From contig VHDF01000019.1 in assembly GCA_016871495.1 (NCBI GenBank), positions 1 through 64,000 on the forward strand: a stretch of DNA of 64,000 bases, given 5' to 3'. The notes under the pieces are model-generated. The model did not search any database, had not been told where the DNA came from, and saw nothing but the letters and a program-made list of their open reading frames with translations. Numbering within the stretch: the stretch's first letter is position 1; every line of letters starts with the position of its first letter. The DNA comes from Verrucomicrobiota bacterium. Its GTDB lineage: Bacteria; Verrucomicrobiota; Verrucomicrobiia; Limisphaerales; VHDF01. The translations under genes and the position numbers were made by a program. Positions 1 through 64,000 of the stretch are shown one piece after another.

Positions 1-85
1 CCTCGAGCACCTCAGCCAGGCTGGAATGTCCGGCCTGAAACCGCTCGAGCAAGATTCGCAGTTCTTCGCGCGTCACGAGCGCCAT
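1..85 (-). CDS. N-terminal fragment of a protein, possibly LarB-like
   Basis: A minus-strand frame starts with ATG at 85 and runs off the left edge, giving about 28 residues that begin MALVTREELRILLERF. A purine run (GGGGGGAC on the coding strand) precedes the ATG. The pattern REELRxLLExxxAG near the start resembles the N-terminus of LarB (pyridinium-3,5-biscarboxylate mononucleotide synthase, related to PurE), which makes part of the lactate-racemase nickel-pincer cofactor. So little is visible that this is only a suggestion. It is divergent from the glycosyltransferase gene across about 200 bases. Confidence 0.35.
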   Translation of the reverse strand, partial: MALVTREELRILLERFQAGHSSLAEVLE

Positions 86-284
86 CGTGTCAGGCGTCCC
101 CCCTCGCGGTCACGCCGGAAAGTGCCGGGCGGGGTTTCCGGCAAGGATGCGGCATGGGTCGCACCGAGCAGTCGAGCCCCGATCAACAACACCCCTAGGC
201 CTGGCAATTTCTTCATGGTGGCGGACCGAACTATGCCCCGCAAATTTCCGTGCGTCAAAAGCTGCCCGCGCCTAGTCTGCGCCC

Positions 285-1031
285 GTGCCTAAGGAATCCT
301 TCGCCGGGCCCGGGGACCGTCCGCCCGCGCTGACGGTGGTCATTCCCGTCTTCAACGAGGAAGACAACATCGTGCCTTTGGCCCGGGAAGTTCTCCATGC
401 TTTGGAGCCTACGGGTGTTTCATTCGAGATTCTGTTCGTGGACGACGCGAGCCGGGACGGCACGCCCAACGCCCTTCGCCAGGCGGGCGCGCTCGACGCG
501 CGCGTGCGCTGGGTCCGCCATGCGGCGAATGCCGGTCAGAGCGCCGCGCTTTGGACAGGCCTCCGCGCCTCCTCGTCGCTTTGGGTGGCAACCTTGGATG
601 GCGACGGCCAGAATGATCCGGCGGATTTGCCCGTCATGATGAAGCGGCTCGAGCCAGTGGACATGGTCTGCGGGCATCGGGTCACACGCCAGGATTCCTG
701 GCTGCGCCGCTGCTCCAGCCGCATCGCCTTTGGCGCGCGCGCCTGGATCCTGGGTTCAAGTTTTCGCGATACAGGGTGTGCCTTGCGCGTTTTCAGGAGG
801 TCATGCGTGGAGTCGCTGTTCCCCTTCAACGGCATTCATCGCTTCCTGCCCATCCTGGTCGCTCGAAGCGGCGGGCGGGTGGAAGAAGTGCCGGTCGGAC
901 ATCGCCCGCGCGCCTTTGGAGTTTCGAAGTACGGAGTTTGGAATCGCCTCTGGCGCGGGCTTTTCGATTTGGCGGGCGTTGCATGGTATCTGAAACGACG
1001 CCTGCCGGAACAACCCCTCGACCCGGGTTAG
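285..1031 (+). CDS. Family 2 glycosyltransferase (DPM1-like)
   Basis: A 248-residue soluble GT-A glycosyltransferase, expected to transfer a sugar from a nucleotide sugar to a lipid carrier at the inner face of the membrane. The nucleotide-binding start VVIPVFNEEDN lies at residues 18-28, VDDASRDGT at 52-60, and the metal/donor region DGDGQNDP at 105-112. There is no C-terminal transmembrane pair as in ArnC-type enzymes, so it fits the short dolichyl-phosphate-mannose-synthase-like group. The start is GTG; no better ATG lies near the first beta strand. The gene stands alone, and the region downstream is repeat DNA. The acceptor cannot be told from sequence. Confidence 0.85.
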   Translation: MPKESFAGPGDRPPALTVVIPVFNEEDNIVPLAREVLHALEPTGVSFEILFVDDASRDGTPNALRQAGALDARVRWVRHAANAGQSAALWTGLRASSSLWVATLDGDGQNDPADLPVMMKRLEPVDMVCGHRVTRQDSWLRRCSSRIAFGARAWILGSSFRDTGCALRVFRRSCVESLFPFNGIHRFLPILVARSGGRVEEVPVGHRPRAFGVSKYGVWNRLWRGLFDLAGVAWYLKRRLPEQPLDPG

Positions 1032-1078
1032 TCTCGCCGCAAGGATTGAAGCTGCAGCGAAGCAAACGGGCCGCTCCG

Positions 1079-1281
1079 GTCCGGACGCCGCGCTCCTCCG
1101 CCGGACCGCGCCGTTCACGGCGCTTCCGCGTCGCCCAATCCCAACCCGCAGAATCCCACCCACCGTGCTGCCTGCCAACGGTGCCATCCTTCGCTCTCGC
1201 GCCAAAACAAACGCAACGAACGCGCCACCCGCGATTGCATACACACCCTGATGCGGCGTGAACGCCGCGCTCCGCAAAGCA
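1079..1281 (+). repeat. Repeat family module A, copy 1a
   Basis: This copy is bounded by two hairpins: GCGCCGT-TC-ACGGCGC at 1108-1123 and GCGGCGT-GA-ACGCCGC at 1253-1268. It shares most of its length with the copy at 1490-1690 in the same orientation, and both hairpins with the copies near 12.6, 37.6 and 48.4 kb. It has no credible reading frame. The GTGCATCC-type outer ends seen in other copies are not recognisable here. Confidence 0.75.
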
Positions 1282-1489
1282 AATTGTCCATGAACCGGAT
1301 CACCATCGATCGAACCTTCGATCTATGAACCACGAGGTCATGCTCCGTTTCGTTGGCTTTGTCCTTCGCGCAAGAGGGACACGTTCGGAGCGCGGCTGTG
1401 CTGAAAGCCAGCCGCAGCGGGTGGTGGTTTCGACGCGGGAGGAACAATCGACGAGCCTATGCCAGCCAACGTTGCTGCGGCTGATCCTT

Positions 1490-1690
1490 CGGACACAGCC
1501 GCGCTCCTCCCGGACCGCGCCGTTCACGGCGCTTCCGCGTCGCCCAATCCCGACCCGCAGAATCCCACCCACCGCGCCGCCCGCCAAGGGAGCCATCGTT
1601 CTCCCTCGCACGAAACCAACCGCATCGAACGCGCCATGCCCGCTTGCACACACACCCTGATACGGCGTGAACGCCGCGCTCCGCCCCGGA
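1490..1690 (+). repeat. Repeat family module A, copy 1b
   Basis: A direct-repeat partner of the copy at 1079-1281, with hairpins at 1517-1532 and 1663-1678 and near-identical spacing between them (162 versus 161 bases). The inner sequence matches copy 1a closely but differs from the 12.6, 37.6 and 48.4 kb copies, so 1a and 1b form a subfamily. The stretch between the copies (1282-1489) and after them (1691-1727) shows no gene. It does contain a 20-base word at 1283-1302 that recurs exactly at 52654-52673. Confidence 0.75.
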
Positions 1691-1727
1691 CCAACCTCAA
1701 AAGCGGTCTTCAACTCAAGACCGGTCC

Positions 1728-2223
1728 CTATTTCAGCGGACGCCGGCGGCCCGCGCTTTGATCCCAGGCCGGATCCAAGGCGGCGCGTTCCCATCCCTTG
1801 GGCAACGGACGTCCCAGGAATTCCCTGGGACCGGGGCGGACGCGGCTCATGAAGAAACTTCCGGGAAACTGCCGCAATCCGGAGCTGATTTCGACATCCG
1901 TAGGCAAGGGCTCCATCTCCACGCGAACCTCCTCGGCGTTGCGTCCGGCCCAAAGCTGGAACATGGGAAAGCCTTCCACGACCAAGCCACCTTCAAGCTT
2001 TCTCCATTTCGAGCGGCTCAAACTGTGCGCTCCATTTTCGATTGTCAGGACGAGCGCTCCGCCTTGAGGTTCCAGCGAGAGCATGATCGAAGTCACCGCT
2101 GATGTCACATGCCAGACCCATCAAACCGGCTGCAGGATCGGTTTGGGCGCGGAGTCTAAGCTTGGTTGAAGCCAGCGACATGGACACCGCGGCCAGGGTG
2201 GCAAGAGCGCATCGACGTTGCAT
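1728..2223 (-). pseudogene. Small secreted protein, frame broken by one base
   Basis: The minus-strand ATG at 2223 opens a signal-peptide-like start (MQRRCALATLAAVSM). The continuation lies in the neighbouring frame, down to a stop at 1728. Leaving out a single A (plus-strand position 2121) joins the frames into a 164-residue product running DPAAGL-WVWHVTSAV and then an alternating hydrophobic beta-like pattern. Read in its own frame, the 5' part turns low-complexity and basic after this point, so a one-base insertion explains the data well. It could be a real lesion or a sequencing or assembly error. The family is not recognised. Confidence 0.5.
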
Positions 2224-2459
2224 AGGGCCGCCACTTTCCAGAACTGGTGGGAAATGTCGAGCCAGGCCCCGCGACATCAAAACCTCGTCGCACGCTGTCG
2301 TGGACCAAGATGATCGAGGATCACATCCGAATCAAAACTCTGGGCCTCCCCTTGCGGATCGAACGCGCCCATAGGATGGGGGTGTCGGGTGTGTGCAACT
2401 CGAGCATCAGGAGGGATCCCATACCAACCACCCGGGCAAGCCGCTCGAAAACGTGAGGA

Positions 2460-2777
2460 TCAGTTTCGCGGAGTTGCTGCAGGGGGCTCGAAGCGAAAGA
2501 CCGTTTCTCCGGTTCGCGCGTAGCCCAAGCGCTCCCTGGCCATCCGTTCGATGGTTCTCGGGTCTTTGCTGGCGGCCTCGATGGAAGACCTCAATCTCCG
2601 AGTCAACTCCTCTTCCTTCCGCAGTTCCCGGTCAATTTCCATGACCTTGGCGCGCAAACTTTGCTGCCGTTCGAACAACGGATAATACCACACCCCGACC
2701 CCAATGGCGCCCGCAATCACGAGGAGAAGGATGATCGCATGGGTCATCCTGTTCCAAATGCCAGGCTCAAAATTCAT
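2460..2777 (-). CDS. ftsB: FtsB/DivIC-family septum formation initiator
   Basis: A 105-residue bitopic protein with one membrane segment at about residues 12-32, a coiled coil at about 36-72, and the family's C-terminal signature DPRTIERMARERLGYARTGE at 73-92. FtsB/DivIC proteins sit in the divisome with FtsL and FtsQ and relay the signal that activates septal peptidoglycan synthesis. It lies 30 bases downstream of the desaturase gene on the same strand and may be co-transcribed with it. It is outside a dcw cluster, so it could also be a paralogue of the main FtsB. Confidence 0.8.
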   Translation of the reverse strand: MNFEPGIWNRMTHAIILLLVIAGAIGVGVWYYPLFERQQSLRAKVMEIDRELRKEEELTRRLRSSIEAASKDPRTIERMARERLGYARTGETVFRFEPPAATPRN

Positions 2778-2807
2778 GCTGCGCAGGAAGGTCTCCGGCG
2801 TGGGGAA

Positions 2808-3869
2808 CTAGGGCTGTGCATTCGCCGTGGCGTGTCTGGTCGCCGCTCGCTGCTTCCGGATTTCCTTCCGAATCTGATGCAATCCCCTGTAGCCCACGAG
2901 CTTCCGGTGCTTCTCGTCCCAGAGCCGAAAGGTCAGCGACTTCAAGCTCGAAAGCAAGGTGATGGGTTTGACCTGCTGGAACAAGGGGACGGATTCGTGA
3001 CATCGCTCCAAATTGTAGTTCGGAATGCGGGGGCTCAGATGGTGAATGTGGTGGAAGCCGATATTCCCCGAGAACCACTGCAAGATCTTCGGAAGTTTGT
3101 AAAACGAGCTGCCCTGAAGGGCCGCCGCGGTGTAATCCCAATTCTCGGCCCTCTCCCAATACACATCCTCAAACTGATGCTGGACGTAGAACATCCAGAT
3201 GCCGATGGCTCCCGCGGTCAAGGTCACGGTGATCTGGATCATCAGGTAATTGGCCCAACCGTAAATCAAGCCCAAAGCCAAAGCCAGGGCGGCTACCGCC
3301 AGATTGGTCAGCCACACGGAATGCCGCTCCCGATCCGGGGCATTGCGATTCGAGAATCGTTGATGAACGAGGAACAAAAACAGAGGCGCCAGCCCAAACA
3401 AAACGAGCGGATTTCGCGTAAAACGATACGCCATCTTCCGCCAGCGCGAAGATTCCATGTATTCCTGCACCGTCATCGTCCAGATGTCCCCGGTGCCTCT
3501 CCGATCCAAATCACCTGAAGTGGAATGATGGATGTTGTGCTCCCAACGCCAGTGAAAATAGGGCGTGAAGGTCAAGATTCCCAAGCATGACCCCAAGGCA
3601 TCGTTTGCCTTGCGCGACTGAAAGAAGGAACCGTGGCCACAGTCATGGAAGAAGATGAAAATCCTCACCACTAACGCCCCCGCCAGCACCGCCAAAGGCA
3701 GTGCCAGCCAAGGAGATACCTGCACCGCAAAATACATCAACAACCACAGAAGGCCGTAAGGAACCGTCGTGTTCAGGACCTGCCACACGGCGCGGGGAAT
3801 CGAGGACTTCTGAAACTTCACGACATCCTCTTTCCACCGGGTGGGAACCTGGCAAATGGTATTATTCAT
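2808..3869 (-). CDS. Membrane fatty acid desaturase (acyl-lipid type)
   Basis: A 353-residue integral-membrane di-iron desaturase. The three histidine boxes are visible: HDCGH at 75-79, HNIHH at 111-115 and HHIHH at 273-277, the last followed by LSP as in omega-6 (DesA-like) enzymes. Hydrophobic segments lie at about 33-75 and 155-230. It inserts a cis double bond into membrane acyl chains with electrons from ferredoxin or cytochrome b5-like donors. ATG 3869 (MNNTICQ) is chosen because the further in-frame upstream sequence is arginine-rich and unlike the family. Regiospecificity cannot be assigned from the sequence. Confidence 0.9.
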   Translation of the reverse strand: MNNTICQVPTRWKEDVVKFQKSSIPRAVWQVLNTTVPYGLLWLLMYFAVQVSPWLALPLAVLAGALVVRIFIFFHDCGHGSFFQSRKANDALGSCLGILTFTPYFHWRWEHNIHHSTSGDLDRRGTGDIWTMTVQEYMESSRWRKMAYRFTRNPLVLFGLAPLFLFLVHQRFSNRNAPDRERHSVWLTNLAVAALALALGLIYGWANYLMIQITVTLTAGAIGIWMFYVQHQFEDVYWERAENWDYTAAALQGSSFYKLPKILQWFSGNIGFHHIHHLSPRIPNYNLERCHESVPLFQQVKPITLLSSLKSLTFRLWDEKHRKLVGYRGLHQIRKEIRKQRAATRHATANAQP

Positions 3870-4215
3870 GATCAACAGTGCAAACCCGCATTCGGGCAAC
3901 AAATCACACCCTCCCGCCCGCTCCACAAGCCTCAAAAGCCCTCGCAGAACAGTCGGTGCAGGCCGGACATCCAACCGCCGTAAACTCGCAGTTCGCTTCC
4001 GGCGGTGAATGGCATTTCGGAGAGCTTGGAGGAATTCCAGGCAGGATGCCAGCCCGAACGTTGAGGATGCTTGAAAATTTTCGGGCTCAATTCCGGGGCG
4101 TCGGCGGCAAGAAACGGCCGCTCTCAGGCCACGGAAACGAGATCGCGATCGCTTTGGGCAGCGCCCCACTCAAGGCGCACGGCCGTCGTCTCAAGCTCGA
4201 CCGGGACTCTCTGGG
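3870..4215. other. Gene-free stretch between desaturase and actin-like gene
   Basis: About 346 bases with no frame that looks coding on either strand. It should hold the promoter of the minus-strand desaturase gene and the end of the actin-like transcript. No clear hairpin followed by a T run, and no copy of the dispersed repeats, was seen. Confidence 0.5.
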
Positions 4216-5391
4216 CTACGCGATCAACCTCTGCCACTGATTGTCCCTCGCCTGACGCGCCGCTTTCAGAGCGCCACGGGCGACAAACTCCTTGTAATTG
4301 GCACCCGCAAGTTTGACTCCAGGCTCAGCATAACCTTCCTCGGCCAGCCGACGTTGAATTTCCTTGTCGAGAGATCGAATCCTGCTTCCGCCTCCCGTCA
4401 GCACAATGTTTTGCAACAGTTCCGCCACGCTGTCGGACGAAGCACGGCCAATCAAAACCTGCATCGATTCCAGAATTCGCTCCAGGAGCACCCCGCAAGC
4501 AAACTCAATTTGTTCGGTCACATCCAGTTTCCGCTTTTTTCCTCCCATCATGACCGTGGCCAGAGCCGGCGCCTCCGGCTTGCCCGCGAAAGAATGCTTC
4601 TCCTTCAACTCGCGCACCGCCATCGCCGAAAGCGAAAGATCCGGATAGGTTCTCTTGAGCGCTTCATACAACAGCGAGTCCACTTTGTCCCCTGCAAACG
4701 GAAAGCTGATCTGATCCTCACTCGTCGGGAAATAGCCCTGCACAAGGCAAATATCCGTCGTCCCCGCGCCGATATCCACAAACAGCGAATTCCGTACTGG
4801 ATCCGCGTAGGTCGGATCCACCAATCGCCCTTCCTCCCGCCATCCCAGCGCCGCCAGGAAGGGTTCCGGCACCAGGATCACCCGATGGAAGAGCCCCTGC
4901 ATGGCCTGGCGCACCCGTTCCCGGGCTTCTTCCCCGGCATTGGCCGGAATCCCGATCACCGCCCGAATCTCCACATTCCCTTCCACCCGGATCAACCCTC
5001 GCAAATGCCGCGCGAAATCCCGGGAAGCCTCCACGTCATGAATAATGCCATCCACCATCGGCTGCACCAACCGCAGATGCAGGCGGTGTTTCAACGCATC
5101 CTCCCCAAACAACACCTTCGCGTTCGCCGGCAGCAAGTCGTCCAGTAAACCCTCCCTCGCGTAACCCACCATGGTCGGAACCACGTGGTTCAACACCGGC
5201 TCGGTCATGCCGGCTGGACATCCAAACAGACAGGACTTGTTGGTGCCCCAATCCAGTCCCACCCAGAACGTGCAGGTCCTCGCCTCTTCCGGCATTTCAA
5301 GAATGGATACGGAGGATCCGCGGCGGATTTTCAAGTCGTCTTCCACGCTGTGGTGGCGTCCATTTTTGGCAGGAGGGGTCAGTGTCATCAT
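4216..5391 (-). CDS. MamK-like bacterial actin
   Basis: A 391-residue actin-fold ATPase. Phosphate-1 motif GLDWGTNKSC lies at 45-54, a connect-1-like segment VIGIPAN at 145-151, phosphate-2 FVDIGAGTTDICL at 204-216, and the adenosine motif LTGGGSRIR at 331-339. The stretches VDIGAGTTDIC, EDQISFPFAG and QNIVLTGGGSRIR resemble magnetosome actin MamK more than MreB, FtsA or DnaK. An N-terminal extension of about 40 polar residues precedes the fold. Such actins form dynamic filaments that position cell structures. The unknown gene at 5422-5913 lies 30 bases upstream on the same strand. No other magnetosome gene is in the window, so the cargo is unknown. Confidence 0.8.
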   Translation of the reverse strand: MMTLTPPAKNGRHHSVEDDLKIRRGSSVSILEMPEEARTCTFWVGLDWGTNKSCLFGCPAGMTEPVLNHVVPTMVGYAREGLLDDLLPANAKVLFGEDALKHRLHLRLVQPMVDGIIHDVEASRDFARHLRGLIRVEGNVEIRAVIGIPANAGEEARERVRQAMQGLFHRVILVPEPFLAALGWREEGRLVDPTYADPVRNSLFVDIGAGTTDICLVQGYFPTSEDQISFPFAGDKVDSLLYEALKRTYPDLSLSAMAVRELKEKHSFAGKPEAPALATVMMGGKKRKLDVTEQIEFACGVLLERILESMQVLIGRASSDSVAELLQNIVLTGGGSRIRSLDKEIQRRLAEEGYAEPGVKLAGANYKEFVARGALKAARQARDNQWQRLIA

Positions 5392-5421
5392 AGGAATTGG
5401 GGGGTTGAGGTTGAAAGAAGG

Positions 5422-5913
5422 TTAAGCGGCGATAAGCCTGCGTTCGCCGCGCATCTCATCGCGTTCCGCGGAATTCAAGAAATCAATCATGCCTTCCACG
5501 TCGTCGAAGGGAATTCGCACAGGATCGTTCGGCTCGAAACTCGGTTCGGACTCGGCCGCCGCGATCGCAAAGGGAGTCAAGACCCCATTCGCCAGCGAAC
5601 CTCGAATTTCTGCCACCAGCCGGTTGGAAAGTTCGGGGAGAATGTGCCGGGAGAACTGGCGCACCACGAGCGATTGTACCATCCATGCGTCGTCCACCCG
5701 CCTTTGCTCCTCCTTGAACATTTGTTCCAGTTTCGACCGCTTGACGCCCGGTTCCTGCCCGCTGAACTTCGTCCAGGTGGCAATACTTTGCCGCAAGTCT
5801 TGCTCCACGATGTGACGCGATTCCTGATGCTTGCCTTCGCGGTGCAAGACACACGCCTGCCGAAAGAGACTGACGACCCGCGACCAAGATTGATTCTCCA
5901 AAGTGGCTTCCAT
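5422..5913 (-). CDS. Unknown protein, putative partner of the MamK-like actin
   Basis: A 163-residue soluble, charged and mostly helical protein (MEATLENQSW start) with no signal peptide, membrane segment or family motif I recognise. It ends 30 bases before the actin-like gene on the same strand, so the two very likely share a transcript. By analogy with ParM/ParR and other cytomotive actin pairs it may be a filament regulator or cargo adaptor; this is inference from position only. A GTG at 5958 would add 15 residues, and no ribosome binding site settles the choice. Confidence 0.7.
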   Translation of the reverse strand: MEATLENQSWSRVVSLFRQACVLHREGKHQESRHIVEQDLRQSIATWTKFSGQEPGVKRSKLEQMFKEEQRRVDDAWMVQSLVVRQFSRHILPELSNRLVAEIRGSLANGVLTPFAIAAAESEPSFEPNDPVRIPFDDVEGMIDFLNSAERDEMRGERRLIAA

Positions 5914-6029
5914 GAGTAAATCCGGAGTTGGCTGGTTCAGTGTCCGGACCTCAAGCACAGGCTGTGCCGGAAAATCAATCGTTGATGTTCAACGAGTTAG
6001 ACGTGGTTACTTTCGGATCGTGGAGACCT

Positions 6030-6050
6030 ATTTGCCGAGTCTCGGCAAAT
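6030..6050. promoter_or_regulatory. Perfect palindrome in a divergent promoter region
   Basis: The arms ATTTGCCGA and TCGGCAAAT are exact inverted repeats around a 3-base spacer. The palindrome lies between the minus-strand unknown/actin pair and the plus-strand oxidoreductase gene, about 90 bases before ATG 6139. No T run follows on either strand, so an operator is more likely than a terminator. The binding protein is unknown. Confidence 0.45.
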
Positions 6051-6138
6051 CATGCCCAGACCCCGGAGATCCTCCTGACGAAAGTGATCGTGTTCAAAGC
6101 CACGGTCCGGTAGTCTCCTCCACAAGCACTGATTGGTT

Positions 6139-7551
6139 ATGACACAAACCCCTGTCAAAACACCCTTCTCCTTGCTCAGGACCCGCCGTCGATTCCTGCA
6201 AACGGCCTCCGTCGCCGCCTTCTCCGCGGCCTCTTGGAGCCGTGTTCGCGGAGCCAATGACCGAATCCGCGTCGGTTGTATTGGCGTCGGCCTGGTGGGA
6301 CGCATCCACCTCCGGAATTTCCACGCCTCGCCAGGAGCCCAGGTTGCCGCCGTGTCCGAAGTGCACCAACCGCGTCTTGAAGCCGCCGCAGCGCTCGCGC
6401 CGGGATGCGCGCGTTATCCGGATTTCCGCCGATTACTCGACGATCGTTCGTTGGACGCCGTGATCATCAGCACCCCCGATCATTGGCATGCGCTCATGAC
6501 CATGATGGCTTGCGCCGCGGGCAAAGACGTCTACGTGGAAAAGCCTTTGACGCTGTTCGTCCGCGAAGGCGAATGGATGAATCAAGTCGCCGGTCGCTTC
6601 AAGCGCGTCGTCCAAGTGGGCACACAACAACGTTCCGGGCCCCATTACCAGAAAGCCCGCGAGCTCGTTCGCTCCGGCCATCTCGGAAAGCTGGTCTCCG
6701 TTCAAATCAACTATTTTCGCAATGTCGCCCCCGGATTCGGCACCCCGGCGGACTCTTCCCCGCCCCCGGATCTTGATTGGGAACTGTTCCTCGGCCCGGC
6801 CCCCAAGCGCCCGTACAATCCCAACCGCGGCCTCTATCATTTTCGGTGGTTCTGGGATACCTCCGGCGGGCAAATGACCAACCTCGGCCAGCATTCCCTG
6901 GATGTGGTGCACTGGTTGGCCGGGGTCGACGGAGCCCGTGCAGTCACGAGTTCCGGCGGCCGCTTCTATCTCAAGGACAACTGTGAAGTGCCAGACACTC
7001 AGGACGCTTTGATCGAGTATCCGGACTTTCGCGCAGTCGTGCAATTCCGCGAATGCGCTGCTGGCGCTGGAGCCACCGGCATGGGCGGGGTCGAATTCCA
7101 CGGCACCCGCGGCACCATGGTCCTGGGTCGGGACGGTTTTGAAATCACCGGTGATAAGAGGGAGAATCCCGTCAACATCGTCGCCCGCATCATTGGCGGA
7201 CATCCCGTGGGAGGACCTCAGCCCGTTCCTGAGCCGGAGGGCGCGGCGACCCGCTGGACCGACCCTGTCCAAGACACCTCGGGCGATTGGAAAGATCAAT
7301 ACGTGCGGCACGCGCGTCATTTTCTCGATTGCATCCGTTCCCGCCAAACCCCCAACTCCGATTTGAAGAGCGGACACGAGATCGCGACCGTCTGTCACCT
7401 CGCCAACATTTCCCTCCGCACCGGACGAAAGATTCATTGGAACGCGAGCAAGCAGGACACCGTCGGCGATCGTGAAGCCTCCCGCATGCTTTTCCGGACG
7501 TACCGATCCCCGTGGGATCGCGAACTGCGCGCTCTTGGCATTCGGTTTTGA
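6139..7551 (+). CDS. Tat-exported Gfo/Idh/MocA-family oxidoreductase
   Basis: A 470-residue NAD(P)-dependent sugar or polyol oxidoreductase. A twin-arginine signal RRRFLQTAS lies at 16-24, the Rossmann motif GVGLVGRIH at about 49-57, and the family's EKPLT dinucleotide/catalytic motif at about 134. Proteins of this group in Planctomycetota and Verrucomicrobiota oxidise carbohydrate derivatives in the periplasm with a tightly bound cofactor. ATG 6139 is used rather than the TTG six bases earlier. The next two plus-strand genes (TIM-barrel isomerase and SDR) follow at 22- and 18-base spacing, suggesting a three-gene sugar oxidation operon. Confidence 0.9.
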   Translation: MTQTPVKTPFSLLRTRRRFLQTASVAAFSAASWSRVRGANDRIRVGCIGVGLVGRIHLRNFHASPGAQVAAVSEVHQPRLEAAAALAPGCARYPDFRRLLDDRSLDAVIISTPDHWHALMTMMACAAGKDVYVEKPLTLFVREGEWMNQVAGRFKRVVQVGTQQRSGPHYQKARELVRSGHLGKLVSVQINYFRNVAPGFGTPADSSPPPDLDWELFLGPAPKRPYNPNRGLYHFRWFWDTSGGQMTNLGQHSLDVVHWLAGVDGARAVTSSGGRFYLKDNCEVPDTQDALIEYPDFRAVVQFRECAAGAGATGMGGVEFHGTRGTMVLGRDGFEITGDKRENPVNIVARIIGGHPVGGPQPVPEPEGAATRWTDPVQDTSGDWKDQYVRHARHFLDCIRSRQTPNSDLKSGHEIATVCHLANISLRTGRKIHWNASKQDTVGDREASRMLFRTYRSPWDRELRALGIRF

Positions 7552-7573
7552 CACCCCCACCGGACCCGCATCC

Positions 7574-8581
7574 ATGCCGGCCCCCGTCATTCCCCATGCG
7601 CCGCGATCCGTGCGCCTTGGTCTTGGCATGCATTCCTTTGGCGAGCATTGGCGCGCCGCGAAAGACCGCCATCCCGCCGCTTCCTTTCACGACGCCCTCT
7701 CCTTCCTTCAGTATGCCCGGCGCGAAGGTGCGGACGGTGTTCAGGTAGCCTTGGGCTCACCCGATGCCAGTCTCGCCCGCGCCCTGCGCGCCGAACAGGA
7801 CGAGCACGGCCTCTATCTTGAAGCGCAGACCCCGCTGCCCTTTTCAGAATCCGAGCTGCCCCGCTTTCGCCGCGATCTCGATTTCGCCGTGACGTGTGGA
7901 GCCCGAGTGGTTCGCACGGCCGCACTGAGTGGACGTCGCTACGAAACCTTTGCTTCGCTCGCGGACTACGAGCAATTCAAGGAGAGTTCCTGGCTGGCGC
8001 TTCAGCGGGCGGAACGGGAAGCGAAGAAAGCGGGGATTCTTCTCGCCATCGAGAACCACAAGGACTGGCTCGCGGACGAACTGGTTTCCTGGATATCCCA
8101 ACTGGCCAGTGACCACGCCGGAGTTTGTGTGGATACCGGCAACAACATTGCCCTGCTGGAAGATCCCTACGAAGTCATCGATAAACTGGCGCCTTTTGCC
8201 ACCTCCGTTCACCTCAAGGACATGGGGGTCAAAAAGAGCGGGGACGGATTCCTACTCTCCGAAGTTCCTCTGGGCGAGGGGACGCTGGATCTGGGCCGCG
8301 TGGCCGCGACTTTGTTGAAAGCCAATCCAAGACTGCGTTTGAATATCGAGATGATAACGCGGAATCCGCTTTCCGTGCCTTGCCTCCTCCCTCGCTACTG
8401 GGAGACCTTTCCCCGGCGTCCAGCCCGGGACTTGGCCCGTGCCCTCGGCGGGGTTGAACGTTGGCAGTCGAAGGAATCCCTGCCCTCGGTGGAAGGGCTT
8501 TCTTTCGAGGATCGGCTTCAATTTGAGGCTCGAAACGTTTCGCTTTGCCTCTCAAAAGGCCGCACCCTTTGGCGCGGCTAA
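7574..8581 (+). CDS. Sugar phosphate isomerase/epimerase-like TIM-barrel protein
   Basis: A 335-residue protein of the xylose-isomerase-like AP-endonuclease-2 superfamily. Barrel-end metal-binding motifs are visible: IENHKDW, VDTGNNIAL, HLKDMG and NIEMI, which supply the Glu/Asp/His ligands of the divalent metal. It probably isomerises or epimerises a keto-sugar, or acts on an oxidised glycoside. There is no export signal, unlike the oxidoreductase gene before it. ATG 7574 is chosen because the in-frame upstream extension overlaps the preceding gene. The substrate is unknown. Confidence 0.85.
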   Translation: MPAPVIPHAPRSVRLGLGMHSFGEHWRAAKDRHPAASFHDALSFLQYARREGADGVQVALGSPDASLARALRAEQDEHGLYLEAQTPLPFSESELPRFRRDLDFAVTCGARVVRTAALSGRRYETFASLADYEQFKESSWLALQRAEREAKKAGILLAIENHKDWLADELVSWISQLASDHAGVCVDTGNNIALLEDPYEVIDKLAPFATSVHLKDMGVKKSGDGFLLSEVPLGEGTLDLGRVAATLLKANPRLRLNIEMITRNPLSVPCLLPRYWETFPRRPARDLARALGGVERWQSKESLPSVEGLSFEDRLQFEARNVSLCLSKGRTLWRG

Positions 8582-8599
8582 CTCGAATATCTCTGCCTT

Positions 8600-9373
8600 A
8601 TGCTGCCTGGAATCAATCAATTCAAGTTGGACGGACGCGTCGCCCTCGTCACGGGGGGGTCCAAAGGTCTGGGTTTCGCCATGGCCTCAGGATTGGCTTC
8701 CGCGGGTGCCGATGTGATGATCGTGAGCCGCAATCTCTCCGAAGCCATGGCGGCCGCCAGCGAAATTCAACGCAACTATTCCCGGCGCGCTCTCGCGTTC
8801 GCCGCCGATGTCACTGACCCCGAGGAGGTCCGGGCCATGACGGACCGGACCCTCGAGGAAATGGGACGCCTGGATATCCTCATCAACAGCGCCGGCATCA
8901 ATATTCGAGGCCCCATCGAGGACCTCACCCCCGAGCAATTCAACCAGGTCATGGCGGTCAATGTCACCGGCACCTGGCTCACCTGCCGGGAGGCGGTCCC
9001 TTATCTCAAACAATCACCGGCCGGCCGGATTATCAACATTTCCAGTGCTGTCGGACTGGTCGGACTGTCCGGAAGAACCCCCTACACCGCCAGCAAGGGC
9101 GCGGTCATTCAAATGACCCGGACGCTAGCTCTTGAACTCGCCGCCTCCGGTGTGACCGCCAACTCGATTTGTCCCGGACCCTTCTTGACGGACATGAACA
9201 CCGCCATCGCCAATACCGAGGACGGCAAGCGTTTCGTGGTGGGCGCCACCGCGCTCAAGCGTTGGGCGCGTTTAGAAGAAATCCAGGGCGCCGCCATCTT
9301 CCTCGCCAGCGATGCCGCCAGCTACGTCACCGGCAGCGTTCTGACTGTGGACGGGGGGTGGACTGCGCAATAG
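8600..9373 (+). CDS. Short-chain dehydrogenase/reductase (gluconate 5-dehydrogenase-like)
   Basis: A 257-residue classical SDR. The cofactor motif TGGSKGLG is at about 18-25, NSAG near 95, the catalytic Tyr/Lys in YTASK near 160, and the PGP segment after strand 6. The overall pattern (FKLDGRVALVTGG start, YVTGSVLTVDGGW end) is that of gluconate/2-keto-gluconate or related polyol dehydrogenases. It follows the TIM-barrel protein by 18 bases and probably completes the oxidation pathway begun by the Gfo/Idh enzyme. The exact substrate is inferred only from context. Confidence 0.9.
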   Translation: MLPGINQFKLDGRVALVTGGSKGLGFAMASGLASAGADVMIVSRNLSEAMAAASEIQRNYSRRALAFAADVTDPEEVRAMTDRTLEEMGRLDILINSAGINIRGPIEDLTPEQFNQVMAVNVTGTWLTCREAVPYLKQSPAGRIINISSAVGLVGLSGRTPYTASKGAVIQMTRTLALELAASGVTANSICPGPFLTDMNTAIANTEDGKRFVVGATALKRWARLEEIQGAAIFLASDAASYVTGSVLTVDGGWTAQ

Positions 9374-9379
9374 GTGTTC

Positions 9380-10618
9380 TTAGATCCACCGGTCCATCCA
9401 ATCTGCAAAGGACTCGCGTCGGCGCACGCGACGCAGCCCCGTCTCGTCGTGCCACCAAACGGGGGCCAGGCCGTGGGAAAATCGAGTTTCCCACGGCAAG
9501 TGATAAGCTCCCGCGTCCATCCAAACGAGCACGTCCCCCGGCCGCAAAGTTGCCGGGAGCGATTCTTGCCCCAATTTATCGAACGCCATGCAGGTGGGCC
9601 CGGAAACGATGGTTGGGAGAGTTCGCCCCGTCCGCCGTGGAAGACTCCACAAATCGTGCCTTTCCCAATTGGCCACCAGTGCGTGCAAGGTCTTGCCTCC
9701 ATCGCAAAGGAGATGCCGCATGCCCCGGCGCTGCTTCCCATCCCGAATCGTCACGACCAGGACACCTGACCGCGCGGACGGAAACCGGCCGTGTTCCATC
9801 CACAATTCCTGCACCTGGGGAAACGCCCTCAACTCCTGATTCACCATCGAGGACCAGGATCGAAAATTGAACTTTCGGTCGAAGCGCCCGCCCTCGCGGG
9901 TATTGACGAAGGGCGGGGGAAATCCGCCCCCCAGGTCCACATAAACAGGACGCCATCCCAGTTCATCACAGAGCGCCGCCCCGCTTCGCAAGGCGTCCCG
10001 ATACGCTTCGGGATTCGCGATGCTCGTTCGCAAATGAAAATGGATGCCTCCAAGCTCCAGGCCGTGCCGGCGCAGGAGCCGCGCCGCCCGACGCGCCTCG
10101 TCCAATCCCATCCCGAACTGGGTCGGCCAATCGGGCTGCTCCGGATCGTACTCCGGACCCAACAAGAGCCGCACCCCGACTCGCCAGCTCTGGCGCTTCG
10201 CTTGCGCTCCAAGCGCCTCAATTTCCCGAAGAGAATCGAAGTGAACCCGCTGCCCTTCCTCCGCCAGCGGACCCAGCCACCGGTGCTTCAAGGGACCGTT
10301 GACGAGGGTATGTTCCGTCTCGAATCCCGTCGCCCTCGCGAGGCGCAGTTCGAGTTCGCTGACAACTTCCGCGCCACCTCCCCAGGACTTCCACGCCTGC
10401 ATGGCCTGCGGCAAGGGCTGGGTCTTACACGAGTACCAATGCCGCGCGGGAACGCTGAGGCGGCAGGAAAGGTTCTGCAACTCCGCCCATCCCTCGGCCA
10501 ATGGCGCGCTCGAGAAGAGATAAAAAGGTGTGATCTCGGACTCCAGGACCTGGCGGATCAGAGGCCTCCAAAAGATCCGCCGTTGCTGGATATCGATGGA
10601 ATCGCGTGACAAATTCAT
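9380..10618 (-). CDS. PLP-dependent decarboxylase, Orn/Lys/DAP (group IV) family
   Basis: A 412-residue fold-type III decarboxylase. The PLP lysine lies in YSCKTQPLP at about residue 65, the glycine loop in VDLGGGFPPPF, the phosphate-binding stretch in MEHGRFPSARSG, and the C-terminal active-site cysteine in SGPTCMAFDKL. It decarboxylates an amino acid such as diaminopimelate, ornithine or carboxynorspermidine; low overall resemblance to LysA suggests a specialised substrate. ATG 10618 is used because the upstream extension is arginine-rich. It converges on the SDR gene, leaving only six bases between stops. Confidence 0.8.
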   Translation of the reverse strand: MNLSRDSIDIQQRRIFWRPLIRQVLESEITPFYLFSSAPLAEGWAELQNLSCRLSVPARHWYSCKTQPLPQAMQAWKSWGGGAEVVSELELRLARATGFETEHTLVNGPLKHRWLGPLAEEGQRVHFDSLREIEALGAQAKRQSWRVGVRLLLGPEYDPEQPDWPTQFGMGLDEARRAARLLRRHGLELGGIHFHLRTSIANPEAYRDALRSGAALCDELGWRPVYVDLGGGFPPPFVNTREGGRFDRKFNFRSWSSMVNQELRAFPQVQELWMEHGRFPSARSGVLVVTIRDGKQRRGMRHLLCDGGKTLHALVANWERHDLWSLPRRTGRTLPTIVSGPTCMAFDKLGQESLPATLRPGDVLVWMDAGAYHLPWETRFSHGLAPVWWHDETGLRRVRRRESFADWMDRWI

Positions 10619-10788
10619 TCGGGTGCTGCGCGGACCAAGAGAACCTTCCGTTCGCACCTCAAATCAAGGTTCTTCGAAAAGAATGGCCACGCTCGGACAC
10701 GCCCCGTACAATTCCGTTGCGATCGCTGCGGGGAGCGCGGAACGCCATGGGCTTTCACACCCGTTCCCGGGCGGGACCAGAACGTCGA

Positions 10789-12000
10789 GTGAAAACGCTT
10801 CAACTTTATCTGGTGCGGCAGGTGCTGGCGACACTCCTGCTCACCGTCGGCGTGTTCACCGGGGCCCTCCTCCTCGGCAACGTGCTCAAGGAAGTGCTGG
10901 CCATGCTCGTCAACGGCCAAGCCTCTCTGGCCGTTGTGGCCAAGGCCGTCGCTTTGCTGATTCCCTACGTGCTGGCCTACGCCCTGCCCATGGGCTTGTT
11001 GACGTCCATGCTCCTGGTCTTCGGGCGGCTCAGCGCGGATCAGGAACTCACCGCGGTCAAGGCCGGCGGCATCAGCCTGCTTAGCCTTGCCTCGCCTCTC
11101 ATCCTCGGCGGTGCCGCGTTGAGCGTGCTGAGCGCGTGGGTAAACCTCGAACTCGCCCCAAAGTGCCGGGGCGCCTACAAGGACCTTTTCGAACAATTCG
11201 CGACCCGCAATCCAGGAGCCCTGATTCCGGAAGGACGCTTTGTTCGGGACATTCCCGGGCACCTCGTTTACGCCGGCAAGGTCCATGGCACCAATCTTTC
11301 CGACGTCCTTTTCTGCAAGTTCAAAGACGGTGAGAAGATACTCGATATCCGGGCGGAATCCGCCGTGATCCTTTACAATCCGGCGGCGCGCGAAGTTCGC
11401 TTCGAGTTCTCCAATGCCCAAGTCTTTCAGCGCATCGCCGACCTTCCCCAGCCGGATTCGGAAAATCCCGCCGACACCCACTCGACCCCGTCCACCGAGC
11501 CTCCGGCAGAAGGCGCGTTCACCGGCCCGCGCTGGCAGCCGGTCATGATCCCCGGCGTGTATGCCTCGGAGGAACCGATCCTGCTTCCCGAGAAATCAGG
11601 CCGAGGGCGGGAGCCCAAGATCAGCGAGCTTTCCTTCCAGGAGCTGATCCTCAAGCGGCGGGAACTCAGGCGGCTCGGCATTTCCGGGCTGACTCCGGTG
11701 GAAAAGAAGCTTCACTCTCAGATCGAAGTGCAAATGCACCGGCAAGCCGCTTACTCGTTCGCCTGTGTGGGCTTTACCCTCGTTGGGATCCCGCTGGGCA
11801 TTCGCGTCCACCGGCGCGAAACGAGCGTCGGCGCCGCGCTCGCCGTCCTGCTCGTGCTGCTGTATTACGGACTCACCATCATCGGCCAATCGGTCCAGGA
11901 TAAGAACGAACTGCTGGCCAAGGTGCTGCTCTGGACTCCCGACCTGCTTTTCCACTCCGCCGGAACTTTCATGCTCTGGCGTGCCAATCGCACGTCCTGA
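10789..12000 (+). CDS. LptF/LptG-family lipopolysaccharide export permease
   Basis: A 403-residue inner-membrane permease of the YjgP/YjgQ family, which with LptB extracts LPS and passes it to LptC/LptA. Membrane segments form an N-terminal pair at about 10-35 and 55-85, one near 100-120, and a C-terminal group over the last 100 residues, with a periplasmic beta-jellyroll between. The GTG at 10789 gives VKTLQLYLVRQVL, the usual family N-terminus; an ATG at 10747 preceded by GGGGAG is the alternative. The MGMT-like gene follows by 22 bases. Confidence 0.85.
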   Translation: MKTLQLYLVRQVLATLLLTVGVFTGALLLGNVLKEVLAMLVNGQASLAVVAKAVALLIPYVLAYALPMGLLTSMLLVFGRLSADQELTAVKAGGISLLSLASPLILGGAALSVLSAWVNLELAPKCRGAYKDLFEQFATRNPGALIPEGRFVRDIPGHLVYAGKVHGTNLSDVLFCKFKDGEKILDIRAESAVILYNPAAREVRFEFSNAQVFQRIADLPQPDSENPADTHSTPSTEPPAEGAFTGPRWQPVMIPGVYASEEPILLPEKSGRGREPKISELSFQELILKRRELRRLGISGLTPVEKKLHSQIEVQMHRQAAYSFACVGFTLVGIPLGIRVHRRETSVGAALAVLLVLLYYGLTIIGQSVQDKNELLAKVLLWTPDLLFHSAGTFMLWRANRTS

Positions 12001-12022
12001 GCTCCCCCCTCTTTCCCAACGT

Positions 12023-12439
12023 ATGCGATCAACACGGAAAACCTGGAACGAGAAGCTTCACCACAGCAAGGCGCACAAGGTGTGCCGCCTGGACCAAGCC
12101 TTTGCGGACCTTCCCGCCGGGTGCCAGATGCTGATTGCATCACCGCTGCTGGTGGATGCCTTTCTGCGCACCATCCCGCGCGGCAAATCGGTCAGCGTGC
12201 GCGAAATGCGAGCCTCCCTGGCGCGTGATCACAAGGCGGAGCACACGTGCCCGCTCACCACGGGCATTTTCCTCCGCATCGCGGCCGAAGCGGCCTGGGA
12301 ACGCTTCCAAGCCGGAGAATCCCTCACCAAAGTCGCTCCCTTCTGGCGGGTCGTCGAACCCGGTTCCCCTCTCGCCAAGAAGCTCACCTGCGGCATGGAA
12401 TTCATCAAACAGCAGCGGCGACTCGAAGGCATCGCCTGA
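12023..12439 (+). CDS. MGMT-like (alkyltransferase-like) small protein
   Basis: A 138-residue protein whose ASPLLVDAFLRTIPRGK and CPLTTGIFLRIAAEAA stretches match a small group annotated as MGMT-family proteins, which contain the DNA-binding half of O6-methylguanine-DNA methyltransferase. The usual PCHRV acceptor motif is absent; the cysteine in CPLTTG is the only similarly placed one. It may recognise alkylated DNA without repairing it, as alkyltransferase-like proteins do, or have another role. Co-transcription with the Lpt permease gene is likely from the 22-base gap. Confidence 0.65.
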   Translation: MRSTRKTWNEKLHHSKAHKVCRLDQAFADLPAGCQMLIASPLLVDAFLRTIPRGKSVSVREMRASLARDHKAEHTCPLTTGIFLRIAAEAAWERFQAGESLTKVAPFWRVVEPGSPLAKKLTCGMEFIKQQRRLEGIA

Positions 12440-12522
12440 ATTCGAGCTTGTCCAATGGGCGCATGGGCAAATCGGCCACGGAATGGGCGATGCCCACGAC
12501 GACGGAAGCCCGCTTTCAATCC

Positions 12523-12984
12523 CAAAGGGATGGTGTCCTCCAGCCCAAGGTTGCGAGGAACGAGCTATCCGGTGTATCCGCAAGTTGTCGGGGCGCGCCG
12601 TTCACGGCGCTTCCGCTCGGGCTAATCGGCCGCGGCGATCTCCTCCCGCTCCATGGCCCACCCTGGGTGGTGCCTTCGCCCTGGCAGCACCCTTGCCCGT
12701 TGAACTTGCCATACCCCTTTGAAGACACGCCTTGAAGCGGCGTGAACGCCGCGCCCCGGCGCTGCCGCGCGCATTACCGACAACCTGTGGATGCACGGCG
12801 AGCTACCTTGGTTCGCCGTTTAGAAATGAATTCAACAGCAACGCGTTTGTGGCTTTACGCCGCCAAACGGAAATAGGTTTTCGTCACAACCCCGTTGGGG
12901 TTGGTTTCCATTGGCGAACCGTGACCCAAGGTAGCTCGTTCCTCGCAACCTTGGGCTTCGGGACGGAATCCCGTTGGGATTCTT
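12523..12984. repeat. Inverted repeat pair, left arm interrupted by a module A element
   Basis: Positions 12542-12566 and 12934-12958 are exact 25-base inverted repeats. Similarity continues outwards to about 12523 and 12984, where small hairpins of the type ATCCC-N3-GGGAT occur (AATCCC-GTT-GGGATT near 12968-12984; CAACCCC-GTT-GGGGTTG near 12887-12903). The left copy is split at its CGAGCTA by the module A element, and its continuation (GAGCTACCTTGG) resumes at 12800. The right copy is unsplit. No gene is seen in this stretch. Confidence 0.75.
12568..12798 (+). mobile_element. Module A element with flanking direct repeats (MITE-like)
   Basis: A 231-base element flanked by direct repeats CGAGCTA at 12561-12567 and 12799-12805. 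Outer ends are inverted repeats (GTATCCGCAAGTTGTCGG at 12574-12591 against CCGACAACCTGTGGATGC at 12777-12794). Hairpins lie inside each end: GCGCCGT-TC-ACGGCGC at 12595-12610 and GCGGCGT-GA-ACGCCGC at 12737-12752. It has no coding capacity. The flanking duplication and the uninterrupted target copy nearby indicate insertion by a transposition-like event; the enzyme is not in the window. Confidence 0.75.
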
Positions 12985-13466
12985 GAGGTGCTCGATATGT
13001 CTGTCCCTTAGTATTTTGTTACGTCACGCCTCAAGACCGCCTCGATGGCCGGCACCTGGACATCTTTAAAGCCCGCGATGAAAAACTTGATGCAGCACGA
13101 CAACAACGCAAAATGAAACAACAACAATAAACCGCTCAGACTCCGTAACTCTCATACCCACATTTTCCAATTCACGCTGAACCAGGCCCAAGGCCCACTT
13201 TCCCCGCGAGGAACGAGTGGAGAGAGGAATGAGAAGAGAGGCAGCCCATCAAATCAGACCTCCTCTCCCCACCCCTCTCCTCCATCCGATGGAAGAGAGG
13301 GAGCTTGATGCAGCCTGGGCACGAAAAACTGAGGCGCCTTCGGGACTGGACAACACCCGGAGCCTGCGGCAAGTCTTTTGGGAACGATGCGGTCAGGAGC
13401 AGGCCGCCCAAGTTTCCCTTGGGAGCGCTCTTCGAGCTCGCCTTTCCGGGGCCGCCATTTCGGTTT
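12985..13466. other. Gene-free stretch before tRNA-Arg
   Basis: No credible reading frame on either strand. The left part (13010-13130) is relatively AT-rich. A near-perfect inverted repeat (CCTCTCCTCCAT against ATGGAAGAGAGG) lies around 13275-13301, with a purine-rich complement (GGAGAGAGGAATGAGAAGAG) upstream near 13220. The promoter of the tRNA should lie in the last 100 bases but is not obvious. Confidence 0.45.
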
Positions 13467-13543
<77 letters not shown>

Positions 13544-13551
13544 CGATCTCC

Positions 13552-14517
13552 ATGCTCACCCTCGAACACCTCGCCAAACTCCTCCGCCGCCATCCTAACG
13601 CGCTCCACGCACCGGTCCGCAGTTTCTCAATCGGCCCGCGCTCCTTCGACTTCGACCGGCGCCCCGCGCTCATGGGAGTCATCAACCTCTCCCCCGACTC
13701 CTGGTACCGCGAAAGCGTTTGCCTTTCCGCCGAGGCGGCCATCCGCCGCGGACGCATTCTGTCCGCCCAGGGCGCCGATCTTATCGATCTCGGCGCCGAA
13801 TCCACCCTGGCCCACGCCGCCCGCACGGACGAAGTCACGCAGATGGCCCGTTTGAGGAGCGTGATCGAAACGCTGGCCGCGGAGAAGATCCTGGTTTCGG
13901 TGGAAACTTACTCCATCGAAGTTGCCCGCCTGGCGCTTCAGGCCGGTGCGGCGGTGCTCAACTGGACCGGGAATGAAAGGGACGAAGACCTGTTCTCCCT
14001 CGCCGCCGGGTCGGGCGCCGCCGTCATCCTCTGCTTTGTCCAAGGCGCCAACCCGCGGGCGGTTGGAAATCTGAACCTCGTGTCCGATCCGGTGGGAGGG
14101 TTGCTTCGGCATTTTGAGCCGCGTGTCGACAAGGCCCGGTCCGCGGGGTTGCACCGGCTGTTCCTCGATCCCGGGCTCGGTTTTTACTACCGCAACTTGC
14201 AGGATAGCGTGGTGCGCATTCGCCACCAAATGCGGGTTTTCCTGGAGGCGTTTCGTCTCCGCGAATTGGGGTGCCCCCTTTGTCAGGCGCTGCCCCATGC
14301 GTTCGAGGTTTTTCAGGATGAAGTCCGCAGCGCGGAACCCTTTTTCGCCGTGCTGGCCGCGCTCGGTTCCACCCACTTGTTCCGCACCCACGAGATTCCC
14401 CGCACCCGTGCCGTGCTCGAAACCATGGGGCTCTATCTTCCGTCACAGGACGGACGAATCAAGGGCGCGGCTGCGGGAAAATCTGGTAGAGCAGGAAGTA
14501 AATCACGACGCCCGTGA
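13552..14517 (+). CDS. Diverged dihydropteroate-synthase-like pterin-binding protein
   Basis: A 321-residue TIM-barrel protein that follows DHPS order: MGVINLSPDSW at 41-51 (for MGIINVTPDSF), LIDLGAESTLAHA near 77-89 (for IDIGGESTRPGA), SVETY then NWTGN, LFLDPGLGF, and RTHEIPRTRAVL near the end. FolP joins pterin pyrophosphate to para-aminobenzoate. The SxKS/SRK segment that binds substrate phosphate is not visible (GCPLCQALPHAF instead), and NDxxG has become NWTGN. It may therefore be a paralogue with another pterin-related role. The 3' end overlaps the convergent DUF420 gene by 59 bases. Confidence 0.7.
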   Translation: MLTLEHLAKLLRRHPNALHAPVRSFSIGPRSFDFDRRPALMGVINLSPDSWYRESVCLSAEAAIRRGRILSAQGADLIDLGAESTLAHAARTDEVTQMARLRSVIETLAAEKILVSVETYSIEVARLALQAGAAVLNWTGNERDEDLFSLAAGSGAAVILCFVQGANPRAVGNLNLVSDPVGGLLRHFEPRVDKARSAGLHRLFLDPGLGFYYRNLQDSVVRIRHQMRVFLEAFRLRELGCPLCQALPHAFEVFQDEVRSAEPFFAVLAALGSTHLFRTHEIPRTRAVLETMGLYLPSQDGRIKGAAAGKSGRAGSKSRRP

Positions 14518-14908
14518 CCGAGACATACATCCAAATCGGCCAGGTGATGCGGGCGATCTTGCGGTGCTGGTCGAATCGCTCCTTCCATGCCTTCACCACG
14601 GTCACCAACACCAAAGGAACAATGACAATGGCGCCCACCAGATGGGTCAGAAGAATCGCCAGGTAGTAAGGTCGAAACCACGCGGGGTCGACGAACTTGG
14701 TGTGGGCCGCCCCGTGGACCCTCTGCATGCCGACGTGGTAGGTCACGTAACTCACGAGGAAGAGAGCGGACATCGTGAGCGCCCCGAGCATGCACCATCG
14801 ATGCCGGACCCGGTCGCCTTTCTTGATGAACACGAATCCCGCGAGGAGGAAGACGCTCGCGAGCCCGTTCAGCAGGGCGTTGAGCGCGGGCATGTCCGTG
14901 AGTTGCAT
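14459..14908 (-). CDS. DUF420 membrane protein (CtaM/YozB-like)
   Basis: A 149-residue protein with four hydrophobic segments (about 10-28, 40-60, 82-106 and 125-143) and conserved histidines in YVTYHVGMQ and ILLTHLVGA. DUF420 proteins are found with haem-copper oxidase operons and, for CtaM in Firmicutes, are needed to mature the oxidase. It is the last gene of the oxidase locus here, six bases after the SCO gene. The assembly role is inferred from family and place. Confidence 0.8.
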   Translation of the reverse strand: MQLTDMPALNALLNGLASVFLLAGFVFIKKGDRVRHRWCMLGALTMSALFLVSYVTYHVGMQRVHGAAHTKFVDPAWFRPYYLAILLTHLVGAIVIVPLVLVTVVKAWKERFDQHRKIARITWPIWMYVSVTGVVIYFLLYQIFPQPRP

Positions 14909-14914
14909 GGCATC

Positions 14915-15637
14915 CTATTCAAGGCGAGACCCGGACTCCTGGCGCAACCCCTCGATCAGGCGCATCAGACTCGATTCCGCCCCAGGCTCGAGTGTCTCCA
15001 CGGTTCCTCGCACGTGTCCCTCACGATCCACCACGACCGAAATCGTGCTATGAATGAACAGATCCTCGGGACTCGACCGCTCGGATTCTTCCTTGTCCAG
15101 CGCGGTTAACCCCAGTCCTGCGATGGCGAGCTGGGACAGTTCCCGCTTCGTGCCCGTCAAAAACTCCCAGATGGAAGCGTGGGCGAAGGCTTTCTCGGCA
15201 TAGCGGGAAAGGATCTCGGGCGTGTCGTATTCCGGATCGCTGGTCAGGCTGACGAGGCGCACGGATCCATCCTTCGGCAGACGGGATTGCAACTGCGTGA
15301 AGAACTGCGTCATGCGGGCACAGGGTCCTGGACACCGGGTGAAAATGATCTGCGCCACCCAGACACGTCCCTTCCAATGATCCAAATCCACCGCCGCGCC
15401 CAAGTGATTTGTGAGGGAAAACGAGGGGACCTGCTTGTAGACCGGCGGCGCCGCAGCCCGAGTTTCAAGCCCGTCCGCCGGCTTTCGTCGAGACATGACC
15501 GTCAAAAGAAAAATCACGACCGCCGCCAAGACCCCTCCGGTGGCCAGGATGACGAATGGAGACCTTCCTGACACGCTCACGGGGAGTAAGAGGTGATCAT
15601 GACCAGCCTTCCAGGCCCGGAAGGGCGGAGGACTCAC
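14915..15637 (-). CDS. SCO1/SenC-type copper chaperone
   Basis: A 240-residue membrane-anchored thioredoxin-fold protein. A hydrophobic anchor lies at about 27-47, the copper-binding CPGPC at 102-106, and the third ligand His196 in LFIHSTISV. SCO proteins deliver copper to, or reduce, the CuA site of oxidase subunit II, whose gene ends nine bases upstream. The start is uncertain: the GTG at 15637 is used, and GTG codons 19-21 residues later are possible because the upstream part is not conserved in the family. Confidence 0.88.
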   Translation of the reverse strand: MSPPPFRAWKAGHDHLLLPVSVSGRSPFVILATGGVLAAVVIFLLTVMSRRKPADGLETRAAAPPVYKQVPSFSLTNHLGAAVDLDHWKGRVWVAQIIFTRCPGPCARMTQFFTQLQSRLPKDGSVRLVSLTSDPEYDTPEILSRYAEKAFAHASIWEFLTGTKRELSQLAIAGLGLTALDKEESERSSPEDLFIHSTISVVVDREGHVRGTVETLEPGAESSLMRLIEGLRQESGSRLE

Positions 15638-15646
15638 GGCCGAAGC

Positions 15647-16429
15647 CTATTCGAATCCGCCGGCGGCACCCGCCGAAGTCTTCGAATGTTCAGCCAGCCA
15701 GGCGTCAAACTTTTCCACGCTTACCACATCGAGAAATCCTTTCATCGAGTAGTGAGAGTTGCCGCACAATTGCGCGCAATTGATAAGATAACGCCCTTCT
15801 TTGGTGGGAACGAAATGGGTCGGAATGCTCATGCCGGGAATGGCGTCCTGCGTCACCCTCAACGGCAACACTTTGAAGGAGTGGATCACATCCATGGAGG
15901 TGATGTGTGCGATGACCGGCTTGTTCACGGGCACCGTGATCAGATTGATCGGAGGCACGACGTCGTCTTTGCCGTCAGGATCGTCCTTGACCAATCCGAG
16001 CGGATTGTCCGAGCTGACCAGGCGCTCGTCCTGCTTGCCGAACTTGCCGTCCTTGCCGGAATAACGCGAATTCCAGAGAAACTGCTGGGCCGTCACCCGA
16101 ACCACCGTCGATTGACGCTCGTCCGGAAACTCGTCCGCCACCTTCGCCCACAGAGGCACCGCGAAACCAATCAGCAGGACCGCTTCCACCAGGGCGACGC
16201 CGACTTCCAGCCAGGTCGAAAAATGACTGCGCACTCCGACTGGATCAGCCTTGGGATTCCGGCTGCGGCGAAAACGGAAGAGCACGTAACAGAAGTAACC
16301 GGTCCAGCCGATGAACAGAACCAGCATGAGCCAGTGCACATAGATAATCAGCTTGTCCACGTCCTTGCCATGTTCGGAGGCCAGGATGGGCAGATGCAGC
16401 CATTTGCCGAGATCGATGAAGGAGAGCAT
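15647..16429 (-). CDS. coxB: Cytochrome c oxidase subunit II
   Basis: A 260-residue protein with two membrane segments (about 28-52 and 75-96) and a periplasmic cupredoxin domain carrying the CuA site. Visible ligands are a His in VIHSF at about 183 and the cluster CAQLCGNSHYSM at about 218-229, giving two Cys, His and Met. The usual Glu of CAELC is Gln here. There is no C-terminal cytochrome c domain, so this is aa3-type rather than caa3. ATG 16429 lies two bases after the stop of the upstream small gene; a TTG at 16435 overlaps that stop. Confidence 0.93.
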   Translation of the reverse strand: MLSFIDLGKWLHLPILASEHGKDVDKLIIYVHWLMLVLFIGWTGYFCYVLFRFRRSRNPKADPVGVRSHFSTWLEVGVALVEAVLLIGFAVPLWAKVADEFPDERQSTVVRVTAQQFLWNSRYSGKDGKFGKQDERLVSSDNPLGLVKDDPDGKDDVVPPINLITVPVNKPVIAHITSMDVIHSFKVLPLRVTQDAIPGMSIPTHFVPTKEGRYLINCAQLCGNSHYSMKGFLDVVSVEKFDAWLAEHSKTSAGAAGGFE

Positions 16430-16431
16430 GT

Positions 16432-16713
16432 TCAAGACTTGGATTCAGGAGTGTGTTCAGGCGACGGATTCGCTCGGAGGGCGGCGGCTTCGACTTCGGC
16501 TCCGCGGCGGGACAGAAAGACGAAAAAGGACGCGATCCCGGCCAGGACGCTCAGCACCACGACCAGCAAGACGGCAATTCCCCAGTTCATCCCCACCGCG
16601 AGCCTTGAGTCGGACTTGCCGAAGCAAGTGGCACAGGCCCAGAGGGCGGGGGATGCTGAAAGCCCCAGGCCCAGGCCGCAAAGCCATCCGCCGATTCGAT
16701 GCCAGGATCTCAT
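16432..16713 (-). CDS. Small membrane protein with CATCFGKSDS motif, oxidase-operon associated
   Basis: A 93-residue protein with a hydrophobic signal-like N-terminus (about 8-27), then CATCFGKSDS at about 27-36, then a membrane segment at about 43-66 and a charged tail. The paired cysteines just after the first segment would face the periplasm and could bind a metal or form a disulfide. I recall similar short proteins in oxidase clusters of this phylum but know no tested function. It overlaps the preceding gene by ATGA, indicating translational coupling. Confidence 0.7.
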   Translation of the reverse strand: MRSWHRIGGWLCGLGLGLSASPALWACATCFGKSDSRLAVGMNWGIAVLLVVVLSVLAGIASFFVFLSRRGAEVEAAALRANPSPEHTPESKS

Positions 16714-16919
16714 AAGTAACTAATGTGTTTCAGTTTCTTCAGCACGTACCGGCCATACACGAAAGTTCCGGCCGCGCAGCCCAGCGACACCGTGCCGCCG
16801 GCCAGCATCAACCATCCTCCCGCACCTTCCGCGTAACGGTAAAAAGCCCAACCCGCGCAGGTCACCCACATCACCACGACCGTGGAAACAAAGACGATAT
16901 GAAGGGCTTTGAGGGACAT
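16710..16919 (-). CDS. Small two-segment membrane protein in oxidase operon
   Basis: A 69-residue protein with hydrophobic segments at about 5-27 and 34-56 and a basic C-terminus (GRYVLKKLKHISYL). It shares ATGA with the next gene (stop at 16710, start at 16713), so it is very likely translated. It may be a small oxidase subunit or assembly factor; no family is recognised. Confidence 0.65.
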   Translation of the reverse strand: MSLKALHIVFVSTVVVMWVTCAGWAFYRYAEGAGGWLMLAGGTVSLGCAAGTFVYGRYVLKKLKHISYL

Positions 16920-16940
16920 GGCCGCAAGCGTTCTTGGAGG

Positions 16941-17258
16941 CTAAAAGACGGTGAACTTCGGCGCGTCGTTCATGGACCAGAGAGTCAGAACCATCATCCC
17001 TGCGAAAAAGAAGGCGGTCATCAGCAGGATGCCGTAGATCATCTTCTTCTCCCCGACCAAGTGCATGAAGTATCCGGCCACCAAGAACGCCTTCACCGAC
17101 GCGATGAACAACGCCACCGCGACCGTCACGGCCACGCTGTCGAAGTGAACGGCGTACATCGCCACCGTGATCAGCGTTCCCACGAGCAGCGCCAGGAACA
17201 CGCCGATGTACACCTTCAGATGCTTCTTGATGGCTTCCGGAGAATGAGAGTCGCCCAT
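16941..17258 (-). CDS. Cytochrome c oxidase subunit IV-like protein
   Basis: A 105-residue protein with three membrane segments (about 14-36, 42-62 and 74-94). The segment VKAFLVAGYFMHLVGEKKMI is typical of prokaryotic COX4/CyoD-like subunits. It is thought to stabilise the catalytic core. It sits 26 bases after the subunit III gene. The leader sequence just before its ATG contains an 11-base match to the 3' tail of 16S rRNA (see findings) rather than a normal Shine-Dalgarno site. Confidence 0.85.
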   Translation of the reverse strand: MGDSHSPEAIKKHLKVYIGVFLALLVGTLITVAMYAVHFDSVAVTVAVALFIASVKAFLVAGYFMHLVGEKKMIYGILLMTAFFFAGMMVLTLWSMNDAPKFTVF

Positions 17259-17284
17259 AACAGAAAGGAGGTTTTAAGACAAAA

Positions 17285-18109
17285 TTACAGAAGATACAGC
17301 ACGGGGAAGAGGAAGATCCAAACCAGATCGACGAAATGCCAAAACAAACCGGAGACCTCGACGCGATTCGCGTAACGCTCCGGATCCTTTTTCCACAAGG
17401 CCGCGCCCGGCCCCCAGATGTAGGCGATGACCAGTGCGCCCCCGATGACGTGCAAGGCGTGCAGCGCCGTCAGCGTGAAATAGATCGCGAAAAAGGTGCT
17501 ATGGGCGGGAACAAACGCCGACAGCCGCTTGATGTTGGCGGTGTCGATTTTGACCGGTGGGGGATGCTTGACGAATCCCGGCGCCTTCGACTCTTCCGCC
17601 TGCTGCTTCGAAGGGACACGGTAATGAAAGGCGTCCGGGTGCAGCGTGATTTGGCTGAGGTTTTTCTGCTTCAGCGTGTGATGCGTCCAAAACATCGGGT
17701 TGCCCTCGAGATGCCCGGTCACGCTCTTGCCGTCCGTCGTCCAAACCTCGTAGTGCACGAATTTGTCGTGGTACTCGAATGCCTTGATGCAGACGAAGCC
17801 CAGCGCGCACAGAAGCGTGACGAGCTGGTATTTCCGGTAAGCCTTGAAATTCCCCATCTTCAACGAAGCCCACGCCAGGACCACGGTGATGCTCGAGGTG
17901 ATGAGCACGGTGGTGTTGAACGTCCCGATTGGGATGTTCAGCAGACCGTGCGGCCAGGTGCCAGGATCCGCCCCGACCCGCAGGAGAATGTAAGAGGAGA
18001 AGAGGGCTCCGAAAAGCATGACTTCGGAAGCCAGAAAAAGCCAGATGCCCAGCTTGGCGTTGTACAAGCCCGTGTCCTCGCGGGCTTGGGAAGTATAGGG
18101 AATTTCCAT
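17285..18109 (-). CDS. coxC: Cytochrome c oxidase subunit III
   Basis: A 274-residue protein with conserved LGIWLFLASEVMLFGALF at the first helix and HVIGGALVIAYIWG plus WHFVDLVWIFLFPVLYL at the end. Helices 4 and 5 are separated by a roughly 70-residue polar insert (WTTDGKSV to DTANIKRL) that should lie outside the membrane and is longer than in proteobacterial subunit III. ATG 18109 gives the usual short N-terminus. The gene follows coxA by 40 bases. Confidence 0.92.
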   Translation of the reverse strand: MEIPYTSQAREDTGLYNAKLGIWLFLASEVMLFGALFSSYILLRVGADPGTWPHGLLNIPIGTFNTTVLITSSITVVLAWASLKMGNFKAYRKYQLVTLLCALGFVCIKAFEYHDKFVHYEVWTTDGKSVTGHLEGNPMFWTHHTLKQKNLSQITLHPDAFHYRVPSKQQAEESKAPGFVKHPPPVKIDTANIKRLSAFVPAHSTFFAIYFTLTALHALHVIGGALVIAYIWGPGAALWKKDPERYANRVEVSGLFWHFVDLVWIFLFPVLYLL

Positions 18110-18149
18110 GAAATTGAGGGATGCGATGATCGTTGCGGGAAGGCGGGCC

Positions 18150-19952
18150 TCAGGACTTCTGGTTCTGCATGATGAAATCCTTCGAGGCTCCCTCCACGCT
18201 GTAGTCATAGGGGCCGCGATAGACTTTCACGGGCTCGCTGAAATTGCCATGTGGAGGCGGCGTCGGCGTGGCCCATTCCAGGGTCGTTGCGTCCCAGGGA
18301 TTGTCGTTCTCCACTTTCTTGCCTGATCTCAGGCTCGCAAAGAAATTGAAGATGAAAGGAATCTGCGCCAGCCCCAGCATCCAGGATCCGACCGAAATCC
18401 AGGAGTTCATTTCCACGTAAATGTCGGGCAACGCGATCACTCCCTCGTTGGCCTTCTGGCCGTAGGTCGCCCCGCCGTCCACCATGCGGCGACCGAGCCC
18501 CGCCATCCCTTGAGTGAACATGGGCATGAACACGACGTTCATGAACAAGAGCGAGAGGCCGAAATGAACCTTGCCCAGAAACTCGTTCATGTAACGCCCC
18601 GTGATCTTGGGGTACCAGTAATAAACACCGGCGAAGAGGCCGAAGATCGTGCCCGGCGCCACCACGTAATGGAAGTGCGCGATGACGTAATAGGTGTCGT
18701 GCAGGTGAATATCGCTGAAATTGAATCCCAAGGGCAAACCGGTCAGGCCGCCAATGCCGAACATGACCAGAAAAGCCAGCGAGAAGCACATCGGGGTGTT
18801 GAATCGAATGGAACCTCCCCATAAGGAGATAAAGAGACACGTCAAAATGATCACCGACGGGATCGAAATGATCATCGTCGTGGTCTGGAAGAAGGTGCTG
18901 ATCTTCGTTCCCATCCCGGTGAGATACATGTGATGCGCCCACACGATGAAGGAGATGAATCCCACCGCGAGAACCGAATAGACGAGGGAACGGTAACCCC
19001 AGAGCGGGCGGCGGGTGTTGTTGGCGATGATCTCGGCCACAATGCCCATCGCCGGCAAAATCAGAACGTACACCTCGGGATGGCCCAGGAACCAAAATAA
19101 GTGCTGCCAAAGCAAGGGGCTGCCGCCGCCGCTGATGTCATAAGGCTTCCCTGAAATCATCAGGCCCGTGGGCAGGAAAAAGCTCGTCCCAAACACCTTG
19201 TCCATCAACTGCATCACGCCCGCCGCTTCGAGGGGAGGAAAGGCCAGCAGCAGAATGAACGCGGTGACGAACTGCGCCCAGGTGAAAAACGGCATGCGCA
19301 TCCAGGTCATTCCCGGCGCTCTCAGCTGAATGATGGTCGCGACGAAATTCACCGCCCCCAACAACGACGACGTGATCAGCAGCACCATCCCGATGATCCA
19401 ATAGGTCTGGCCTTGGGTCGGGATCACGGTCGCCAGCGGCGAGTAGGAGGTCCAGCCCGCTTGCGCCGCGCCGCCCGGGATGAAAAAGCTCACGAACATC
19501 ACGATGCCACCGAGCAGGAAGCAATGGTAACTCGCCATGTTGACCCGGGGGAACGCCATGTCGGGGGCTCCGATCTGGAGCGGCACCACATAATTGCCGA
19601 ACGCGGCAAAAGCCAGGGGCACGACCGCCAAGAACACCATGATGGTGCCATGCATGGCGCCAAAGGCATTGTAAAGATCGGGACTCATTTTCCCATCCTT
19701 GGCCGCGTCTCCCAAAAAATACTCGAGAATGGCTCCGAAAAAGGGAATCGCCTCGTCCGGCTTCGCCATTTGCCACCGCATGAGCATCATCAGGCTGAAC
19801 CCAAAAAACATGAAGGCGAGGGCCGTCACGCCATACTGAATGCCAATCACCTTGTGATCGGTGGAAAAGACATAGCGTGTCCAGAAACTTTGGTGGCCAT
19901 GGTCGTGGGCGTGCCCTTCGGCATGGTGCGAGTGTTTCTCGGTCGGATGCAT
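18150..19952 (-). CDS. coxA: Cytochrome c oxidase subunit I
   Basis: A 600-residue haem-copper oxidase catalytic subunit with twelve or more membrane helices. Ligands can be seen: the low-spin haem His in FGAMHGTIMVF, the CuB His and cross-linked Tyr in GHPEVYVLILP, the two CuB histidines in WAHHMYLTG, and the high-spin and low-spin haem histidines in HDTYYVIAHFHYV. The Glu-less or altered D-channel cannot be judged by eye. The N-terminus is His-rich (EKHSHHAEGHAHDHGH). ATG 19952 is used; a TTG lies two codons upstream. Confidence 0.95.
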   Translation of the reverse strand: MHPTEKHSHHAEGHAHDHGHQSFWTRYVFSTDHKVIGIQYGVTALAFMFFGFSLMMLMRWQMAKPDEAIPFFGAILEYFLGDAAKDGKMSPDLYNAFGAMHGTIMVFLAVVPLAFAAFGNYVVPLQIGAPDMAFPRVNMASYHCFLLGGIVMFVSFFIPGGAAQAGWTSYSPLATVIPTQGQTYWIIGMVLLITSSLLGAVNFVATIIQLRAPGMTWMRMPFFTWAQFVTAFILLLAFPPLEAAGVMQLMDKVFGTSFFLPTGLMISGKPYDISGGGSPLLWQHLFWFLGHPEVYVLILPAMGIVAEIIANNTRRPLWGYRSLVYSVLAVGFISFIVWAHHMYLTGMGTKISTFFQTTTMIISIPSVIILTCLFISLWGGSIRFNTPMCFSLAFLVMFGIGGLTGLPLGFNFSDIHLHDTYYVIAHFHYVVAPGTIFGLFAGVYYWYPKITGRYMNEFLGKVHFGLSLLFMNVVFMPMFTQGMAGLGRRMVDGGATYGQKANEGVIALPDIYVEMNSWISVGSWMLGLAQIPFIFNFFASLRSGKKVENDNPWDATTLEWATPTPPPHGNFSEPVKVYRGPYDYSVEGASKDFIMQNQKS

Positions 19953-20063
19953 GATCAATAGGCCTGAGTCGGGTCGGTTGAGCGCGAATCGCTCTTCGCG
20001 GCAATAAGTTTCACTGTCTTAGCGGCGCTGTTGCCGCACTGTCAATGCGAGACTGCCTCATTC

Positions 20064-20966
20064 TCACTTCACTTTATCGAAAACCATCAATCCCAGCAAC
20101 AGCGGGAGATACAAAATGGAAACAAAAAACAACTGACGAGCCCGCTTCATCTCCATGCCCGCCGCAAACCGGATGGCCGAGATCAGGAAGATCCCGCCCA
20201 GCCCCACCGCTCCCACAAAATACCAGGCGCCAGAGAGCCCCAGCGCCACCGGAAACAGACTGATGAAGCACAGTCCGAGCGTGTGGCAAACCGCCTGCCG
20301 GCCCGTTCTCGATCCGTCCGTGTCCTCCACCGCCAGCATGCGAAATCCACCCCGGGCGTAATCCTCACGGTACAGCCAGGCGATGGCCAAAAAATGCGGC
20401 AATTGCCAAAAGAACAAAATGCCAAAAAGCGCCCAGCCACCCGGCGTGATTTCGTCCCGCACCGCCGTCCATCCCATCAACGGGGGCAAGGCGCCCGGAA
20501 TCGCGCCGATCACCGTGTTCAACGTGGTGATACGCTTCAAAGGGGTATAAATGAAAAGGTAAGAGATCGAAGTCAGCGCTCCCAACAAAGAGGTCGTCCC
20601 ATTAACGAAAAGAGCCAGGTAAACCACTCCGACCACGGAAAGCCCCGCTCCCGCCCAGGTGACAAAGGTGGCGGTCAGACGGCCCGATGGGAGCGGACGC
20701 GATTCCGTTCGCCGCATGCGGGCATCATCGTCTTTCTCCAAAAGCTGGTTCAACGCGGCGGCGCCACCCGCCAGCATCCCGGTGCCGAACAACACATGAA
20801 AAAGGAGGGCGTAATCGACGGGCCCCCGGAACGCGAGATAGGCGCCCACCAGCGTGGTCAGGAGGACCAGGGCGGTCAGTCGGGCCTTGAATAAGTCGGC
20901 AAACACCGCGCCCATCCCTTTTTCCAAGGGACGCGTTGTTTCCAAACTTTGCGCCGTCGCTTTCAT
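20064..20966 (-). CDS. ctaB: Protohaem IX farnesyltransferase (haem O synthase)
   Basis: A 300-residue UbiA-type prenyltransferase with about nine membrane helices. The first Asp-rich motif NQLLEKDDDARMRRTESRPL corresponds to the NxxxDxxxD site that binds farnesyl pyrophosphate and Mg. It converts haem B to haem O for the oxidase. It begins about 15 bases after the ctaA stop, and coxA follows on the same strand. ATG 20966 is chosen over a TTG one codon earlier. Confidence 0.92.
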   Translation of the reverse strand: MKATAQSLETTRPLEKGMGAVFADLFKARLTALVLLTTLVGAYLAFRGPVDYALLFHVLFGTGMLAGGAAALNQLLEKDDDARMRRTESRPLPSGRLTATFVTWAGAGLSVVGVVYLALFVNGTTSLLGALTSISYLFIYTPLKRITTLNTVIGAIPGALPPLMGWTAVRDEITPGGWALFGILFFWQLPHFLAIAWLYREDYARGGFRMLAVEDTDGSRTGRQAVCHTLGLCFISLFPVALGLSGAWYFVGAVGLGGIFLISAIRFAAGMEMKRARQLFFVSILYLPLLLGLMVFDKVK

Positions 20967-20981
20967 CAATGGAACCGCAGC

Positions 20982-22193
20982 CTACGTCGTCGAGGCCTGG
21001 GCATGGCTCCAGACCGGTTCTTGAGGCCTCGCCCCGGAATTCGAGTTCTTGCGAGACTCCCGGTTCACCGCGAGCGCCATCGTGAACAGCACCGACCAAA
21101 CCAGCGTCAGCGCTCCCACCACGACATGAGCGGTGGCGATGTCAGCGGCCTTGTTGCTCCAGACCGTCCAAGCACCCAGGCCCGCCTGCACCGAAACCAA
21201 AGCGGCCCCAGCCATGGACCAACGCCGCCAGGCGCAGGAAGCTTCTCGAAAAGCAAGGCCAACAACAACCACAACCAAGCCCACAATTGCAAGCGCCGTC
21301 AGTCGATGGATCATGTGCAGCAGAATCTGCCCACCCGTGATGGGGTGAAAATCCCGGACATCGACGCGGCTGTTGTTGATGAGTTCCAGGAATGCGGCAT
21401 CGGTGGGAGGCCAAATCTTTCCATAGGCGAGTGGAAAATCCGGCACCGCCAGCCCCGCGTGCTGATGCCGCATGGATGCCCCCAACAATAATTGCGCGAA
21501 GATCACGATCGACAGCGTCAAGACCAAGCCGAACATTCGGGGATTCGTCGTTTCTCGAAGCGAAGCGTTCCGCCAAGCTTTCCATCGTCCGTTGAAAAGA
21601 ACCGCGAGCACGGCGCTCAGGCAAAAGAACAGTTGGGCGAGCGCCGCATGCACGATGCCGAGACTGTCGATCATCATCACGACTCTGAGCCCCCCGAACA
21701 GGCCCTGGATAAGCACGAGCGCCAGGGCGGCCAGGGTCAGCCAGCGCAAGCTTCGAGGGGCCGCGTCGCATTGAGGCCACACGCGTCCCACGAAATAGGC
21801 CGCCACGCCGGTTGCGAGCAGGAAAATGACGTTGCCGAGGCTGATCGAACCCTTGAAGGCCGCCGCGGCTCCCAGCACCGCGCAAACGATGCCGAACCCG
21901 CGCAACCAGGGGCGACTCGCCTTCCCGTTCACCCAGAGTGCAAGCCACAAGGTCAGAAATCCAACCAAGGAGGCCCAGAGCCGGTGGGAATGTTCGTAAA
22001 GGATCCCGCCAACCCACTGGCTGACAGGAAAAGCGAACATGTTGTATCCATAGCTATTGGGCCAATCCGGCACCGCCATGCCGACCCCATGACTGGTCAC
22101 CAATCCCCCGATGGCAATCAGAATCAAGGTCCCCAAGGCCAGAACCATGGAGAGCCGGCGCCAGCCGGGGGGGAATTCCGATGCGGAGTGCAA
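20982..22193 (-). CDS. ctaA: Haem A synthase (COX15/CtaA)
   Basis: A 403-residue membrane protein with about eight helices in two related halves. Haem-ligand histidines are visible in YEHSHRLWAS, GIVHAALAQ, HMIHRLTAL and ATAHVVVGAL. It oxidises the C8 methyl of haem O to give haem A. The start is a TTG at 22193 because the first helix (SMVLALGTLILIAIGGLVTS) begins only 14 residues in; the next ATG (22148) would trim the helix edge. A hairpin with a TTCG loop lies just upstream, between this gene and the copper-type protein. Confidence 0.9.
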   Translation of the reverse strand: MHSASEFPPGWRRLSMVLALGTLILIAIGGLVTSHGVGMAVPDWPNSYGYNMFAFPVSQWVGGILYEHSHRLWASLVGFLTLWLALWVNGKASRPWLRGFGIVCAVLGAAAAFKGSISLGNVIFLLATGVAAYFVGRVWPQCDAAPRSLRWLTLAALALVLIQGLFGGLRVVMMIDSLGIVHAALAQLFFCLSAVLAVLFNGRWKAWRNASLRETTNPRMFGLVLTLSIVIFAQLLLGASMRHQHAGLAVPDFPLAYGKIWPPTDAAFLELINNSRVDVRDFHPITGGQILLHMIHRLTALAIVGLVVVVVGLAFREASCAWRRWSMAGAALVSVQAGLGAWTVWSNKAADIATAHVVVGALTLVWSVLFTMALAVNRESRKNSNSGARPQEPVWSHAQASTT

Positions 22194-22224
22194 GGCCGGT
22201 TTTCGCTAAAGTTCTAAACGGAAA

Positions 22225-22248
22225 CCGCTGCGGCCGAAGCCGCAGCGG
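22225..22248 (-). terminator. Hairpin with TTCG loop between copper-type gene and ctaA
   Basis: A perfect 10-base-pair stem CCGCTGCGGC/GCCGCAGCGG. On the minus strand the loop reads TTCG closed by C-G, an exceptionally stable tetraloop, and is followed by TTTCCGTTTAG. It begins 37 bases after the stop at 22285. It fits a rho-independent terminator, or a partial terminator that lowers expression of the oxidase genes relative to the secreted protein. Confidence 0.65.
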
Positions 22249-22284
22249 CAACCTGGAAACGATTCGAAACGTGTCGAGTCTTCC

Positions 22285-22989
22285 TTACGGCTTGATGTCC
22301 AGGGTGAAATCCGCCTTCACGTTATCCGAAGCGACGGTGATTTCCTTGGTTTGATCAGCGCATTTGCGATGCACCACCGCCAGCGTGAACTTGCCGGGCG
22401 GAACGTTCTTGATCGTGAAGCTGCCGTCTTTTCCGGTCACGGCATAGAAAGAGTGATCGAGAATGCCAACATAGGCGAACATCCAGTTATGCACGTCACA
22501 TTTGAAGCGCAGGAACACCTCGGGATGATCGAAGGTTTTGACGATGTCAGGACCCTTGGCGATTTGCGCCTGATTGGATTCCTTGTTCATCGACCCCGGA
22601 CTGGGAGTGATGTGCACGTTGTGCAGAAGCGGATCGGAATTTTTGACGACCAGTTTTTGCTTCGTTTGCAATCCCATGACGTAGGGGATGTATTCGCAAC
22701 CGACTTGATCCATGACGGCAGGCTGGGCGGGAGGGGCGAAGGTTTTCCCTTCCAAACCAGATTTCAAGTAGACGAACACGTCGCCGAGGGTGCCGCCGTC
22801 TCCGGTCACGAAGAACCGCGTGGTCGGCTTATTCGGGTTGGTCTTGCCGCACTGAGGATCCAGAGGCAACGGCCTTTCCGGAGGCGGTGTGCCCTTCAAA
22901 AGGATTTTCCCGGTGATATCCGCCGCATACCCGGCGTGGAGCGCAGCCGCCAGACCTGCGAGGATGCCAAGGCGGAGAGTCATTTTCAT
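22285..22989 (-). CDS. Secreted cupredoxin-like/carboxypeptidase-regulatory-like protein
   Basis: A 234-residue exported protein (signal MKMTLRLGILAGLAAALHAGYA). A metal-site-like segment FKCDVHNWMFAYVG near 165-178 has Cys, His and Met spaced as in type-1 copper proteins, with an earlier His in LLHNVHITPSPGSM. The last 60 residues (TGKDGSFTIKNVPPGKFTL) look like a carboxypeptidase regulatory-like beta sandwich. Related proteins are sometimes called methylamine utilisation proteins. Its place directly before the ctaA-coxB locus suggests an electron carrier or copper protein for the oxidase. Confidence 0.7.
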   Translation of the reverse strand: MKMTLRLGILAGLAAALHAGYAADITGKILLKGTPPPERPLPLDPQCGKTNPNKPTTRFFVTGDGGTLGDVFVYLKSGLEGKTFAPPAQPAVMDQVGCEYIPYVMGLQTKQKLVVKNSDPLLHNVHITPSPGSMNKESNQAQIAKGPDIVKTFDHPEVFLRFKCDVHNWMFAYVGILDHSFYAVTGKDGSFTIKNVPPGKFTLAVVHRKCADQTKEITVASDNVKADFTLDIKP

Positions 22990-23060
22990 AGTCGAAGAAT
23001 TGTCAGACACGTTCAAAGCTGAGTCAAATTATCAGCCGATATTTAGGGCAGCAAGCACTA

Positions 23061-23076
23061 TGTGAAAGTTTTCACA
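23061..23076. promoter_or_regulatory. CRP/FNR-type operator-like palindrome
   Basis: TGTGA-N6-TCACA, a perfect 16-base palindrome matching the CRP consensus half-sites, 72 bases upstream of the ATG at 22989 of the copper-type gene and about 40 bases beyond the ribH stop. A CRP/FNR-superfamily regulator could therefore control the respiratory locus. The regulator itself is not in the window. Confidence 0.55.
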
Positions 23077-23116
23077 AGCTCTTCTGTCCAGCATTTCGAC
23101 GCCTGATTGGAGGAGA

Positions 23117-23605
23117 CTATTCGTTGGAGAAGGAAGGCAGGGATCGGAGCGTTGCAACCATTTGCAAAGCCGTCATTGCCAATTCTTTACCTCGATTGAA
23201 TCGAGGTGACAAGCATCGTGACTCAGCTTGGCTTGGGGTCTCGAAAAGATAAACTCCGTGAATGACCGCCTTACCCGTTTCTACCTGTAATTCGGCCAGA
23301 GCCGTAGTGACTCCACTGACAATGTGGTCGGCATGCTTCGTTTCCCCCTGCATCACGACTCCCAGACAAATCACCGCCTCCAAATCGAGATCGCTGGCAC
23401 GAAGGAGTCTCGCCGCAGCGACCGGGATCTCGAATGCGCCTGGCACGCGAACCGTTCGCACCCGTTTCGCTTTCGATTTCTCCAGGATTCGTTCGGCCGC
23501 CCGCAGCATGCCGGAGACGTACTGATCGTTGTAGAGGGATCCAACAAGGCCAATCCTGGCGCCGCGAACGGCCCGAAAGTTCTGAGTCTTAAAGGGGCTC
23601 AACAT
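23117..23605 (-). CDS. ribH: 6,7-dimethyl-8-ribityllumazine synthase
   Basis: A 162-residue enzyme that condenses 5-amino-6-ribitylaminouracil with 3,4-dihydroxy-2-butanone 4-phosphate in riboflavin synthesis. Substrate-binding segments are present: GAFEIPVAAARL, the phosphate/catalytic stretch LGVVMQGETKHADHI, and the late NRGKELAMTALQM. The usual SRFN at the first strand reads SLYND. ATG 23605 begins five bases after the ribBA stop; a TTG at 23620 would overlap it. The pair forms a two-gene riboflavin operon. Confidence 0.92.
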   Translation of the reverse strand: MLSPFKTQNFRAVRGARIGLVGSLYNDQYVSGMLRAAERILEKSKAKRVRTVRVPGAFEIPVAAARLLRASDLDLEAVICLGVVMQGETKHADHIVSGVTTALAELQVETGKAVIHGVYLFETPSQAESRCLSPRFNRGKELAMTALQMVATLRSLPSFSNE

Positions 23606-23610
23606 ACCGA

Positions 23611-24825
23611 TTAAAGCCAATGTCCAAGCTTGCTTCGTTTTGTTGCTAAATATTTACGATTGTGTCGGTTAGGACTAATTCGAATGGGAACCTGCTCGAC
23701 GATGGTCAATCCGTATCCTTGCAGGCCCACGAGCTTCTTAGGGTTGTTGGTCAGTAACTTGATGGACTTGACCCCTAAATCGCACAAGATCTGGGCTCCC
23801 AGTCCGTACTCGCGAAGATCCATGGGAAAACCCAGTTTGAGGTTCGCCTCCACGGTATCCATCCCGTTCTCTTGCAATTTGTAAGCCTTAATCTTTGGGG
23901 CCAATCCAATCCCGCGACCTTCCTGCCGCATATACACCACCACCCCTCGACCCGCCTCGGAAACTTGCCTCATGGCCTGCCATAATTGGGGTCCACAATC
24001 ACACCGTTGAGACCCAAAAACATCCCCCGTCAGACATTCACTATGGACTCGGACAAGAACCGGTTCTTTCCCAGAAATATCGCCCTTAACCAGGGCTAAA
24101 TGATGTTTTCCATCAGTTCGTGAAAGATAAAGATGGAGGTCAAATTCCCCATGCTCGGTGGGAAGGTTGATGGATTCGACCTTTTCGACCAATTTTTCGC
24201 TTTCCCTGCGAAATTTGATCAAGTCTTCGATTGAGCAAATACGCAGGCGATGGCGGTCAGCAAATTTGCGGAGTTCGGGCAGGCGCGCCATGGAGCCGTC
24301 GTCGCTCATGATCTCACAGATGACGCCGACGGGTCGAAACCCGGCCAATCGCGCAAGATCCACCGCCGCCTCGGTATGGCCCGCTCGCTGCAATACACCT
24401 CCTGGCTTGGCGCGAAGTGGAAAGACGTGCCCCGGCTGCACCAAATCTTCTGGAACCGCAGTGGGATTGGCCAGGACTTGAATGGTGCGAGCCCGATCCG
24501 CCGCGCTGATCCCTGTCGAAATGCCGCTTGCGGCATCCACACTGACTTGAAAATCGGTTTTAAAGGTCTCCCGGTTCTGAGTGACCATGCGTTCAATGCC
24601 GAGCTGGCGCAAGCGATCCTCCACGGTCGGAGCGCAAATCAATCCACGCCCGAATTTCGCCATGAAGTTAATGGAAGAAGCGGTGGCCTTTTCAGCAGCC
24701 ATCACCAGGTCCCCCTCGTTCTCGCGATCTTCATCGTCCACAACGATCACCATCCTGCCGCGCCGCAGGTCCTGGACGACAGCTTCAATGGGGTCGAGCG
24801 GATGACGGGAAAGGCGTGCAGGCAT
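23611..24825 (-). CDS. ribBA: Bifunctional DHBP synthase / GTP cyclohydrolase II
   Basis: A 404-residue fusion. The RibB half (about 1-205) has [16 protein letters not shown] and the [14 protein letters not shown] segment and makes 3,4-dihydroxy-2-butanone 4-phosphate. The RibA half has the zinc site [17 protein letters not shown], the RQEGRGIGL loop and TNNPKKL, and opens GTP to start the other branch. All expected residues of both halves appear present, so both activities are likely. I did not see an FMN riboswitch upstream. Confidence 0.95.
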
Positions 24826-24925
24826 GCTGGATGAATTGGGCGGGGGAGTGCGAGCCCGCGACCGAATTAATCACACACGACGGTACGGTTCAACCGCCGT
24901 CTCTGCACACCCCAAAAAACGTGCT

Positions 24926-24950
24926 GTGCATCCGCAAGTTGTGGATGCAC
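24926..24950. repeat. Solo terminal-repeat remnant of the dispersed family
   Basis: GTGCATCC and GGATGCAC, the two outer ends of the repeat family, sit only nine bases apart, with the left-end bases GCAAGTTGT between them. It looks like an element reduced to its ends. It lies in the divergent gap between ribBA and the sialidase-like gene; the rest of that 226-base gap shows no other feature. Confidence 0.55.
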
Positions 24951-25051
24951 CCAAACGTGGAGTTCGCGAGAATTCCGTTTTGCCTGTTCGAGTCCGGCGG
25001 TTTACATAAGGGGAGTCTCGTGCTCGTATTTCGAGCGCCACTTCGAAATCC

Positions 25052-26137
25052 ATGAATGCTTTGCCCAGTCTTTGCCGGACGATCGCCACGCTGTTTTGCT
25101 GCCTTCCTTTACTAAGGACCCTCGCTGCTCCTGCCACCACCGCTTCAACCCCTGGCTTGATCAGATCCGAATCGATCGCTTCCCCTTTCCCGGTCCCTTT
25201 CAACCATGCATCAACTCTGGTGGAAACCAAGGAAGGGCTGCTCGCGGCCTGGGCGGGTGGACTTCAGGAACGAGCCACCGATGTCAGTATTTGGGTGTCG
25301 CGCTTTGAAAACAACGCTTGGTCCCGTCCCCAGGAAATCGCCGACGGACGCCAAATCGGACACGCCTGGCGTTATCCTTGTTGGAACCCGGTTCTTTTTC
25401 AATCCAAGTCCGGCCCGCTGACGCTGTACTACCGCGTCGGGCCGTCCCCTTCGGATTGGCGGACGCTTTACCTCACCTCGACCAACGGAGGGCTGACTTG
25501 GTCGGCGCCCAAATCCCTGGGCCGCGGGTTGGTGGGTCCGGTGCGCAACAAGCCCATTGAGCTTGAATCGGGAGTGTTGCTGGCGGGGGCGAGTCGCGAG
25601 GATTCCGGCTGGCGGGTGCATGTGGAGCGGTGGAAAAGTCCCAAGTCGTCCTGGAGCCCCACGCCTGAAATCAGCGGCGCGTTCGAGTTTGGCGCCATTC
25701 AACCCACGTTGCTCGCCCACCGTTCCGGACGCATCCAAATGCTTTGCCGCACCAAGTACGGCCGCGTGGTCGAATCATGGTCTGAAAACGAAGGCGTCAG
25801 CTGGAGCCGGCTCCGCCTCACTCCCTTGCCGAATCCTAATAGCGCGCTCGACGCGGTCATGCTGATCGAGGGTGCCGCTCTGCTCGTTTACAACCATTCG
25901 GCCACGGAGCGGAACGCCTTGAACATCGCTCTGTCGCAAGACGGAGCGACCTGGCAAGCCGCCCTGGTACTGGCGCGGGAACCCGGGCATGAATGCTCCT
26001 ATCCCGCCGTGATCCAGACCAGTGACGGCTTGGTGCATGTCACCTACTCTTACGACCGGAAGGAGATTCGCCACGCCATTCTGGATCCCTGGCAGTGCAA
26101 GCTCCGGCCGATGCCCAATGGTGTCTGGCCGTGGTAA
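25052..26137 (+). CDS. Secreted sialidase-like (BNR/Asp-box) protein
   Basis: A 361-residue exported protein with a signal peptide (about 1-26) and a six-bladed propeller of the exo-sialidase superfamily. Asp-box-like motifs STNGGLTW, SENEGVSW and SQDGATW mark blade turns. The family includes sialidases and other glycosidases, and many members of this phylum act on non-sialic sugars. A catalytic Arg triad cannot be confirmed by eye. It stands alone and converges on the mlaD-like gene with 18 bases between stops. Confidence 0.8.
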   Translation: MNALPSLCRTIATLFCCLPLLRTLAAPATTASTPGLIRSESIASPFPVPFNHASTLVETKEGLLAAWAGGLQERATDVSIWVSRFENNAWSRPQEIADGRQIGHAWRYPCWNPVLFQSKSGPLTLYYRVGPSPSDWRTLYLTSTNGGLTWSAPKSLGRGLVGPVRNKPIELESGVLLAGASREDSGWRVHVERWKSPKSSWSPTPEISGAFEFGAIQPTLLAHRSGRIQMLCRTKYGRVVESWSENEGVSWSRLRLTPLPNPNSALDAVMLIEGAALLVYNHSATERNALNIALSQDGATWQAALVLAREPGHECSYPAVIQTSDGLVHVTYSYDRKEIRHAILDPWQCKLRPMPNGVWPW

Positions 26138-26155
26138 AAACCGATCTCGGATCGA

Positions 26156-27295
26156 TCAAGGCTGGCGGGGAGGAGCAGGTCTGCGGCGTGCTGGATTTTC
26201 AGGGGGTGCGTTGGTCGATCCCTTGAAGGCCGAGCGCAACAGCCAATGCTTTCTCATGCCCTGCACGAATTCGTCCGCGTTCCGGACCGCGCTCGCGATG
26301 TCCGAGAGCAGGTTTGTATTGCTCCGGACCTGGACGTGCAGGTTGGAGGTGAGGCCGGAAAGTTGGTCGAGCGAAAGGAGGAGCGACGCGCTGAGGGTTC
26401 GCAATTCCGAGTCCGCGCTCGCCATGGTTTTTTCCGCCTGAGCCAGGACTTCGTTGGCATTGGTCAAGGCGCGATGGACTTCCGCCTGAACATTGGAGGG
26501 AATCAGCCATCGCCCCAGGGAACCCTCCGGGTCGCGTAATCGCGAGGTGATGGATTCGAGATGGCTCAGGGTCGGTTGGGCGGCGTCGGCTGTGGCTTCC
26601 AGTTTTCGCGTCAACTCGGTCAGGCGTTGGACTGCGAGTCGAGCATCATTGGTGAGGGCGAAAAGTCCGGGCAGTCCCGTTTCGACTTTGGACGCGACCT
26701 GGTCCAGGCGTTCTCCGAGCGCCGGTGATTCTTCCGGAAAGAGCGTGTAGCCTTTCGAATCGTGGGGATAGTCGATGTATTTCCCCTGGCCATCGGGAGA
26801 ATACCAGTGGTTTTGGGTCCACACTTGCAGCACGCGGCCCTGCTTATCCTGTTTGAAACTGGCGTGGAGGTTCGTCGTTCCCGACGTTCCGCCCGGAACC
26901 AGCTCGAAGGATCGTTTCCCCAAAAAATCCGCGCTGAACACGCGCACTTTCGAATCGTTCCAAATGTAACCGATGTTCTCGCCTTGCACCACGAATTGCA
27001 CGTAGACATTACCCACCGCACTAAACGGCTCCATGGCCTTGACCTCGGTGATTTCGCCGATCGGAAAACCGAACATCTTGACCGGATCCCCGACCTTGAA
27101 TCCCTCCGCGTTCCTGAGGAAAGTGTGGCACTTGGCTTTGGGCAGGAACCAGCCTTTGCGAACCGCCGTGAAATAAAGGTAGTAGCCGAATCCTCCCGCC
27201 AGCAGCAGAAAGGCCAAAAAGACAAACAGCCCCACCGCACGTTCAACCCCGTGCATGCGCGTCCTCAGTTGGGGTGTCAAATCCCGATCAGGCAT
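26156..27295 (-). CDS. MlaD/MCE-domain lipid transport protein
   Basis: A 379-residue protein with a single N-terminal membrane anchor (about 20-42) and an MCE domain at about 52-150 (FLRNAEGFKVGDPVKMFGFP is typical of its start). A long helical region of about 200 residues follows, then a Pro/Arg-rich tail (ENPARRRPAPPRQP). MCE proteins form hexameric rings or tubes that carry phospholipids across the periplasm. It is the third gene of an mlaE-mlaF-mlaD set. ATG 27295 is used; TTG 27301 is the alternative. Confidence 0.87.
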   Translation of the reverse strand: MPDRDLTPQLRTRMHGVERAVGLFVFLAFLLLAGGFGYYLYFTAVRKGWFLPKAKCHTFLRNAEGFKVGDPVKMFGFPIGEITEVKAMEPFSAVGNVYVQFVVQGENIGYIWNDSKVRVFSADFLGKRSFELVPGGTSGTTNLHASFKQDKQGRVLQVWTQNHWYSPDGQGKYIDYPHDSKGYTLFPEESPALGERLDQVASKVETGLPGLFALTNDARLAVQRLTELTRKLEATADAAQPTLSHLESITSRLRDPEGSLGRWLIPSNVQAEVHRALTNANEVLAQAEKTMASADSELRTLSASLLLSLDQLSGLTSNLHVQVRSNTNLLSDIASAVRNADEFVQGMRKHWLLRSAFKGSTNAPPENPARRRPAPPRQP

Positions 27296-27304
27296 GGCCA
27301 ATGC

Positions 27305-28066
27305 TCAAGCGCCGTTGTCCACCCTTCCCAGCCACTCTGGCAAGCCTGCGATGGTGGCCTGAAGCCGGACCTCCTCCGGGTTCACCTCTCTCCACTCGCC
27401 ATCCTCGATCCAGGCCCAGCGATTGGCCCACTCCCGCAATGGGGCGGCTTCGGCACAGGCAACGACCATCGCCTGCGGTCCAAAGACCCGGGCCCAGTCG
27501 CCACGAACGAGCCGGTGCAGGCATTGCATCCACCAGCGACGGGACTGGGGGTCGAGGCCCGAGAGCGGATCGTCGAGCAACAGAACTTTGGGTCGAATCA
27601 CCAAGGCGCGGGCCAGCGCCACGCGAAGGTGCAGGGAACGCTGCAATTCAGTCGGCCGCAGCGCACGCGCTTCCCAGAGCCCAAAATCTTGAAGCAAAGC
27701 TTCCAGAGCTCCCGCGTCCCACTGCGATTCCATGCCGTGATAGGCCAGTGCCGTGACGATGTTTTCCAGCACCGACATGTCTCGAAAAAGCCTCCCCGCC
27801 CGATCAAACACCAGTCCGGCGAAAGGTTCTCCTCCGGCCTTTTCCATGGGGGCGGGGATGAGAAGTCCCGACTTCATCGGAAGGAGTCCGGCCGCCGCCG
27901 CCAGGAGCGCCGATTTTCCAGAACCGGGAGAACCGCCGAGCAACCAGCAGTCGCCCGGATAGATTTCCCATTGCGATACCTTCAACCTGGAGCCCGGACG
28001 CTTCCCAGGTCCGGGGAAAACCGCCTGGTCGAACGTCAACAACGCCTTGATGGGTCCCGAATTCAT
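27305..28066 (-). CDS. MlaF-like ABC ATPase with degenerate catalytic motifs
   Basis: A 253-residue nucleotide-binding subunit. Walker A GGSPGSGKS at 44-52 is intact. The Q-loop Gln is Asp88 (VFDRAGRLF), the signature reads PTELQ instead of LSGGQ, the catalytic Glu after Walker B is Asp166 (VLLLDDP), and no switch His is found (VVACAEAAP). It should drive the MlaE/MlaD lipid transporter but may hydrolyse ATP poorly. ATG 28066 shares its A with the TGA of the permease gene, so translation is coupled. Confidence 0.8.
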   Translation of the reverse strand: MNSGPIKALLTFDQAVFPGPGKRPGSRLKVSQWEIYPGDCWLLGGSPGSGKSALLAAAAGLLPMKSGLLIPAPMEKAGGEPFAGLVFDRAGRLFRDMSVLENIVTALAYHGMESQWDAGALEALLQDFGLWEARALRPTELQRSLHLRVALARALVIRPKVLLLDDPLSGLDPQSRRWWMQCLHRLVRGDWARVFGPQAMVVACAEAAPLREWANRWAWIEDGEWREVNPEEVRLQATIAGLPEWLGRVDNGA

Positions 28067-28896
28067 CAGAGAAACACGTAGACCAGCAGGAATAAGGCGT
28101 CTCCGATCAAACACACCGCGATGCCCTGCACCACGGCGCGCGTGGTGGCTCCGGAAACCTCCTCCAGCTTGAGGGGACGCGCCAGCCCTTCATAGCAACT
28201 GGCCAGCGAAATCAAGCCGCCGAAGAAAAACGTCTTGATGCCCAGCAGGAAAAAATCTTCCCAACCCAGGGCGGCCATCAATTGACCGAAGTATTCCCGG
28301 GGACGCAGAGGCACATCCTGCAAAAAAGCGAAGAGGTATCCGCTGACCAGCGCGACGAGGACGAGATAAATGGTCAGACAGAAAATCGAAACGGCCAGGC
28401 CCATGACACGCGGCACCACCAGAAAATGAATGGGATCGATGCCGAGGGCCTCCAGAGCCTCGACTTCGCCCAGGGCTCTCAAGGTGCCCAACTCAATGAC
28501 GGTCGAAGTTCCCACGCGGACCAGAACCAGCAGCGCCGCCGCCAAGGGGCCCAGTTCGCGCACGACGACGGCGGCCATGACCGTTCCCGCCAAATCCTGC
28601 GCCCCGATGCGGCTTAAAAGCGAGATGGTCTGGCCGATGATTACCAAACCCAAGGCCAATCCCACGAACGTGACCAAAGGCAGCAATCCCACACCGGCCT
28701 CGGCGATTTGTGCCCGAATGCGTGGGTGAATCACGGTCTTGGAGCGTCCGAGCTTGCGGGACATGACTCCGAGCGTGATCAGGGTAAACGCCAGCATCCC
28801 CCGCCAGCCTTCCAACGCGGCGAAAGAACCCCGGCCCAGTTTCCCAAAGAAAGAGCCAGAATCCTTTTCACCCACAGACATGTTGTCCAAACTCAT
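28066..28896 (-). CDS. mlaE: MlaE-type ABC permease
   Basis: A 276-residue permease of the MlaE (DUF140) family. The conserved run from IGQTISLLSRIGAQDLAGTV through VVRELGPLAAALLVLVRVGT is clear, with five to six membrane helices and the C-terminal GATTRAVVQGIAVCLIGDAL. It forms the inner-membrane part of a phospholipid transporter with the ATPase and MCE genes that follow. ATG 28896 is preferred; a GTG at 28968 would add a polar stretch absent from the family. Confidence 0.9.
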   Translation of the reverse strand: MSLDNMSVGEKDSGSFFGKLGRGSFAALEGWRGMLAFTLITLGVMSRKLGRSKTVIHPRIRAQIAEAGVGLLPLVTFVGLALGLVIIGQTISLLSRIGAQDLAGTVMAAVVVRELGPLAAALLVLVRVGTSTVIELGTLRALGEVEALEALGIDPIHFLVVPRVMGLAVSIFCLTIYLVLVALVSGYLFAFLQDVPLRPREYFGQLMAALGWEDFFLLGIKTFFFGGLISLASCYEGLARPLKLEEVSGATTRAVVQGIAVCLIGDALFLLVYVFL

Positions 28897-28985
28897 TCCC
28901 TCGCTCCCGTCAATCCCTGGCGGCAATTCCAAACTCGAAGGGAAATCATCGTGCTGTTCCAGGAACACGCTCCAACCAGAGTCGC

Positions 28986-30002
28986 TCAGTCCGCCGGGTT
29001 CCCGGACGGAGGGTCATCCTTGGAGAGTTCCTTCAAGCTGGAAAGCGTCATCTCTTTGATCAATTCGAGAAAATCGGCCCGAGGAGCCCATCCCAATGTT
29101 TCTTTCGCCTTGCGCGCGTCGCCCACCAGCCAGAGCGGTTCGCCCTTTCGAAGAAATCTCGGATCCTGCCGCACGCGGGATTGCCAGTCGAGATCGACCG
29201 CCGCGAAAGCAGCCTGCACCACCTGGAGGACGGTGTGCGTTCGCCCCGTCGCAAATACGTAGTCCCCGGGCGTGTCCGCCTGCAAGGAGAGCCACATGCC
29301 TTGGACGTAATCCCGCGCGTCGCCCCAGTCGCGCTCGGCCTCGAGATCGCCCAGGGCCAGTTCCCGCTCGAGGCCGAGTTTGATGGCGGCCGCAGCCCGG
29401 CAGATCTTGCGCGTGACGAAATTCTCCCCGCGCCGGGGTGATTCGTGATTGTACATGATCCCATTGACCGCGAAGAGCCCGAAGCTGTGCCGGTAAATGG
29501 ACACCATCTGGGTGGCGAACGCCTTGGCGCAACCGTACGGATTCACCGGCGCGAACGGCGTTTGCTCGTTCTGCGGGCTCGCGGCGGGACGCCCGAACAC
29601 TTCGCTGGAGGACGCGTGAAACAGGCGCGGCGGGCTCGCAGCGTCCCGGATCATTTCGAGAAGTCGCAGCGTTCCCATGGCGGTCATTTCACAGGTGGAC
29701 TCCGGAATCTCGAAGCTCAAGCCCACGTGGCTTTGCCCCGCCAAATGGTAGAGCTCATCCGGATTCGACCGTGCCAGGACGCGCCGGACCGTGGTGGGAT
29801 CGTCCACGTCCGCGTAATGTAGGAAAAGCCGCTTTCCGTAAATCACGGGATCCGTGTAGAGATGTCTGAGGCGGGACCGTTCCAGGCTGCTGGTGCGGCG
29901 CACGAGTCCGTGGACTTCGTAGCCCTTGGCGAGGAGCCATTCGGCGAGATACGAGCCATCCTGCCCGGTGATGCCGGTGATGAGGGCTCGGCGCATCGCC
30001 AT
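28986..30002 (-). CDS. GDP-mannose 4,6-dehydratase paralogue
   Basis: A 338-residue SDR-type nucleotide sugar enzyme. Start motif [19 protein letters not shown], active-site Ser/Glu pair in ASSSEVFG, Tyr/Lys in YGCAK, and the GMD signature [15 protein letters not shown] are present. It makes GDP-4-keto-6-deoxymannose, or may act on a related GDP-hexose. It follows the gmd gene by only 13 bases and is clearly its paralogue, with more divergence in the last 60 residues. ATG 30002 or 29996 may be the start. A distinct specificity is likely for one of the pair. Confidence 0.88.
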   Translation of the reverse strand: MAMRRALITGITGQDGSYLAEWLLAKGYEVHGLVRRTSSLERSRLRHLYTDPVIYGKRLFLHYADVDDPTTVRRVLARSNPDELYHLAGQSHVGLSFEIPESTCEMTAMGTLRLLEMIRDAASPPRLFHASSSEVFGRPAASPQNEQTPFAPVNPYGCAKAFATQMVSIYRHSFGLFAVNGIMYNHESPRRGENFVTRKICRAAAAIKLGLERELALGDLEAERDWGDARDYVQGMWLSLQADTPGDYVFATGRTHTVLQVVQAAFAAVDLDWQSRVRQDPRFLRKGEPLWLVGDARKAKETLGWAPRADFLELIKEMTLSSLKELSKDDPPSGNPAD

Positions 30003-30015
30003 GGAAAGAAGCCGG

Positions 30016-31029
30016 CTAGCTGCGGACTTCGATGCGGCCCTCCTGGTGGTCGCGCAGGAGTTTGATGTCGGCGTCCACCATGAGCCGGGCGAGATCGTGG
30101 AAGCGCGTGCGTGGTTCCCAGCCCAGGCGGGCTTTGGCGCGTCCATAATCGCCGATGAGCAAATCGACTTCGGCCGGGCGATAGTAGCGCGGATCGATAT
30201 CGACGTAGGCGCGCCAATCGAGACCCGCGTGGGAGAACGCGACTTCGAGAAATTCCCGGATGGAATGAGTCTCGTTCGTGGCGATGACGTAATCGTCGGG
30301 TGTTTCCTGCTGCAGCATCAGCCACATGGCTTCGACGTATTCCTTGGCGTAGCCCCAGTCCCGTTTCGCGTCCAGATTGCCGAGGTAGAGTTTTTTTTGC
30401 AGGCCGGCCTGGATGTGGGCGACGGCGCGCGTGATTTTGCGGGTGACGAAAGTTTCGCCCCGGCGCGGGGATTCATGGTTGAACAAGATCCCGTTGCTGG
30501 CGTGCATGCCGAACGATTCGCGGTAATTCACCGTGGCCCAAAACGCGAACACTTTGGCGCATCCGTAAGGACTGCGAGGGTAGAAAGGCGTGGTTTCCCG
30601 CTGAGGCACTTCCTGCACCTTGCCGAACATTTCGCTCGAGGAAGCTTGGTAGAAGCGCGCTTTGACTCCGGTTTCCCGCAACGCTTCGAGCAGCCTGAGC
30701 GCGCCCGTCGCCGTGACGTCGGCCGTGTATTCCGGGGTGTCGAAACTCACCCGCACGTGGCTTTGCGCCGCCAGATTGTAAACCTCCTCCGGATGAATCT
30801 GCCCGATGAGCCTGGCCAGGCCGCTGGCGTCCGCCAGATCACCGTAATGCAGAAACAAGCGCTTGTGAGGCGACTGCGGGTCCGAATAAATCGAGTTCAG
30901 ACGTCCGGTGTTGAAGGTGCTGGCGCGGCGGATGATCCCATGCACCTCGTAGCCCTTCTCAAGCAAGAGTTCGGCGAGATAAGATCCATCCTGACCAGTG
31001 ATGCCGGTGACGAGGGCCTTTTTGGGCAT
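30016..31029 (-). CDS. gmd: GDP-mannose 4,6-dehydratase
   Basis: A 337-residue enzyme close to bacterial Gmd throughout: [19 protein letters not shown] at 8-26, [39 protein letters not shown], and [15 protein letters not shown]. It dehydrates GDP-mannose to GDP-4-keto-6-deoxymannose, the precursor of fucose, rhamnose and perosamine residues for surface glycans. It is the first of two tandem gmd-type genes; no fcl/rmd reductase accompanies them here. ATG 31029 is unambiguous. Confidence 0.95.
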
Positions 31030-31100
31030 AAATGATTGACGCGCAGACCGTGGTGGAAAACCGGGTGCCCTGGCAAGTCCAGAAGCAGGTGATCCGCGAC

Positions 31101-31934
31101 TCAATGAGTCATCGTGTACACGACGATGTTGATGCCCAAGGGATAGGCTTTCTTTTCCGAAAACTCCGTGAAATAGTAGGGATCCGTCGCTTCCTCTTCC
31201 CATCCATCGCCCAGGTCCGTGTTGTGACAGATCAGCATGACGACCCGCCCTTTGTCGTCCAGGATGCCCCGGTAATGCGGAGTCTGACCGTCCTCGACTT
31301 CCCAGGTGATGCCCGTGCCGCGGTTGCGCACCGCGAAACCCACATTCGGGATTTGCGGCTTCTCCTTCAACGTGAACACACAGTTGAAGATGGGGTGGCT
31401 CAAGGGCAGTTCCTGCGGTTCGCGGTCGGGAAAAATCTTCTTTACCGCCTCCTCGTAAAAGTGATCCCAGTGCGCCTCGCCCCAAAAATCGTCCACCATC
31501 AGAAATCCACCGGCCAACAGGTGCCGGCGTAGAATGGCAGCCTCGTCCTCATCCATGATGATGGCTGGCACGCCGCTCATCATCAGAAAGGGATGGTCGA
31601 ACAAGGCGGGATCCGTGATCTCGATCACTTTGCCGTTGGGTTCCACCTGCATCGTCGTCAATTGATGCAGCCGCCAGGAGAGATTCAGGTCGGCGTCCGG
31701 GTAATCCGTCCACCACGCGTAGCTGCTGCTGTCGCGCATGGAACGGTATTTCACGCGGGCGAAGGTGAAGCAGGTCGCTTTGTAGTCCGCCGACAATTCC
31801 CATTGCGGAACATTGCCGCGATCGAGCTGGTCCAGAGCCGAGCGGCGGCGTCCGCCCCCCATGCGTTGCGCCATGACCGTTACGGCCAGCACAAAGACCA
31901 GGAAAACAGCCGTGGTTCTCAGCCTCGAACTCAT
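31101..31934 (-). CDS. Exported DUF4159-domain protein
   Basis: A 277-residue protein with a signal peptide ([22 protein letters not shown]) and a DUF4159 domain over most of its length. Recognisable parts are [26 protein letters not shown] and [12 protein letters not shown]. The fold resembles a glutamine-amidotransferase-like alpha/beta domain; the function is unknown, and members occur next to MoxR/von-Willebrand-type gene sets. Here it is the first gene of a run with gmd and mla genes. ATG 31943 is an alternative start. Confidence 0.85.
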
Positions 31935-32203
31935 GCAAAACATTGGTCTCGCGAGCCTCGCGGACTCGAGAGTGTGGTGGATGGCAGCCCGCGGCTTCAA
32001 GAACGGATCTCAGCAAGAATCTCGGATGGATGGAGAAACCAGGAATGGAACACACCGCGAACCACCCCAGCCAGGCGAAAACCATGGCCGGCTGCCTATT
32101 TCACTCACCCCCCATTGCCTTCGCCGCTCGGTGGCAATTCAATCTGGAAACGGCCATTGATCCGCGTCGATTGATCGTAAGATCTGGGCGACAAAGGCCT
32201 CTC

Positions 32204-33570
32204 TCAAGGGTCGTCTCTCCCACTGCGACCTTTCTCAGGCGATGGCCGTTCCGCCTGGAGATGAATCAGTGCGACGCCGGGCGTTTCCAGATCCAATTTC
32301 AGGCGAAGAGACCGCGAGGCCAGCCGGATCGCGGGCTCGGGACGGAATCCAGAACGGCCCTCGAGCTTTTCAATCCGAATCGAAGTTCGACCCTTCCACG
32401 GTGAACGAGCCATCTCCAGTTGGAATCGTTTGCGGCGGTCCGCGTAGTTGGCAACCAAGATCGTGGCGCCCAGGCCCTCGGAATCAACGCCGGATGCGAT
32501 CGCGAGTTGACCCGGCACCGAACCGGCGGTCTGGCGTCGAGACGACGCCTCAAGCAGCATTCGAAATGCTTTCAAGGCGGCGTAATTGGCCTGGGGCACT
32601 CCGTGTTCGTTGAACAGGCCAAACCCTCCCAATTCCCCGTGAAAAAGTTGGGCAGGTAATTCCATTCGTTCAAATGACTTTCGGTGGCGGTGAATCCAAA
32701 GTCATCCAAAAGCCGTCGCAGGGCCCGGGCTTTCCTGGAATACTCGGAAGGATCCGCCGTGTAGCCGTGCCAGGAAAAGAAATCCAAGGGCAGCGATTGC
32801 TCCCGGCAAAAGGACAAAAATCGAATCACAAACGCGCTGGGCCGAAACACACCGTCCTTCCAATCCCCACTGTGCCCCACCGCGGGACCCCCGACCTTGA
32901 GATGAGGATAGCGCGTTTTAATCGCGCGCGCGGTGGCGCGGTAAAGCCGGAAGTAGTCCTCGTCCGTGCCAGTCCACATGGCTGGACGATTCTCCGGTTC
33001 GTTCCAGATTTCCCAATAGCGGATATTCCACCGGTGTCCACCGGCCCAGCCTTCGTTGTAGTGGCGGATGATGCCGAGACCGATGGCGGCCCATTGATCT
33101 GCATCCTTGGGCGGATGCACATGTTTCTTGGTCGGGTCATGCTCAATGCTCTCACCCAAGCGGTACACCATGTCCGCTCCCGTGCGCCTCACCGCCTCCA
33201 AATAGGCATCCGTGCGGGCGAAATCGTAATGGGCGGGAACCCGAGGGTCGGCCTCGAATCTCGGAAAAATCGTGTGGATATCCACGACGTCCGGATACGG
33301 CCAATGACAATCGTGCAGTCGGATGGAGGGAGGGCGCAGGTCGCGAATGGACTCGGTCAGGTCGATGAGTCCTCCCGGCGACAAGGGACCCTTGTTGAGT
33401 CCGTGCAAGGCGCGAAAGGTTCCAGCCGGGGAACCCAAATCCACGCGAAGTTCCTGCGCGGCGAGATCCGCGGTCAGGAAGAACGCGAGGGACAGCATTC
33501 CGCAGGCGAACAGGATCTTTTCAACGGCGGATGGCACGGATTTCACGGATGGACCGAGGATTGTTAGCAT
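32204..33570 (-). pseudogene. GH39-like secreted glycosidase, frame broken
   Basis: The 5' part (33570 to about 32645) encodes a signal peptide and a TIM-barrel glycosidase with WEIWNEPENRP (acid/base Glu) and ESHLNEWNY (nucleophile region). At a T5 run (plus-strand 32642-32646) the frame ends in nonsense. The neighbouring frame carries the sensible continuation FHGELGGFGLFNEHGVP down to 32204. Relatives as I remember them have about 60 residues between NEWNY and the GFGLF region, so an internal out-of-frame deletion is suspected, though a simple one-base error is possible. Two-part translation is unlikely to yield an active enzyme. Confidence 0.65.
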
Positions 33571-33629
33571 GGGGGTCGCTTCATTTGAAGTGTCGATCAT
33601 CGGAAGAAAGTTCCAGCGCGTCCCAAGAC

Positions 33630-33682
33630 CCATCCCGATGCGTGTGGACTCAAAATCAGCGGTCGAAAACTTCCTTGTCCGG
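33630..33682. repeat. Short repeat shared with 57011-57063
   Basis: About 53 bases roughly 80 percent identical to 57011-57063, including the shared core AAAATCAGCGGTC. Both copies lie in divergent promoter gaps. Here the gap separates the GH39-like gene and the AsmA-like gene. Confidence 0.6.
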
Positions 33683-33741
33683 TGATCAGGGCACCGACTT
33701 CCCGCTTTACAAGCGGCAGGCCCGACAGCACGTTCAACTTG

Positions 33742-34542
33742 ATGAAAAAAATCCTCCTGGCGCTGGTGGTGTTGGCGGTCCTGGCGGTCGCCGGAGCGTT
33801 TTTGGCCGGCATTTTTTACTTCGGAGCGTTGATCAAGACCGGGGTGGAAGCGGTCGGCCCCGAAGTCACCAAAGTCGATGTCCAACTGGCGGGCGCAAAC
33901 GTTTCCGCGCTGAGCGGCCAGGGCGAATTGAAAGGGCTGTTCATCGGCAACCCCCAGGGGTTCAAGACTCCCTCCGCCATCAAGGCGGAATCCACCGCGG
34001 TGTCCGTCGATGTGAGATCGCTTTGGTCGGACAGGATCGTGGTGAAATCCATCCGCCTTGAAGCGCCTGAAATCACCTTCGAGACGGATCTCAAGTCGAG
34101 CAACCTCGGCAAGCTGGTCGAAAATGTGCGGGCGTCGGTCAACGCTTTGACCGGCGGGGGCACGGGAGGGGGAACGTCCCAAGACGCGAGCGGCGGCTCC
34201 AGGAAAATTCAAGTCGATGCGTTTGTGTTGAAGGGCGCCAAAGTGAACGTCGCGGCCACGGTGCTCGGCGGGCAATCCCTTTCGCTAACCCTGCCCGATA
34301 TCGAATTGAAAGGACTCGGATCCCAAGGGAATGGTTTGTCGGGCGCTGAATTCGTCAAGGAAGTGCTCACCGTGGTGAATCAGAAGACGGCGGAGGCGGC
34401 CATGGATGCCATTGCCCAATCGGGCAAAGCCGTGGTGGATACCGCTGTGAAACAGGCAAAAGACGCGCTGAAGAAGACCGGCGCCGAGGACGTGGGCAAA
34501 GCCGCCAAAGGCATTCTCGACAACTTCAAATCCAAGAAGTAG
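33742..34542 (+). CDS. AsmA-like/DUF748-like envelope protein
   Basis: A 266-residue protein with a single N-terminal membrane anchor (about 3-30) and a periplasmic part with alternating beta pattern. GLFIGNPQGFKTPSAI, VVKSIRLEAPEITFE and a second related beta block after a Gly/Thr/Ser linker (about 135-150) resemble AsmA/DUF748 proteins, which are linked to outer-membrane lipid transport. The C-terminus is an amphipathic Lys/Ala-rich helix. It is single and converges on the sulfatase gene with seven bases between stops. Confidence 0.65.
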   Translation: MKKILLALVVLAVLAVAGAFLAGIFYFGALIKTGVEAVGPEVTKVDVQLAGANVSALSGQGELKGLFIGNPQGFKTPSAIKAESTAVSVDVRSLWSDRIVVKSIRLEAPEITFETDLKSSNLGKLVENVRASVNALTGGGTGGGTSQDASGGSRKIQVDAFVLKGAKVNVAATVLGGQSLSLTLPDIELKGLGSQGNGLSGAEFVKEVLTVVNQKTAEAAMDAIAQSGKAVVDTAVKQAKDALKKTGAEDVGKAAKGILDNFKSKK

Positions 34543-34549
34543 CCAGGGC

Positions 34550-36160
34550 TCAGCGGATCCATTTCACCGTTCGATCGTTGGCCGCGGCTGGGCCCGGTGT
34601 GGATCGCCCGTTCTGGACCCATCGTTGCAATTGCCGTTCGAGCGCGTTGGCCATTTCAGGATAGTCGGCGATTCGATTCCGGGATTCGCCCGGGTCGGAC
34701 TCCAGATCGTAAAGCTGCTTCCGGGGCAATTGCTTTTCCGAGTCGGATCCGGGTTTTGGCTCGCTCCATCCCCCTGAACCGCCGCAGAGAAGCAGTTTCC
34801 AGCGTCCTTCCCGCACCCCGAACGATCCGTCGATGGAATGATGAATCAAATGGCCGCGCTTCGGTCCTTCCCGCTTCCCCCCGAGAAGGTCGGCAAAGCT
34901 GAAACTGTCCAAGGTCGAAGCGTGATCCCATTGGCCACCCACGAGATCGCGGAAGGTGGCGGAAAGATCCGTGAGGCACAGCGCTCGTTTGGAGCTCGAA
35001 CCCGCCTTGACCCGCCCCGGCCATCTCGCGACAAACGGCACTCGATGGCCGCCTTCAAAGAGATCGGCCTTGTGTCCTCGAAACGGTCCCGAAGGTGAAT
35101 GGCCCGTGCTCCTGAGCTTCGCCCAACCCGCGGCGGGCGAACATCCGTTGTCCGCGGTAAAGATGACCAAGGTCTCGTCCTCCATGCCGTTCCTTCTCAG
35201 CGCTTCCATCAGGCGTCCGATCGTGGCATCGGTCTGCAGGACGAAGTCGGCGTAGGGATTCAGGCCGGAGCGGCCTTTCCACTCGGGCGTGGGGAGAATC
35301 GGCGTGTGCGGGCTGGTTAAAGCAAGATAGAGAAAGAAAGGCGCGCGCGACACGGCGGCCCCGGCCTGACTGTCGATGAACTCCACCGCTTTTCTTTCCT
35401 GTCGCGGCAGAACTTCCTCGGCTTCGAAGCTCGAGGCTGCGGGTCCCTTGCGAATCCAGGTTTTGTCCACGCTCGGGATCTCCGACACACGATGATCAAT
35501 GAGGTCCACATAGGGTGGCATATCGAGTGAAGCGCTGATGCCAAAGAAAGTGTGGAATCCAGCGGCAAGGGGTCCGCCCTCGAAAGGCTTTCGATAGTCC
35601 ACTTTCCAACCGGTTGCGGCGGATTCGGATTGATCGAGGAACTGGGTGCCGGGATCTCGGGCCGGCCAGGAGAGGCCCAAGTGCCATTTTCCGATCATCG
35701 CGGTGCGATAGCCCTGGCTGGCGAGTGTGGACGCCAGGGTCGGCTGGCCGGGCGCCAGCAAGGGCGGGCTGAATCCAAGCAGCACGCCTTTCTCGAGCCG
35801 CGTTCTCCAAGCGTAGCGTCCGGTCAGGAGCCCGTAACGGGTCGGCGTGCAAACGCTCGAGGGAGAATGCGCGTCCAGGCAACGCAATCCCTCGCGGGCC
35901 AATCGATCCAGATGAGGCGTGGGAATTTTGGAATGCCGGTTGAAACACCCGACGTCGCCGTAGCCGAGATCGTCCGCCAGAATGAGAAGAATGTTGGGCC
36001 GTCGAGCCTTTGCATGTGCTGCCGTCTGGGCGGCAAAGGATCCGATGAAAAAGAAGAGCATCAGGCCGAGCCTCCACGCGAATGGGATCCGAAATGGGGA
36101 TGGCCAGGCCGGGCGTCTCAACCGGGGACGAACGCGATGAGGGACGACCGGCAAGTCCAT
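34550..36160 (-). CDS. Exported formylglycine-type sulfatase
   Basis: A 536-residue alkaline-phosphatase-superfamily hydrolase. A hydrophobic export segment lies at about 32-50, metal-binding ADDLGYGDVG at 62-71, and the modifiable cysteine in C104-TPTR, which needs a formylglycine-generating enzyme. HLGLSWPARDPGTQF and TADNGCSP give further active-site residues. It removes sulfate from a glycan or aromatic ester, probably marine or plant polysaccharide. It follows the MFS gene by ten bases. ATG 36061 is an alternative start nearer the signal peptide. Confidence 0.9.
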   Translation of the reverse strand: MDLPVVPHRVRPRLRRPAWPSPFRIPFAWRLGLMLFFFIGSFAAQTAAHAKARRPNILLILADDLGYGDVGCFNRHSKIPTPHLDRLAREGLRCLDAHSPSSVCTPTRYGLLTGRYAWRTRLEKGVLLGFSPPLLAPGQPTLASTLASQGYRTAMIGKWHLGLSWPARDPGTQFLDQSESAATGWKVDYRKPFEGGPLAAGFHTFFGISASLDMPPYVDLIDHRVSEIPSVDKTWIRKGPAASSFEAEEVLPRQERKAVEFIDSQAGAAVSRAPFFLYLALTSPHTPILPTPEWKGRSGLNPYADFVLQTDATIGRLMEALRRNGMEDETLVIFTADNGCSPAAGWAKLRSTGHSPSGPFRGHKADLFEGGHRVPFVARWPGRVKAGSSSKRALCLTDLSATFRDLVGGQWDHASTLDSFSFADLLGGKREGPKRGHLIHHSIDGSFGVREGRWKLLLCGGSGGWSEPKPGSDSEKQLPRKQLYDLESDPGESRNRIADYPEMANALERQLQRWVQNGRSTPGPAAANDRTVKWIR

Positions 36161-36170
36161 GGCAGCAATA

Positions 36171-37421
36171 CTATTCCGGCAGCGGTTTGCCTTTGGTTTC
36201 CGGCGCCAACCAGATCACCGCCATGCCAAGGAGATACACCAGGGTGACGATGGCCCCGGCTTCCGCATAACTCCCGTTGAAACGCCGCACGAGTTCCCCC
36301 TGAAAGAGCGCGCCGCCCGCCGCGAAAATTCGGCCGAAGTTGTAGCACAATCCCTGTCCTGTCGCGCGCACGCGGGTGGGGAAGAGTTCGGGAAGATAAA
36401 GGGGAAACCAGCCGTAGAACGAGGCGGTGCATGCGCTGACCACGAACGCGCACGCCAGAAACGAGGACCCATAGGTGGAGATGGTGCGGAACATGAACGC
36501 GCACACGGCCAGCGAGGCCAGGCAAAGAAGGAAGTAAGCGGGGCGCCGTCCCAGTTTGGATCCCACGAACGGAGCAATGCTCGATCCCAGAATCGCGCCC
36601 AACGCCTGCAACATCTGGGTGTCCGCCTTGGCGGTGGGATTGGCAGCACCGGCCAATTGATCAGCCCACAATGGAATCCAGGTGACCGAGCCCCAGGTGC
36701 CGATGAGCGCGACGGAGGCAAACACGATGCCCAGCAAGGTGTGTCGGATCAACGCCGGCGAAAAAACCTCGGCGACCGGCGACGATGTTTCATGAGGTTT
36801 GACCGAGGCCTTCCATCGCTCGGATTCCGGAACGGTCAGGCGGATGAACAACACGAGCAGCGCCGGGAGCGCGCCGACGATGAACATCCACCGCCAGGAG
36901 TCCGGCGTCACCGGGAATTGTTTGGCGATGATGCCGGTCAGGAGGAATCCGCAATTGGCGGCGGCGCCGATCGCGCCGGCAAGGGCTGGACGCCATTTCT
37001 CGGGCCAGCATTCCATGACCAGGGCGACGCCGAGCGCCCATTCGCCGCCCATGCCCAGCGCGGCGAGAAAACGGACCACCGCCAAGTGCCAGGGCTCCTG
37101 GGCGAAGTATCCAAGCCCGGTAAACAGCGAATAGGCCAGAATGCTCAGCGACAGAGCGCGGACGCGTCCGATCTTGTCACCGAGCCAGCCGAAAACCACT
37201 CCACCCAGGGCCGCGCCGATCAAAAAGGCGGCGGTGATCTTGGCCATCCAGGGCCCCACCTGGGCGTCCCCGGCGTTGCCCAGCAGATTGAGCAGGGCAG
37301 GTCGGGCGATCACGGGGAAAAGGCCGATTTCGAATCCGTCGAACAGCCATCCCAAAAACGCGGCGACCAGAACCATCCATTGACTGCGGGTGAGCGTGGG
37401 GGAGGAGGCGGGTGTGGACAT
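36171..37421 (-). CDS. MFS transporter (metabolite:H+ symporter type)
   Basis: A 416-residue carrier with twelve predicted membrane helices. Signature sequences are the early DGFEIGLF, the loop GWLGDKIGRVRALSL and the mid-protein SKLGRRPAYFL, as in the sialate/aromatic-acid/sugar-phosphate symporter groups. It likely imports the product of the sulfatase encoded ten bases downstream. Divergent from uvrA, with a compound repeat element filling the gap. The substrate is unknown. Confidence 0.85.
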   Translation of the reverse strand: MSTPASSPTLTRSQWMVLVAAFLGWLFDGFEIGLFPVIARPALLNLLGNAGDAQVGPWMAKITAAFLIGAALGGVVFGWLGDKIGRVRALSLSILAYSLFTGLGYFAQEPWHLAVVRFLAALGMGGEWALGVALVMECWPEKWRPALAGAIGAAANCGFLLTGIIAKQFPVTPDSWRWMFIVGALPALLVLFIRLTVPESERWKASVKPHETSSPVAEVFSPALIRHTLLGIVFASVALIGTWGSVTWIPLWADQLAGAANPTAKADTQMLQALGAILGSSIAPFVGSKLGRRPAYFLLCLASLAVCAFMFRTISTYGSSFLACAFVVSACTASFYGWFPLYLPELFPTRVRATGQGLCYNFGRIFAAGGALFQGELVRRFNGSYAEAGAIVTLVYLLGMAVIWLAPETKGKPLPE

Positions 37422-37503
37422 GGGAACAGGGCGAAGCTTGCCTTTCAACCGCGGGGAATCCAAGCCGGATTTCAGAGAACCTACGAAGCGTTCTCGCCTC
37501 TCC

Positions 37504-37941
37504 CCGTGGATCCGCAAGTGGTCGGGGGGCGCGGCGTTCACGCCGCTTCAAGGCGTGTCTTCGAAGGGGCAGGGAAAGTTCCACGGGCAAGGGTGCTGCC
37601 AGGGCGAAGGCATTCACCCAGGGCGGGCCATGGAACGGGAGGAGATCGCCGAGGCCGATGGGCGCGAGCGGAAGCGCCGTGAACGGCGCGCCCCGACAAC
37701 TCGCGGAGGCACCGCGCCTTGCCCGGTTCATCCAGAGGTTGTCGGTGACCGGGTGTCGTGGTAACGCAGACAGCCCTGTCTGCTGTTTCGCAGGCTGCCC
37801 AGCCTGCGGGGCGACGAAGGGAACCAGGCGCGTGGAGATCATGAAAGGGCCTCGTTCTTCACCCGCCGGGCCGACGGGCCGTCGGCGATACGGCAGGCTG
37901 GGTAGCCTGCGCCACACGACAGACCACTTCGGGATGCACCG
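37504..37941. mobile_element. Compound repeat element (module A plus module B) with 9-bp direct repeats
   Basis: About 438 bases flanked by exact 9-base direct repeats CGCCTCTCC at 37495-37503 and 37942-37950. The left unit (to about 37715) is module A in reverse orientation, with hairpins at 37531-37546 and 37674-37689. The right unit (37723-37941) is module B, starting TTCATCCAGAGG and ending GGATGCACC. Module B carries hairpins such as GCAGGCT-GCCC-AGCCTGC. It contains no coding frame and fills the divergent gap between the MFS gene and uvrA. Confidence 0.75.
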
Positions 37942-38033
37942 CGCCTCTCCGGCGCAACCCGAACTTGGTTTATCTTTTCGAGCCCGTGGGTTAGGCTTGC
38001 AGGTCTTCACTCCGAAGCGGGGTGGACTGTTGC

Positions 38034-40955
38034 ATGGCGAAGGACTTCATCAAAATTGGCGGAGCGCGAGAACACAATCTCAAGAACCTCACCCTTTCGA
38101 TTCCCCGCGACAAGCTGGTGGTTCTGACCGGCTTGAGCGGCTCGGGAAAATCGACTCTGGCTTTTGACACTCTCTTTGCCGAGGGCCAGCGCAAATATGT
38201 CGAGTCCCTTTCCGCCTACGCGCGCCAGTTCCTCGATCAACTGAAGAAGCCGGAGGTGGATTACATCGAGGGCTTGTCGCCCTCCATCGCCATCGAACAG
38301 CGCGGCGCGGCGGCGAATCCGCGATCCACCATCGCCACCACCACCGAAATCTACGACTACCTTCGCCTGCTGTTTGCCAGCATCGGACAGGCGCATTGTC
38401 CGGAAAGCGGACAGCCGATGTTCCAGCAGACGGGTTCGGACATCGTGGACGCGCTGCTCCAACTTCCGCCCCGCACGCGGCTCATGGTGCTGGCGCCGGT
38501 GGTGACGGGCCAGAAGGGCGAGTTTCGAGATGTCCTGGAGCGTCTCGCGCGCGAGGGTTTTGTCCGAGCCCGAATCGACGGGGTCGTCACTGAGATCGGG
38601 GGGGAGGTTCGGACGCGCCTTGATGCCAAAGCGACGCATACGATCGAGGCGGTGGTGGACCGGCTGGTGATCGATGACAAGATCCGTGTGCGGCTGGCGG
38701 ATTCCGTGGAACTGGCGTTGCGATGGGGGGAGGGCCGCCTGGGCACGCTGCATCAAACGTCCGGCGTGGACGCGTCGGACACTTGGCACGAGCGTTCGTT
38801 TTCAAACCGGGCGGTGAGTCCGGTGACGGGCAAGACGTTTGAAAAGCCTGGCCCCAAACATTTCTCGTTCAATTCGCCCTTCGGCGCGTGTCCGGTGTGT
38901 CATGGACTCGGGCAGAAGCTGGTGTTCGAGCCGGACCTCATGGTGCCTGACCCGCACAAGTCGATCGAGCAAGGCGCAATCCTGCCGTGGAGGCGGGGCG
39001 GCAAGCGCATGATTGTTTATTACAAGGCCCTGTTGAAGGGGCTTGCCGAACACTACGGCGAGAGTCTCGAAGTTCCTTTCAAGGGACTGACCGAGGCCTT
39101 TCGCCATGTGCTCTTGTGGGGCAGTGGCGAGACGGAGATCCGATTTCAGTTCTGGCGTGCAGGCAAGTCGAGCGTGGTGCACAAATCGTTCGAAGGGGTT
39201 GTTCCGAATCTGGAGCGGCTCTACGTGGAGAGCGAAAGCGAATTCACGCGCAACCGTCTGAAGGCGTTCATGGCCCCGAGGCCTTGCGACGGGTGTGGAG
39301 GCCGCCGATTGCGGCCGGAAATGCTGGCGGTCACGCTGGGATCCGAGCGCGCACCCGAGCGGATCGTGCCCGGCCGCTCGATCATGGATGTTTGCGCCAT
39401 GACCGTGGAGGAGGCGGCGCGCTTCTTTGCCGGTCTTTCACTCACGGAACTGCAAAGCAAGATCGCCTCGGAACCGCTCCACGAAATCGTGTCCCGTCTG
39501 AAATTCCTGCGCGAGGTTGGCCTGGGCTATCTCACCCTGGATCGAGAAAGCGGCACGTTGAGCGGAGGGGAGGCGCAACGGATTCGCCTCGCCACCCAGA
39601 TCGGGGCCGGCCTGGTGGGGGTCCTCTACATCCTGGATGAACCCAGCATCGGATTGCATCAGCGGGACAATGACCGACTGCTGAAGACCCTGTTTCAACT
39701 GCGGGATCTGGGCAACAGCGTCATGGTGGTGGAGCATGACGAGGACACCATCCGGCACGCCGACTATGTGGTGGACCTCGGACCGGGCGCAGGCGTGCGA
39801 GGGGGGGAGATTGTCGCGGCGGGAACTCCGACCGAGATCATGGCCACGCGGGCGTCGCTGACGGGACAATACCTCTCCGGCGAACTGATGATTCCCGTGC
39901 CGCGCAAACGGGCCGCGCCCAGTGCCGAGAAGGGAACGTTGCGCGTCCGCGGCGCCTCGGAAAACAACCTCAAAAGCATCTCGGTCTCGATTCCCCTGGG
40001 GTTGATGACGTGCGTCACAGGCGTGAGCGGCTCCGGGAAGAGCACGCTGGTCGATGACATTGTGAGGAGGGCTTTGTTCCGGCATTTTCACGGCTCGAAG
40101 GAGCGTCCGGGGCGTCACGACTCCATCGAGGGGGCGGAGCATTTGGACAAGGTGGTGGTGATCGATCAAACTCCGATTGGGAGGACTCCGCGCAGCAATC
40201 CCGCCACCTACACCGGCATGTTCAATCATATCCGGGAGTTGTTTGCGAAGATTCCGGCCGCCAAAGTCCGGGGCTATGAAGCCAGCCGGTTCAGCTTCAA
40301 CGTCAAGGGCGGGCGCTGCGAAAAATGCCAGGGGGACGGATCGCTGGAGATTGAGATGCATTTTCTGCCGCCGGTCTATGTCACCTGCGAGACTTGCCAC
40401 GGGCGCCGCTACAACCGCGAGACGCTTGAAATCGCCTACAAGGGCCTGAATATCGCCGATGTGCTCATGCTGACCGTTGATGAAGCCGTCACGTTCTTCC
40501 GGGCCGTTCCTCAAATCTACGATCCTTGCTTAACCCTGTCGGAAGTCGGGTTGGGATATCTGGGGCTGGGCCAGTCGGCCACCACCTTGAGCGGCGGCGA
40601 GGCGCAACGTGTCAAGCTGGCGGCGGAGTTGAGCCGCAAGGCGACCGGCCGCACGCTGTACATTCTCGACGAACCGACCACCGGGCTGCATTTTCATGAC
40701 GTGGCCAAATTGCTCGACGTGCTGGGTCGGCTCAAAGCCTCCGGCAACACTTTGCTCGTGATCGAACACAACCTCGACGTCATTAAGACCGCCGACTGGA
40801 TCATCGACCTGGGTCCCGAAGGGGGCCACCTCGGCGGGGAAGTTGTGGCGCAAGGCACTCCCGAGCAGGTGTCCTCCTGCGAGCGGAGTCATACGGGCCG
40901 TTACCTGAAGCGGCTCCTGGAGCGAAACCTTCAACCCGCGCCGGCCGCTGCATGA
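38034..40955 (+). CDS. uvrA: Excinuclease ABC subunit A
   Basis: A 973-residue DNA damage sensor of nucleotide excision repair. It has two ABC ATPase halves: Walker [10 protein letters not shown] near 35 and GVSGSGKST near 665, and signature LSGGEAQR in both halves. Zinc-binding CPVCHG, CDGCGG and CEKCQG/CETCHG motifs are intact. The length is typical. ATG 38034 is chosen over GTG 38022 because [16 protein letters not shown] is the usual beginning. No LexA-type box is evident in the short leader after the repeat element. The TPR gene overlaps its stop by ATGA. Confidence 0.97.
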
Positions 40956-43669
40956 AACGACTCGCCCCAAGGCCGGAGTTCTCGGGCGTTCCCGCCCTTG
41001 CCCATGGAGCTTGGAGGTGGATTCTGCTCGCTCTGGGGCTGGGCGTCCTGTGCGGGCCGGGGCAGGCCCAAGTGCTGCCCGAAGCGGAATTGTTCGATAC
41101 GGCCGCGAGAGCCTTTCAGGACCGAAACTACGAGTACGCGGAGAAAACGTTTGGCGAATTCACCAAGCATTATCCCATGTCCACGCGCTGGTCCGAGGCC
41201 CTCGCTCGCCAGGGCCAGGCCCGGTTCGAATTGAAGCAATACACCGGCGTGGTCGAACTGCTCCAGGGAGGACTGTCCCTGGCCGGGCCAATCGCGGACG
41301 AGTACCATTACTGGATCGGGCAGGCGCAACTCTTGCGCGGGAATTTTTCGGAAGCCGCCTCGGCTTTCGCCAAGATTGTCCAGGGATTTCCCGGTTCGAG
41401 ATGGCGTCTGGACGCGGCGTTTGGCGAATCGGTATCGCATTTTCGGCGCGGCGATCTGCGCAAGGCCGCGGACCTCATCACCACGCCCGGCAACGCGTTC
41501 CAACAACTGGCGGGCGGCAAAGCAGCGAGCGGCAGCGACGTCGTGTATCGCGGCTACCTGCTGGCGGCGGAAGCATTTCTGGGCACGTCCCGGGCGGAGT
41601 CGGCCCTGGAGGCGCTGTTGCGCATTGAGGCCGCCAAGGTCGTGCCCGAGCTCGCCTGGCAGCGGGAACACGCGGTGTTCCGGGCTCAACTCGCTTTGGC
41701 GCGCACCAACCTCGCCCTGCGCGCGGCCACGAACTTGGTGGAGACTTCGAAAAAGATCGCGGAGAAGTCCTACGCCGCCCGGTCCCACGCCGGGTGGGCC
41801 GCGCTCCTGGAAGCGACGGGGGATCTGGACGGCGCTTTTCTCGCGTTCACCAATAATCTGGCGCCCGGGCTCGTGGAAGAGCTTCGTCGGGACGCCTTGT
41901 TGCGCTTGACGTCGATCAAACGGAAGCAAGACCGCGAGGCGGAAATGGCTCAATACCTTGAATCGTTTCTGGGCCAAGCTCCGGACGACAAGCAGGCGGA
42001 CCTGGCGAGAGTGCAATGGTCCGATCTCACGCTCGCGATGCACTGGCGATCCACGGAGGGAACGACCCTGCCATCCTCCAATGCCCCGGCGGCGGCCCTG
42101 GCAAAGGCGATTCCCTTGCTGGACAAAGTGGTGGCCGGTGGCACGAATGGTCCTTATCACGGCCAAGCCTTTTGGCTGCGAGGATGGTGCCGCTGGGTGC
42201 TTTCCGGGACCGGCACGGAAACGAATCTCACCCTGTCGGCGCTCGGAGACTTCGAGCAAGCCGCGAGCCTGCTCCCGGCGGGTGAAAACCAGGCGCTGGC
42301 TCGTTTCAAGGCGGGGGATTGCGCGCTGCTCCTGAGGCAGCACGCCCGAGCCGCCGGACATTACGCCGCGGTGGTGCAGGCTTGCGAGGGATCGCCCAAA
42401 TTGAAGGAAGGGCTGATGCCGCAGGCTCTGTTTCAGCTCGCGGAGTCCTCGATCGGCGCCCGGGACCAGAACACCGCCATCCGCGCCATCGAACGTTTGT
42501 TCAGGGATTTTCCGGAGAAGGAATACGGCGGACGCGGCATGCTGCACGTCGGCCAGGCTCTGGCGAGAGAGGGGAAGCCGTCGGAGGGCCGCCGTTTGTT
42601 CGAACAGTTGGCGGAGGCCGCCCCGCAATCTCCGCTGATGCCGGAGGTGAAGCTGGCCATCGCTCGAACGCACGTGAAGGAATCGAACTGGAAGGAAGCC
42701 GCCGCGCACTACGATCGCTGGCTGGCGGCTTACACGAATCATGCCGCCGCCTCCGCAGTGTCGTTCGACCGGGCTTGGCTGACGGAACGCGCGGGTGACG
42801 ACGTGAAGGCGGCCGTGTTTTTCGCCGAATTCGTCGAACGCTTCCCGCAGCACCCGGAGGCGCCACGCGCCTCATACTGGCTGGGCAACCACGAGTACAA
42901 TCTGGGGGAGTTCGTCAAAGCAGAGACGCATTTCCAGAAGGCCGCCGGGGACACCAACGCGCCCTCCACTCTCCGATGGCAGGCGCGCCTGGCGGCGGGG
43001 CGGTCGGCGTTCGCGAGGTTGGGATACGACGAGGCCCGTGCGCATTTCGCAGCCATCGTCGATGATCCGAAGGCGAGCCCGGAGGAAGCGGCGGAAGCAT
43101 TGTTCGCGCTGGGCGACACGTTTCGCGCCCAACCGGCCGCGGAAGCCGGGAAGCCGTTGGAACGGTTCGCGGAAGCCATCAAGGCGTTCAATCGAGTCGC
43201 CCAGGCCTTTCCCACCAACGTCCTGGCGCCCGTGGCGTGGGCTAAAATTGGCGATTGCCACGTGCAGCTCGCGTCGCTCGATCCGGCGCGATACGAGCAG
43301 GCGGCTCAAGCCTACACCAACGCACTCACTCATCCGCTGGCCGATCTCATGGCGCGCGGAGAAGCCGAATACGGCCTGGGTTTGGTACGCGAGAAAACCG
43401 GCCAGCTCGATCTCGCCCTGGAGCATTATTCCAACATTCTCTACGGAAAGAATCTGGGGCCGAACGAAGTTCCCGATCCGGTGACGCTTGAACAAGCGGG
43501 CTACGGCGCCGCGAGGGTGGCGGAACTGCAGAGAAAACCCGAGCTCGTCACCGGCATCTATCAGCGCTTGATCAAAGAACTGCCCGAAATCGCGGGCGCG
43601 CTCAAAGCCCGCATGGACAAGGCGATGGAACGAATCTCCGGAATTCCCAGAGCCGCGGCGGCCAATTAG
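40952..43669 (+). CDS. Large exported tetratricopeptide-repeat protein
   Basis: A 905-residue protein with a signal peptide (about 20-40) and repeated helical pairs through its length, e.g. AARAFQDRNYEYAEKTFGEF, LGNHEYNLGEFVKAETHFQKA and YGLGLVREKTGQLDLALEHY. These are TPR/Sel1-like repeats as in BamD/YbgF-type envelope scaffolds. It probably holds protein complexes in the periplasm. It starts inside the last codons of uvrA (ATGA), so translation is coupled although the roles are unrelated. No catalytic motif is seen. Confidence 0.85.
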   Translation: MKRLAPRPEFSGVPALAHGAWRWILLALGLGVLCGPGQAQVLPEAELFDTAARAFQDRNYEYAEKTFGEFTKHYPMSTRWSEALARQGQARFELKQYTGVVELLQGGLSLAGPIADEYHYWIGQAQLLRGNFSEAASAFAKIVQGFPGSRWRLDAAFGESVSHFRRGDLRKAADLITTPGNAFQQLAGGKAASGSDVVYRGYLLAAEAFLGTSRAESALEALLRIEAAKVVPELAWQREHAVFRAQLALARTNLALRAATNLVETSKKIAEKSYAARSHAGWAALLEATGDLDGAFLAFTNNLAPGLVEELRRDALLRLTSIKRKQDREAEMAQYLESFLGQAPDDKQADLARVQWSDLTLAMHWRSTEGTTLPSSNAPAAALAKAIPLLDKVVAGGTNGPYHGQAFWLRGWCRWVLSGTGTETNLTLSALGDFEQAASLLPAGENQALARFKAGDCALLLRQHARAAGHYAAVVQACEGSPKLKEGLMPQALFQLAESSIGARDQNTAIRAIERLFRDFPEKEYGGRGMLHVGQALAREGKPSEGRRLFEQLAEAAPQSPLMPEVKLAIARTHVKESNWKEAAAHYDRWLAAYTNHAAASAVSFDRAWLTERAGDDVKAAVFFAEFVERFPQHPEAPRASYWLGNHEYNLGEFVKAETHFQKAAGDTNAPSTLRWQARLAAGRSAFARLGYDEARAHFAAIVDDPKASPEEAAEALFALGDTFRAQPAAEAGKPLERFAEAIKAFNRVAQAFPTNVLAPVAWAKIGDCHVQLASLDPARYEQAAQAYTNALTHPLADLMARGEAEYGLGLVREKTGQLDLALEHYSNILYGKNLGPNEVPDPVTLEQAGYGAARVAELQRKPELVTGIYQRLIKELPEIAGALKARMDKAMERISGIPRAAAAN

Positions 43670-43730
43670 TCAGCCCCCCGCGGAAGGGGACTGGGTCAGA
43701 GCCCAGGCGACCACGGACGATGCGGACCGC

Positions 43731-44705
43731 TCAAACGCCTGCGCCCCCGAAGGCCGTTTTCATTTCTGCCAACCAGCGGGGAACCGCCTGGAACGGGTCT
43801 TCTCTGGATTCATACTCCAACGCGACGAATCCCTGATAACGCGCGTCACGGAGGATCCTGGCCACGCGAGACAGGTCCGTCCGCTCCGCTTTCCCGCCGC
43901 GCGCGCGCAGTTCGCCTTTCAACTGAACATTCACCGCGTAAGGCGCCACCCGGGCGAGGTCGGCGTAGGGATCCGCCGTGTGGAAATTCCCCGTGTCCAG
44001 GTTCACACCAACCCAGGGAGATCGCGTGGCACGCACCATTTCGACCAAATCCTTCGCCTCGGCAACGATGCCGCCGTGGTTCTCAACTCCCAGCCAGATT
44101 CCCTTCCGGCCCGCGTAATCTCCAGCCTCCTCCAGCGCGGCGATGCAGTTTCGCTTCGCCTCGTCAGCCTTCAAGCCCTGGGGCACGGACCCGGCGAAGA
44201 CGCGAATATGGGGTGCCCCCAGAATGGCGGCGTAATCCACCCACTGCTTCACCAACCGCATTTCCTCATCGCGCTTCGCACCCGGGCCGTGGGTGAACGT
44301 GTTGCCGACGGCGGTGCCGCTGATGACGATGCCCCGCAGAAACGCGTGCGCCTTGACCCGCAACAGGAAAGCGACGTCCACCTCTTTGGGAAAATAATAA
44401 CTGGTGAGTTCCGCCCCCACACAGCCGTGCGCGGCGCAGAAATCGAGAAACTGGAACAAGTTCAACTGGCCCGCTTGCAGTTGATCACGGAACGAATACG
44501 CGGCGAGGCTCAGGAGCAGGCGGGGCGGTCCCTGCCGTTGAAAAGGCTCCACCGCATTCAGGGCTCCGCGCAGGGCCGGCGCCATCGCCACAGCGGACGT
44601 CCCCCAAGCCAGTCGATCGAGAAAACGCCGGCGGGAATGGTGGAGACCAATCGATCCGTCAACCGCCGAATCCAACTCGCGGGGACAACCTGTAGGGTGG
44701 TTCAT
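43731..44705 (-). CDS. Tat-exported xylose-isomerase-like TIM-barrel protein
   Basis: A 324-residue protein with a twin-arginine signal (HSRRRFLDRLAWG near 23-35) and an AP-endonuclease-2/xylose-isomerase barrel. Metal ligands appear in GVENHGG, VNLDTGNFH and ALEYES. It may isomerise or epimerise a sugar derivative in the periplasm, parallel to the Gfo/Idh proteins. ATG 44705 gives the signal near the start. It is downstream of moaA on the same strand with a 92-base gap. Confidence 0.85.
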   Translation of the reverse strand: MNHPTGCPRELDSAVDGSIGLHHSRRRFLDRLAWGTSAVAMAPALRGALNAVEPFQRQGPPRLLLSLAAYSFRDQLQAGQLNLFQFLDFCAAHGCVGAELTSYYFPKEVDVAFLLRVKAHAFLRGIVISGTAVGNTFTHGPGAKRDEEMRLVKQWVDYAAILGAPHIRVFAGSVPQGLKADEAKRNCIAALEEAGDYAGRKGIWLGVENHGGIVAEAKDLVEMVRATRSPWVGVNLDTGNFHTADPYADLARVAPYAVNVQLKGELRARGGKAERTDLSRVARILRDARYQGFVALEYESREDPFQAVPRWLAEMKTAFGGAGV

Positions 44706-44797
44706 GGGGGAAAACTGATGGAACCGCGGGAAAACGTCCAGTGCGCAACGGGCACCGGGAAGTATGCCCGCCGACGAGAACCATCGAACCCGATGCG

Positions 44798-45877
44798 TCA
44801 TCCTCCGATGCAGCTCATGGTCCGCTCCGGTTGGACAAAATCCGGTTCGCCGATGTGATGGCGGTCCTCTTTCAACCCGGTAATCCGGGCCAATTCCGCG
44901 CCTAACTCAGGGTCCCCGTTGGCGCGCTCACCTCGCAGCCAGGGGCGCAGATCGTGTTCCCCAAGGGAAAAGAGGCAGGTTCGGATCTTGCCATCCGCGG
45001 TCAAACGCAGCCGGTTGCAATGCCCGCAGAAAGGTTCGCTCACCGGCGCGATCAACCCGATCTCCCCGCCCGACGCGCCCTGGAGTTGCCAGCGGCGCGC
45101 CGTTTCCGCGGGATGCGCGGGAGGAACAGGAATGAGCGTGAGGGCAGCGCTCAATCGGTCCAAGATCTCCCGCGCGGGCACGACCATCTCTTTCAGCCAG
45201 GCCCGGCTGGAGTCGAGCGGCATGAACTCGATGAAGCGCATGTGCAATCCTTGGCCGGCGGCGAAGCGTGCCAGGTCCTCCACCTCGTGGTCGTTCATGC
45301 CCCGGATGATCACCGCGTTCACCTTGACGGGTGAGTAGCCCTCCGTTTTCGCAACGGCGATGGCATCCAGCACCTCATGCAGTCCGTCCCGCCCGGTCAG
45401 TTTCCGAAAGTTGTCGCGATCCAGGGAATCCAGGCTGAAGCTCACCCGGGTCAAACCCGCTTCGCGGAGCGAACGCGCCTGGCTGGCGAAAAGAAAACCG
45501 TTCGTCGTCATCGCCAAATCCTCCACTCCGGAAAGCCCCGCCAGCCGCCGAATCAAATCCGGCAAATCACGGCGCAGCAGCGGCTCACCCCCGGTCACAC
45601 GCAGCTTTTGAATCCCAAGCCGGACGGCACTCCGCGCCACCCGCTCGATCTCCTCGAAAGTCAGCAATTCGGACTTTGGCTTCCATGCCCGGGGAATCGG
45701 CCTCAGCGGATGCGGATTCTTCAACGGGTTGTACTTGGAACGATAGAAGTTGGCGGCCTCCTCCGTCTCGGGCAGGCAATAAAGGCAGCGGAAATTACAG
45801 CGATCCGTGACGCTGATGCGCAGGTCGCGCATGACCCGCCCGTAGCTGTCTTCGAGCCGCGTGGGCGGAACGGTCAT
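44798..45877 (-). CDS. moaA: GTP 3',8-cyclase (molybdenum cofactor synthesis)
   Basis: A 359-residue radical SAM enzyme. The N-terminal 4Fe-4S motif is CNFRCLYC, the SAM motif VTGGEPLLR, the C-terminal cluster CGHCNRLRLTADGKIRTC, and the chain ends in the double Gly needed for activity (MSCIGG). It converts GTP to 3',8-cyclo-GTP for Moco. An insert of about 25 residues lies between the first cluster and LLTFEEIERV compared with E. coli. ATG 45877 is two bases past the stop of the coiled-coil gene. Other moa genes are not in view. Confidence 0.94.
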   Translation of the reverse strand: MTVPPTRLEDSYGRVMRDLRISVTDRCNFRCLYCLPETEEAANFYRSKYNPLKNPHPLRPIPRAWKPKSELLTFEEIERVARSAVRLGIQKLRVTGGEPLLRRDLPDLIRRLAGLSGVEDLAMTTNGFLFASQARSLREAGLTRVSFSLDSLDRDNFRKLTGRDGLHEVLDAIAVAKTEGYSPVKVNAVIIRGMNDHEVEDLARFAAGQGLHMRFIEFMPLDSSRAWLKEMVVPAREILDRLSAALTLIPVPPAHPAETARRWQLQGASGGEIGLIAPVSEPFCGHCNRLRLTADGKIRTCLFSLGEHDLRPWLRGERANGDPELGAELARITGLKEDRHHIGEPDFVQPERTMSCIGG

Positions 45878-45879
45878 GA

Positions 45880-46713
45880 TCAAGGCCTGGGCGCCGGGGC
45901 CGTGGGCGGCACGACCGCGGGAGGATTCGCGGGGGCGGGCACCGGCGCCGACTTCGCGTTGGGCGAACGGATCTCGACGTTGAGATCCGCGCGATTGGTG
46001 GACGGGGTCGCAGGTTTGCGGAAGGCGTTGACCATGCGTTCACCCGCTTTCATCTGATGGCCGTAAAGGCCGCGCCGGATCCAATCGAGCCGTTGAGCGA
46101 TCGCCAGTTCATCCTTCAACTTCCGCACTTGCTCCTTCAACACCGCCAAATCGTTGAACTGCCGCTCGAGCTCCGCCTTCTCCGCGCGCAATCGTTGGAG
46201 CTCCTTCAGCAGGAATGATTTTTCACCTTCGGCACCGGCCAGCTTGGTCTCGGTCTCCTTGATCTTGCCCTCGAGATCACCGATCGCGGACTTGAGCTGC
46301 TCGGCCTGCTTGTCGAGCGAGCTGTTCTGAGATTCAAGCTCCGCGATGCGGGCGTTGCGGCGCGCCACCTCGTGCTGCGTCAATTCGAGCGATTCCTTGG
46401 TCTGGCTCAGGGTGAGACTGAGGGACGCCAATTGATTCGAGATTTGCTGGGATTGAACCGCCAGTTGGCTGTTCTCGGCGGACTTGGATTCGATCTCCTG
46501 AACCTTCTTGACCAAGTTGGTTTCCAGAGCGGCGTTCACTTTCTCCTGTTCGGTCAACTTGGCGCTGGTTTTCGAGAGATCATTCGACAGCACGGTCAGG
46601 CTGGCCTCGCTCGATTGCAGCACCGAGACCGTTTCCTTCTTTTGCCGGAGCCAAAGCAGCGCCAGCACAACGATGGCCGCCAATTGAGCCAGAATTAATA
46701 TTTTCAGCTTCAT
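45880..46713 (-). CDS. Membrane-anchored coiled-coil protein
   Basis: A 277-residue protein: an N-terminal membrane segment (about 4-22), a continuous coiled coil at about 30-210 rich in Glu, Lys, Gln and Ser heptads, and a Pro/Ala-rich tail (VPAPANPPAVVPPTAPAPRP). It could be an envelope spacer or scaffold. It is coupled to moaA by a two-base gap, with no functional link apparent. The family is not recognised. Confidence 0.75.
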   Translation of the reverse strand: MKLKILILAQLAAIVVLALLWLRQKKETVSVLQSSEASLTVLSNDLSKTSAKLTEQEKVNAALETNLVKKVQEIESKSAENSQLAVQSQQISNQLASLSLTLSQTKESLELTQHEVARRNARIAELESQNSSLDKQAEQLKSAIGDLEGKIKETETKLAGAEGEKSFLLKELQRLRAEKAELERQFNDLAVLKEQVRKLKDELAIAQRLDWIRRGLYGHQMKAGERMVNAFRKPATPSTNRADLNVEIRSPNAKSAPVPAPANPPAVVPPTAPAPRP

Positions 46714-46848
46714 GTTGGATCAAGATGCTAGCCGCGATCGCGTTTGGCAAGCCGGGCGCTTCACCGTCACGCCTGGAATCGCCCCGCCGCGCGGCGGGTC
46801 AGGAGTTCGACGGCACGGCGAGGCCCGGGATTCAACCTCGCATCGCCG

Positions 46849-48279
46849 TCAATCCGGCAGGTCAGGGCTGATCTGAGGGTCCACATCGAAAAACCGAAGC
46901 GGCAAAGCGCGCTTCAACTCGCGCCAGATCATCAAGGCCAATTCCCGCGCGTGGTAATCCCCCCACATCGAGCTTTCGCCGTTGGGAACCTTCTGGCCTG
47001 GCGCGATGTAGTCCCAGCCGTTGGGACGGTGATACACCGAGTGCAGGATCAACCCCTGATGCCGCGGCGACCTCGAAAGATACGGATCGGAGAACAACGT
47101 CCGGGCCACCGTCCATCCCGCTTGGCGATACGTGCGCGACGCGGGGCGACGCCCCCTTCGGTCCAACAATCCGCCCAGCCTTAACAGCCCCTGCGCGGCG
47201 ATGGCGGCAGCCGAGCTGTCGAAAGGTTCCCAGGGATTGGACGGATTGGACCGCTTCCCCGCGTAAGAACCCATCTTTGAAAGTTGCGGCGCACCATCGT
47301 CCCAGACCGGAATGCCATCGGCGCAGGCGAGGTCGAGATAACGACGCGCCGTGGCTTCAGCGCACTCCACGAAAAGCGCTCGGACCGCCTTGGCCGAAGC
47401 CTCGGGCAGTCCGGCCAATTCCGCCTCGATTGCTCCATCCGGCAAGGAGTCCAGAAACTCCGCCTGTTCCGCGAAACCCAGGATGGCCCAAGCCAGGCCC
47501 CGGGTCCAAGTGCTGAAAGGCGAGTAACCTTGCTGAGTGCTGGGACACCGATAGCGCCCGTCGTTGAGATTGAACAAGCTTTCGTGGGCCGTGCGTCCAC
47601 GCACGTCGAAAGCATCCCGGCCCTTCCCGAAGTACAAGGCGTAAGTGGCCGTCGTGCGCGCATGTTCAATCATCCGCCTCAGCAGGGAAATCGAGCGGTC
47701 GTTCTCGCCCATCAACCGATGCCCAAGCTGGTGCGCCAACGCCAGCGATCGCAAGGACCGCATCGTATCGATGAACAGAGAGTGGGGACCATTGAAGGAG
47801 TAAATATAACCCTCGCCATTCGCGATCGTGGTCCAACGCGCGGCTTGAACCGCTCCGGACACCTTCAACGCCATTTCGTAAAACGCCTGTTCATGCTCGC
47901 AAAACGGGAGCCTTCCTTCACGCATCAGACGCCGCAAATGGCCGTAAGTGCTGACGTTATTGAATCCGTGATCATGCACGCCAACGTGGGAGACGTGCGG
48001 CGCCATCCGTTCGAACGTCCCGCGCCGTCCAATCTCAAGGAAACGCTCGTCTCCGGTCGCGTCGAACTGGATCAAGGCCGAGCCGTATTGAAAGCCCTGC
48101 GTCCACTCCGTCCATCCGCGCGTCGTGTAGCGCCCGCGCACCGTGAACACCGGCGTGCCACGCGAAGCATCCCAGCCTTTTTCCAGCGCCAGGATTTTGG
48201 CGGCGGACAGCTCGAAAAACGTTTCCAGGGAGGCGCGGAGGACGGAGGGCGTGAGCCGATAATCAATCGCGATGGGCAT
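46849..48279 (-). CDS. GH88-family unsaturated glucuronyl/galacturonyl hydrolase
   Basis: A 476-residue alpha/alpha-barrel hydrolase without an export signal. Conserved segments are HDHGFNNVSTYG (acid/base Asp region), FIDTMRSL, STQQGYSPFSTWTRGLAWAI and WEPFDSSAAAIAAQGLLRL. GH88 enzymes hydrate the unsaturated uronic acid left by polysaccharide lyases, releasing a 5-keto sugar. Neighbouring repeat DNA separates it from the DUF1592 gene. ATG 48279 is chosen because the upstream extension runs into the repeat. Confidence 0.85.
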   Translation of the reverse strand: MPIAIDYRLTPSVLRASLETFFELSAAKILALEKGWDASRGTPVFTVRGRYTTRGWTEWTQGFQYGSALIQFDATGDERFLEIGRRGTFERMAPHVSHVGVHDHGFNNVSTYGHLRRLMREGRLPFCEHEQAFYEMALKVSGAVQAARWTTIANGEGYIYSFNGPHSLFIDTMRSLRSLALAHQLGHRLMGENDRSISLLRRMIEHARTTATYALYFGKGRDAFDVRGRTAHESLFNLNDGRYRCPSTQQGYSPFSTWTRGLAWAILGFAEQAEFLDSLPDGAIEAELAGLPEASAKAVRALFVECAEATARRYLDLACADGIPVWDDGAPQLSKMGSYAGKRSNPSNPWEPFDSSAAAIAAQGLLRLGGLLDRRGRRPASRTYRQAGWTVARTLFSDPYLSRSPRHQGLILHSVYHRPNGWDYIAPGQKVPNGESSMWGDYHARELALMIWRELKRALPLRFFDVDPQISPDLPD

Positions 48280-48335
48280 GACGAACTCTTCGAGAGGATC
48301 CCGCCGGATCGCAATCCCGAAATGCGAGAAGAAGG

Positions 48336-48660
48336 GCCGGGGCGCAGCGTTCACGCCGCTTCAGGGCGTGTCCTCAACGGGGCATGGCACTTTCAACGGG
48401 CAAGGGTCATCCCAGGGCGAAGGCATCCACCCAGGGGCGGGACATGGAGCGGGAGGAGATCGCCGCGGCGGATGGGCACGAGCGGAAGCGCCGTGAACGG
48501 CGCGCCCCGAAAAGCTGTGGATGCACAGCCGGCGTTCCGGTGCATCCACAGTTTGTCGGTGACCGGGTTGTCTTGGTCACGCCGACAGCCCTGTCTGCTG
48601 TTTCGCAGGCTGGGCAGCCTGCGCCACCCAATAGACCACTTCGGGCTGCACCCCCGGCAT
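48336..48660. repeat. Compound repeat: module A (left end lost) plus shortened module B
   Basis: Module A hairpins lie at 48344-48359 and 48488-48503 in the same orientation as the 37.5 kb copy, but the outer left GTGCATCC end is missing. The junction carries a perfect 12-base inverted repeat CTGTGGATGCAC (48515-48526) and GTGCATCCACAG (48540-48551), followed by module B. This B copy lacks about 95 internal bases present at 37.8 and 56.8 kb. No gene is seen from 48280 to 48851. Confidence 0.7.
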
Positions 48661-48663
48661 CGC

Positions 48664-48788
48664 CGTGTATCCCGATGTTGTTGGTAGGGCGGGCCTGTCC
48701 CAGCCCGCCGCCCACGGGATGCAAAACATCATGCTCCGGCGGCGCGCCGGGACGGACGCGCCCTACCTGCATCACCGGCAACATCGGG
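48664..48788. repeat. Module C element between 19-bp direct repeats
   Basis: A stretch of about 125 bases with inverted ends (CCCGATGTTG...GGTAGGGCG against CGCCCTACC...CAACATCGGG) lying between exact 19-base direct repeats CGGGCTGCACCCCCGGCAT at 48642-48660 and 48785-48803. It differs in sequence from modules A and B. It resembles a second small insertion nested in the end of module B. Confidence 0.55.
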
Positions 48789-48851
48789 CTGCACCCCCGG
48801 CATTTGGGAAACCTCATTTTCGCGTTCTCTTTTGCCCCCCGATCGCTCATA

Positions 48852-51293
48852 ATGCCTGAATCCATGCCAACCGCCCCGGCCATTCGAATTCGCGATCGAA
48901 GAACGCCGAGCCTGACCGGGGCGGGCCGGGTCGTCCTCTTCGTCGTTCTTGCTCTCGCCTCCCTTTCCCTGACCGCTGCCGCACGCTCGAGTTCCGGCCC
49001 CGCCTTGCTGCAACAGTATTGCTTCGACTGCCACGCGGATGGCGCCCGCAAAGGCGAGGTCGAGCTGGACGCGTGGCTCAAAGCCTCCCCAAGCGCTGAA
49101 TCCGCCGCCCACTGGCAAAAGGCCTGGAAAATCACGCGTCACGAGTTCATGCCGCCCGCCGGCCGGGCCCAGCCAAGCCCCGAGGAACGCGAGTCCATCG
49201 TCCGCTGGATCGCCTCTGAAAAGCTGGGAGTCGATTTTGAACGGCCCGATCCCGGACGTGTCACGCTGCGTCGTTTGAACCGCCTCGAATACGAGTTCTC
49301 CATCCAGGACCTCTTCGGCGCCGACCTCGCGTCCGAGTCGAGTTTCAGCAGCGACGTCTCCAACGCCAGCACCACGCGGCAGCGGTTGCGCGACCGTCTG
49401 CCGCCGGATGAAACGGCGCACGGTTTCGATAACATCGGGGATTTCCTGACTCTGCCTCCCGCCCTGCTGGACCGCTATTTCGAGATCGCCGAGGATGTCG
49501 TTTCCCGCGTGGTTTCCCTCGACGGTCCGCGCCCGCCCGAGCAAAAATTCCAGCCGGGCGACTTTGCCAAGGCGGCGAGTTCCACCGAAAAAGTCCATGC
49601 CCAAACGCTCTCCGTCGAGACGCATCACGCCGGCTCGTACCGCGTTGAAATTCAATTCACCGTCGGAGGCTGGCAGGAGTATGGTGGCGCTTACGATATG
49701 GCGGTCCGGATGAGCGAGACGGTGTTGGGCCAGGATCGCATCGACATCGGCGGATACAAGACCCACCGTTACGCCACCAACCTCCATCTATCCGCCGGCC
49801 GCCACACCATCCTTTTGTCCACCGAACCCAAGGTTCCGGATTTCAAAGGTGCGCTGAAGGCCCTCGCACTGCGGCCCGCGGCGAGGCTGGTCGGACCGCT
49901 CGAGCAACGCCACCTCACCTACCCCGAGCCTCATCAGCGGGTGTTCTTCAAGGGCGAGCCTCCCCGGGAAACACGGAAACGCCGGGCCTACGCGCGAGAC
50001 ATTCTTGAGCGTGCCGCTTCGCGCGCCTTTCGGCGGCCTGTGGAAACCGCCACGCTCGATGGCTTGGTTTCCGTCGCCCTCCAGGAACCTCATTTCGAAA
50101 GAGGCATCGCGCATGGCCTCATCGCCATTCTCACGTCACCGCAATTCCTCTTCCGATCCGAGACCCAACCGCGACCCAATGATCCTTCGACCGTGCATGC
50201 GCTGGACGACTACGCCCTGGCCTCGCGGCTTTCGTATTTGCTCTGGCTGAGCGTGCCGGATGACGAACTCACTCGCCTGGCCGCTCAGGGACGGCTCCGT
50301 CCGCAACTCCGGGCTCAGGTGAAGCGCATGCTGGCGGATGCCAAGGCCGAGCGGTTCTTCGAGGATTTCCCGGGTCAATGGCTGCGCACGCGCAACGTGC
50401 TGATGACTCCGGTCTCCATGAGAGCCGGTGCCAAGCTGGACCCCGTCCGTGCCTCCATGAAGCGCGAGACGGAATTGCTCTTCGAGCACATTGCCCGGCG
50501 CGATCTCGATCTGATCGAATTGCTCACCGCCCGTTACACGTTTCTCGACAAGCCCCTGGCCGATTACTACGGCATTCCGGGCGTGCCTGAGCAGGGATTC
50601 CATCGTGTCGAGCTCGCTCCGGAATCTCGACGGGGCGGCCTGCTGACTCAGGGCAGTTTTCTCGTCTCCAGTTCGAATCCGAATCGAACATCGCCGGTCA
50701 AGCGAGGGCTCTTCGTCCTGGAAAACTTGCTGGCGCTCGAACCTCCTCCTCCACCGCCCAACGTGCCTGCGCTCGAGGACGTCAATCTGGGTGATACGTC
50801 CAAGATCTCCGGCCGGGAACGGCTGGCGTTGCATCGGGCGGACAAGTCCTGCGCCTCTTGCCACGCCCATTTCGATCCCCTGGGCGTCGCCTTGGAAAAT
50901 TTCGATGTGCTGGGCCAGTGGCGCGACCGGGATGAGGGCCTCCCGATCGAGGCGCGAGAGAACACCCTCTCGGGCGAAACGTTGACCGGTGTCGCCGATG
51001 TGCGCACGTTTCTGACTGGTCAGAAACGCCGCTTCTATCGCGGGGTTTCCGAGAAATTGCTCACCTATGCGCTCGGACGCGGACTCGACCCGGCCGATGC
51101 GGTCACGGTGGACCGGCTGGCGGTCGATCTCGACGCCAACGGCGGCACCTTCTCCACGCTGCTGATGGGTGTCGTCGAAAGTCCCGCCTTTCAAATGCGC
51201 CGCGGTGACGATGGCGGCACCCGCTCGGCCACGCGCGGTTTTGTCCCGTCTCCACCGCCCCCTGAAAAACGAAGGCCTCCCAAACGATCATGA
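48852..51293 (+). CDS. Exported PSCyt1/DUF1587/DUF1592/DUF1588/DUF1585 protein
   Basis: An 813-residue secreted protein of the planctomycete/verrucomicrobial type. A signal segment (about 25-45) is followed by a mono-haem-like CFDCH at about 57-61 with DUF1587 next, a beta-sandwich (PA14/CBM-like) at about 230-340, DUF1592 at about 400-530, DUF1588 with TSPVKRGLFVLENLL, a second CASCH, and DUF1585 with YALGRG and VESPAFQMR at the end. These proteins are linked to large polysaccharide-handling loci and may be redox enzymes. The DUF1552 gene overlaps its stop by ATGA, as is usual for the pair. Confidence 0.9.
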   Translation: MPESMPTAPAIRIRDRRTPSLTGAGRVVLFVVLALASLSLTAAARSSSGPALLQQYCFDCHADGARKGEVELDAWLKASPSAESAAHWQKAWKITRHEFMPPAGRAQPSPEERESIVRWIASEKLGVDFERPDPGRVTLRRLNRLEYEFSIQDLFGADLASESSFSSDVSNASTTRQRLRDRLPPDETAHGFDNIGDFLTLPPALLDRYFEIAEDVVSRVVSLDGPRPPEQKFQPGDFAKAASSTEKVHAQTLSVETHHAGSYRVEIQFTVGGWQEYGGAYDMAVRMSETVLGQDRIDIGGYKTHRYATNLHLSAGRHTILLSTEPKVPDFKGALKALALRPAARLVGPLEQRHLTYPEPHQRVFFKGEPPRETRKRRAYARDILERAASRAFRRPVETATLDGLVSVALQEPHFERGIAHGLIAILTSPQFLFRSETQPRPNDPSTVHALDDYALASRLSYLLWLSVPDDELTRLAAQGRLRPQLRAQVKRMLADAKAERFFEDFPGQWLRTRNVLMTPVSMRAGAKLDPVRASMKRETELLFEHIARRDLDLIELLTARYTFLDKPLADYYGIPGVPEQGFHRVELAPESRRGGLLTQGSFLVSSSNPNRTSPVKRGLFVLENLLALEPPPPPPNVPALEDVNLGDTSKISGRERLALHRADKSCASCHAHFDPLGVALENFDVLGQWRDRDEGLPIEARENTLSGETLTGVADVRTFLTGQKRRFYRGVSEKLLTYALGRGLDPADAVTVDRLAVDLDANGGTFSTLLMGVVESPAFQMRRGDDGGTRSATRGFVPSPPPPEKRRPPKRS

Positions 51294-52636
51294 AAACCCG
51301 GTTTCCTCGACGCGCTTTTCTCCACGGCCTCGGCGCCTGTCTGGCCTTGCCGACATTTGAATCCTTGGTCGCGGCGGGCTCCCCGGCTGCCACGCTTGCA
51401 ACGACACCGGGCGGGATGCCCCTGCGCCTGGGCTTCATCGCATTCGCCAATGGCTCCAACTACGAGCGCTGGGTGCCCAAGGGCGAGGGACGTGGTTACG
51501 AAATGAACGAGACGTTCGCTCCGATGAAGGAGTTGAGAGACAAGTTTCAGATCCTCACCCATCTGGCTCATGACACGGCCAACAACTGGGGCGACGGGCC
51601 CGGGGATCACGCTCGCGCCGGCGCCTCCTTCCTCACGGGCTGCCACGCTTGGAAAACACTCGGGTCGCGTCTGCACTTGGGGATCTCCGTGGATCAAGTC
51701 GCCGCGCGGCAGGTGGGGCATTTAACCCGCATCGATTCGCTTCAACTGGGCGTCGAGGGCACGCGGCTCTACGGCGCTTGTGACACCGGCTATCCCTGCG
51801 CTTACCAATACAATATTTCCTGGGCTTCAGAAACACTGCCTCTTTCACCCGAGCCCAATCCGCGAGCGGTTTTCGAGCGGTTGTTTGGCGCCGGGTCGGG
51901 CGAAGAGCGCAAAGCGCGGCTTCGCGAAAGGCTCGAACGCCGGAAGAGCATTCTCGATTTCGTGCTCGCCGATGCCCGGCGCCTGCACGGTCGATTGGGC
52001 CGCGGCGATCAGGGGAAGCTCGCCGAGTATCTCGAGGGTGTCCGGCGCATCGAAACCCAAATTGAGAAGATCGAACAATTTCCCCTTCCGAATCCGGACC
52101 GGGAACAGCCCGCCGGCATCCCCGCACGCCATGAGGAGCACGTGGATTTGATGTACGATCTGATGGCGCTGGCGTTCCAGACCGATTCCACGCGAGTCAT
52201 CAGTTATTGCGTCGCTCCCGAAGGGAGCAACCGTCCGTTCCTTGAACTTGGCATTGCCGAGGGCTATCATTTCTTGACCCATCACGCCGGAAACCGCGAA
52301 AAGATCCTCAAGGTAGCCAAGATCGAACGGTGGTATATGGAGCGGTTTGCCCGATTCCTCCGCACGCTCGACGGGATGAAGGATGCCGACGGTCGATCCG
52401 TCCTCGACAATTCGATGATCGTCTACGGCTGCGCCATCGGGGACGGCAACCGCCACAATCACGATGAACTGCCCGTGGTGCTGGCGGGAAGTGGAGGCGG
52501 CCAACTGCGTCCCGGCCGCCATGTCGCCACCCGCGAATTCACGCCCATGACCAATCTCTACACCGCCATGCTGGCCCGCGCCCGGGTGCAAGCCGAGCGG
52601 GTGGGCGACAGCACCGGCACCCTGGAAGACATCTGA
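51290..52636 (+). CDS. DUF1552 protein, Tat-exported
   Basis: A 448-residue protein with a twin-arginine-like start (MKTRFPRRAFLHGLGACLAL) and a DUF1552 body: GPGDHARAGASFLTG, QVAARQVG, SRVISYCVAPEGSNR-like segment and HNHDELPVVLAGSGGG. The domain resembles an alkaline-phosphatase-like sulfatase fold (related to DUF1501). It is always found with DUF1592 partners; the biochemical role is not known. Translational coupling with the upstream gene is shown by the ATGA overlap. Confidence 0.9.
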   Translation: MKTRFPRRAFLHGLGACLALPTFESLVAAGSPAATLATTPGGMPLRLGFIAFANGSNYERWVPKGEGRGYEMNETFAPMKELRDKFQILTHLAHDTANNWGDGPGDHARAGASFLTGCHAWKTLGSRLHLGISVDQVAARQVGHLTRIDSLQLGVEGTRLYGACDTGYPCAYQYNISWASETLPLSPEPNPRAVFERLFGAGSGEERKARLRERLERRKSILDFVLADARRLHGRLGRGDQGKLAEYLEGVRRIETQIEKIEQFPLPNPDREQPAGIPARHEEHVDLMYDLMALAFQTDSTRVISYCVAPEGSNRPFLELGIAEGYHFLTHHAGNREKILKVAKIERWYMERFARFLRTLDGMKDADGRSVLDNSMIVYGCAIGDGNRHNHDELPVVLAGSGGGQLRPGRHVATREFTPMTNLYTAMLARARVQAERVGDSTGTLEDI

Positions 52637-52680
52637 GCCGGGCTCCCAACCTGATTGTCCATGAACCGGATCAGCATGCT

Positions 52681-53772
52681 ATGAATGTTGCCCTACGCGC
52701 CTTCCTTGGAGGATCCTCCTTCCTCTGCGCTCTCTCGGCGGTCCAGGCCCTGGAACGTCCAGGAGTCGAATTCAAAATCTATCAATTTCCGCCGGACCAA
52801 ATTCCGCGCATCGACGGGGACGCGCGCGATTGGGAGATGGTGCCGAAGGAATACCACATCGGCATCGATCAACTTTCCGATACCGTGGGCGGCAAAGGCA
52901 CGCGATTCGACCGGACCGATCTTGATGTGACCGTGCGGGTCGGCTGGGTCAAAGGACTTTCCCAGCTCTATTTCCTCTACGAGGCCTCGGATGATTTCTG
53001 GGATTTTGCCAAGACCGATCTGCACAACGACATCTTCGAGCTGGTCATCGATGGAGACCTTTCCGGCGGGCCCTTCATCAAGCACATGCATCCGGTGCTG
53101 AAGGACGATCACGCCAAGGCGCACTTTTCGTTCCACGGCGTGCATGCCCAAAACTACCACATCTTCACGCCCTGGGAGGGCAAGGAATGGACCATGGTTT
53201 GGGGCTGTCAGCCGTGGATCAAAGACCTCCCTTACGCCAACGCCGCGCAGAAACACAACCTGCGTCCCGGACAAAGCGGAAAACTGGTGCTCGAGTTTTG
53301 GGTCACTCCTTTCGACTACGCCCCAGCCGACGGGCCTGAACGCGCCGTGGTTTCCAAACTGGCGGAAAACGCCATCATCGGCATGTCGTGGTCCATCCTG
53401 GATTACGACGACGAAAAGGCGGAGCGGTTCAAGTCCTTCTGGAACCTGTCCCACAAGACGACGATGTACGGCAACGCGTCGGATCTTTGCGCGTTTCGCC
53501 TCATGCCGCTGGAGGCGCGGTGGAGAAAACCCATCGACGCTCAATGGCAGTTCCAAGTCATGGACGCTTCGAAAAGGAAGGTGGCCTTCCTCGATGAATC
53601 CACCGGGAACATCACCGGATGGAAATGGGACTTCGGCGACGGGAAGACTTCGACGGATCGCCATCCGATCCACGTGTATGAGAAAGGCGGGGAGTTTACC
53701 GTGACCCTCTGGGTGGAAGGGCCTGAAGGCAATTCGCGCCGGGCCAAAGTCTGGGATTTGTTCCTGGAGTAA
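52681..53772 (+). CDS. Secreted protein with CBM9-like and PKD domains
   Basis: A 363-residue exported protein (signal about 1-23). Residues 35-260 look like a CBM9-type sugar/haem-binding sandwich (PRIDGDARDWE at its start, DLDVTVRVGW next). The last 75 residues are a PKD domain (FLDESTGNITGWKWDFGDGK then HVYEKGGEFTVTLWV). It may bind glycans for the DUF1592/DUF1552 pair that precedes it by 44 bases. No catalytic site is apparent. Confidence 0.8.
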   Translation: MNVALRAFLGGSSFLCALSAVQALERPGVEFKIYQFPPDQIPRIDGDARDWEMVPKEYHIGIDQLSDTVGGKGTRFDRTDLDVTVRVGWVKGLSQLYFLYEASDDFWDFAKTDLHNDIFELVIDGDLSGGPFIKHMHPVLKDDHAKAHFSFHGVHAQNYHIFTPWEGKEWTMVWGCQPWIKDLPYANAAQKHNLRPGQSGKLVLEFWVTPFDYAPADGPERAVVSKLAENAIIGMSWSILDYDDEKAERFKSFWNLSHKTTMYGNASDLCAFRLMPLEARWRKPIDAQWQFQVMDASKRKVAFLDESTGNITGWKWDFGDGKTSTDRHPIHVYEKGGEFTVTLWVEGPEGNSRRAKVWDLFLE

Positions 53773-53797
53773 AAAAAGGCGGCCCTTTCGGGCCGCC
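53771..53797 (-). terminator. Rho-independent terminator of the MFS gene
   Basis: On the minus strand an exact 8-base-pair stem GGCGGCCC/GGGCCGCC with a GAAA loop is followed by seven Ts. It lies 38 bases after the stop at 53836. The plus-strand gene stop (TAA at 53770-53772) uses the same A run, so the hairpin may also slow plus-strand transcription. Confidence 0.88.
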
Positions 53798-53835
53798 TGG
53801 TAACGGAGATTCGAGGCGGTATGTAAAGAATTCGG

Positions 53836-55464
53836 TCAGGCTTGTTTTGCCTGGGAATTCGCAGCATCGATGTGAACCGCTTTGTAACCACCAATCGCTT
53901 TGAAATAAAGCATGATGCCAAGGTAGATCGCGGCCATGATGGCGGGAATGACTGAATCGGCCACGAGTGTGCGACGATCGCCCGAGATACTGGCGTCATG
54001 AACCTTCTTTTCGTCAGGGGATAGACGCTCCGAGGCTTTCGAAACGTCCCCTCCGCTCTTCTCGATCGCCTCGCGTTCTTTGGCAAGTTTCGTGGTGATC
54101 TCACCGAACTTCTTGCCATCCAGACCATAAATCTCATCAAAGGTTAGAAACTTGCTGGGGGTCTCCGCCTTGTAGGTATTGAAAACTGCGGCATCCGCCT
54201 TCTTCAAGTCCTCGCCCGTGAAACGATCTTTGGCATAACCCAGGCCTGGCGACCCAATCATGCCCGCCGAAAGCATCCCGATGCCGCCCATGATACTGAT
54301 AGCGACGGCACCTGTGCGTGGGAATCGATCCGAAGCCACCGCCAGCATCGTCGGCCAGAAAAACGTCTTGCCCACGGCATAAATACTAAGCGCCAACAAA
54401 GCGACCCCGAACGAGGTCATTCTGCTGGCCAGATTAAGCCCAACACAAGCCAGCACGGCGCAGACAAGGAGCAGTCCAATGGGCGATAATCCAAGACGCT
54501 TCTCGATGAAGTCGGCACAGAAGCGCAAGCTGAACATGATCGCCGAGGTCCACATAAACAAGTACTTGCCTTGCTCCGAAGTAAACAAGTTCCCCGTGAT
54601 ATTCTGAATCCAACCGTCGGTCCCAAGCTCCACGGCACCCACCAATGCGTGGGTAATGAACAACACGAACAACAGCATGGAGCCGAAGGAGAATCTCGTG
54701 ATGATCGCGACGACGATCAACATCGCCCCGGAGAGGCCGTAGGCCACACCGGCCGGCAGCTTGAGCGCGTTCTGGCAGAAAAGCGTGAGCAGGTAACACA
54801 CGATCAACGTGCCGATGAGTCCCACATCCTTAAACATCTCGCCCATGCTCAACCCCTTTTCCGAGGCTTCAGATTTGGGCATATGCTGGCCCAGGAACAT
54901 GATGCCGTAAATCAAAGTGGGGATCAGATAGAGCGAGAGCTGCAGCTGCCAACTCAATTTCATCTTGTCGTCAAGCACCCAACCCAGGGCGCTGCCGATG
55001 ACCAAACCCGCCGGCCAGCTGGCGTGGAGAATATTGAGATAATGGGTTCGTTTGTTTGGAAACAGAGTGGCTACCAAAGGATTGGCAACAGCTTCCAGAG
55101 TGCCGTTCGCATAGGCGAAAAGGAACATACCCCAGTAAAGTGCGTTGTAGGCGCCGGGACCCGATGCGGTGAAAGTGACCACCGCAGACAGGACATGGAG
55201 CGCGAAGGCGAGAATCACCAGCTTGCCGTATCCAAGTTTGTCGCAAATCACACCGCCGACGATGATCCCGAAACAGAACCCGGAAAAACCAGCGCCGTTG
55301 ATGGCCCCCAACTGGGTCGCGTTAAAACCATACTCACTTCCCCAATTGTCGATAATGCCGCCACGAATAGCAAAACCGACGCCGGCGGCGAGAATCGCCA
55401 TGAATCCTGCCCATAGCAGCCGCATCGCGTTGGGTGAGGCGACATTCTGATTCGAGTTGCTCAT
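53836..55464 (-). CDS. MFS transporter with large hydrophilic insert
   Basis: A 542-residue transporter with about twelve membrane helices. After helix 11 or so comes a hydrophilic insert of about 100 residues (from [18 protein letters not shown] to [11 protein letters not shown]), helical and charged, before the last helix. An insert of this kind occurs in some sugar/nucleoside carriers of this phylum. It follows the Gfo/Idh gene by 60 bases on the same strand and ends at a clear terminator, so the pair probably imports and oxidises one sugar. Confidence 0.85.
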
Positions 55465-55524
55465 AAACTTTATGGTGTTGAGACGAGTGCCCCTTGAGGG
55501 GTGGGTTGGTTCGGATTTCGCGGA

Positions 55525-56649
55525 TTAAATGGTAAACGCGGGCAGCTTCACGATCGCTCCGCCTTTCAAGGCCGATTGATGGGCGCACAGCCCGACACAG
55601 GTCCAGTTGGCGGACTGCTTCGCATTCGGGAACGGATCGCGGCCCTCGGCCAGAGCCATGGCAAACTCATGGGCCAGGTGCGGGTGGCTTCCGCCGTGAC
55701 CGCTGCCCTGGGTAAAACTCAAGTGGGTCTTCTTCTTCGAGTCGTACACTCCCTGGGTCGTGTATTTCGCGATGCCCTTCGGAAGGCGCTTGGCGAAATC
55801 AGGGCACTTCACCGGGCTCGGAATCTTGGGCTCCGGCCGCTTGGCGGTATGGAGCACGAGCGGCTCGTGTTCGACGAGGGGCCATTCCACGGACTTTTTC
55901 GAACCGTAAACGTCAATGCTTTCTCGGTATTGCCTCGCGGTGTCGAACAAGGACCGGATGATCCGGGCGCTCACGTCCGAACCTCGGAATTTAATGTGCG
56001 CGGTCTCGATCGCGAAAGGAGAGCCGTATTCCTTGGCCAGTTCCTTGCGAATGGTTCCCGAACCGAAACAGCTCACGCATTCGGCGGGCTGCCCGATCAG
56101 GCCGGCCACCGGACCCACGCAATGGGTCGCGTACCACATGGGAGGCAGCCCCGGCCAGTAACTCGGCCATCCGTCCATGTCCTGCTGATGGCTGGCTTGC
56201 ACGAACTGCAGTTTTCCCAGATCGCCCTGGTCGAGCAGTTCCTTCATGAAGAGGTACTCGCGGCTGTAGACCACGGTTTCCATCATCATGTATTTCAAAC
56301 CCGTGCTCGCCGCCAGTGCCGTGATCTTCCGGCAATCCTCGATGTTGGTGGCCATCGGCACGGTGCATGCCACGTGCTTGCCCGCTTTCAACGCCGCGAT
56401 GGACATCCAGGCATGATCCGGAATCGGGGAGTTGATATGCACCGCGTCCACCGAGGGGTCCTTCAGCAACGCTTTAAAATCGTCGAAACGCCGCTCGACG
56501 CCAAAATAATCACCGACCGCGTCGAGCTTCTCCCGATTGCGCTGGCAGATGGCATAGCAATCGGTGTGGGGGTGCTTCTGCCAAATGGGGATGAACTCCA
56601 CACCAAAGCCTAGACCGACGATGGCGATGTTAAATCGTTGTTGGCTCAT
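55525..56649 (-). CDS. Cytoplasmic Gfo/Idh/MocA-family oxidoreductase
   Basis: A 374-residue NAD(P)-dependent dehydrogenase without an export signal. It has the Rossmann motif VGLGFGVEF near the start, the modified EKP-type segment CTVPMATNIEDC in place of EKPL, and a C-terminal GHGGSHPHLAHEFAMAL that supplies catalytic histidines. Loss of the Lys in EKP is unusual and could change the mechanism. It is the first gene of a pair with the MFS transporter. ATG 56649 matches the family start. Confidence 0.88.
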   Translation of the reverse strand: MSQQRFNIAIVGLGFGVEFIPIWQKHPHTDCYAICQRNREKLDAVGDYFGVERRFDDFKALLKDPSVDAVHINSPIPDHAWMSIAALKAGKHVACTVPMATNIEDCRKITALAASTGLKYMMMETVVYSREYLFMKELLDQGDLGKLQFVQASHQQDMDGWPSYWPGLPPMWYATHCVGPVAGLIGQPAECVSCFGSGTIRKELAKEYGSPFAIETAHIKFRGSDVSARIIRSLFDTARQYRESIDVYGSKKSVEWPLVEHEPLVLHTAKRPEPKIPSPVKCPDFAKRLPKGIAKYTTQGVYDSKKKTHLSFTQGSGHGGSHPHLAHEFAMALAEGRDPFPNAKQSANWTCVGLCAHQSALKGGAIVKLPAFTI

Positions 56650-56790
56650 GAATGTAAAACGTCGTTGCCCGGCCCCCATCGGATCAAGGCACGGCAATCC
56701 CGGTTTGGGGGAGGCGGCGCGGCAATGCGCGAATGACAAACGGTCCCCCCCGGGACTGTCAACGGAAAAGTGCCTTGCCGTGAACCCGAA

Positions 56791-56984
56791 GGTGCATCCA
56801 GAGGCTGTCGGTGACCGGGTTGTTGTGGTAACGCAGGCTGCCCAGCCTGCGGGGCGACGAAGAGAACCAGGCGCGTGGAGAGCAGGGAAGGGCCTCCTTC
56901 TTCACCCGCCGGGCGGACGGACCGTCGGCGATACGGCAGGCTGGGCAGCCTGCGGCACATGACAGAACGGCTTCGGGATGCACG
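56791..56984. mobile_element. Module B element with imperfect 10-bp direct repeats
   Basis: A unit from GGTGCATCCAGAGG to GGATGCACG. Direct repeats GTGAACCCGA (56780-56789) and GTGAACACGA (56985-56994) flank it with one mismatch. Internal hairpins GCAGGCT-GCCC-AGCCTGC and GCAGGCT-GGGC-AGCCTGC are clear. A further truncated start (GTGCATCC at 56997) follows. It shares nearly all its length with the right half of the 37.5 kb element. No coding frame; the gap 56650-57168 otherwise shows only the short repeat at 57011. Confidence 0.7.
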
Positions 56985-57010
56985 GTGAACACGACGGTGC
57001 ATCCAGAGGC

Positions 57011-57063
57011 CAATCCCGATACGTGTTCATCCAAAATCAGCGGTCTAAAACTTCCGGATCCGG
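57011..57063. repeat. Short repeat shared with 33630-33682
   Basis: Second copy of the roughly 53-base repeat, about 100 bases before the trxB start in a divergent promoter gap. Conservation of sequence and position relative to genes in both places suggests either a mobile fragment or a regulatory sequence. Confidence 0.55.
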
Positions 57064-57168
57064 GGAGGAGGGAGGCGCGCCGCTCCTGGCGGAGGCGCCG
57101 CGGGATCTGCTAAACTTGAAGAGGCGCTTGCCTTCAACGCGCTGGAGTTTCAATCTTCGCCCCTTCGT

Positions 57169-58095
57169 ATGGAAAACATCGCCATCATCGGCACCGGCTG
57201 CGCGGGGTTGACGGCCGCGCTTTACACAGCTCGGGCAAACTTGAATCCAGTTGTGTATGCCGGCCTGATGCCAGGTGGCTTGCTGACGACCACCAGCATC
57301 GTGGAGAATTTTCCAGGCTTTCCCGAGGGCATCGACGGCTTCGAGCTGATGAGCCGGATGCAACGCCAGGCTGAACGGTTCGGCGCCCGCATCCAGTACG
57401 GCACCGTCGAAGCGGTGGAATTGGGACGCCAACCTTTCGTCCTGACCGTCGATGGCGAGCGGGTCGAAGCGAAGTCGCTCATCATTGCCAGCGGCGCCGG
57501 TCATCGTCATCTGGGATTGGAGAGCGAACGTCTGCTCGAGAAGAAGGGCGTGACCTATTGCGCGACGTGTGATGGCGCCCTCCCGATGTTCCGCCATCAA
57601 CCGCTCGTGGTGGTGGGTGGAGGCGATTCCGCCTGCGAGGAAGCGACATACCTGACGCGTTTCGCCTCCGTCGTTTACTTGGTTCACCGGCGCGACTCCC
57701 TGCGCGCATCGCGGATCATGGCCGAACGGACGCTGGCCCATCCCAAGATCAAACCGGTGTGGGATTCGGTGGTTGCGGACGTTCTGGACGTGGCAAAAGA
57801 TCAGGTTACCGGAGTGCGGCTGAAGCATTTGAAGTCCGGGGCGGAATCGACGCTGGACTGCGCCGGCGTGTTTGTGGCCATCGGGCATGTGCCGAACACG
57901 GAGATTTTCAAGGGCCAGTTGGAACTGGACGAGAACGGCTACGTCAAGATGCGGGAAGGCTCGCGCACCAGCGTCGAGGGCGTTTTCGTGGCCGGAGACT
58001 GCGCGGATCACGTTTACCGCCAGGCCATCACGGCGGCCGGCATGGGTTGCGCGGCCGCGATCGACGCGGAACGGTATCTGGCCGCCCTGGCGTGA
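57169..58095 (+). CDS. trxB: Thioredoxin reductase
   Basis: A 308-residue flavoprotein that reduces thioredoxin with NADPH. The FAD motif GTGCAGLTAALYTARANL is at about 7-24, the redox-active CATCDGA near 130, the NADPH motif GGGDSACEEATYL near 146, and the late GVFVAGDC. All required residues are present and the length is typical. hisB follows by 34 bases on the same strand; the roles are not linked. Confidence 0.96.
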   Translation: MENIAIIGTGCAGLTAALYTARANLNPVVYAGLMPGGLLTTTSIVENFPGFPEGIDGFELMSRMQRQAERFGARIQYGTVEAVELGRQPFVLTVDGERVEAKSLIIASGAGHRHLGLESERLLEKKGVTYCATCDGALPMFRHQPLVVVGGGDSACEEATYLTRFASVVYLVHRRDSLRASRIMAERTLAHPKIKPVWDSVVADVLDVAKDQVTGVRLKHLKSGAESTLDCAGVFVAIGHVPNTEIFKGQLELDENGYVKMREGSRTSVEGVFVAGDCADHVYRQAITAAGMGCAAAIDAERYLAALA

Positions 58096-58129
58096 GTTTC
58101 ACTTTCGGACTTTCGTTGCCCCACCGCCC

Positions 58130-58807
58130 ATGGCTGCCAAGAAACAAATCGAACGTCTCGCGGCGATCGAACGGATCACGGGCGAAACTTCCATCCGGAT
58201 TCGATTGAATCTGGACGGCAAGGGTCGTTCAACCATCTCCACACGCATCCCGTTTTTCGATCACATGCTGACGCTGTTTGCAAAGCATGCCACGATCGAT
58301 CTGCAACTGGAGTGCCGCGGGGACATCGAGGTGGATGCTCACCACACGGTGGAGGATTGTGGCATCGCCCTGGGGCAGGCCTTTCTTCAGGCGTTGGGCG
58401 ACAAGAAGGGAGTACGGCGTTACGGGGCGGGTTTCGATCCGCGAAACCCTTTTACCGGCGAGTCTTATGTGCCGATGGACGAGTGCCTGGCCAGGGCGGT
58501 GGTGGACTTTTGCGGTCGACCGACCCTGATCTGGCGGGGTCTGGACGCTTACCGCATGAAGCGGCTGACGAGGGCGGAAAGGACCCAGGATATGTCTTCC
58601 GCGTTTCGCTTCGGGCTGGCCAAGGAGTTTTTCCAGGGATTTGCCAATGAAGGCCGGTGCGCCGTGCATCTGGAGCTCTTGTATGGTGATGAACCGCACC
58701 ATGTTGTAGAAGCTTTATTCAAAGCCCTCGCGAGAGCGGTCGATTTCGCCTGCCAGCGCGACCCGAGGATTGACGGGATGATTCCCAGCACCAAAGGCAG
58801 GTTATGA
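58130..58807 (+). CDS. hisB: Imidazoleglycerol-phosphate dehydratase
   Basis: A 225-residue histidine biosynthesis enzyme. Metal-binding histidines are visible in FFDHMLTLFAKHA and AHHTVEDCGIALGQA, repeated later as DEPHHVVEALFKALARA. Compared with the usual 195-200 residues there is an insert of about ten residues (FDPRNPFTGE) before the catalytic YVPMDECLARA. No other his gene is near. It ends 38 bases before the sigma factor gene. Confidence 0.95.
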   Translation: MAAKKQIERLAAIERITGETSIRIRLNLDGKGRSTISTRIPFFDHMLTLFAKHATIDLQLECRGDIEVDAHHTVEDCGIALGQAFLQALGDKKGVRRYGAGFDPRNPFTGESYVPMDECLARAVVDFCGRPTLIWRGLDAYRMKRLTRAERTQDMSSAFRFGLAKEFFQGFANEGRCAVHLELLYGDEPHHVVEALFKALARAVDFACQRDPRIDGMIPSTKGRL

Positions 58808-58809
58808 AT

Positions 58810-58826
58810 GGGGGGTGAATACCCCC
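58810..58826 (+). promoter_or_regulatory. Hairpin between hisB and the sigma gene
   Basis: GGGGGT-GAAT-ACCCCC forms an exact 6-base-pair stem two bases after the hisB stop. There is no T run, so it is probably not a strong terminator. It may protect or separate the two messages. Confidence 0.35.
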
Positions 58827-58845
58827 GGTCCTCGTCCCGTCGAAT

Positions 58846-59451
58846 ATGCCGCAGAAGGTCGATTACGCTACGGTGGACGACGCAGCCTTGGTCGCGGCGG
58901 CGAAGGAAGGCGACATGAGGGCCTTCGAGGAATTGGTGTCGCGCCATCGTGAGAAGATTTATTCCCGGGCCTACAGCATGCTGCGGAACGAGGAGGAGGC
59001 GATCGATCTTTCGCAGGAAGCGTGGGTCAAGGCATGGCAGAGGCTGAGCCAGTTCCAGGGCGAATCCAGTTTTGCCACTTGGATGACCCGGATCACAATC
59101 AACCTTTGCCTGGACGAGCTGAGGAAGCAGAAACGCACGCGCTCCGAGTCGATGGACCAGATGGAAGAAGAGTCTGGCGGAATTGACCGTCATCTGCCCA
59201 TAATGACCGTGAACCCGACCGAAGGAATGGAGCGCGAGGAATTGCGCCGTCAAATCGACACGGCCATGGGACAGTTGTCTCACGAACATCGCACCGTGCT
59301 CATCTTGCACGAATTTGAAGAGTTGGAATACAAGCAGATCGCGCAGCGGATGGACTGCTCCCTCGGGACAGTCATGTCGCGCCTGTTCTACGCCCGGCGC
59401 CGCCTGGCCGGACTGCTGGACGCTTTGAAGAAAGAACGGAAATCCCCATGA
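58846..59451 (+). CDS. ECF-family RNA polymerase sigma factor
   Basis: A 201-residue group 4 sigma factor. Region 2 (about 22-95) has FEELVSRHREKIYSRAYSML, ID.SQEAWVKAWQRL and FATWMTRITINLCLDELRKQ. Region 4 (about 138-190) has LSHEHRTVLILHEFEELEYK and the helix-turn-helix YKQIAQRMDCSLGTVMSRL. It directs transcription of a small regulon in answer to an envelope or stress signal. The next gene, overlapping by ATGA, is a likely membrane anti-sigma factor. Confidence 0.93.
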   Translation: MPQKVDYATVDDAALVAAAKEGDMRAFEELVSRHREKIYSRAYSMLRNEEEAIDLSQEAWVKAWQRLSQFQGESSFATWMTRITINLCLDELRKQKRTRSESMDQMEEESGGIDRHLPIMTVNPTEGMEREELRRQIDTAMGQLSHEHRTVLILHEFEELEYKQIAQRMDCSLGTVMSRLFYARRRLAGLLDALKKERKSP

Positions 59452-59933
59452 ATGATCCGGTGCTTAAGATTCAAGCTCTGACCGACGGTGAGTTGGACCC
59501 GTCCTCCGCCGCCGCTTTGGAACGGTCGTTGGACGCGCGGTCGCGCGAGCTTCGCGACCAATTGCTCTCGCTCAAGACCGCGCTGCGGGGCAACGAACGG
59601 GTCCACCCACTCCCCGTCAGTGCGGACTTTTACTGGCAGGGCATCGAGCGGCGAATCTTGCAGGAGGAGCGCCAGCGGCAGCCGGCTCCGGCCGCCGAAA
59701 CCCTGCCCTTCCCGATATTTTTGATTCGCCGAGTTCTGCCGGTTTTGGGCACGCTGGCACTGGTGCTGGCCATTTCCATGACCCTTTGGTTGCCGATGCG
59801 CGGCGAACGCGTCGCGAGCCTGGGGACGAATCATGATATTGAAAACACGTCCGAGGACATTTCCACCATGTCGTTTCGTTCGGAGTCCGAAGGCATCACA
59901 GTCGTATGGGTAGCCGCCCGTGATTTCGAATGA
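59448..59933 (+). CDS. Putative membrane anti-sigma factor
   Basis: A 161-residue protein: an N-terminal cytoplasmic part (about 1-85) starting NDPVLKIQALTDGELDPSSA, as in zinc-free anti-sigma domains, then one membrane segment (about 92-113) and a periplasmic tail with no known fold. Anti-sigma factors of this form hold the sigma at the membrane. No HxxxCxxC zinc motif is present. It overlaps both neighbours by ATGA, so all three genes should be co-translated. The role is inferred from layout. Confidence 0.7.
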   Translation: MNDPVLKIQALTDGELDPSSAAALERSLDARSRELRDQLLSLKTALRGNERVHPLPVSADFYWQGIERRILQEERQRQPAPAAETLPFPIFLIRRVLPVLGTLALVLAISMTLWLPMRGERVASLGTNHDIENTSEDISTMSFRSESEGITVVWVAARDFE

Positions 59934-60457
59934 AGGCGGTTGATCAAGTCTCCATGCGCACGGTTGCTTCTTATTCTTTACGATCCTGGTTCACCGTCTG
60001 GCTTGCCTGGGCCGCGTGGCTCTCCACCGCGCATCCGGCGGCCGCCGCAACGCTGGTGGCGGGTCCCGCGGAGCCGATCCGGCTGCAGGCCCGCTTGGTG
60101 TGGGGAACCAACGGCGAAAAGCCGCCCAAGAACGATCTCACCGAACTCAACGACAAGCTCCAAGCCAAGCTGCGGGGCGTGTTCAAATGGAAGAACTACT
60201 TTCAGTGCCACAACGAAAAATTCGAAGTGGCAGGCACCGCGACCAAGCGAGTCAAACTCAGTGACCAATGCGAGATCGAAGTCGAGAACCAGGGCGGGTC
60301 CTGGGTCGAGGTGAAGCTCTACGGTCAGGGCAAGCTGGTGGTGAAGAAGCGCCAAATGTTGACGCCGGGTGAATTACTCGTCCTGGCCGGCGACGGCAAA
60401 GATGACACCGCTTGGTTCGTCGTGCTTTCACTCGACGCCAAAGGCAAGAACTCTTAG
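59930..60457 (+). CDS. Secreted protein of the sigma operon, unknown function
   Basis: A 175-residue protein with a signal-like segment (about 9-40), then a compact beta-rich domain holding two cysteines (YFQCHNEKF and LSDQCEIEV) that could form a disulfide. The ATGA overlap suggests start 59930; ATG 59954 (MRTVASYSLRS) would place the signal at the very end of the leader. It may sense or modulate the signal for the upstream sigma/anti-sigma pair. No family is recognised. Confidence 0.65.
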   Translation: MKAVDQVSMRTVASYSLRSWFTVWLAWAAWLSTAHPAAAATLVAGPAEPIRLQARLVWGTNGEKPPKNDLTELNDKLQAKLRGVFKWKNYFQCHNEKFEVAGTATKRVKLSDQCEIEVENQGGSWVEVKLYGQGKLVVKKRQMLTPGELLVLAGDGKDDTAWFVVLSLDAKGKNS

Positions 60458-60466
60458 GCCTTTCCC

Positions 60467-61495
60467 ATGCATGCCGCACCGGCATCGTCAGCTCCGACGC
60501 CCGCCCGCGAGGGACCCGGAGTGCGTCCCGGCCCGAATCTCAAGGGACCCTCCTCCGATCCGTTGACAAGGGAGATCCGGGAGCTGAAGCGCCAACTGAA
60601 CGCGGTCATCCTGGCCCACAATTATCAAGTGTCCGAGATTCAGGACGTCGCGGATTTTGTCGGAGATTCGCTGGGACTTTCACAACAAGCCGCGAAAACG
60701 CCCGCCGAAGTCATCGTCTTCTGCGGCGTGCATTTCATGGCGGAGACGGCTAAGATCCTGAATCCACACAAGACCGTGCTCCTGCCGGATCTCGAAGCGG
60801 GATGCTCGCTTGAGGCGAGCTGTCCGGCCGATTCATTGGCGGCTCTCCAAGCCCGCAATCCGAATTTTTACACCATCGCCTACATCAACTGCAGCGCCGC
60901 GGTGAAGGCGTTGAGCGACGTCATTTGCACGAGCGGCAACGCGGTTCGCATCGTGGAAAGAGCCCCTCGCGATCACGATTTGCTTTTCGTGCCCGATGAA
61001 AACCTGGGCGCCTGGGTCATGGAACAGACCGGGCGGCCGATGACGCTTTGGAAGGGCAACTGCTACGTTCATGTGGAATTCACCCACGCCAGCATCAGCC
61101 GCATCCGGCGTGACCATCCCGCAGCGCCCCTGGTCGCGCATCCGGAATGCACCCGCGCCGTGCGATTGCTGGCCGACGTCGTGTGCTCGACGGAGAAGAT
61201 GGTGGATTATTGCCGGCACAGCCCGGCTGCTTCCATCATCGTCGCCACGGAAGCGGGAATGCTGCACCGGTTGCAAAAGGAGTGCCCGGACAAGTCGTTC
61301 ATTCCCGCTCCCACGGACCATTGCCGCTGCAACGAGTGCCGGTTCATGAAGATGAACACGCTGGAAAAGCTTCGCGATTGCATGCGGAACGGGGCTCCGG
61401 AAGTTCGATTGAACCCGGACGTTTTGCAGCGCGCCCGCGCACCCATCGACCGCATGCTGGAGTGGTCCGCCGTCCCGCTGGCGAATGCGGGTTGA
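60467..61495 (+). CDS. nadA: Quinolinate synthase
   Basis: A 342-residue iron-sulfur enzyme of NAD synthesis that condenses iminoaspartate with dihydroxyacetone phosphate. Family segments: AHNYQVSEIQDVADFVGDSL, FCGVHFMAETAKILNP, LEAGCSLEASCP, and VVCSTEKMV. The 4Fe-4S cysteines are probably Cys in LEAGCSL, VVCST and a late CRCNECRFMK. The chain has a Pro/Ala-rich leader before the domain. nadB and nadC are not nearby. The Rieske gene starts before its stop. Confidence 0.95.
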   Translation: MHAAPASSAPTPAREGPGVRPGPNLKGPSSDPLTREIRELKRQLNAVILAHNYQVSEIQDVADFVGDSLGLSQQAAKTPAEVIVFCGVHFMAETAKILNPHKTVLLPDLEAGCSLEASCPADSLAALQARNPNFYTIAYINCSAAVKALSDVICTSGNAVRIVERAPRDHDLLFVPDENLGAWVMEQTGRPMTLWKGNCYVHVEFTHASISRIRRDHPAAPLVAHPECTRAVRLLADVVCSTEKMVDYCRHSPAASIIVATEAGMLHRLQKECPDKSFIPAPTDHCRCNECRFMKMNTLEKLRDCMRNGAPEVRLNPDVLQRARAPIDRMLEWSAVPLANAG

Positions 61496-61871
61496 TTGCG
61501 TGTCTGCGCCTGCGACGCCATCCCCGGCTCGCCGGATCCGCGTGGCGGACTCGGCGGAAGCGCACCCCGGTCGCACGGTCGCGTTCGAGTTCGAAGTGGC
61601 GGGACGTTTGCGGGCCGGATTTGCCGCGTGCCACGAAGGCCGCTGGGTGGCTTACGAAAACGAATGCCGCCACATCCCGCTCACCCTCGATTACGGGGAC
61701 CAACGATTTTTCACCGCCGACGAAAAGTTTTTCATCTGCCAGACGCATTCGGCCCTCTACGATCCCTTCACCGGGCTTTGCGTGCGAGGACCCTGTGAAG
61801 GCGACCGCTTGAAACCGTTGCGCGTGGATGCCGAAGCCGATGGATTATGGTTGCAGATTCCTGAAAACTAA
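61485..61871 (+). CDS. Small Rieske 2Fe-2S protein
   Basis: A 128-residue soluble ferredoxin-like protein. Rieske ligands CRH (in NECRHIPLTL) and CQTH (in FICQTHSALYDPFTGLC) lie about 28 residues apart, longer than the common 16-18 spacing, with the following Pro-loop intact. It likely passes electrons to an oxygenase or another redox enzyme that is not in the window. It overlaps nadA by 11 bases; use as a NadA partner is untested speculation. Confidence 0.8.
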   Translation: MRVDCVSAPATPSPARRIRVADSAEAHPGRTVAFEFEVAGRLRAGFAACHEGRWVAYENECRHIPLTLDYGDQRFFTADEKFFICQTHSALYDPFTGLCVRGPCEGDRLKPLRVDAEADGLWLQIPEN

Positions 61872-61910
61872 GGCCGGGATCGGCAGCATGTTTTTCTCCC
61901 TCATGCGTTC

Positions 61911-64000
61911 ATGAAATTCATCCCCGACGTGTGGTCAATGGTGCGAATGGGGCCGGTCGTCTCGGTCGCGGCGGTGCTGTTCATGGCGGGTTGCGTCAGC
62001 AACCCGGGTCCCCGAGGGCCCGTCTCTCTCTCGCAGGGAGGCGACGCGCAGCCGCCCACCGCCGTTTTTCGCGCGGAGAAAATCGCCGCCATGGACCAAG
62101 CGATCGAATCCACGATTCGGGAAGGGCTGATTCCAGGAGGCGTGCTGTGGGTGGAGAGGAAGGGTCAGCGTTACGTGAAAGAGTATGGATCGAGATCCAT
62201 CGAACCCGCTCGTGAAGCCATGACCCTCGACACCGTCTTTGACGCTGCTTCGCTCACCAAAGTCGTGGCTTGCGCCCCCGCCGTCATGCTGCTGGTTGAA
62301 CGGGGGCGCTTGCGACTCGACGACCCCGTGGCCCGCCATATCCCCGAGTTTTCCAGCGGCGGCAAGGAGAAGATTACGATCCAACAACTCCTGACGCACA
62401 CTTCAGGACTGCGTCCAGGGGTGGAAACGCGGCCCGCTTGGTCCGGTCGCGACACGGCGATCCGGATGGCTTGCACGAACGCGCTTCAATCCCCGCCTGG
62501 AACGGTGTTTCGCTACAGCGACATCAACTTTTTCCTGCTGGGCGAGGTGGTGCGGCGAATCACCGGCCAAGAGCTGAACACGTGGGCGGAGAAGGAACTC
62601 TTCCGTCCTCTCCAGATGCGGGACTCGATGTTTCTGCCGGCCGCGGAAGCGCTGAACCGGATCGCCCCCACGGAAAAGGTGGACGGCCGTGTGCTCCGCG
62701 GCACGGTTCATGATCCCACGGCCCGTTTCATGGGTGGGGTGGCGGGCCATGCCGGCCTGTTCACCACCGCTGCGGATCTGGCGCGGTTTGCCCGCATGAT
62801 GCTGCGCGAGGGCGAACTCGACGGCGTCCGGGTTTTCCTTCCGGAAACCGTGCGAGGGATGACCTCCGTGCAGACGCCGGAGCACATTTCGGCGCGACGT
62901 GGATTGGGGTGGGACATCGATTCGGGCTACAGCCGACCGCGGGGCAAATGGTTTACGCTGGGTTCGTACGGCCACACCGGATTCACGGGAACATGCCTTT
63001 GGATCGATCCCTTCTCGGAAACATTTTGGATGTTTCTCTCGAACCGGGTGCATCCAGACGGCAAGGGCAACGTATTGCCACTGCAGGCGAGGCTGGCGGA
63101 TCTGGCGGCGGAGTCGATCGCGGATTTCAACTTTGCCGGAGTGCCCGGCTCCCTGCCGCCGCGACCGGCGAGCGAAACTCCAACGCGCCCTTCAAGCGGC
63201 GCATCGAATTTGCAAGTGCTCAACGGGATCGATGTACTGGCGAGGGACGGCTTCCGGCCGCTGCGGGGCAAGAAGATCGGATTGATCACGAATCACACGG
63301 GTCATGATCGCAATCGAAGATCCACCATCGACCTGCTCTTCGAGGCCTCTGAAGTCAAGCTGGTGGCCTTGTTCAGCCCTGAGCACGGCATCCGTGGAGC
63401 ACTGGATAGCAAGGTCCCCGATGAGGTGGATGCGAGAACGAGCCTGCCGGTCCATAGTCTCTACGGTGATCGCCGCGCTCCTTCGCCGGACCAACTCAAG
63501 GGGTTGGACATGCTGGTGTTTGACATTCAGGACATTGGGTGCCGGTTTTATACCTATATTTCAACCCTTGGATTATGCATGGAAGCAGCCGCCAAGGCGG
63601 GGGTGGCGGTGATGGTTCTGGACCGGGCCAATCCCATCAACGGGCGCCTGGTGGAGGGGCCGGTCTATACGGGGCCGTCTTCATTCGTGGCCTTTCACCG
63701 CTTGCCCATTCGGCACGGCATGACGGTGGGAGAGTTGGCGCGGCTCTTCAATGGGGAGAGAAATTGGAAGGTCGCGCTTACGGTGGTGCCTTGTGAGGGA
63801 TGGAGCCGTGAGAGGTGGTTCGACGAGACCGGCCTGCCTTGGACGAATCCGTCGCCTAATATGCGCACCCTGACTGCGGCCATGTTGTATCCGGGAATAG
63901 GACTCCTGGAAACCGCGATTTCGGTGGGACGGGGAACCGACACTCCTTTTGAAATCGTGGGAGCGCCGTATGTGAACGACAGGCAGTGGGCGGCAGAACT
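61911..64000 (+). CDS. Fusion lipoprotein: AmiE-like serine hydrolase plus NamZ-like (DUF1343) muramidase, partial
   Basis: An open frame from ATG 61911 past the window edge, at least 696 residues. A lipoprotein signal (FMAGC) precedes a beta-lactamase-fold domain with S114-LT-K117, Y202-SD and H355-TG, the standard serine-hydrolase set. From about residue 440 a DUF1343 domain starts (KKIGLITNHTG, FSPEHGIRG, FDIQDIGCRFYTY, DRANPINGR). DUF1343 includes NamZ, the exo-N-acetylmuramidase (GH171). In Bacillus subtilis the separate genes for amidase AmiE and NamZ lie in one muropeptide recovery cluster, so the fusion fits peptidoglycan recycling. The C-terminus is missing. Confidence 0.85.
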   Translation, partial: MKFIPDVWSMVRMGPVVSVAAVLFMAGCVSNPGPRGPVSLSQGGDAQPPTAVFRAEKIAAMDQAIESTIREGLIPGGVLWVERKGQRYVKEYGSRSIEPAREAMTLDTVFDAASLTKVVACAPAVMLLVERGRLRLDDPVARHIPEFSSGGKEKITIQQLLTHTSGLRPGVETRPAWSGRDTAIRMACTNALQSPPGTVFRYSDINFFLLGEVVRRITGQELNTWAEKELFRPLQMRDSMFLPAAEALNRIAPTEKVDGRVLRGTVHDPTARFMGGVAGHAGLFTTAADLARFARMMLREGELDGVRVFLPETVRGMTSVQTPEHISARRGLGWDIDSGYSRPRGKWFTLGSYGHTGFTGTCLWIDPFSETFWMFLSNRVHPDGKGNVLPLQARLADLAAESIADFNFAGVPGSLPPRPASETPTRPSSGASNLQVLNGIDVLARDGFRPLRGKKIGLITNHTGHDRNRRSTIDLLFEASEVKLVALFSPEHGIRGALDSKVPDEVDARTSLPVHSLYGDRRAPSPDQLKGLDMLVFDIQDIGCRFYTYISTLGLCMEAAAKAGVAVMVLDRANPINGRLVEGPVYTGPSSFVAFHRLPIRHGMTVGELARLFNGERNWKVALTVVPCEGWSRERWFDETGLPWTNPSPNMRTLTAAMLYPGIGLLETAISVGRGTDTPFEIVGAPYVNDRQWAAE

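Follow-up and report, generated by a model that had tools for sequence, protein, structure and literature searches.

The pair of genes described here lies on the minus strand of the window, by which we mean the whole 64,000-nucleotide stretch of DNA that was analysed. Its first gene (5422..5913) encodes a protein of 163 aa, called the partner in the following, and its second gene (4216..5391) an actin of 391 aa. An initial annotation had placed a 391-aa actin 30 bases behind a 163-aa gene, and both ORFs were recovered at these positions (actin 5391 to 4216, partner 5913 to 5422); the two actin motifs quoted there, VDIGAGTTDIC and QNIVLTGGGSRIR, were found as well. The partner stop codon and the actin ATG are exactly 30 bases apart (gap 5392..5421, minus strand) and in the same frame. 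No inverted repeats were found in this gap, and a gap so short and free of such repeats suggests one transcript for both genes. At other loci the genes are often separated by 10-60 bases or, in several genomes, overlap by four bases (ATGA), and the order is always partner first, actin second. For the actin and the partner family alike, dN is well below dS among close relatives, which identifies both ORFs as real genes.

Among the neighbouring genes, Pfam searches confirmed an FtsB/DivIC-like protein and a GFO/IDH/MocA oxidoreductase, in agreement with the FtsB-like and sugar oxidation genes of the initial annotation; the desaturase named there is assigned by eye only. No magnetosome gene was recognised around the actin, as had been noted. 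The upstream region between the partner gene and the divergent GFO/IDH/MocA gene contains a perfect palindrome at 6030..6050 (ATTTGCCGAG-T-CTCGGCAAAT, no strand assigned), which is real, but whose arms around the single central base measure 10 nt and not 9 nt as first reported. It occurs once in the genome with up to two mismatches allowed. The palindrome is a possible operator, though not of a large regulon, since even at two mismatches the site is single. A search for repeated sites or iterons in the upstream region of the pair revealed none.

Judged by profile scores, structure matches and phylogeny, the actin is a BeeR-type bacterial actin and as such a member of an already known family. 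BeeR was described by Bergeron et al. (PNAS 2025; PMC11929497) as a family of Verrucomicrobiota. The purified protein of Opitutus terrae polymerises alone and forms with ATP a stiff three-stranded tubular filament, its disordered N-terminal tail is a hallmark extension of 30-50 aa that is viewed as a bundling repellent, and the discoverers state that the function of BeeR is not known (PMC11929497). The window actin matched the NCBIfam BeeR model NF053558 over positions 2-349 of 349 with 515.6 bits, more than twice the score of the next model and 14 bits below the curated cut-off of 530 bits. Of the 34 genomes with a match in the window's order, only nine pass this cut-off, although the proteins below and above it fall into a single clade. 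Most BeeR proteins of the order miss it as well; the cut-off is an annotation threshold and was not treated as a biological criterion. The best PDB match was the BeeR filament (8r2n; E 2.7e-126), far ahead of MamK. In a tree of 71 actins the window actin fell inside the BeeR clade, with MamK and MreB outside (SH-aLRT 96 for the split of the MamK group and 100 for that of MreB).

The predicted fold of the actin agrees with 8r2n with a TM score of 0.94 over 353 of 353 residues. Ahead of the conserved core, which starts at residue 39, it carries a BeeR-typical N-terminal extension of 38 aa (5278..5391, minus strand), within the hallmark range of the family. Residues making cross-strand contacts in BeeR are partly conserved: E149, E153, R242 and L284 are kept, similar residues stand in for I277 (M), L385 (I) and N246 (D), and R157, T307 and Q310 are changed; under the numbering applied to the window actin, two of the named contact positions mismatch the residue given in PMC11929497. 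By analogy with O. terrae BeeR, the window actin would polymerise into a filament in an ATP-dependent manner.

Other actin identities were considered and rejected. The initial annotation had called the protein MamK-like. MamK is indeed the nearest long-known family, but the protein is not MamK itself, as it scored 235.3 bits against a MamK cut-off of 400 and 515.6 against the BeeR model, lies outside the MamK group and within the BeeR clade on the tree, and has neighbours that are not magnetosome genes. MreB scores were low (59.5 and 53.3 bits, with cut-offs of 293 and 365.75, respectively), and the phylogeny that had been proposed as a check against MreB places the actin outside that family. 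Together, model scores, the tree and the all-helical prediction for the partner led to the rejection of MamK, MreB and ParM identities. The corresponding check against FtsA was made by model score, which was only 23 bits. The rest of the genome encodes one MreB-like actin only. The initial interpretation is thus partly supported: an actin system outside magnetosomes was rightly suspected, but its actin part is not a new kind and has been published (PMC11929497); what is new is the partner gene.

For the partner no family was found in Pfam, NCBIfam or the PDB, in line with its first description as a protein of no known family, and the gene is not mentioned in the main text of PMC11929497 or in the open literature searched. 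With respect to these sources the partner family is previously unremarked. A single-sequence search with the window partner detected homologs in only seven of 58 relatives and would thus have suggested a rare gene; profiles recovered more and corrected this picture. Iterated profiles over the ORFs near BeeR revealed a partner directly upstream of BeeR at all 17 Opitutaceae-type loci and, in the window's own order, at the majority of loci. Locus L011 is that of O. terrae BeeR, its sequence agreeing with 8r2n, and a partner is present there too (L011:2706-3164, minus strand). Altogether, 66 of 80 BeeR loci from named genomes have the partner immediately upstream. The dedicated partner gene beside the actin that had been postulated for a verrucomicrobial cell was thereby borne out, and the question whether it is always adjacent can be answered with usually.

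Among 384 genomes sampled across the phylum, 18 contained BeeR and all 18 a partner, 17 of them by genome search and the remaining one (G176) by a profile search of its locus. No intact partner was found in the BeeR-less genomes of this sample. One of them, G357, retains a partner pseudogene interrupted by four in-frame stops (L248:7544-8194), which has no BeeR adjoining and is 73% identical to the intact partner of a relative at locus L023. The partner is the most constant neighbour family at the 80 BeeR loci. It adjoins BeeR in Opitutales as well as in the window's order, two groups in which the remaining neighbours are different. At the level of gene content and gene order, these data show that partner and BeeR form an evolutionarily linked, long-conserved unit in Verrucomicrobiota.

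Some loci deviate from the common pattern. In G027 a normal partner gene is overlapped by a BeeR-like actin that is very divergent (175 bits; L007:798-2000 and 2-802 for the two genes) and has a long branch in the tree. Two public MAG records titled Klebsiella pneumoniae (L123) and Akkermansia muciniphila (L129) contain BeeR-partner loci resembling the ones found in the window's order, and L129 is nearly identical to G617; judging by these loci, both titles look wrong.

Alignments and an AlphaFold2 model divide the partner into three parts. The N-terminal domain (residues 5-108; 5590..5901, minus strand) is predicted with pLDDT values of mostly 94-98 to consist of helices at residues 5-25, 29-51 and 55-108, and its consensus reads WxxVVxxFRxxCxLRRxG...LPxxIAxW...LxxMFxxEQxRVxDA. 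Next comes a linker that varies in length, has a high content of P and A and is modelled with low confidence, followed by a C-terminal helix. This end carries a short amphipathic motif (residues 133-146, RIPFDDVEGMIDFL; 5476..5517, minus strand), which we propose, from its pattern of conservation and loss, to bind BeeR. The motif has the form RxxFDDIPxxIDxLL in the window's order and IADFIDEML in Opitutaceae, with the general pattern I[AP]x[LMF][IL]Dx[ML][LI], and its aspartate (D144 in the window partner) is conserved to at least 90%. It is present in essentially all BeeR-linked partners. The one exception, L154, has a partner with an aberrant C-terminus overlapping BeeR (L154:3417-3917), an end that is probably an assembly frameshift. 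The partner evolves much faster than BeeR (62% versus 93% identity in one genome pair), still with dN below dS.

A fold search of the PDB with the partner gave nothing below E 1. Faint matches to MIT, FliT, F-BAR and enzyme IIA folds were rejected as generic helical bundles, and Pfam matches to HSP20 and others as lying under the cut-offs and being confined to single members. We also modelled partner and BeeR as one fused chain, with the in-frame stop read as glycine. In this chain the motif reached a pLDDT of 83 between disordered linkers, which is no better than in the partner alone; since the motif scores as well without BeeR, the fused model is no evidence of docking. A fold search with the fused chain returned actins only.

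Partners in genomes without BeeR are informative about the two ends of the protein. Ten genomes of genus g272 were found to have a partner but no BeeR, as were two genomes from family f37 and one from family f45; these absence calls rest on draft assemblies (G530, for instance, with partner but no BeeR found, is 80% complete). The C-terminal motif is lost in the f37 partners and in those g272 copies whose end lies on the contig: a motif-less end reads, for example, RPRVQFDEPTLDTEPHLQAA, compared with RPRVRFDDIPGMIDSILRDQ in G617, a genome of this genus that does have BeeR. A third BeeR-less lineage, G044, keeps the motif. The N-domain of the g272 and f37 partners is under purifying selection, with dN/dS of about 0.05-0.17. 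As the motif is lost and the N-domain still constrained where BeeR is absent, the two ends appear to have separable roles, which suggests a function of the motif for BeeR and of the N-domain for something else; the motif losses amount to two or three independent events, a number that leaves a formal sign test without power.

Four BeeR-less g272 genomes encode a MamK-like actin of about 385 bits (MamK cut-off 400), which groups with MamK and not with BeeR. The loci of MamK-like actins in this genus are L088:6395-7495 (G629), L089:7911-8975 (G667), L202, L203 and L246:12395-13495. A Pfam scan of the genes next to the MamK-like actin of G629 recognised no magnetosome gene.

The converse case, BeeR without partner, is largely confined to one BeeR clade (family codes f16 and f44), which comprises 13 of the 14 partner-less loci. 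The fourteenth, L191, is a separate partner loss with ribosomal protein genes upstream of BeeR. Given these losses and the polymerisation of purified O. terrae BeeR alone, the partner is dispensable for BeeR as such. All 13 members of the clade (L048, L053, L054, L058-L060 and L062-L068) share the strict N-terminal tip MRTT[FY]V.P[LF]T. Outside this clade BeeR tails vary, except for tips that are specific to individual clades; one of these, MTTATLEKP, is frequent in Opitutaceae. Conservation of the tip within clades, and its strictness where the partner is missing, suggest that the tail is more than a spacer, and a tip conserved in cis, in a clade that lacks the partner in trans, fits a replaced recruiting function. 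The published view, in which the tail repels bundling (PMC11929497), is thereby extended. Some residues, such as K371 to V and H100 to Y (O. terrae numbering), separate BeeR proteins that have a partner from those that have none, but were set aside as indistinguishable from a clade signature.

We propose that the two genes encode a cytoskeletal module of a BeeR actin and a dedicated soluble adaptor that works in a MamJ-like manner, a reading to which we assign a probability slightly better than even (roughly 55%). BeeR would polymerise with ATP into a stiff tubular filament, as its O. terrae ortholog does, and the C-terminal amphipathic motif of the partner would bind it. Across the variable linker the partner would present its helical N-domain, which may bind a second structure or self-assemble. 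In this way the partner could tether, crosslink or position the filament, as MamJ does for MamK, and in the partner-less clade the conserved BeeR tip may have assumed the recruiting role. A fuller version, in which the adaptor family docks via its C-terminal motif, holds BeeR tubules and itself carries a cargo or anchor unrelated to magnetosomes and DNA, as an intracellular organising system in two Verrucomicrobiota orders, with the adaptor replaced in one clade by a conserved actin tail, is offered more tentatively, at clearly less than even odds. The partner is a first genetic handle on the function of BeeR filaments: a gene beside a structurally solved actin, with a separable C-terminal motif, makes the question of what BeeR does testable.

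The main rival to the adaptor reading is that the partner regulates assembly, its C-terminal helix acting on BeeR monomers or filament ends in nucleation, capping, bundling or turnover without any cargo. The end of the partner resembles actin-monomer binders, in which a flexible linker typically bears a short amphipathic motif, and a fast-evolving family encoded just ahead of BeeR would be in keeping with this role. MamJ and LimJ, too, influence MamK turnover (PMC10653835). A regulator would, however, need a BeeR-independent function as well, as the BeeR-less partners keep their N-domain under purifying selection, and we regard this explanation as a genuine but clearly minor possibility. It is unlikely that partner and BeeR are functionally unrelated and share an operon by descent only. 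Partners do persist in BeeR-less genomes, and one clade does keep BeeR without a partner; these cases are set against an adjacency that outlasts the change of the other neighbours between Opitutales and the window's order, a near-perfect co-occurrence in the 384-genome sample, the pseudogene state of the partner in G357, which has lost BeeR, and the loss of the motif in partners deprived of BeeR.

The layout of the pair, an actin with a small co-transcribed gene and a palindrome upstream, also recalls DNA segregation modules of the ParMRC or AlfAB type, in which the partner would sit on a centromere-like site and BeeR push DNA. The prediction of an all-helical partner, without the strand of a ribbon-helix-helix fold, and the lack of repeated sites upstream make this very improbable; in addition, the palindrome is single in the genome, and in complete genomes the pair lies on a chromosome-sized contig. 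We give equally little credence to a MamK/MamJ system of a magnetosome-like organelle with further genes unrecognised. In its favour, MamK is the nearest long-known actin, and mamJ and the MamJ-like gene mg-1g50 are likewise encoded immediately upstream of mamK (PMC10653835). Yet BeeR and MamK form separate clades, and BeeR bacteria are described as non-magnetotactic (PMC11929497). The initial annotation had raised a full mam island elsewhere in the genome as counter-evidence; an actin search of the genome found no second MamK-like protein, and a magnetochrome search with one model, whose positive control was also silent, gave no match.

Among known systems, BeeR itself (PMC11929497; PDB 8R2N; NF053558) shares with the window actin full-length similarity, the clade, the N-terminal extension and the occurrence in Verrucomicrobiota, and differs in the 14 bits by which the window actin falls short of the cut-off and in cross-strand contacts that are kept only in part. 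MamK (NF040964; PDB 5JYG, 5LJV) is the closest other actin family, with about 30% identity in the structure alignment, and is set apart by score (235 bits against 400), clade and magnetosome gene setting. ParR/AlfB-type adaptors are likewise small proteins co-transcribed with an actin, whereas the partner has no predicted DNA-binding fold and is not accompanied by iterons. In its proposed working the partner resembles MamJ and the MamJ-like Mg-1g50, adaptors which tether magnetosomes to MamK and which combine a gene position immediately upstream of the actin with conserved ends, a variable middle and fast divergence (PMC10653835). The likeness is one of layout and behaviour. By comparison, the window partner is the shorter protein, its N-domain is predicted with confidence to be helical, and an acidic repeat is absent. 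Finally, the partner family occurs in two orders, whereas MamJ orthologs have been reported from magnetospirilla only (PMC10653835).
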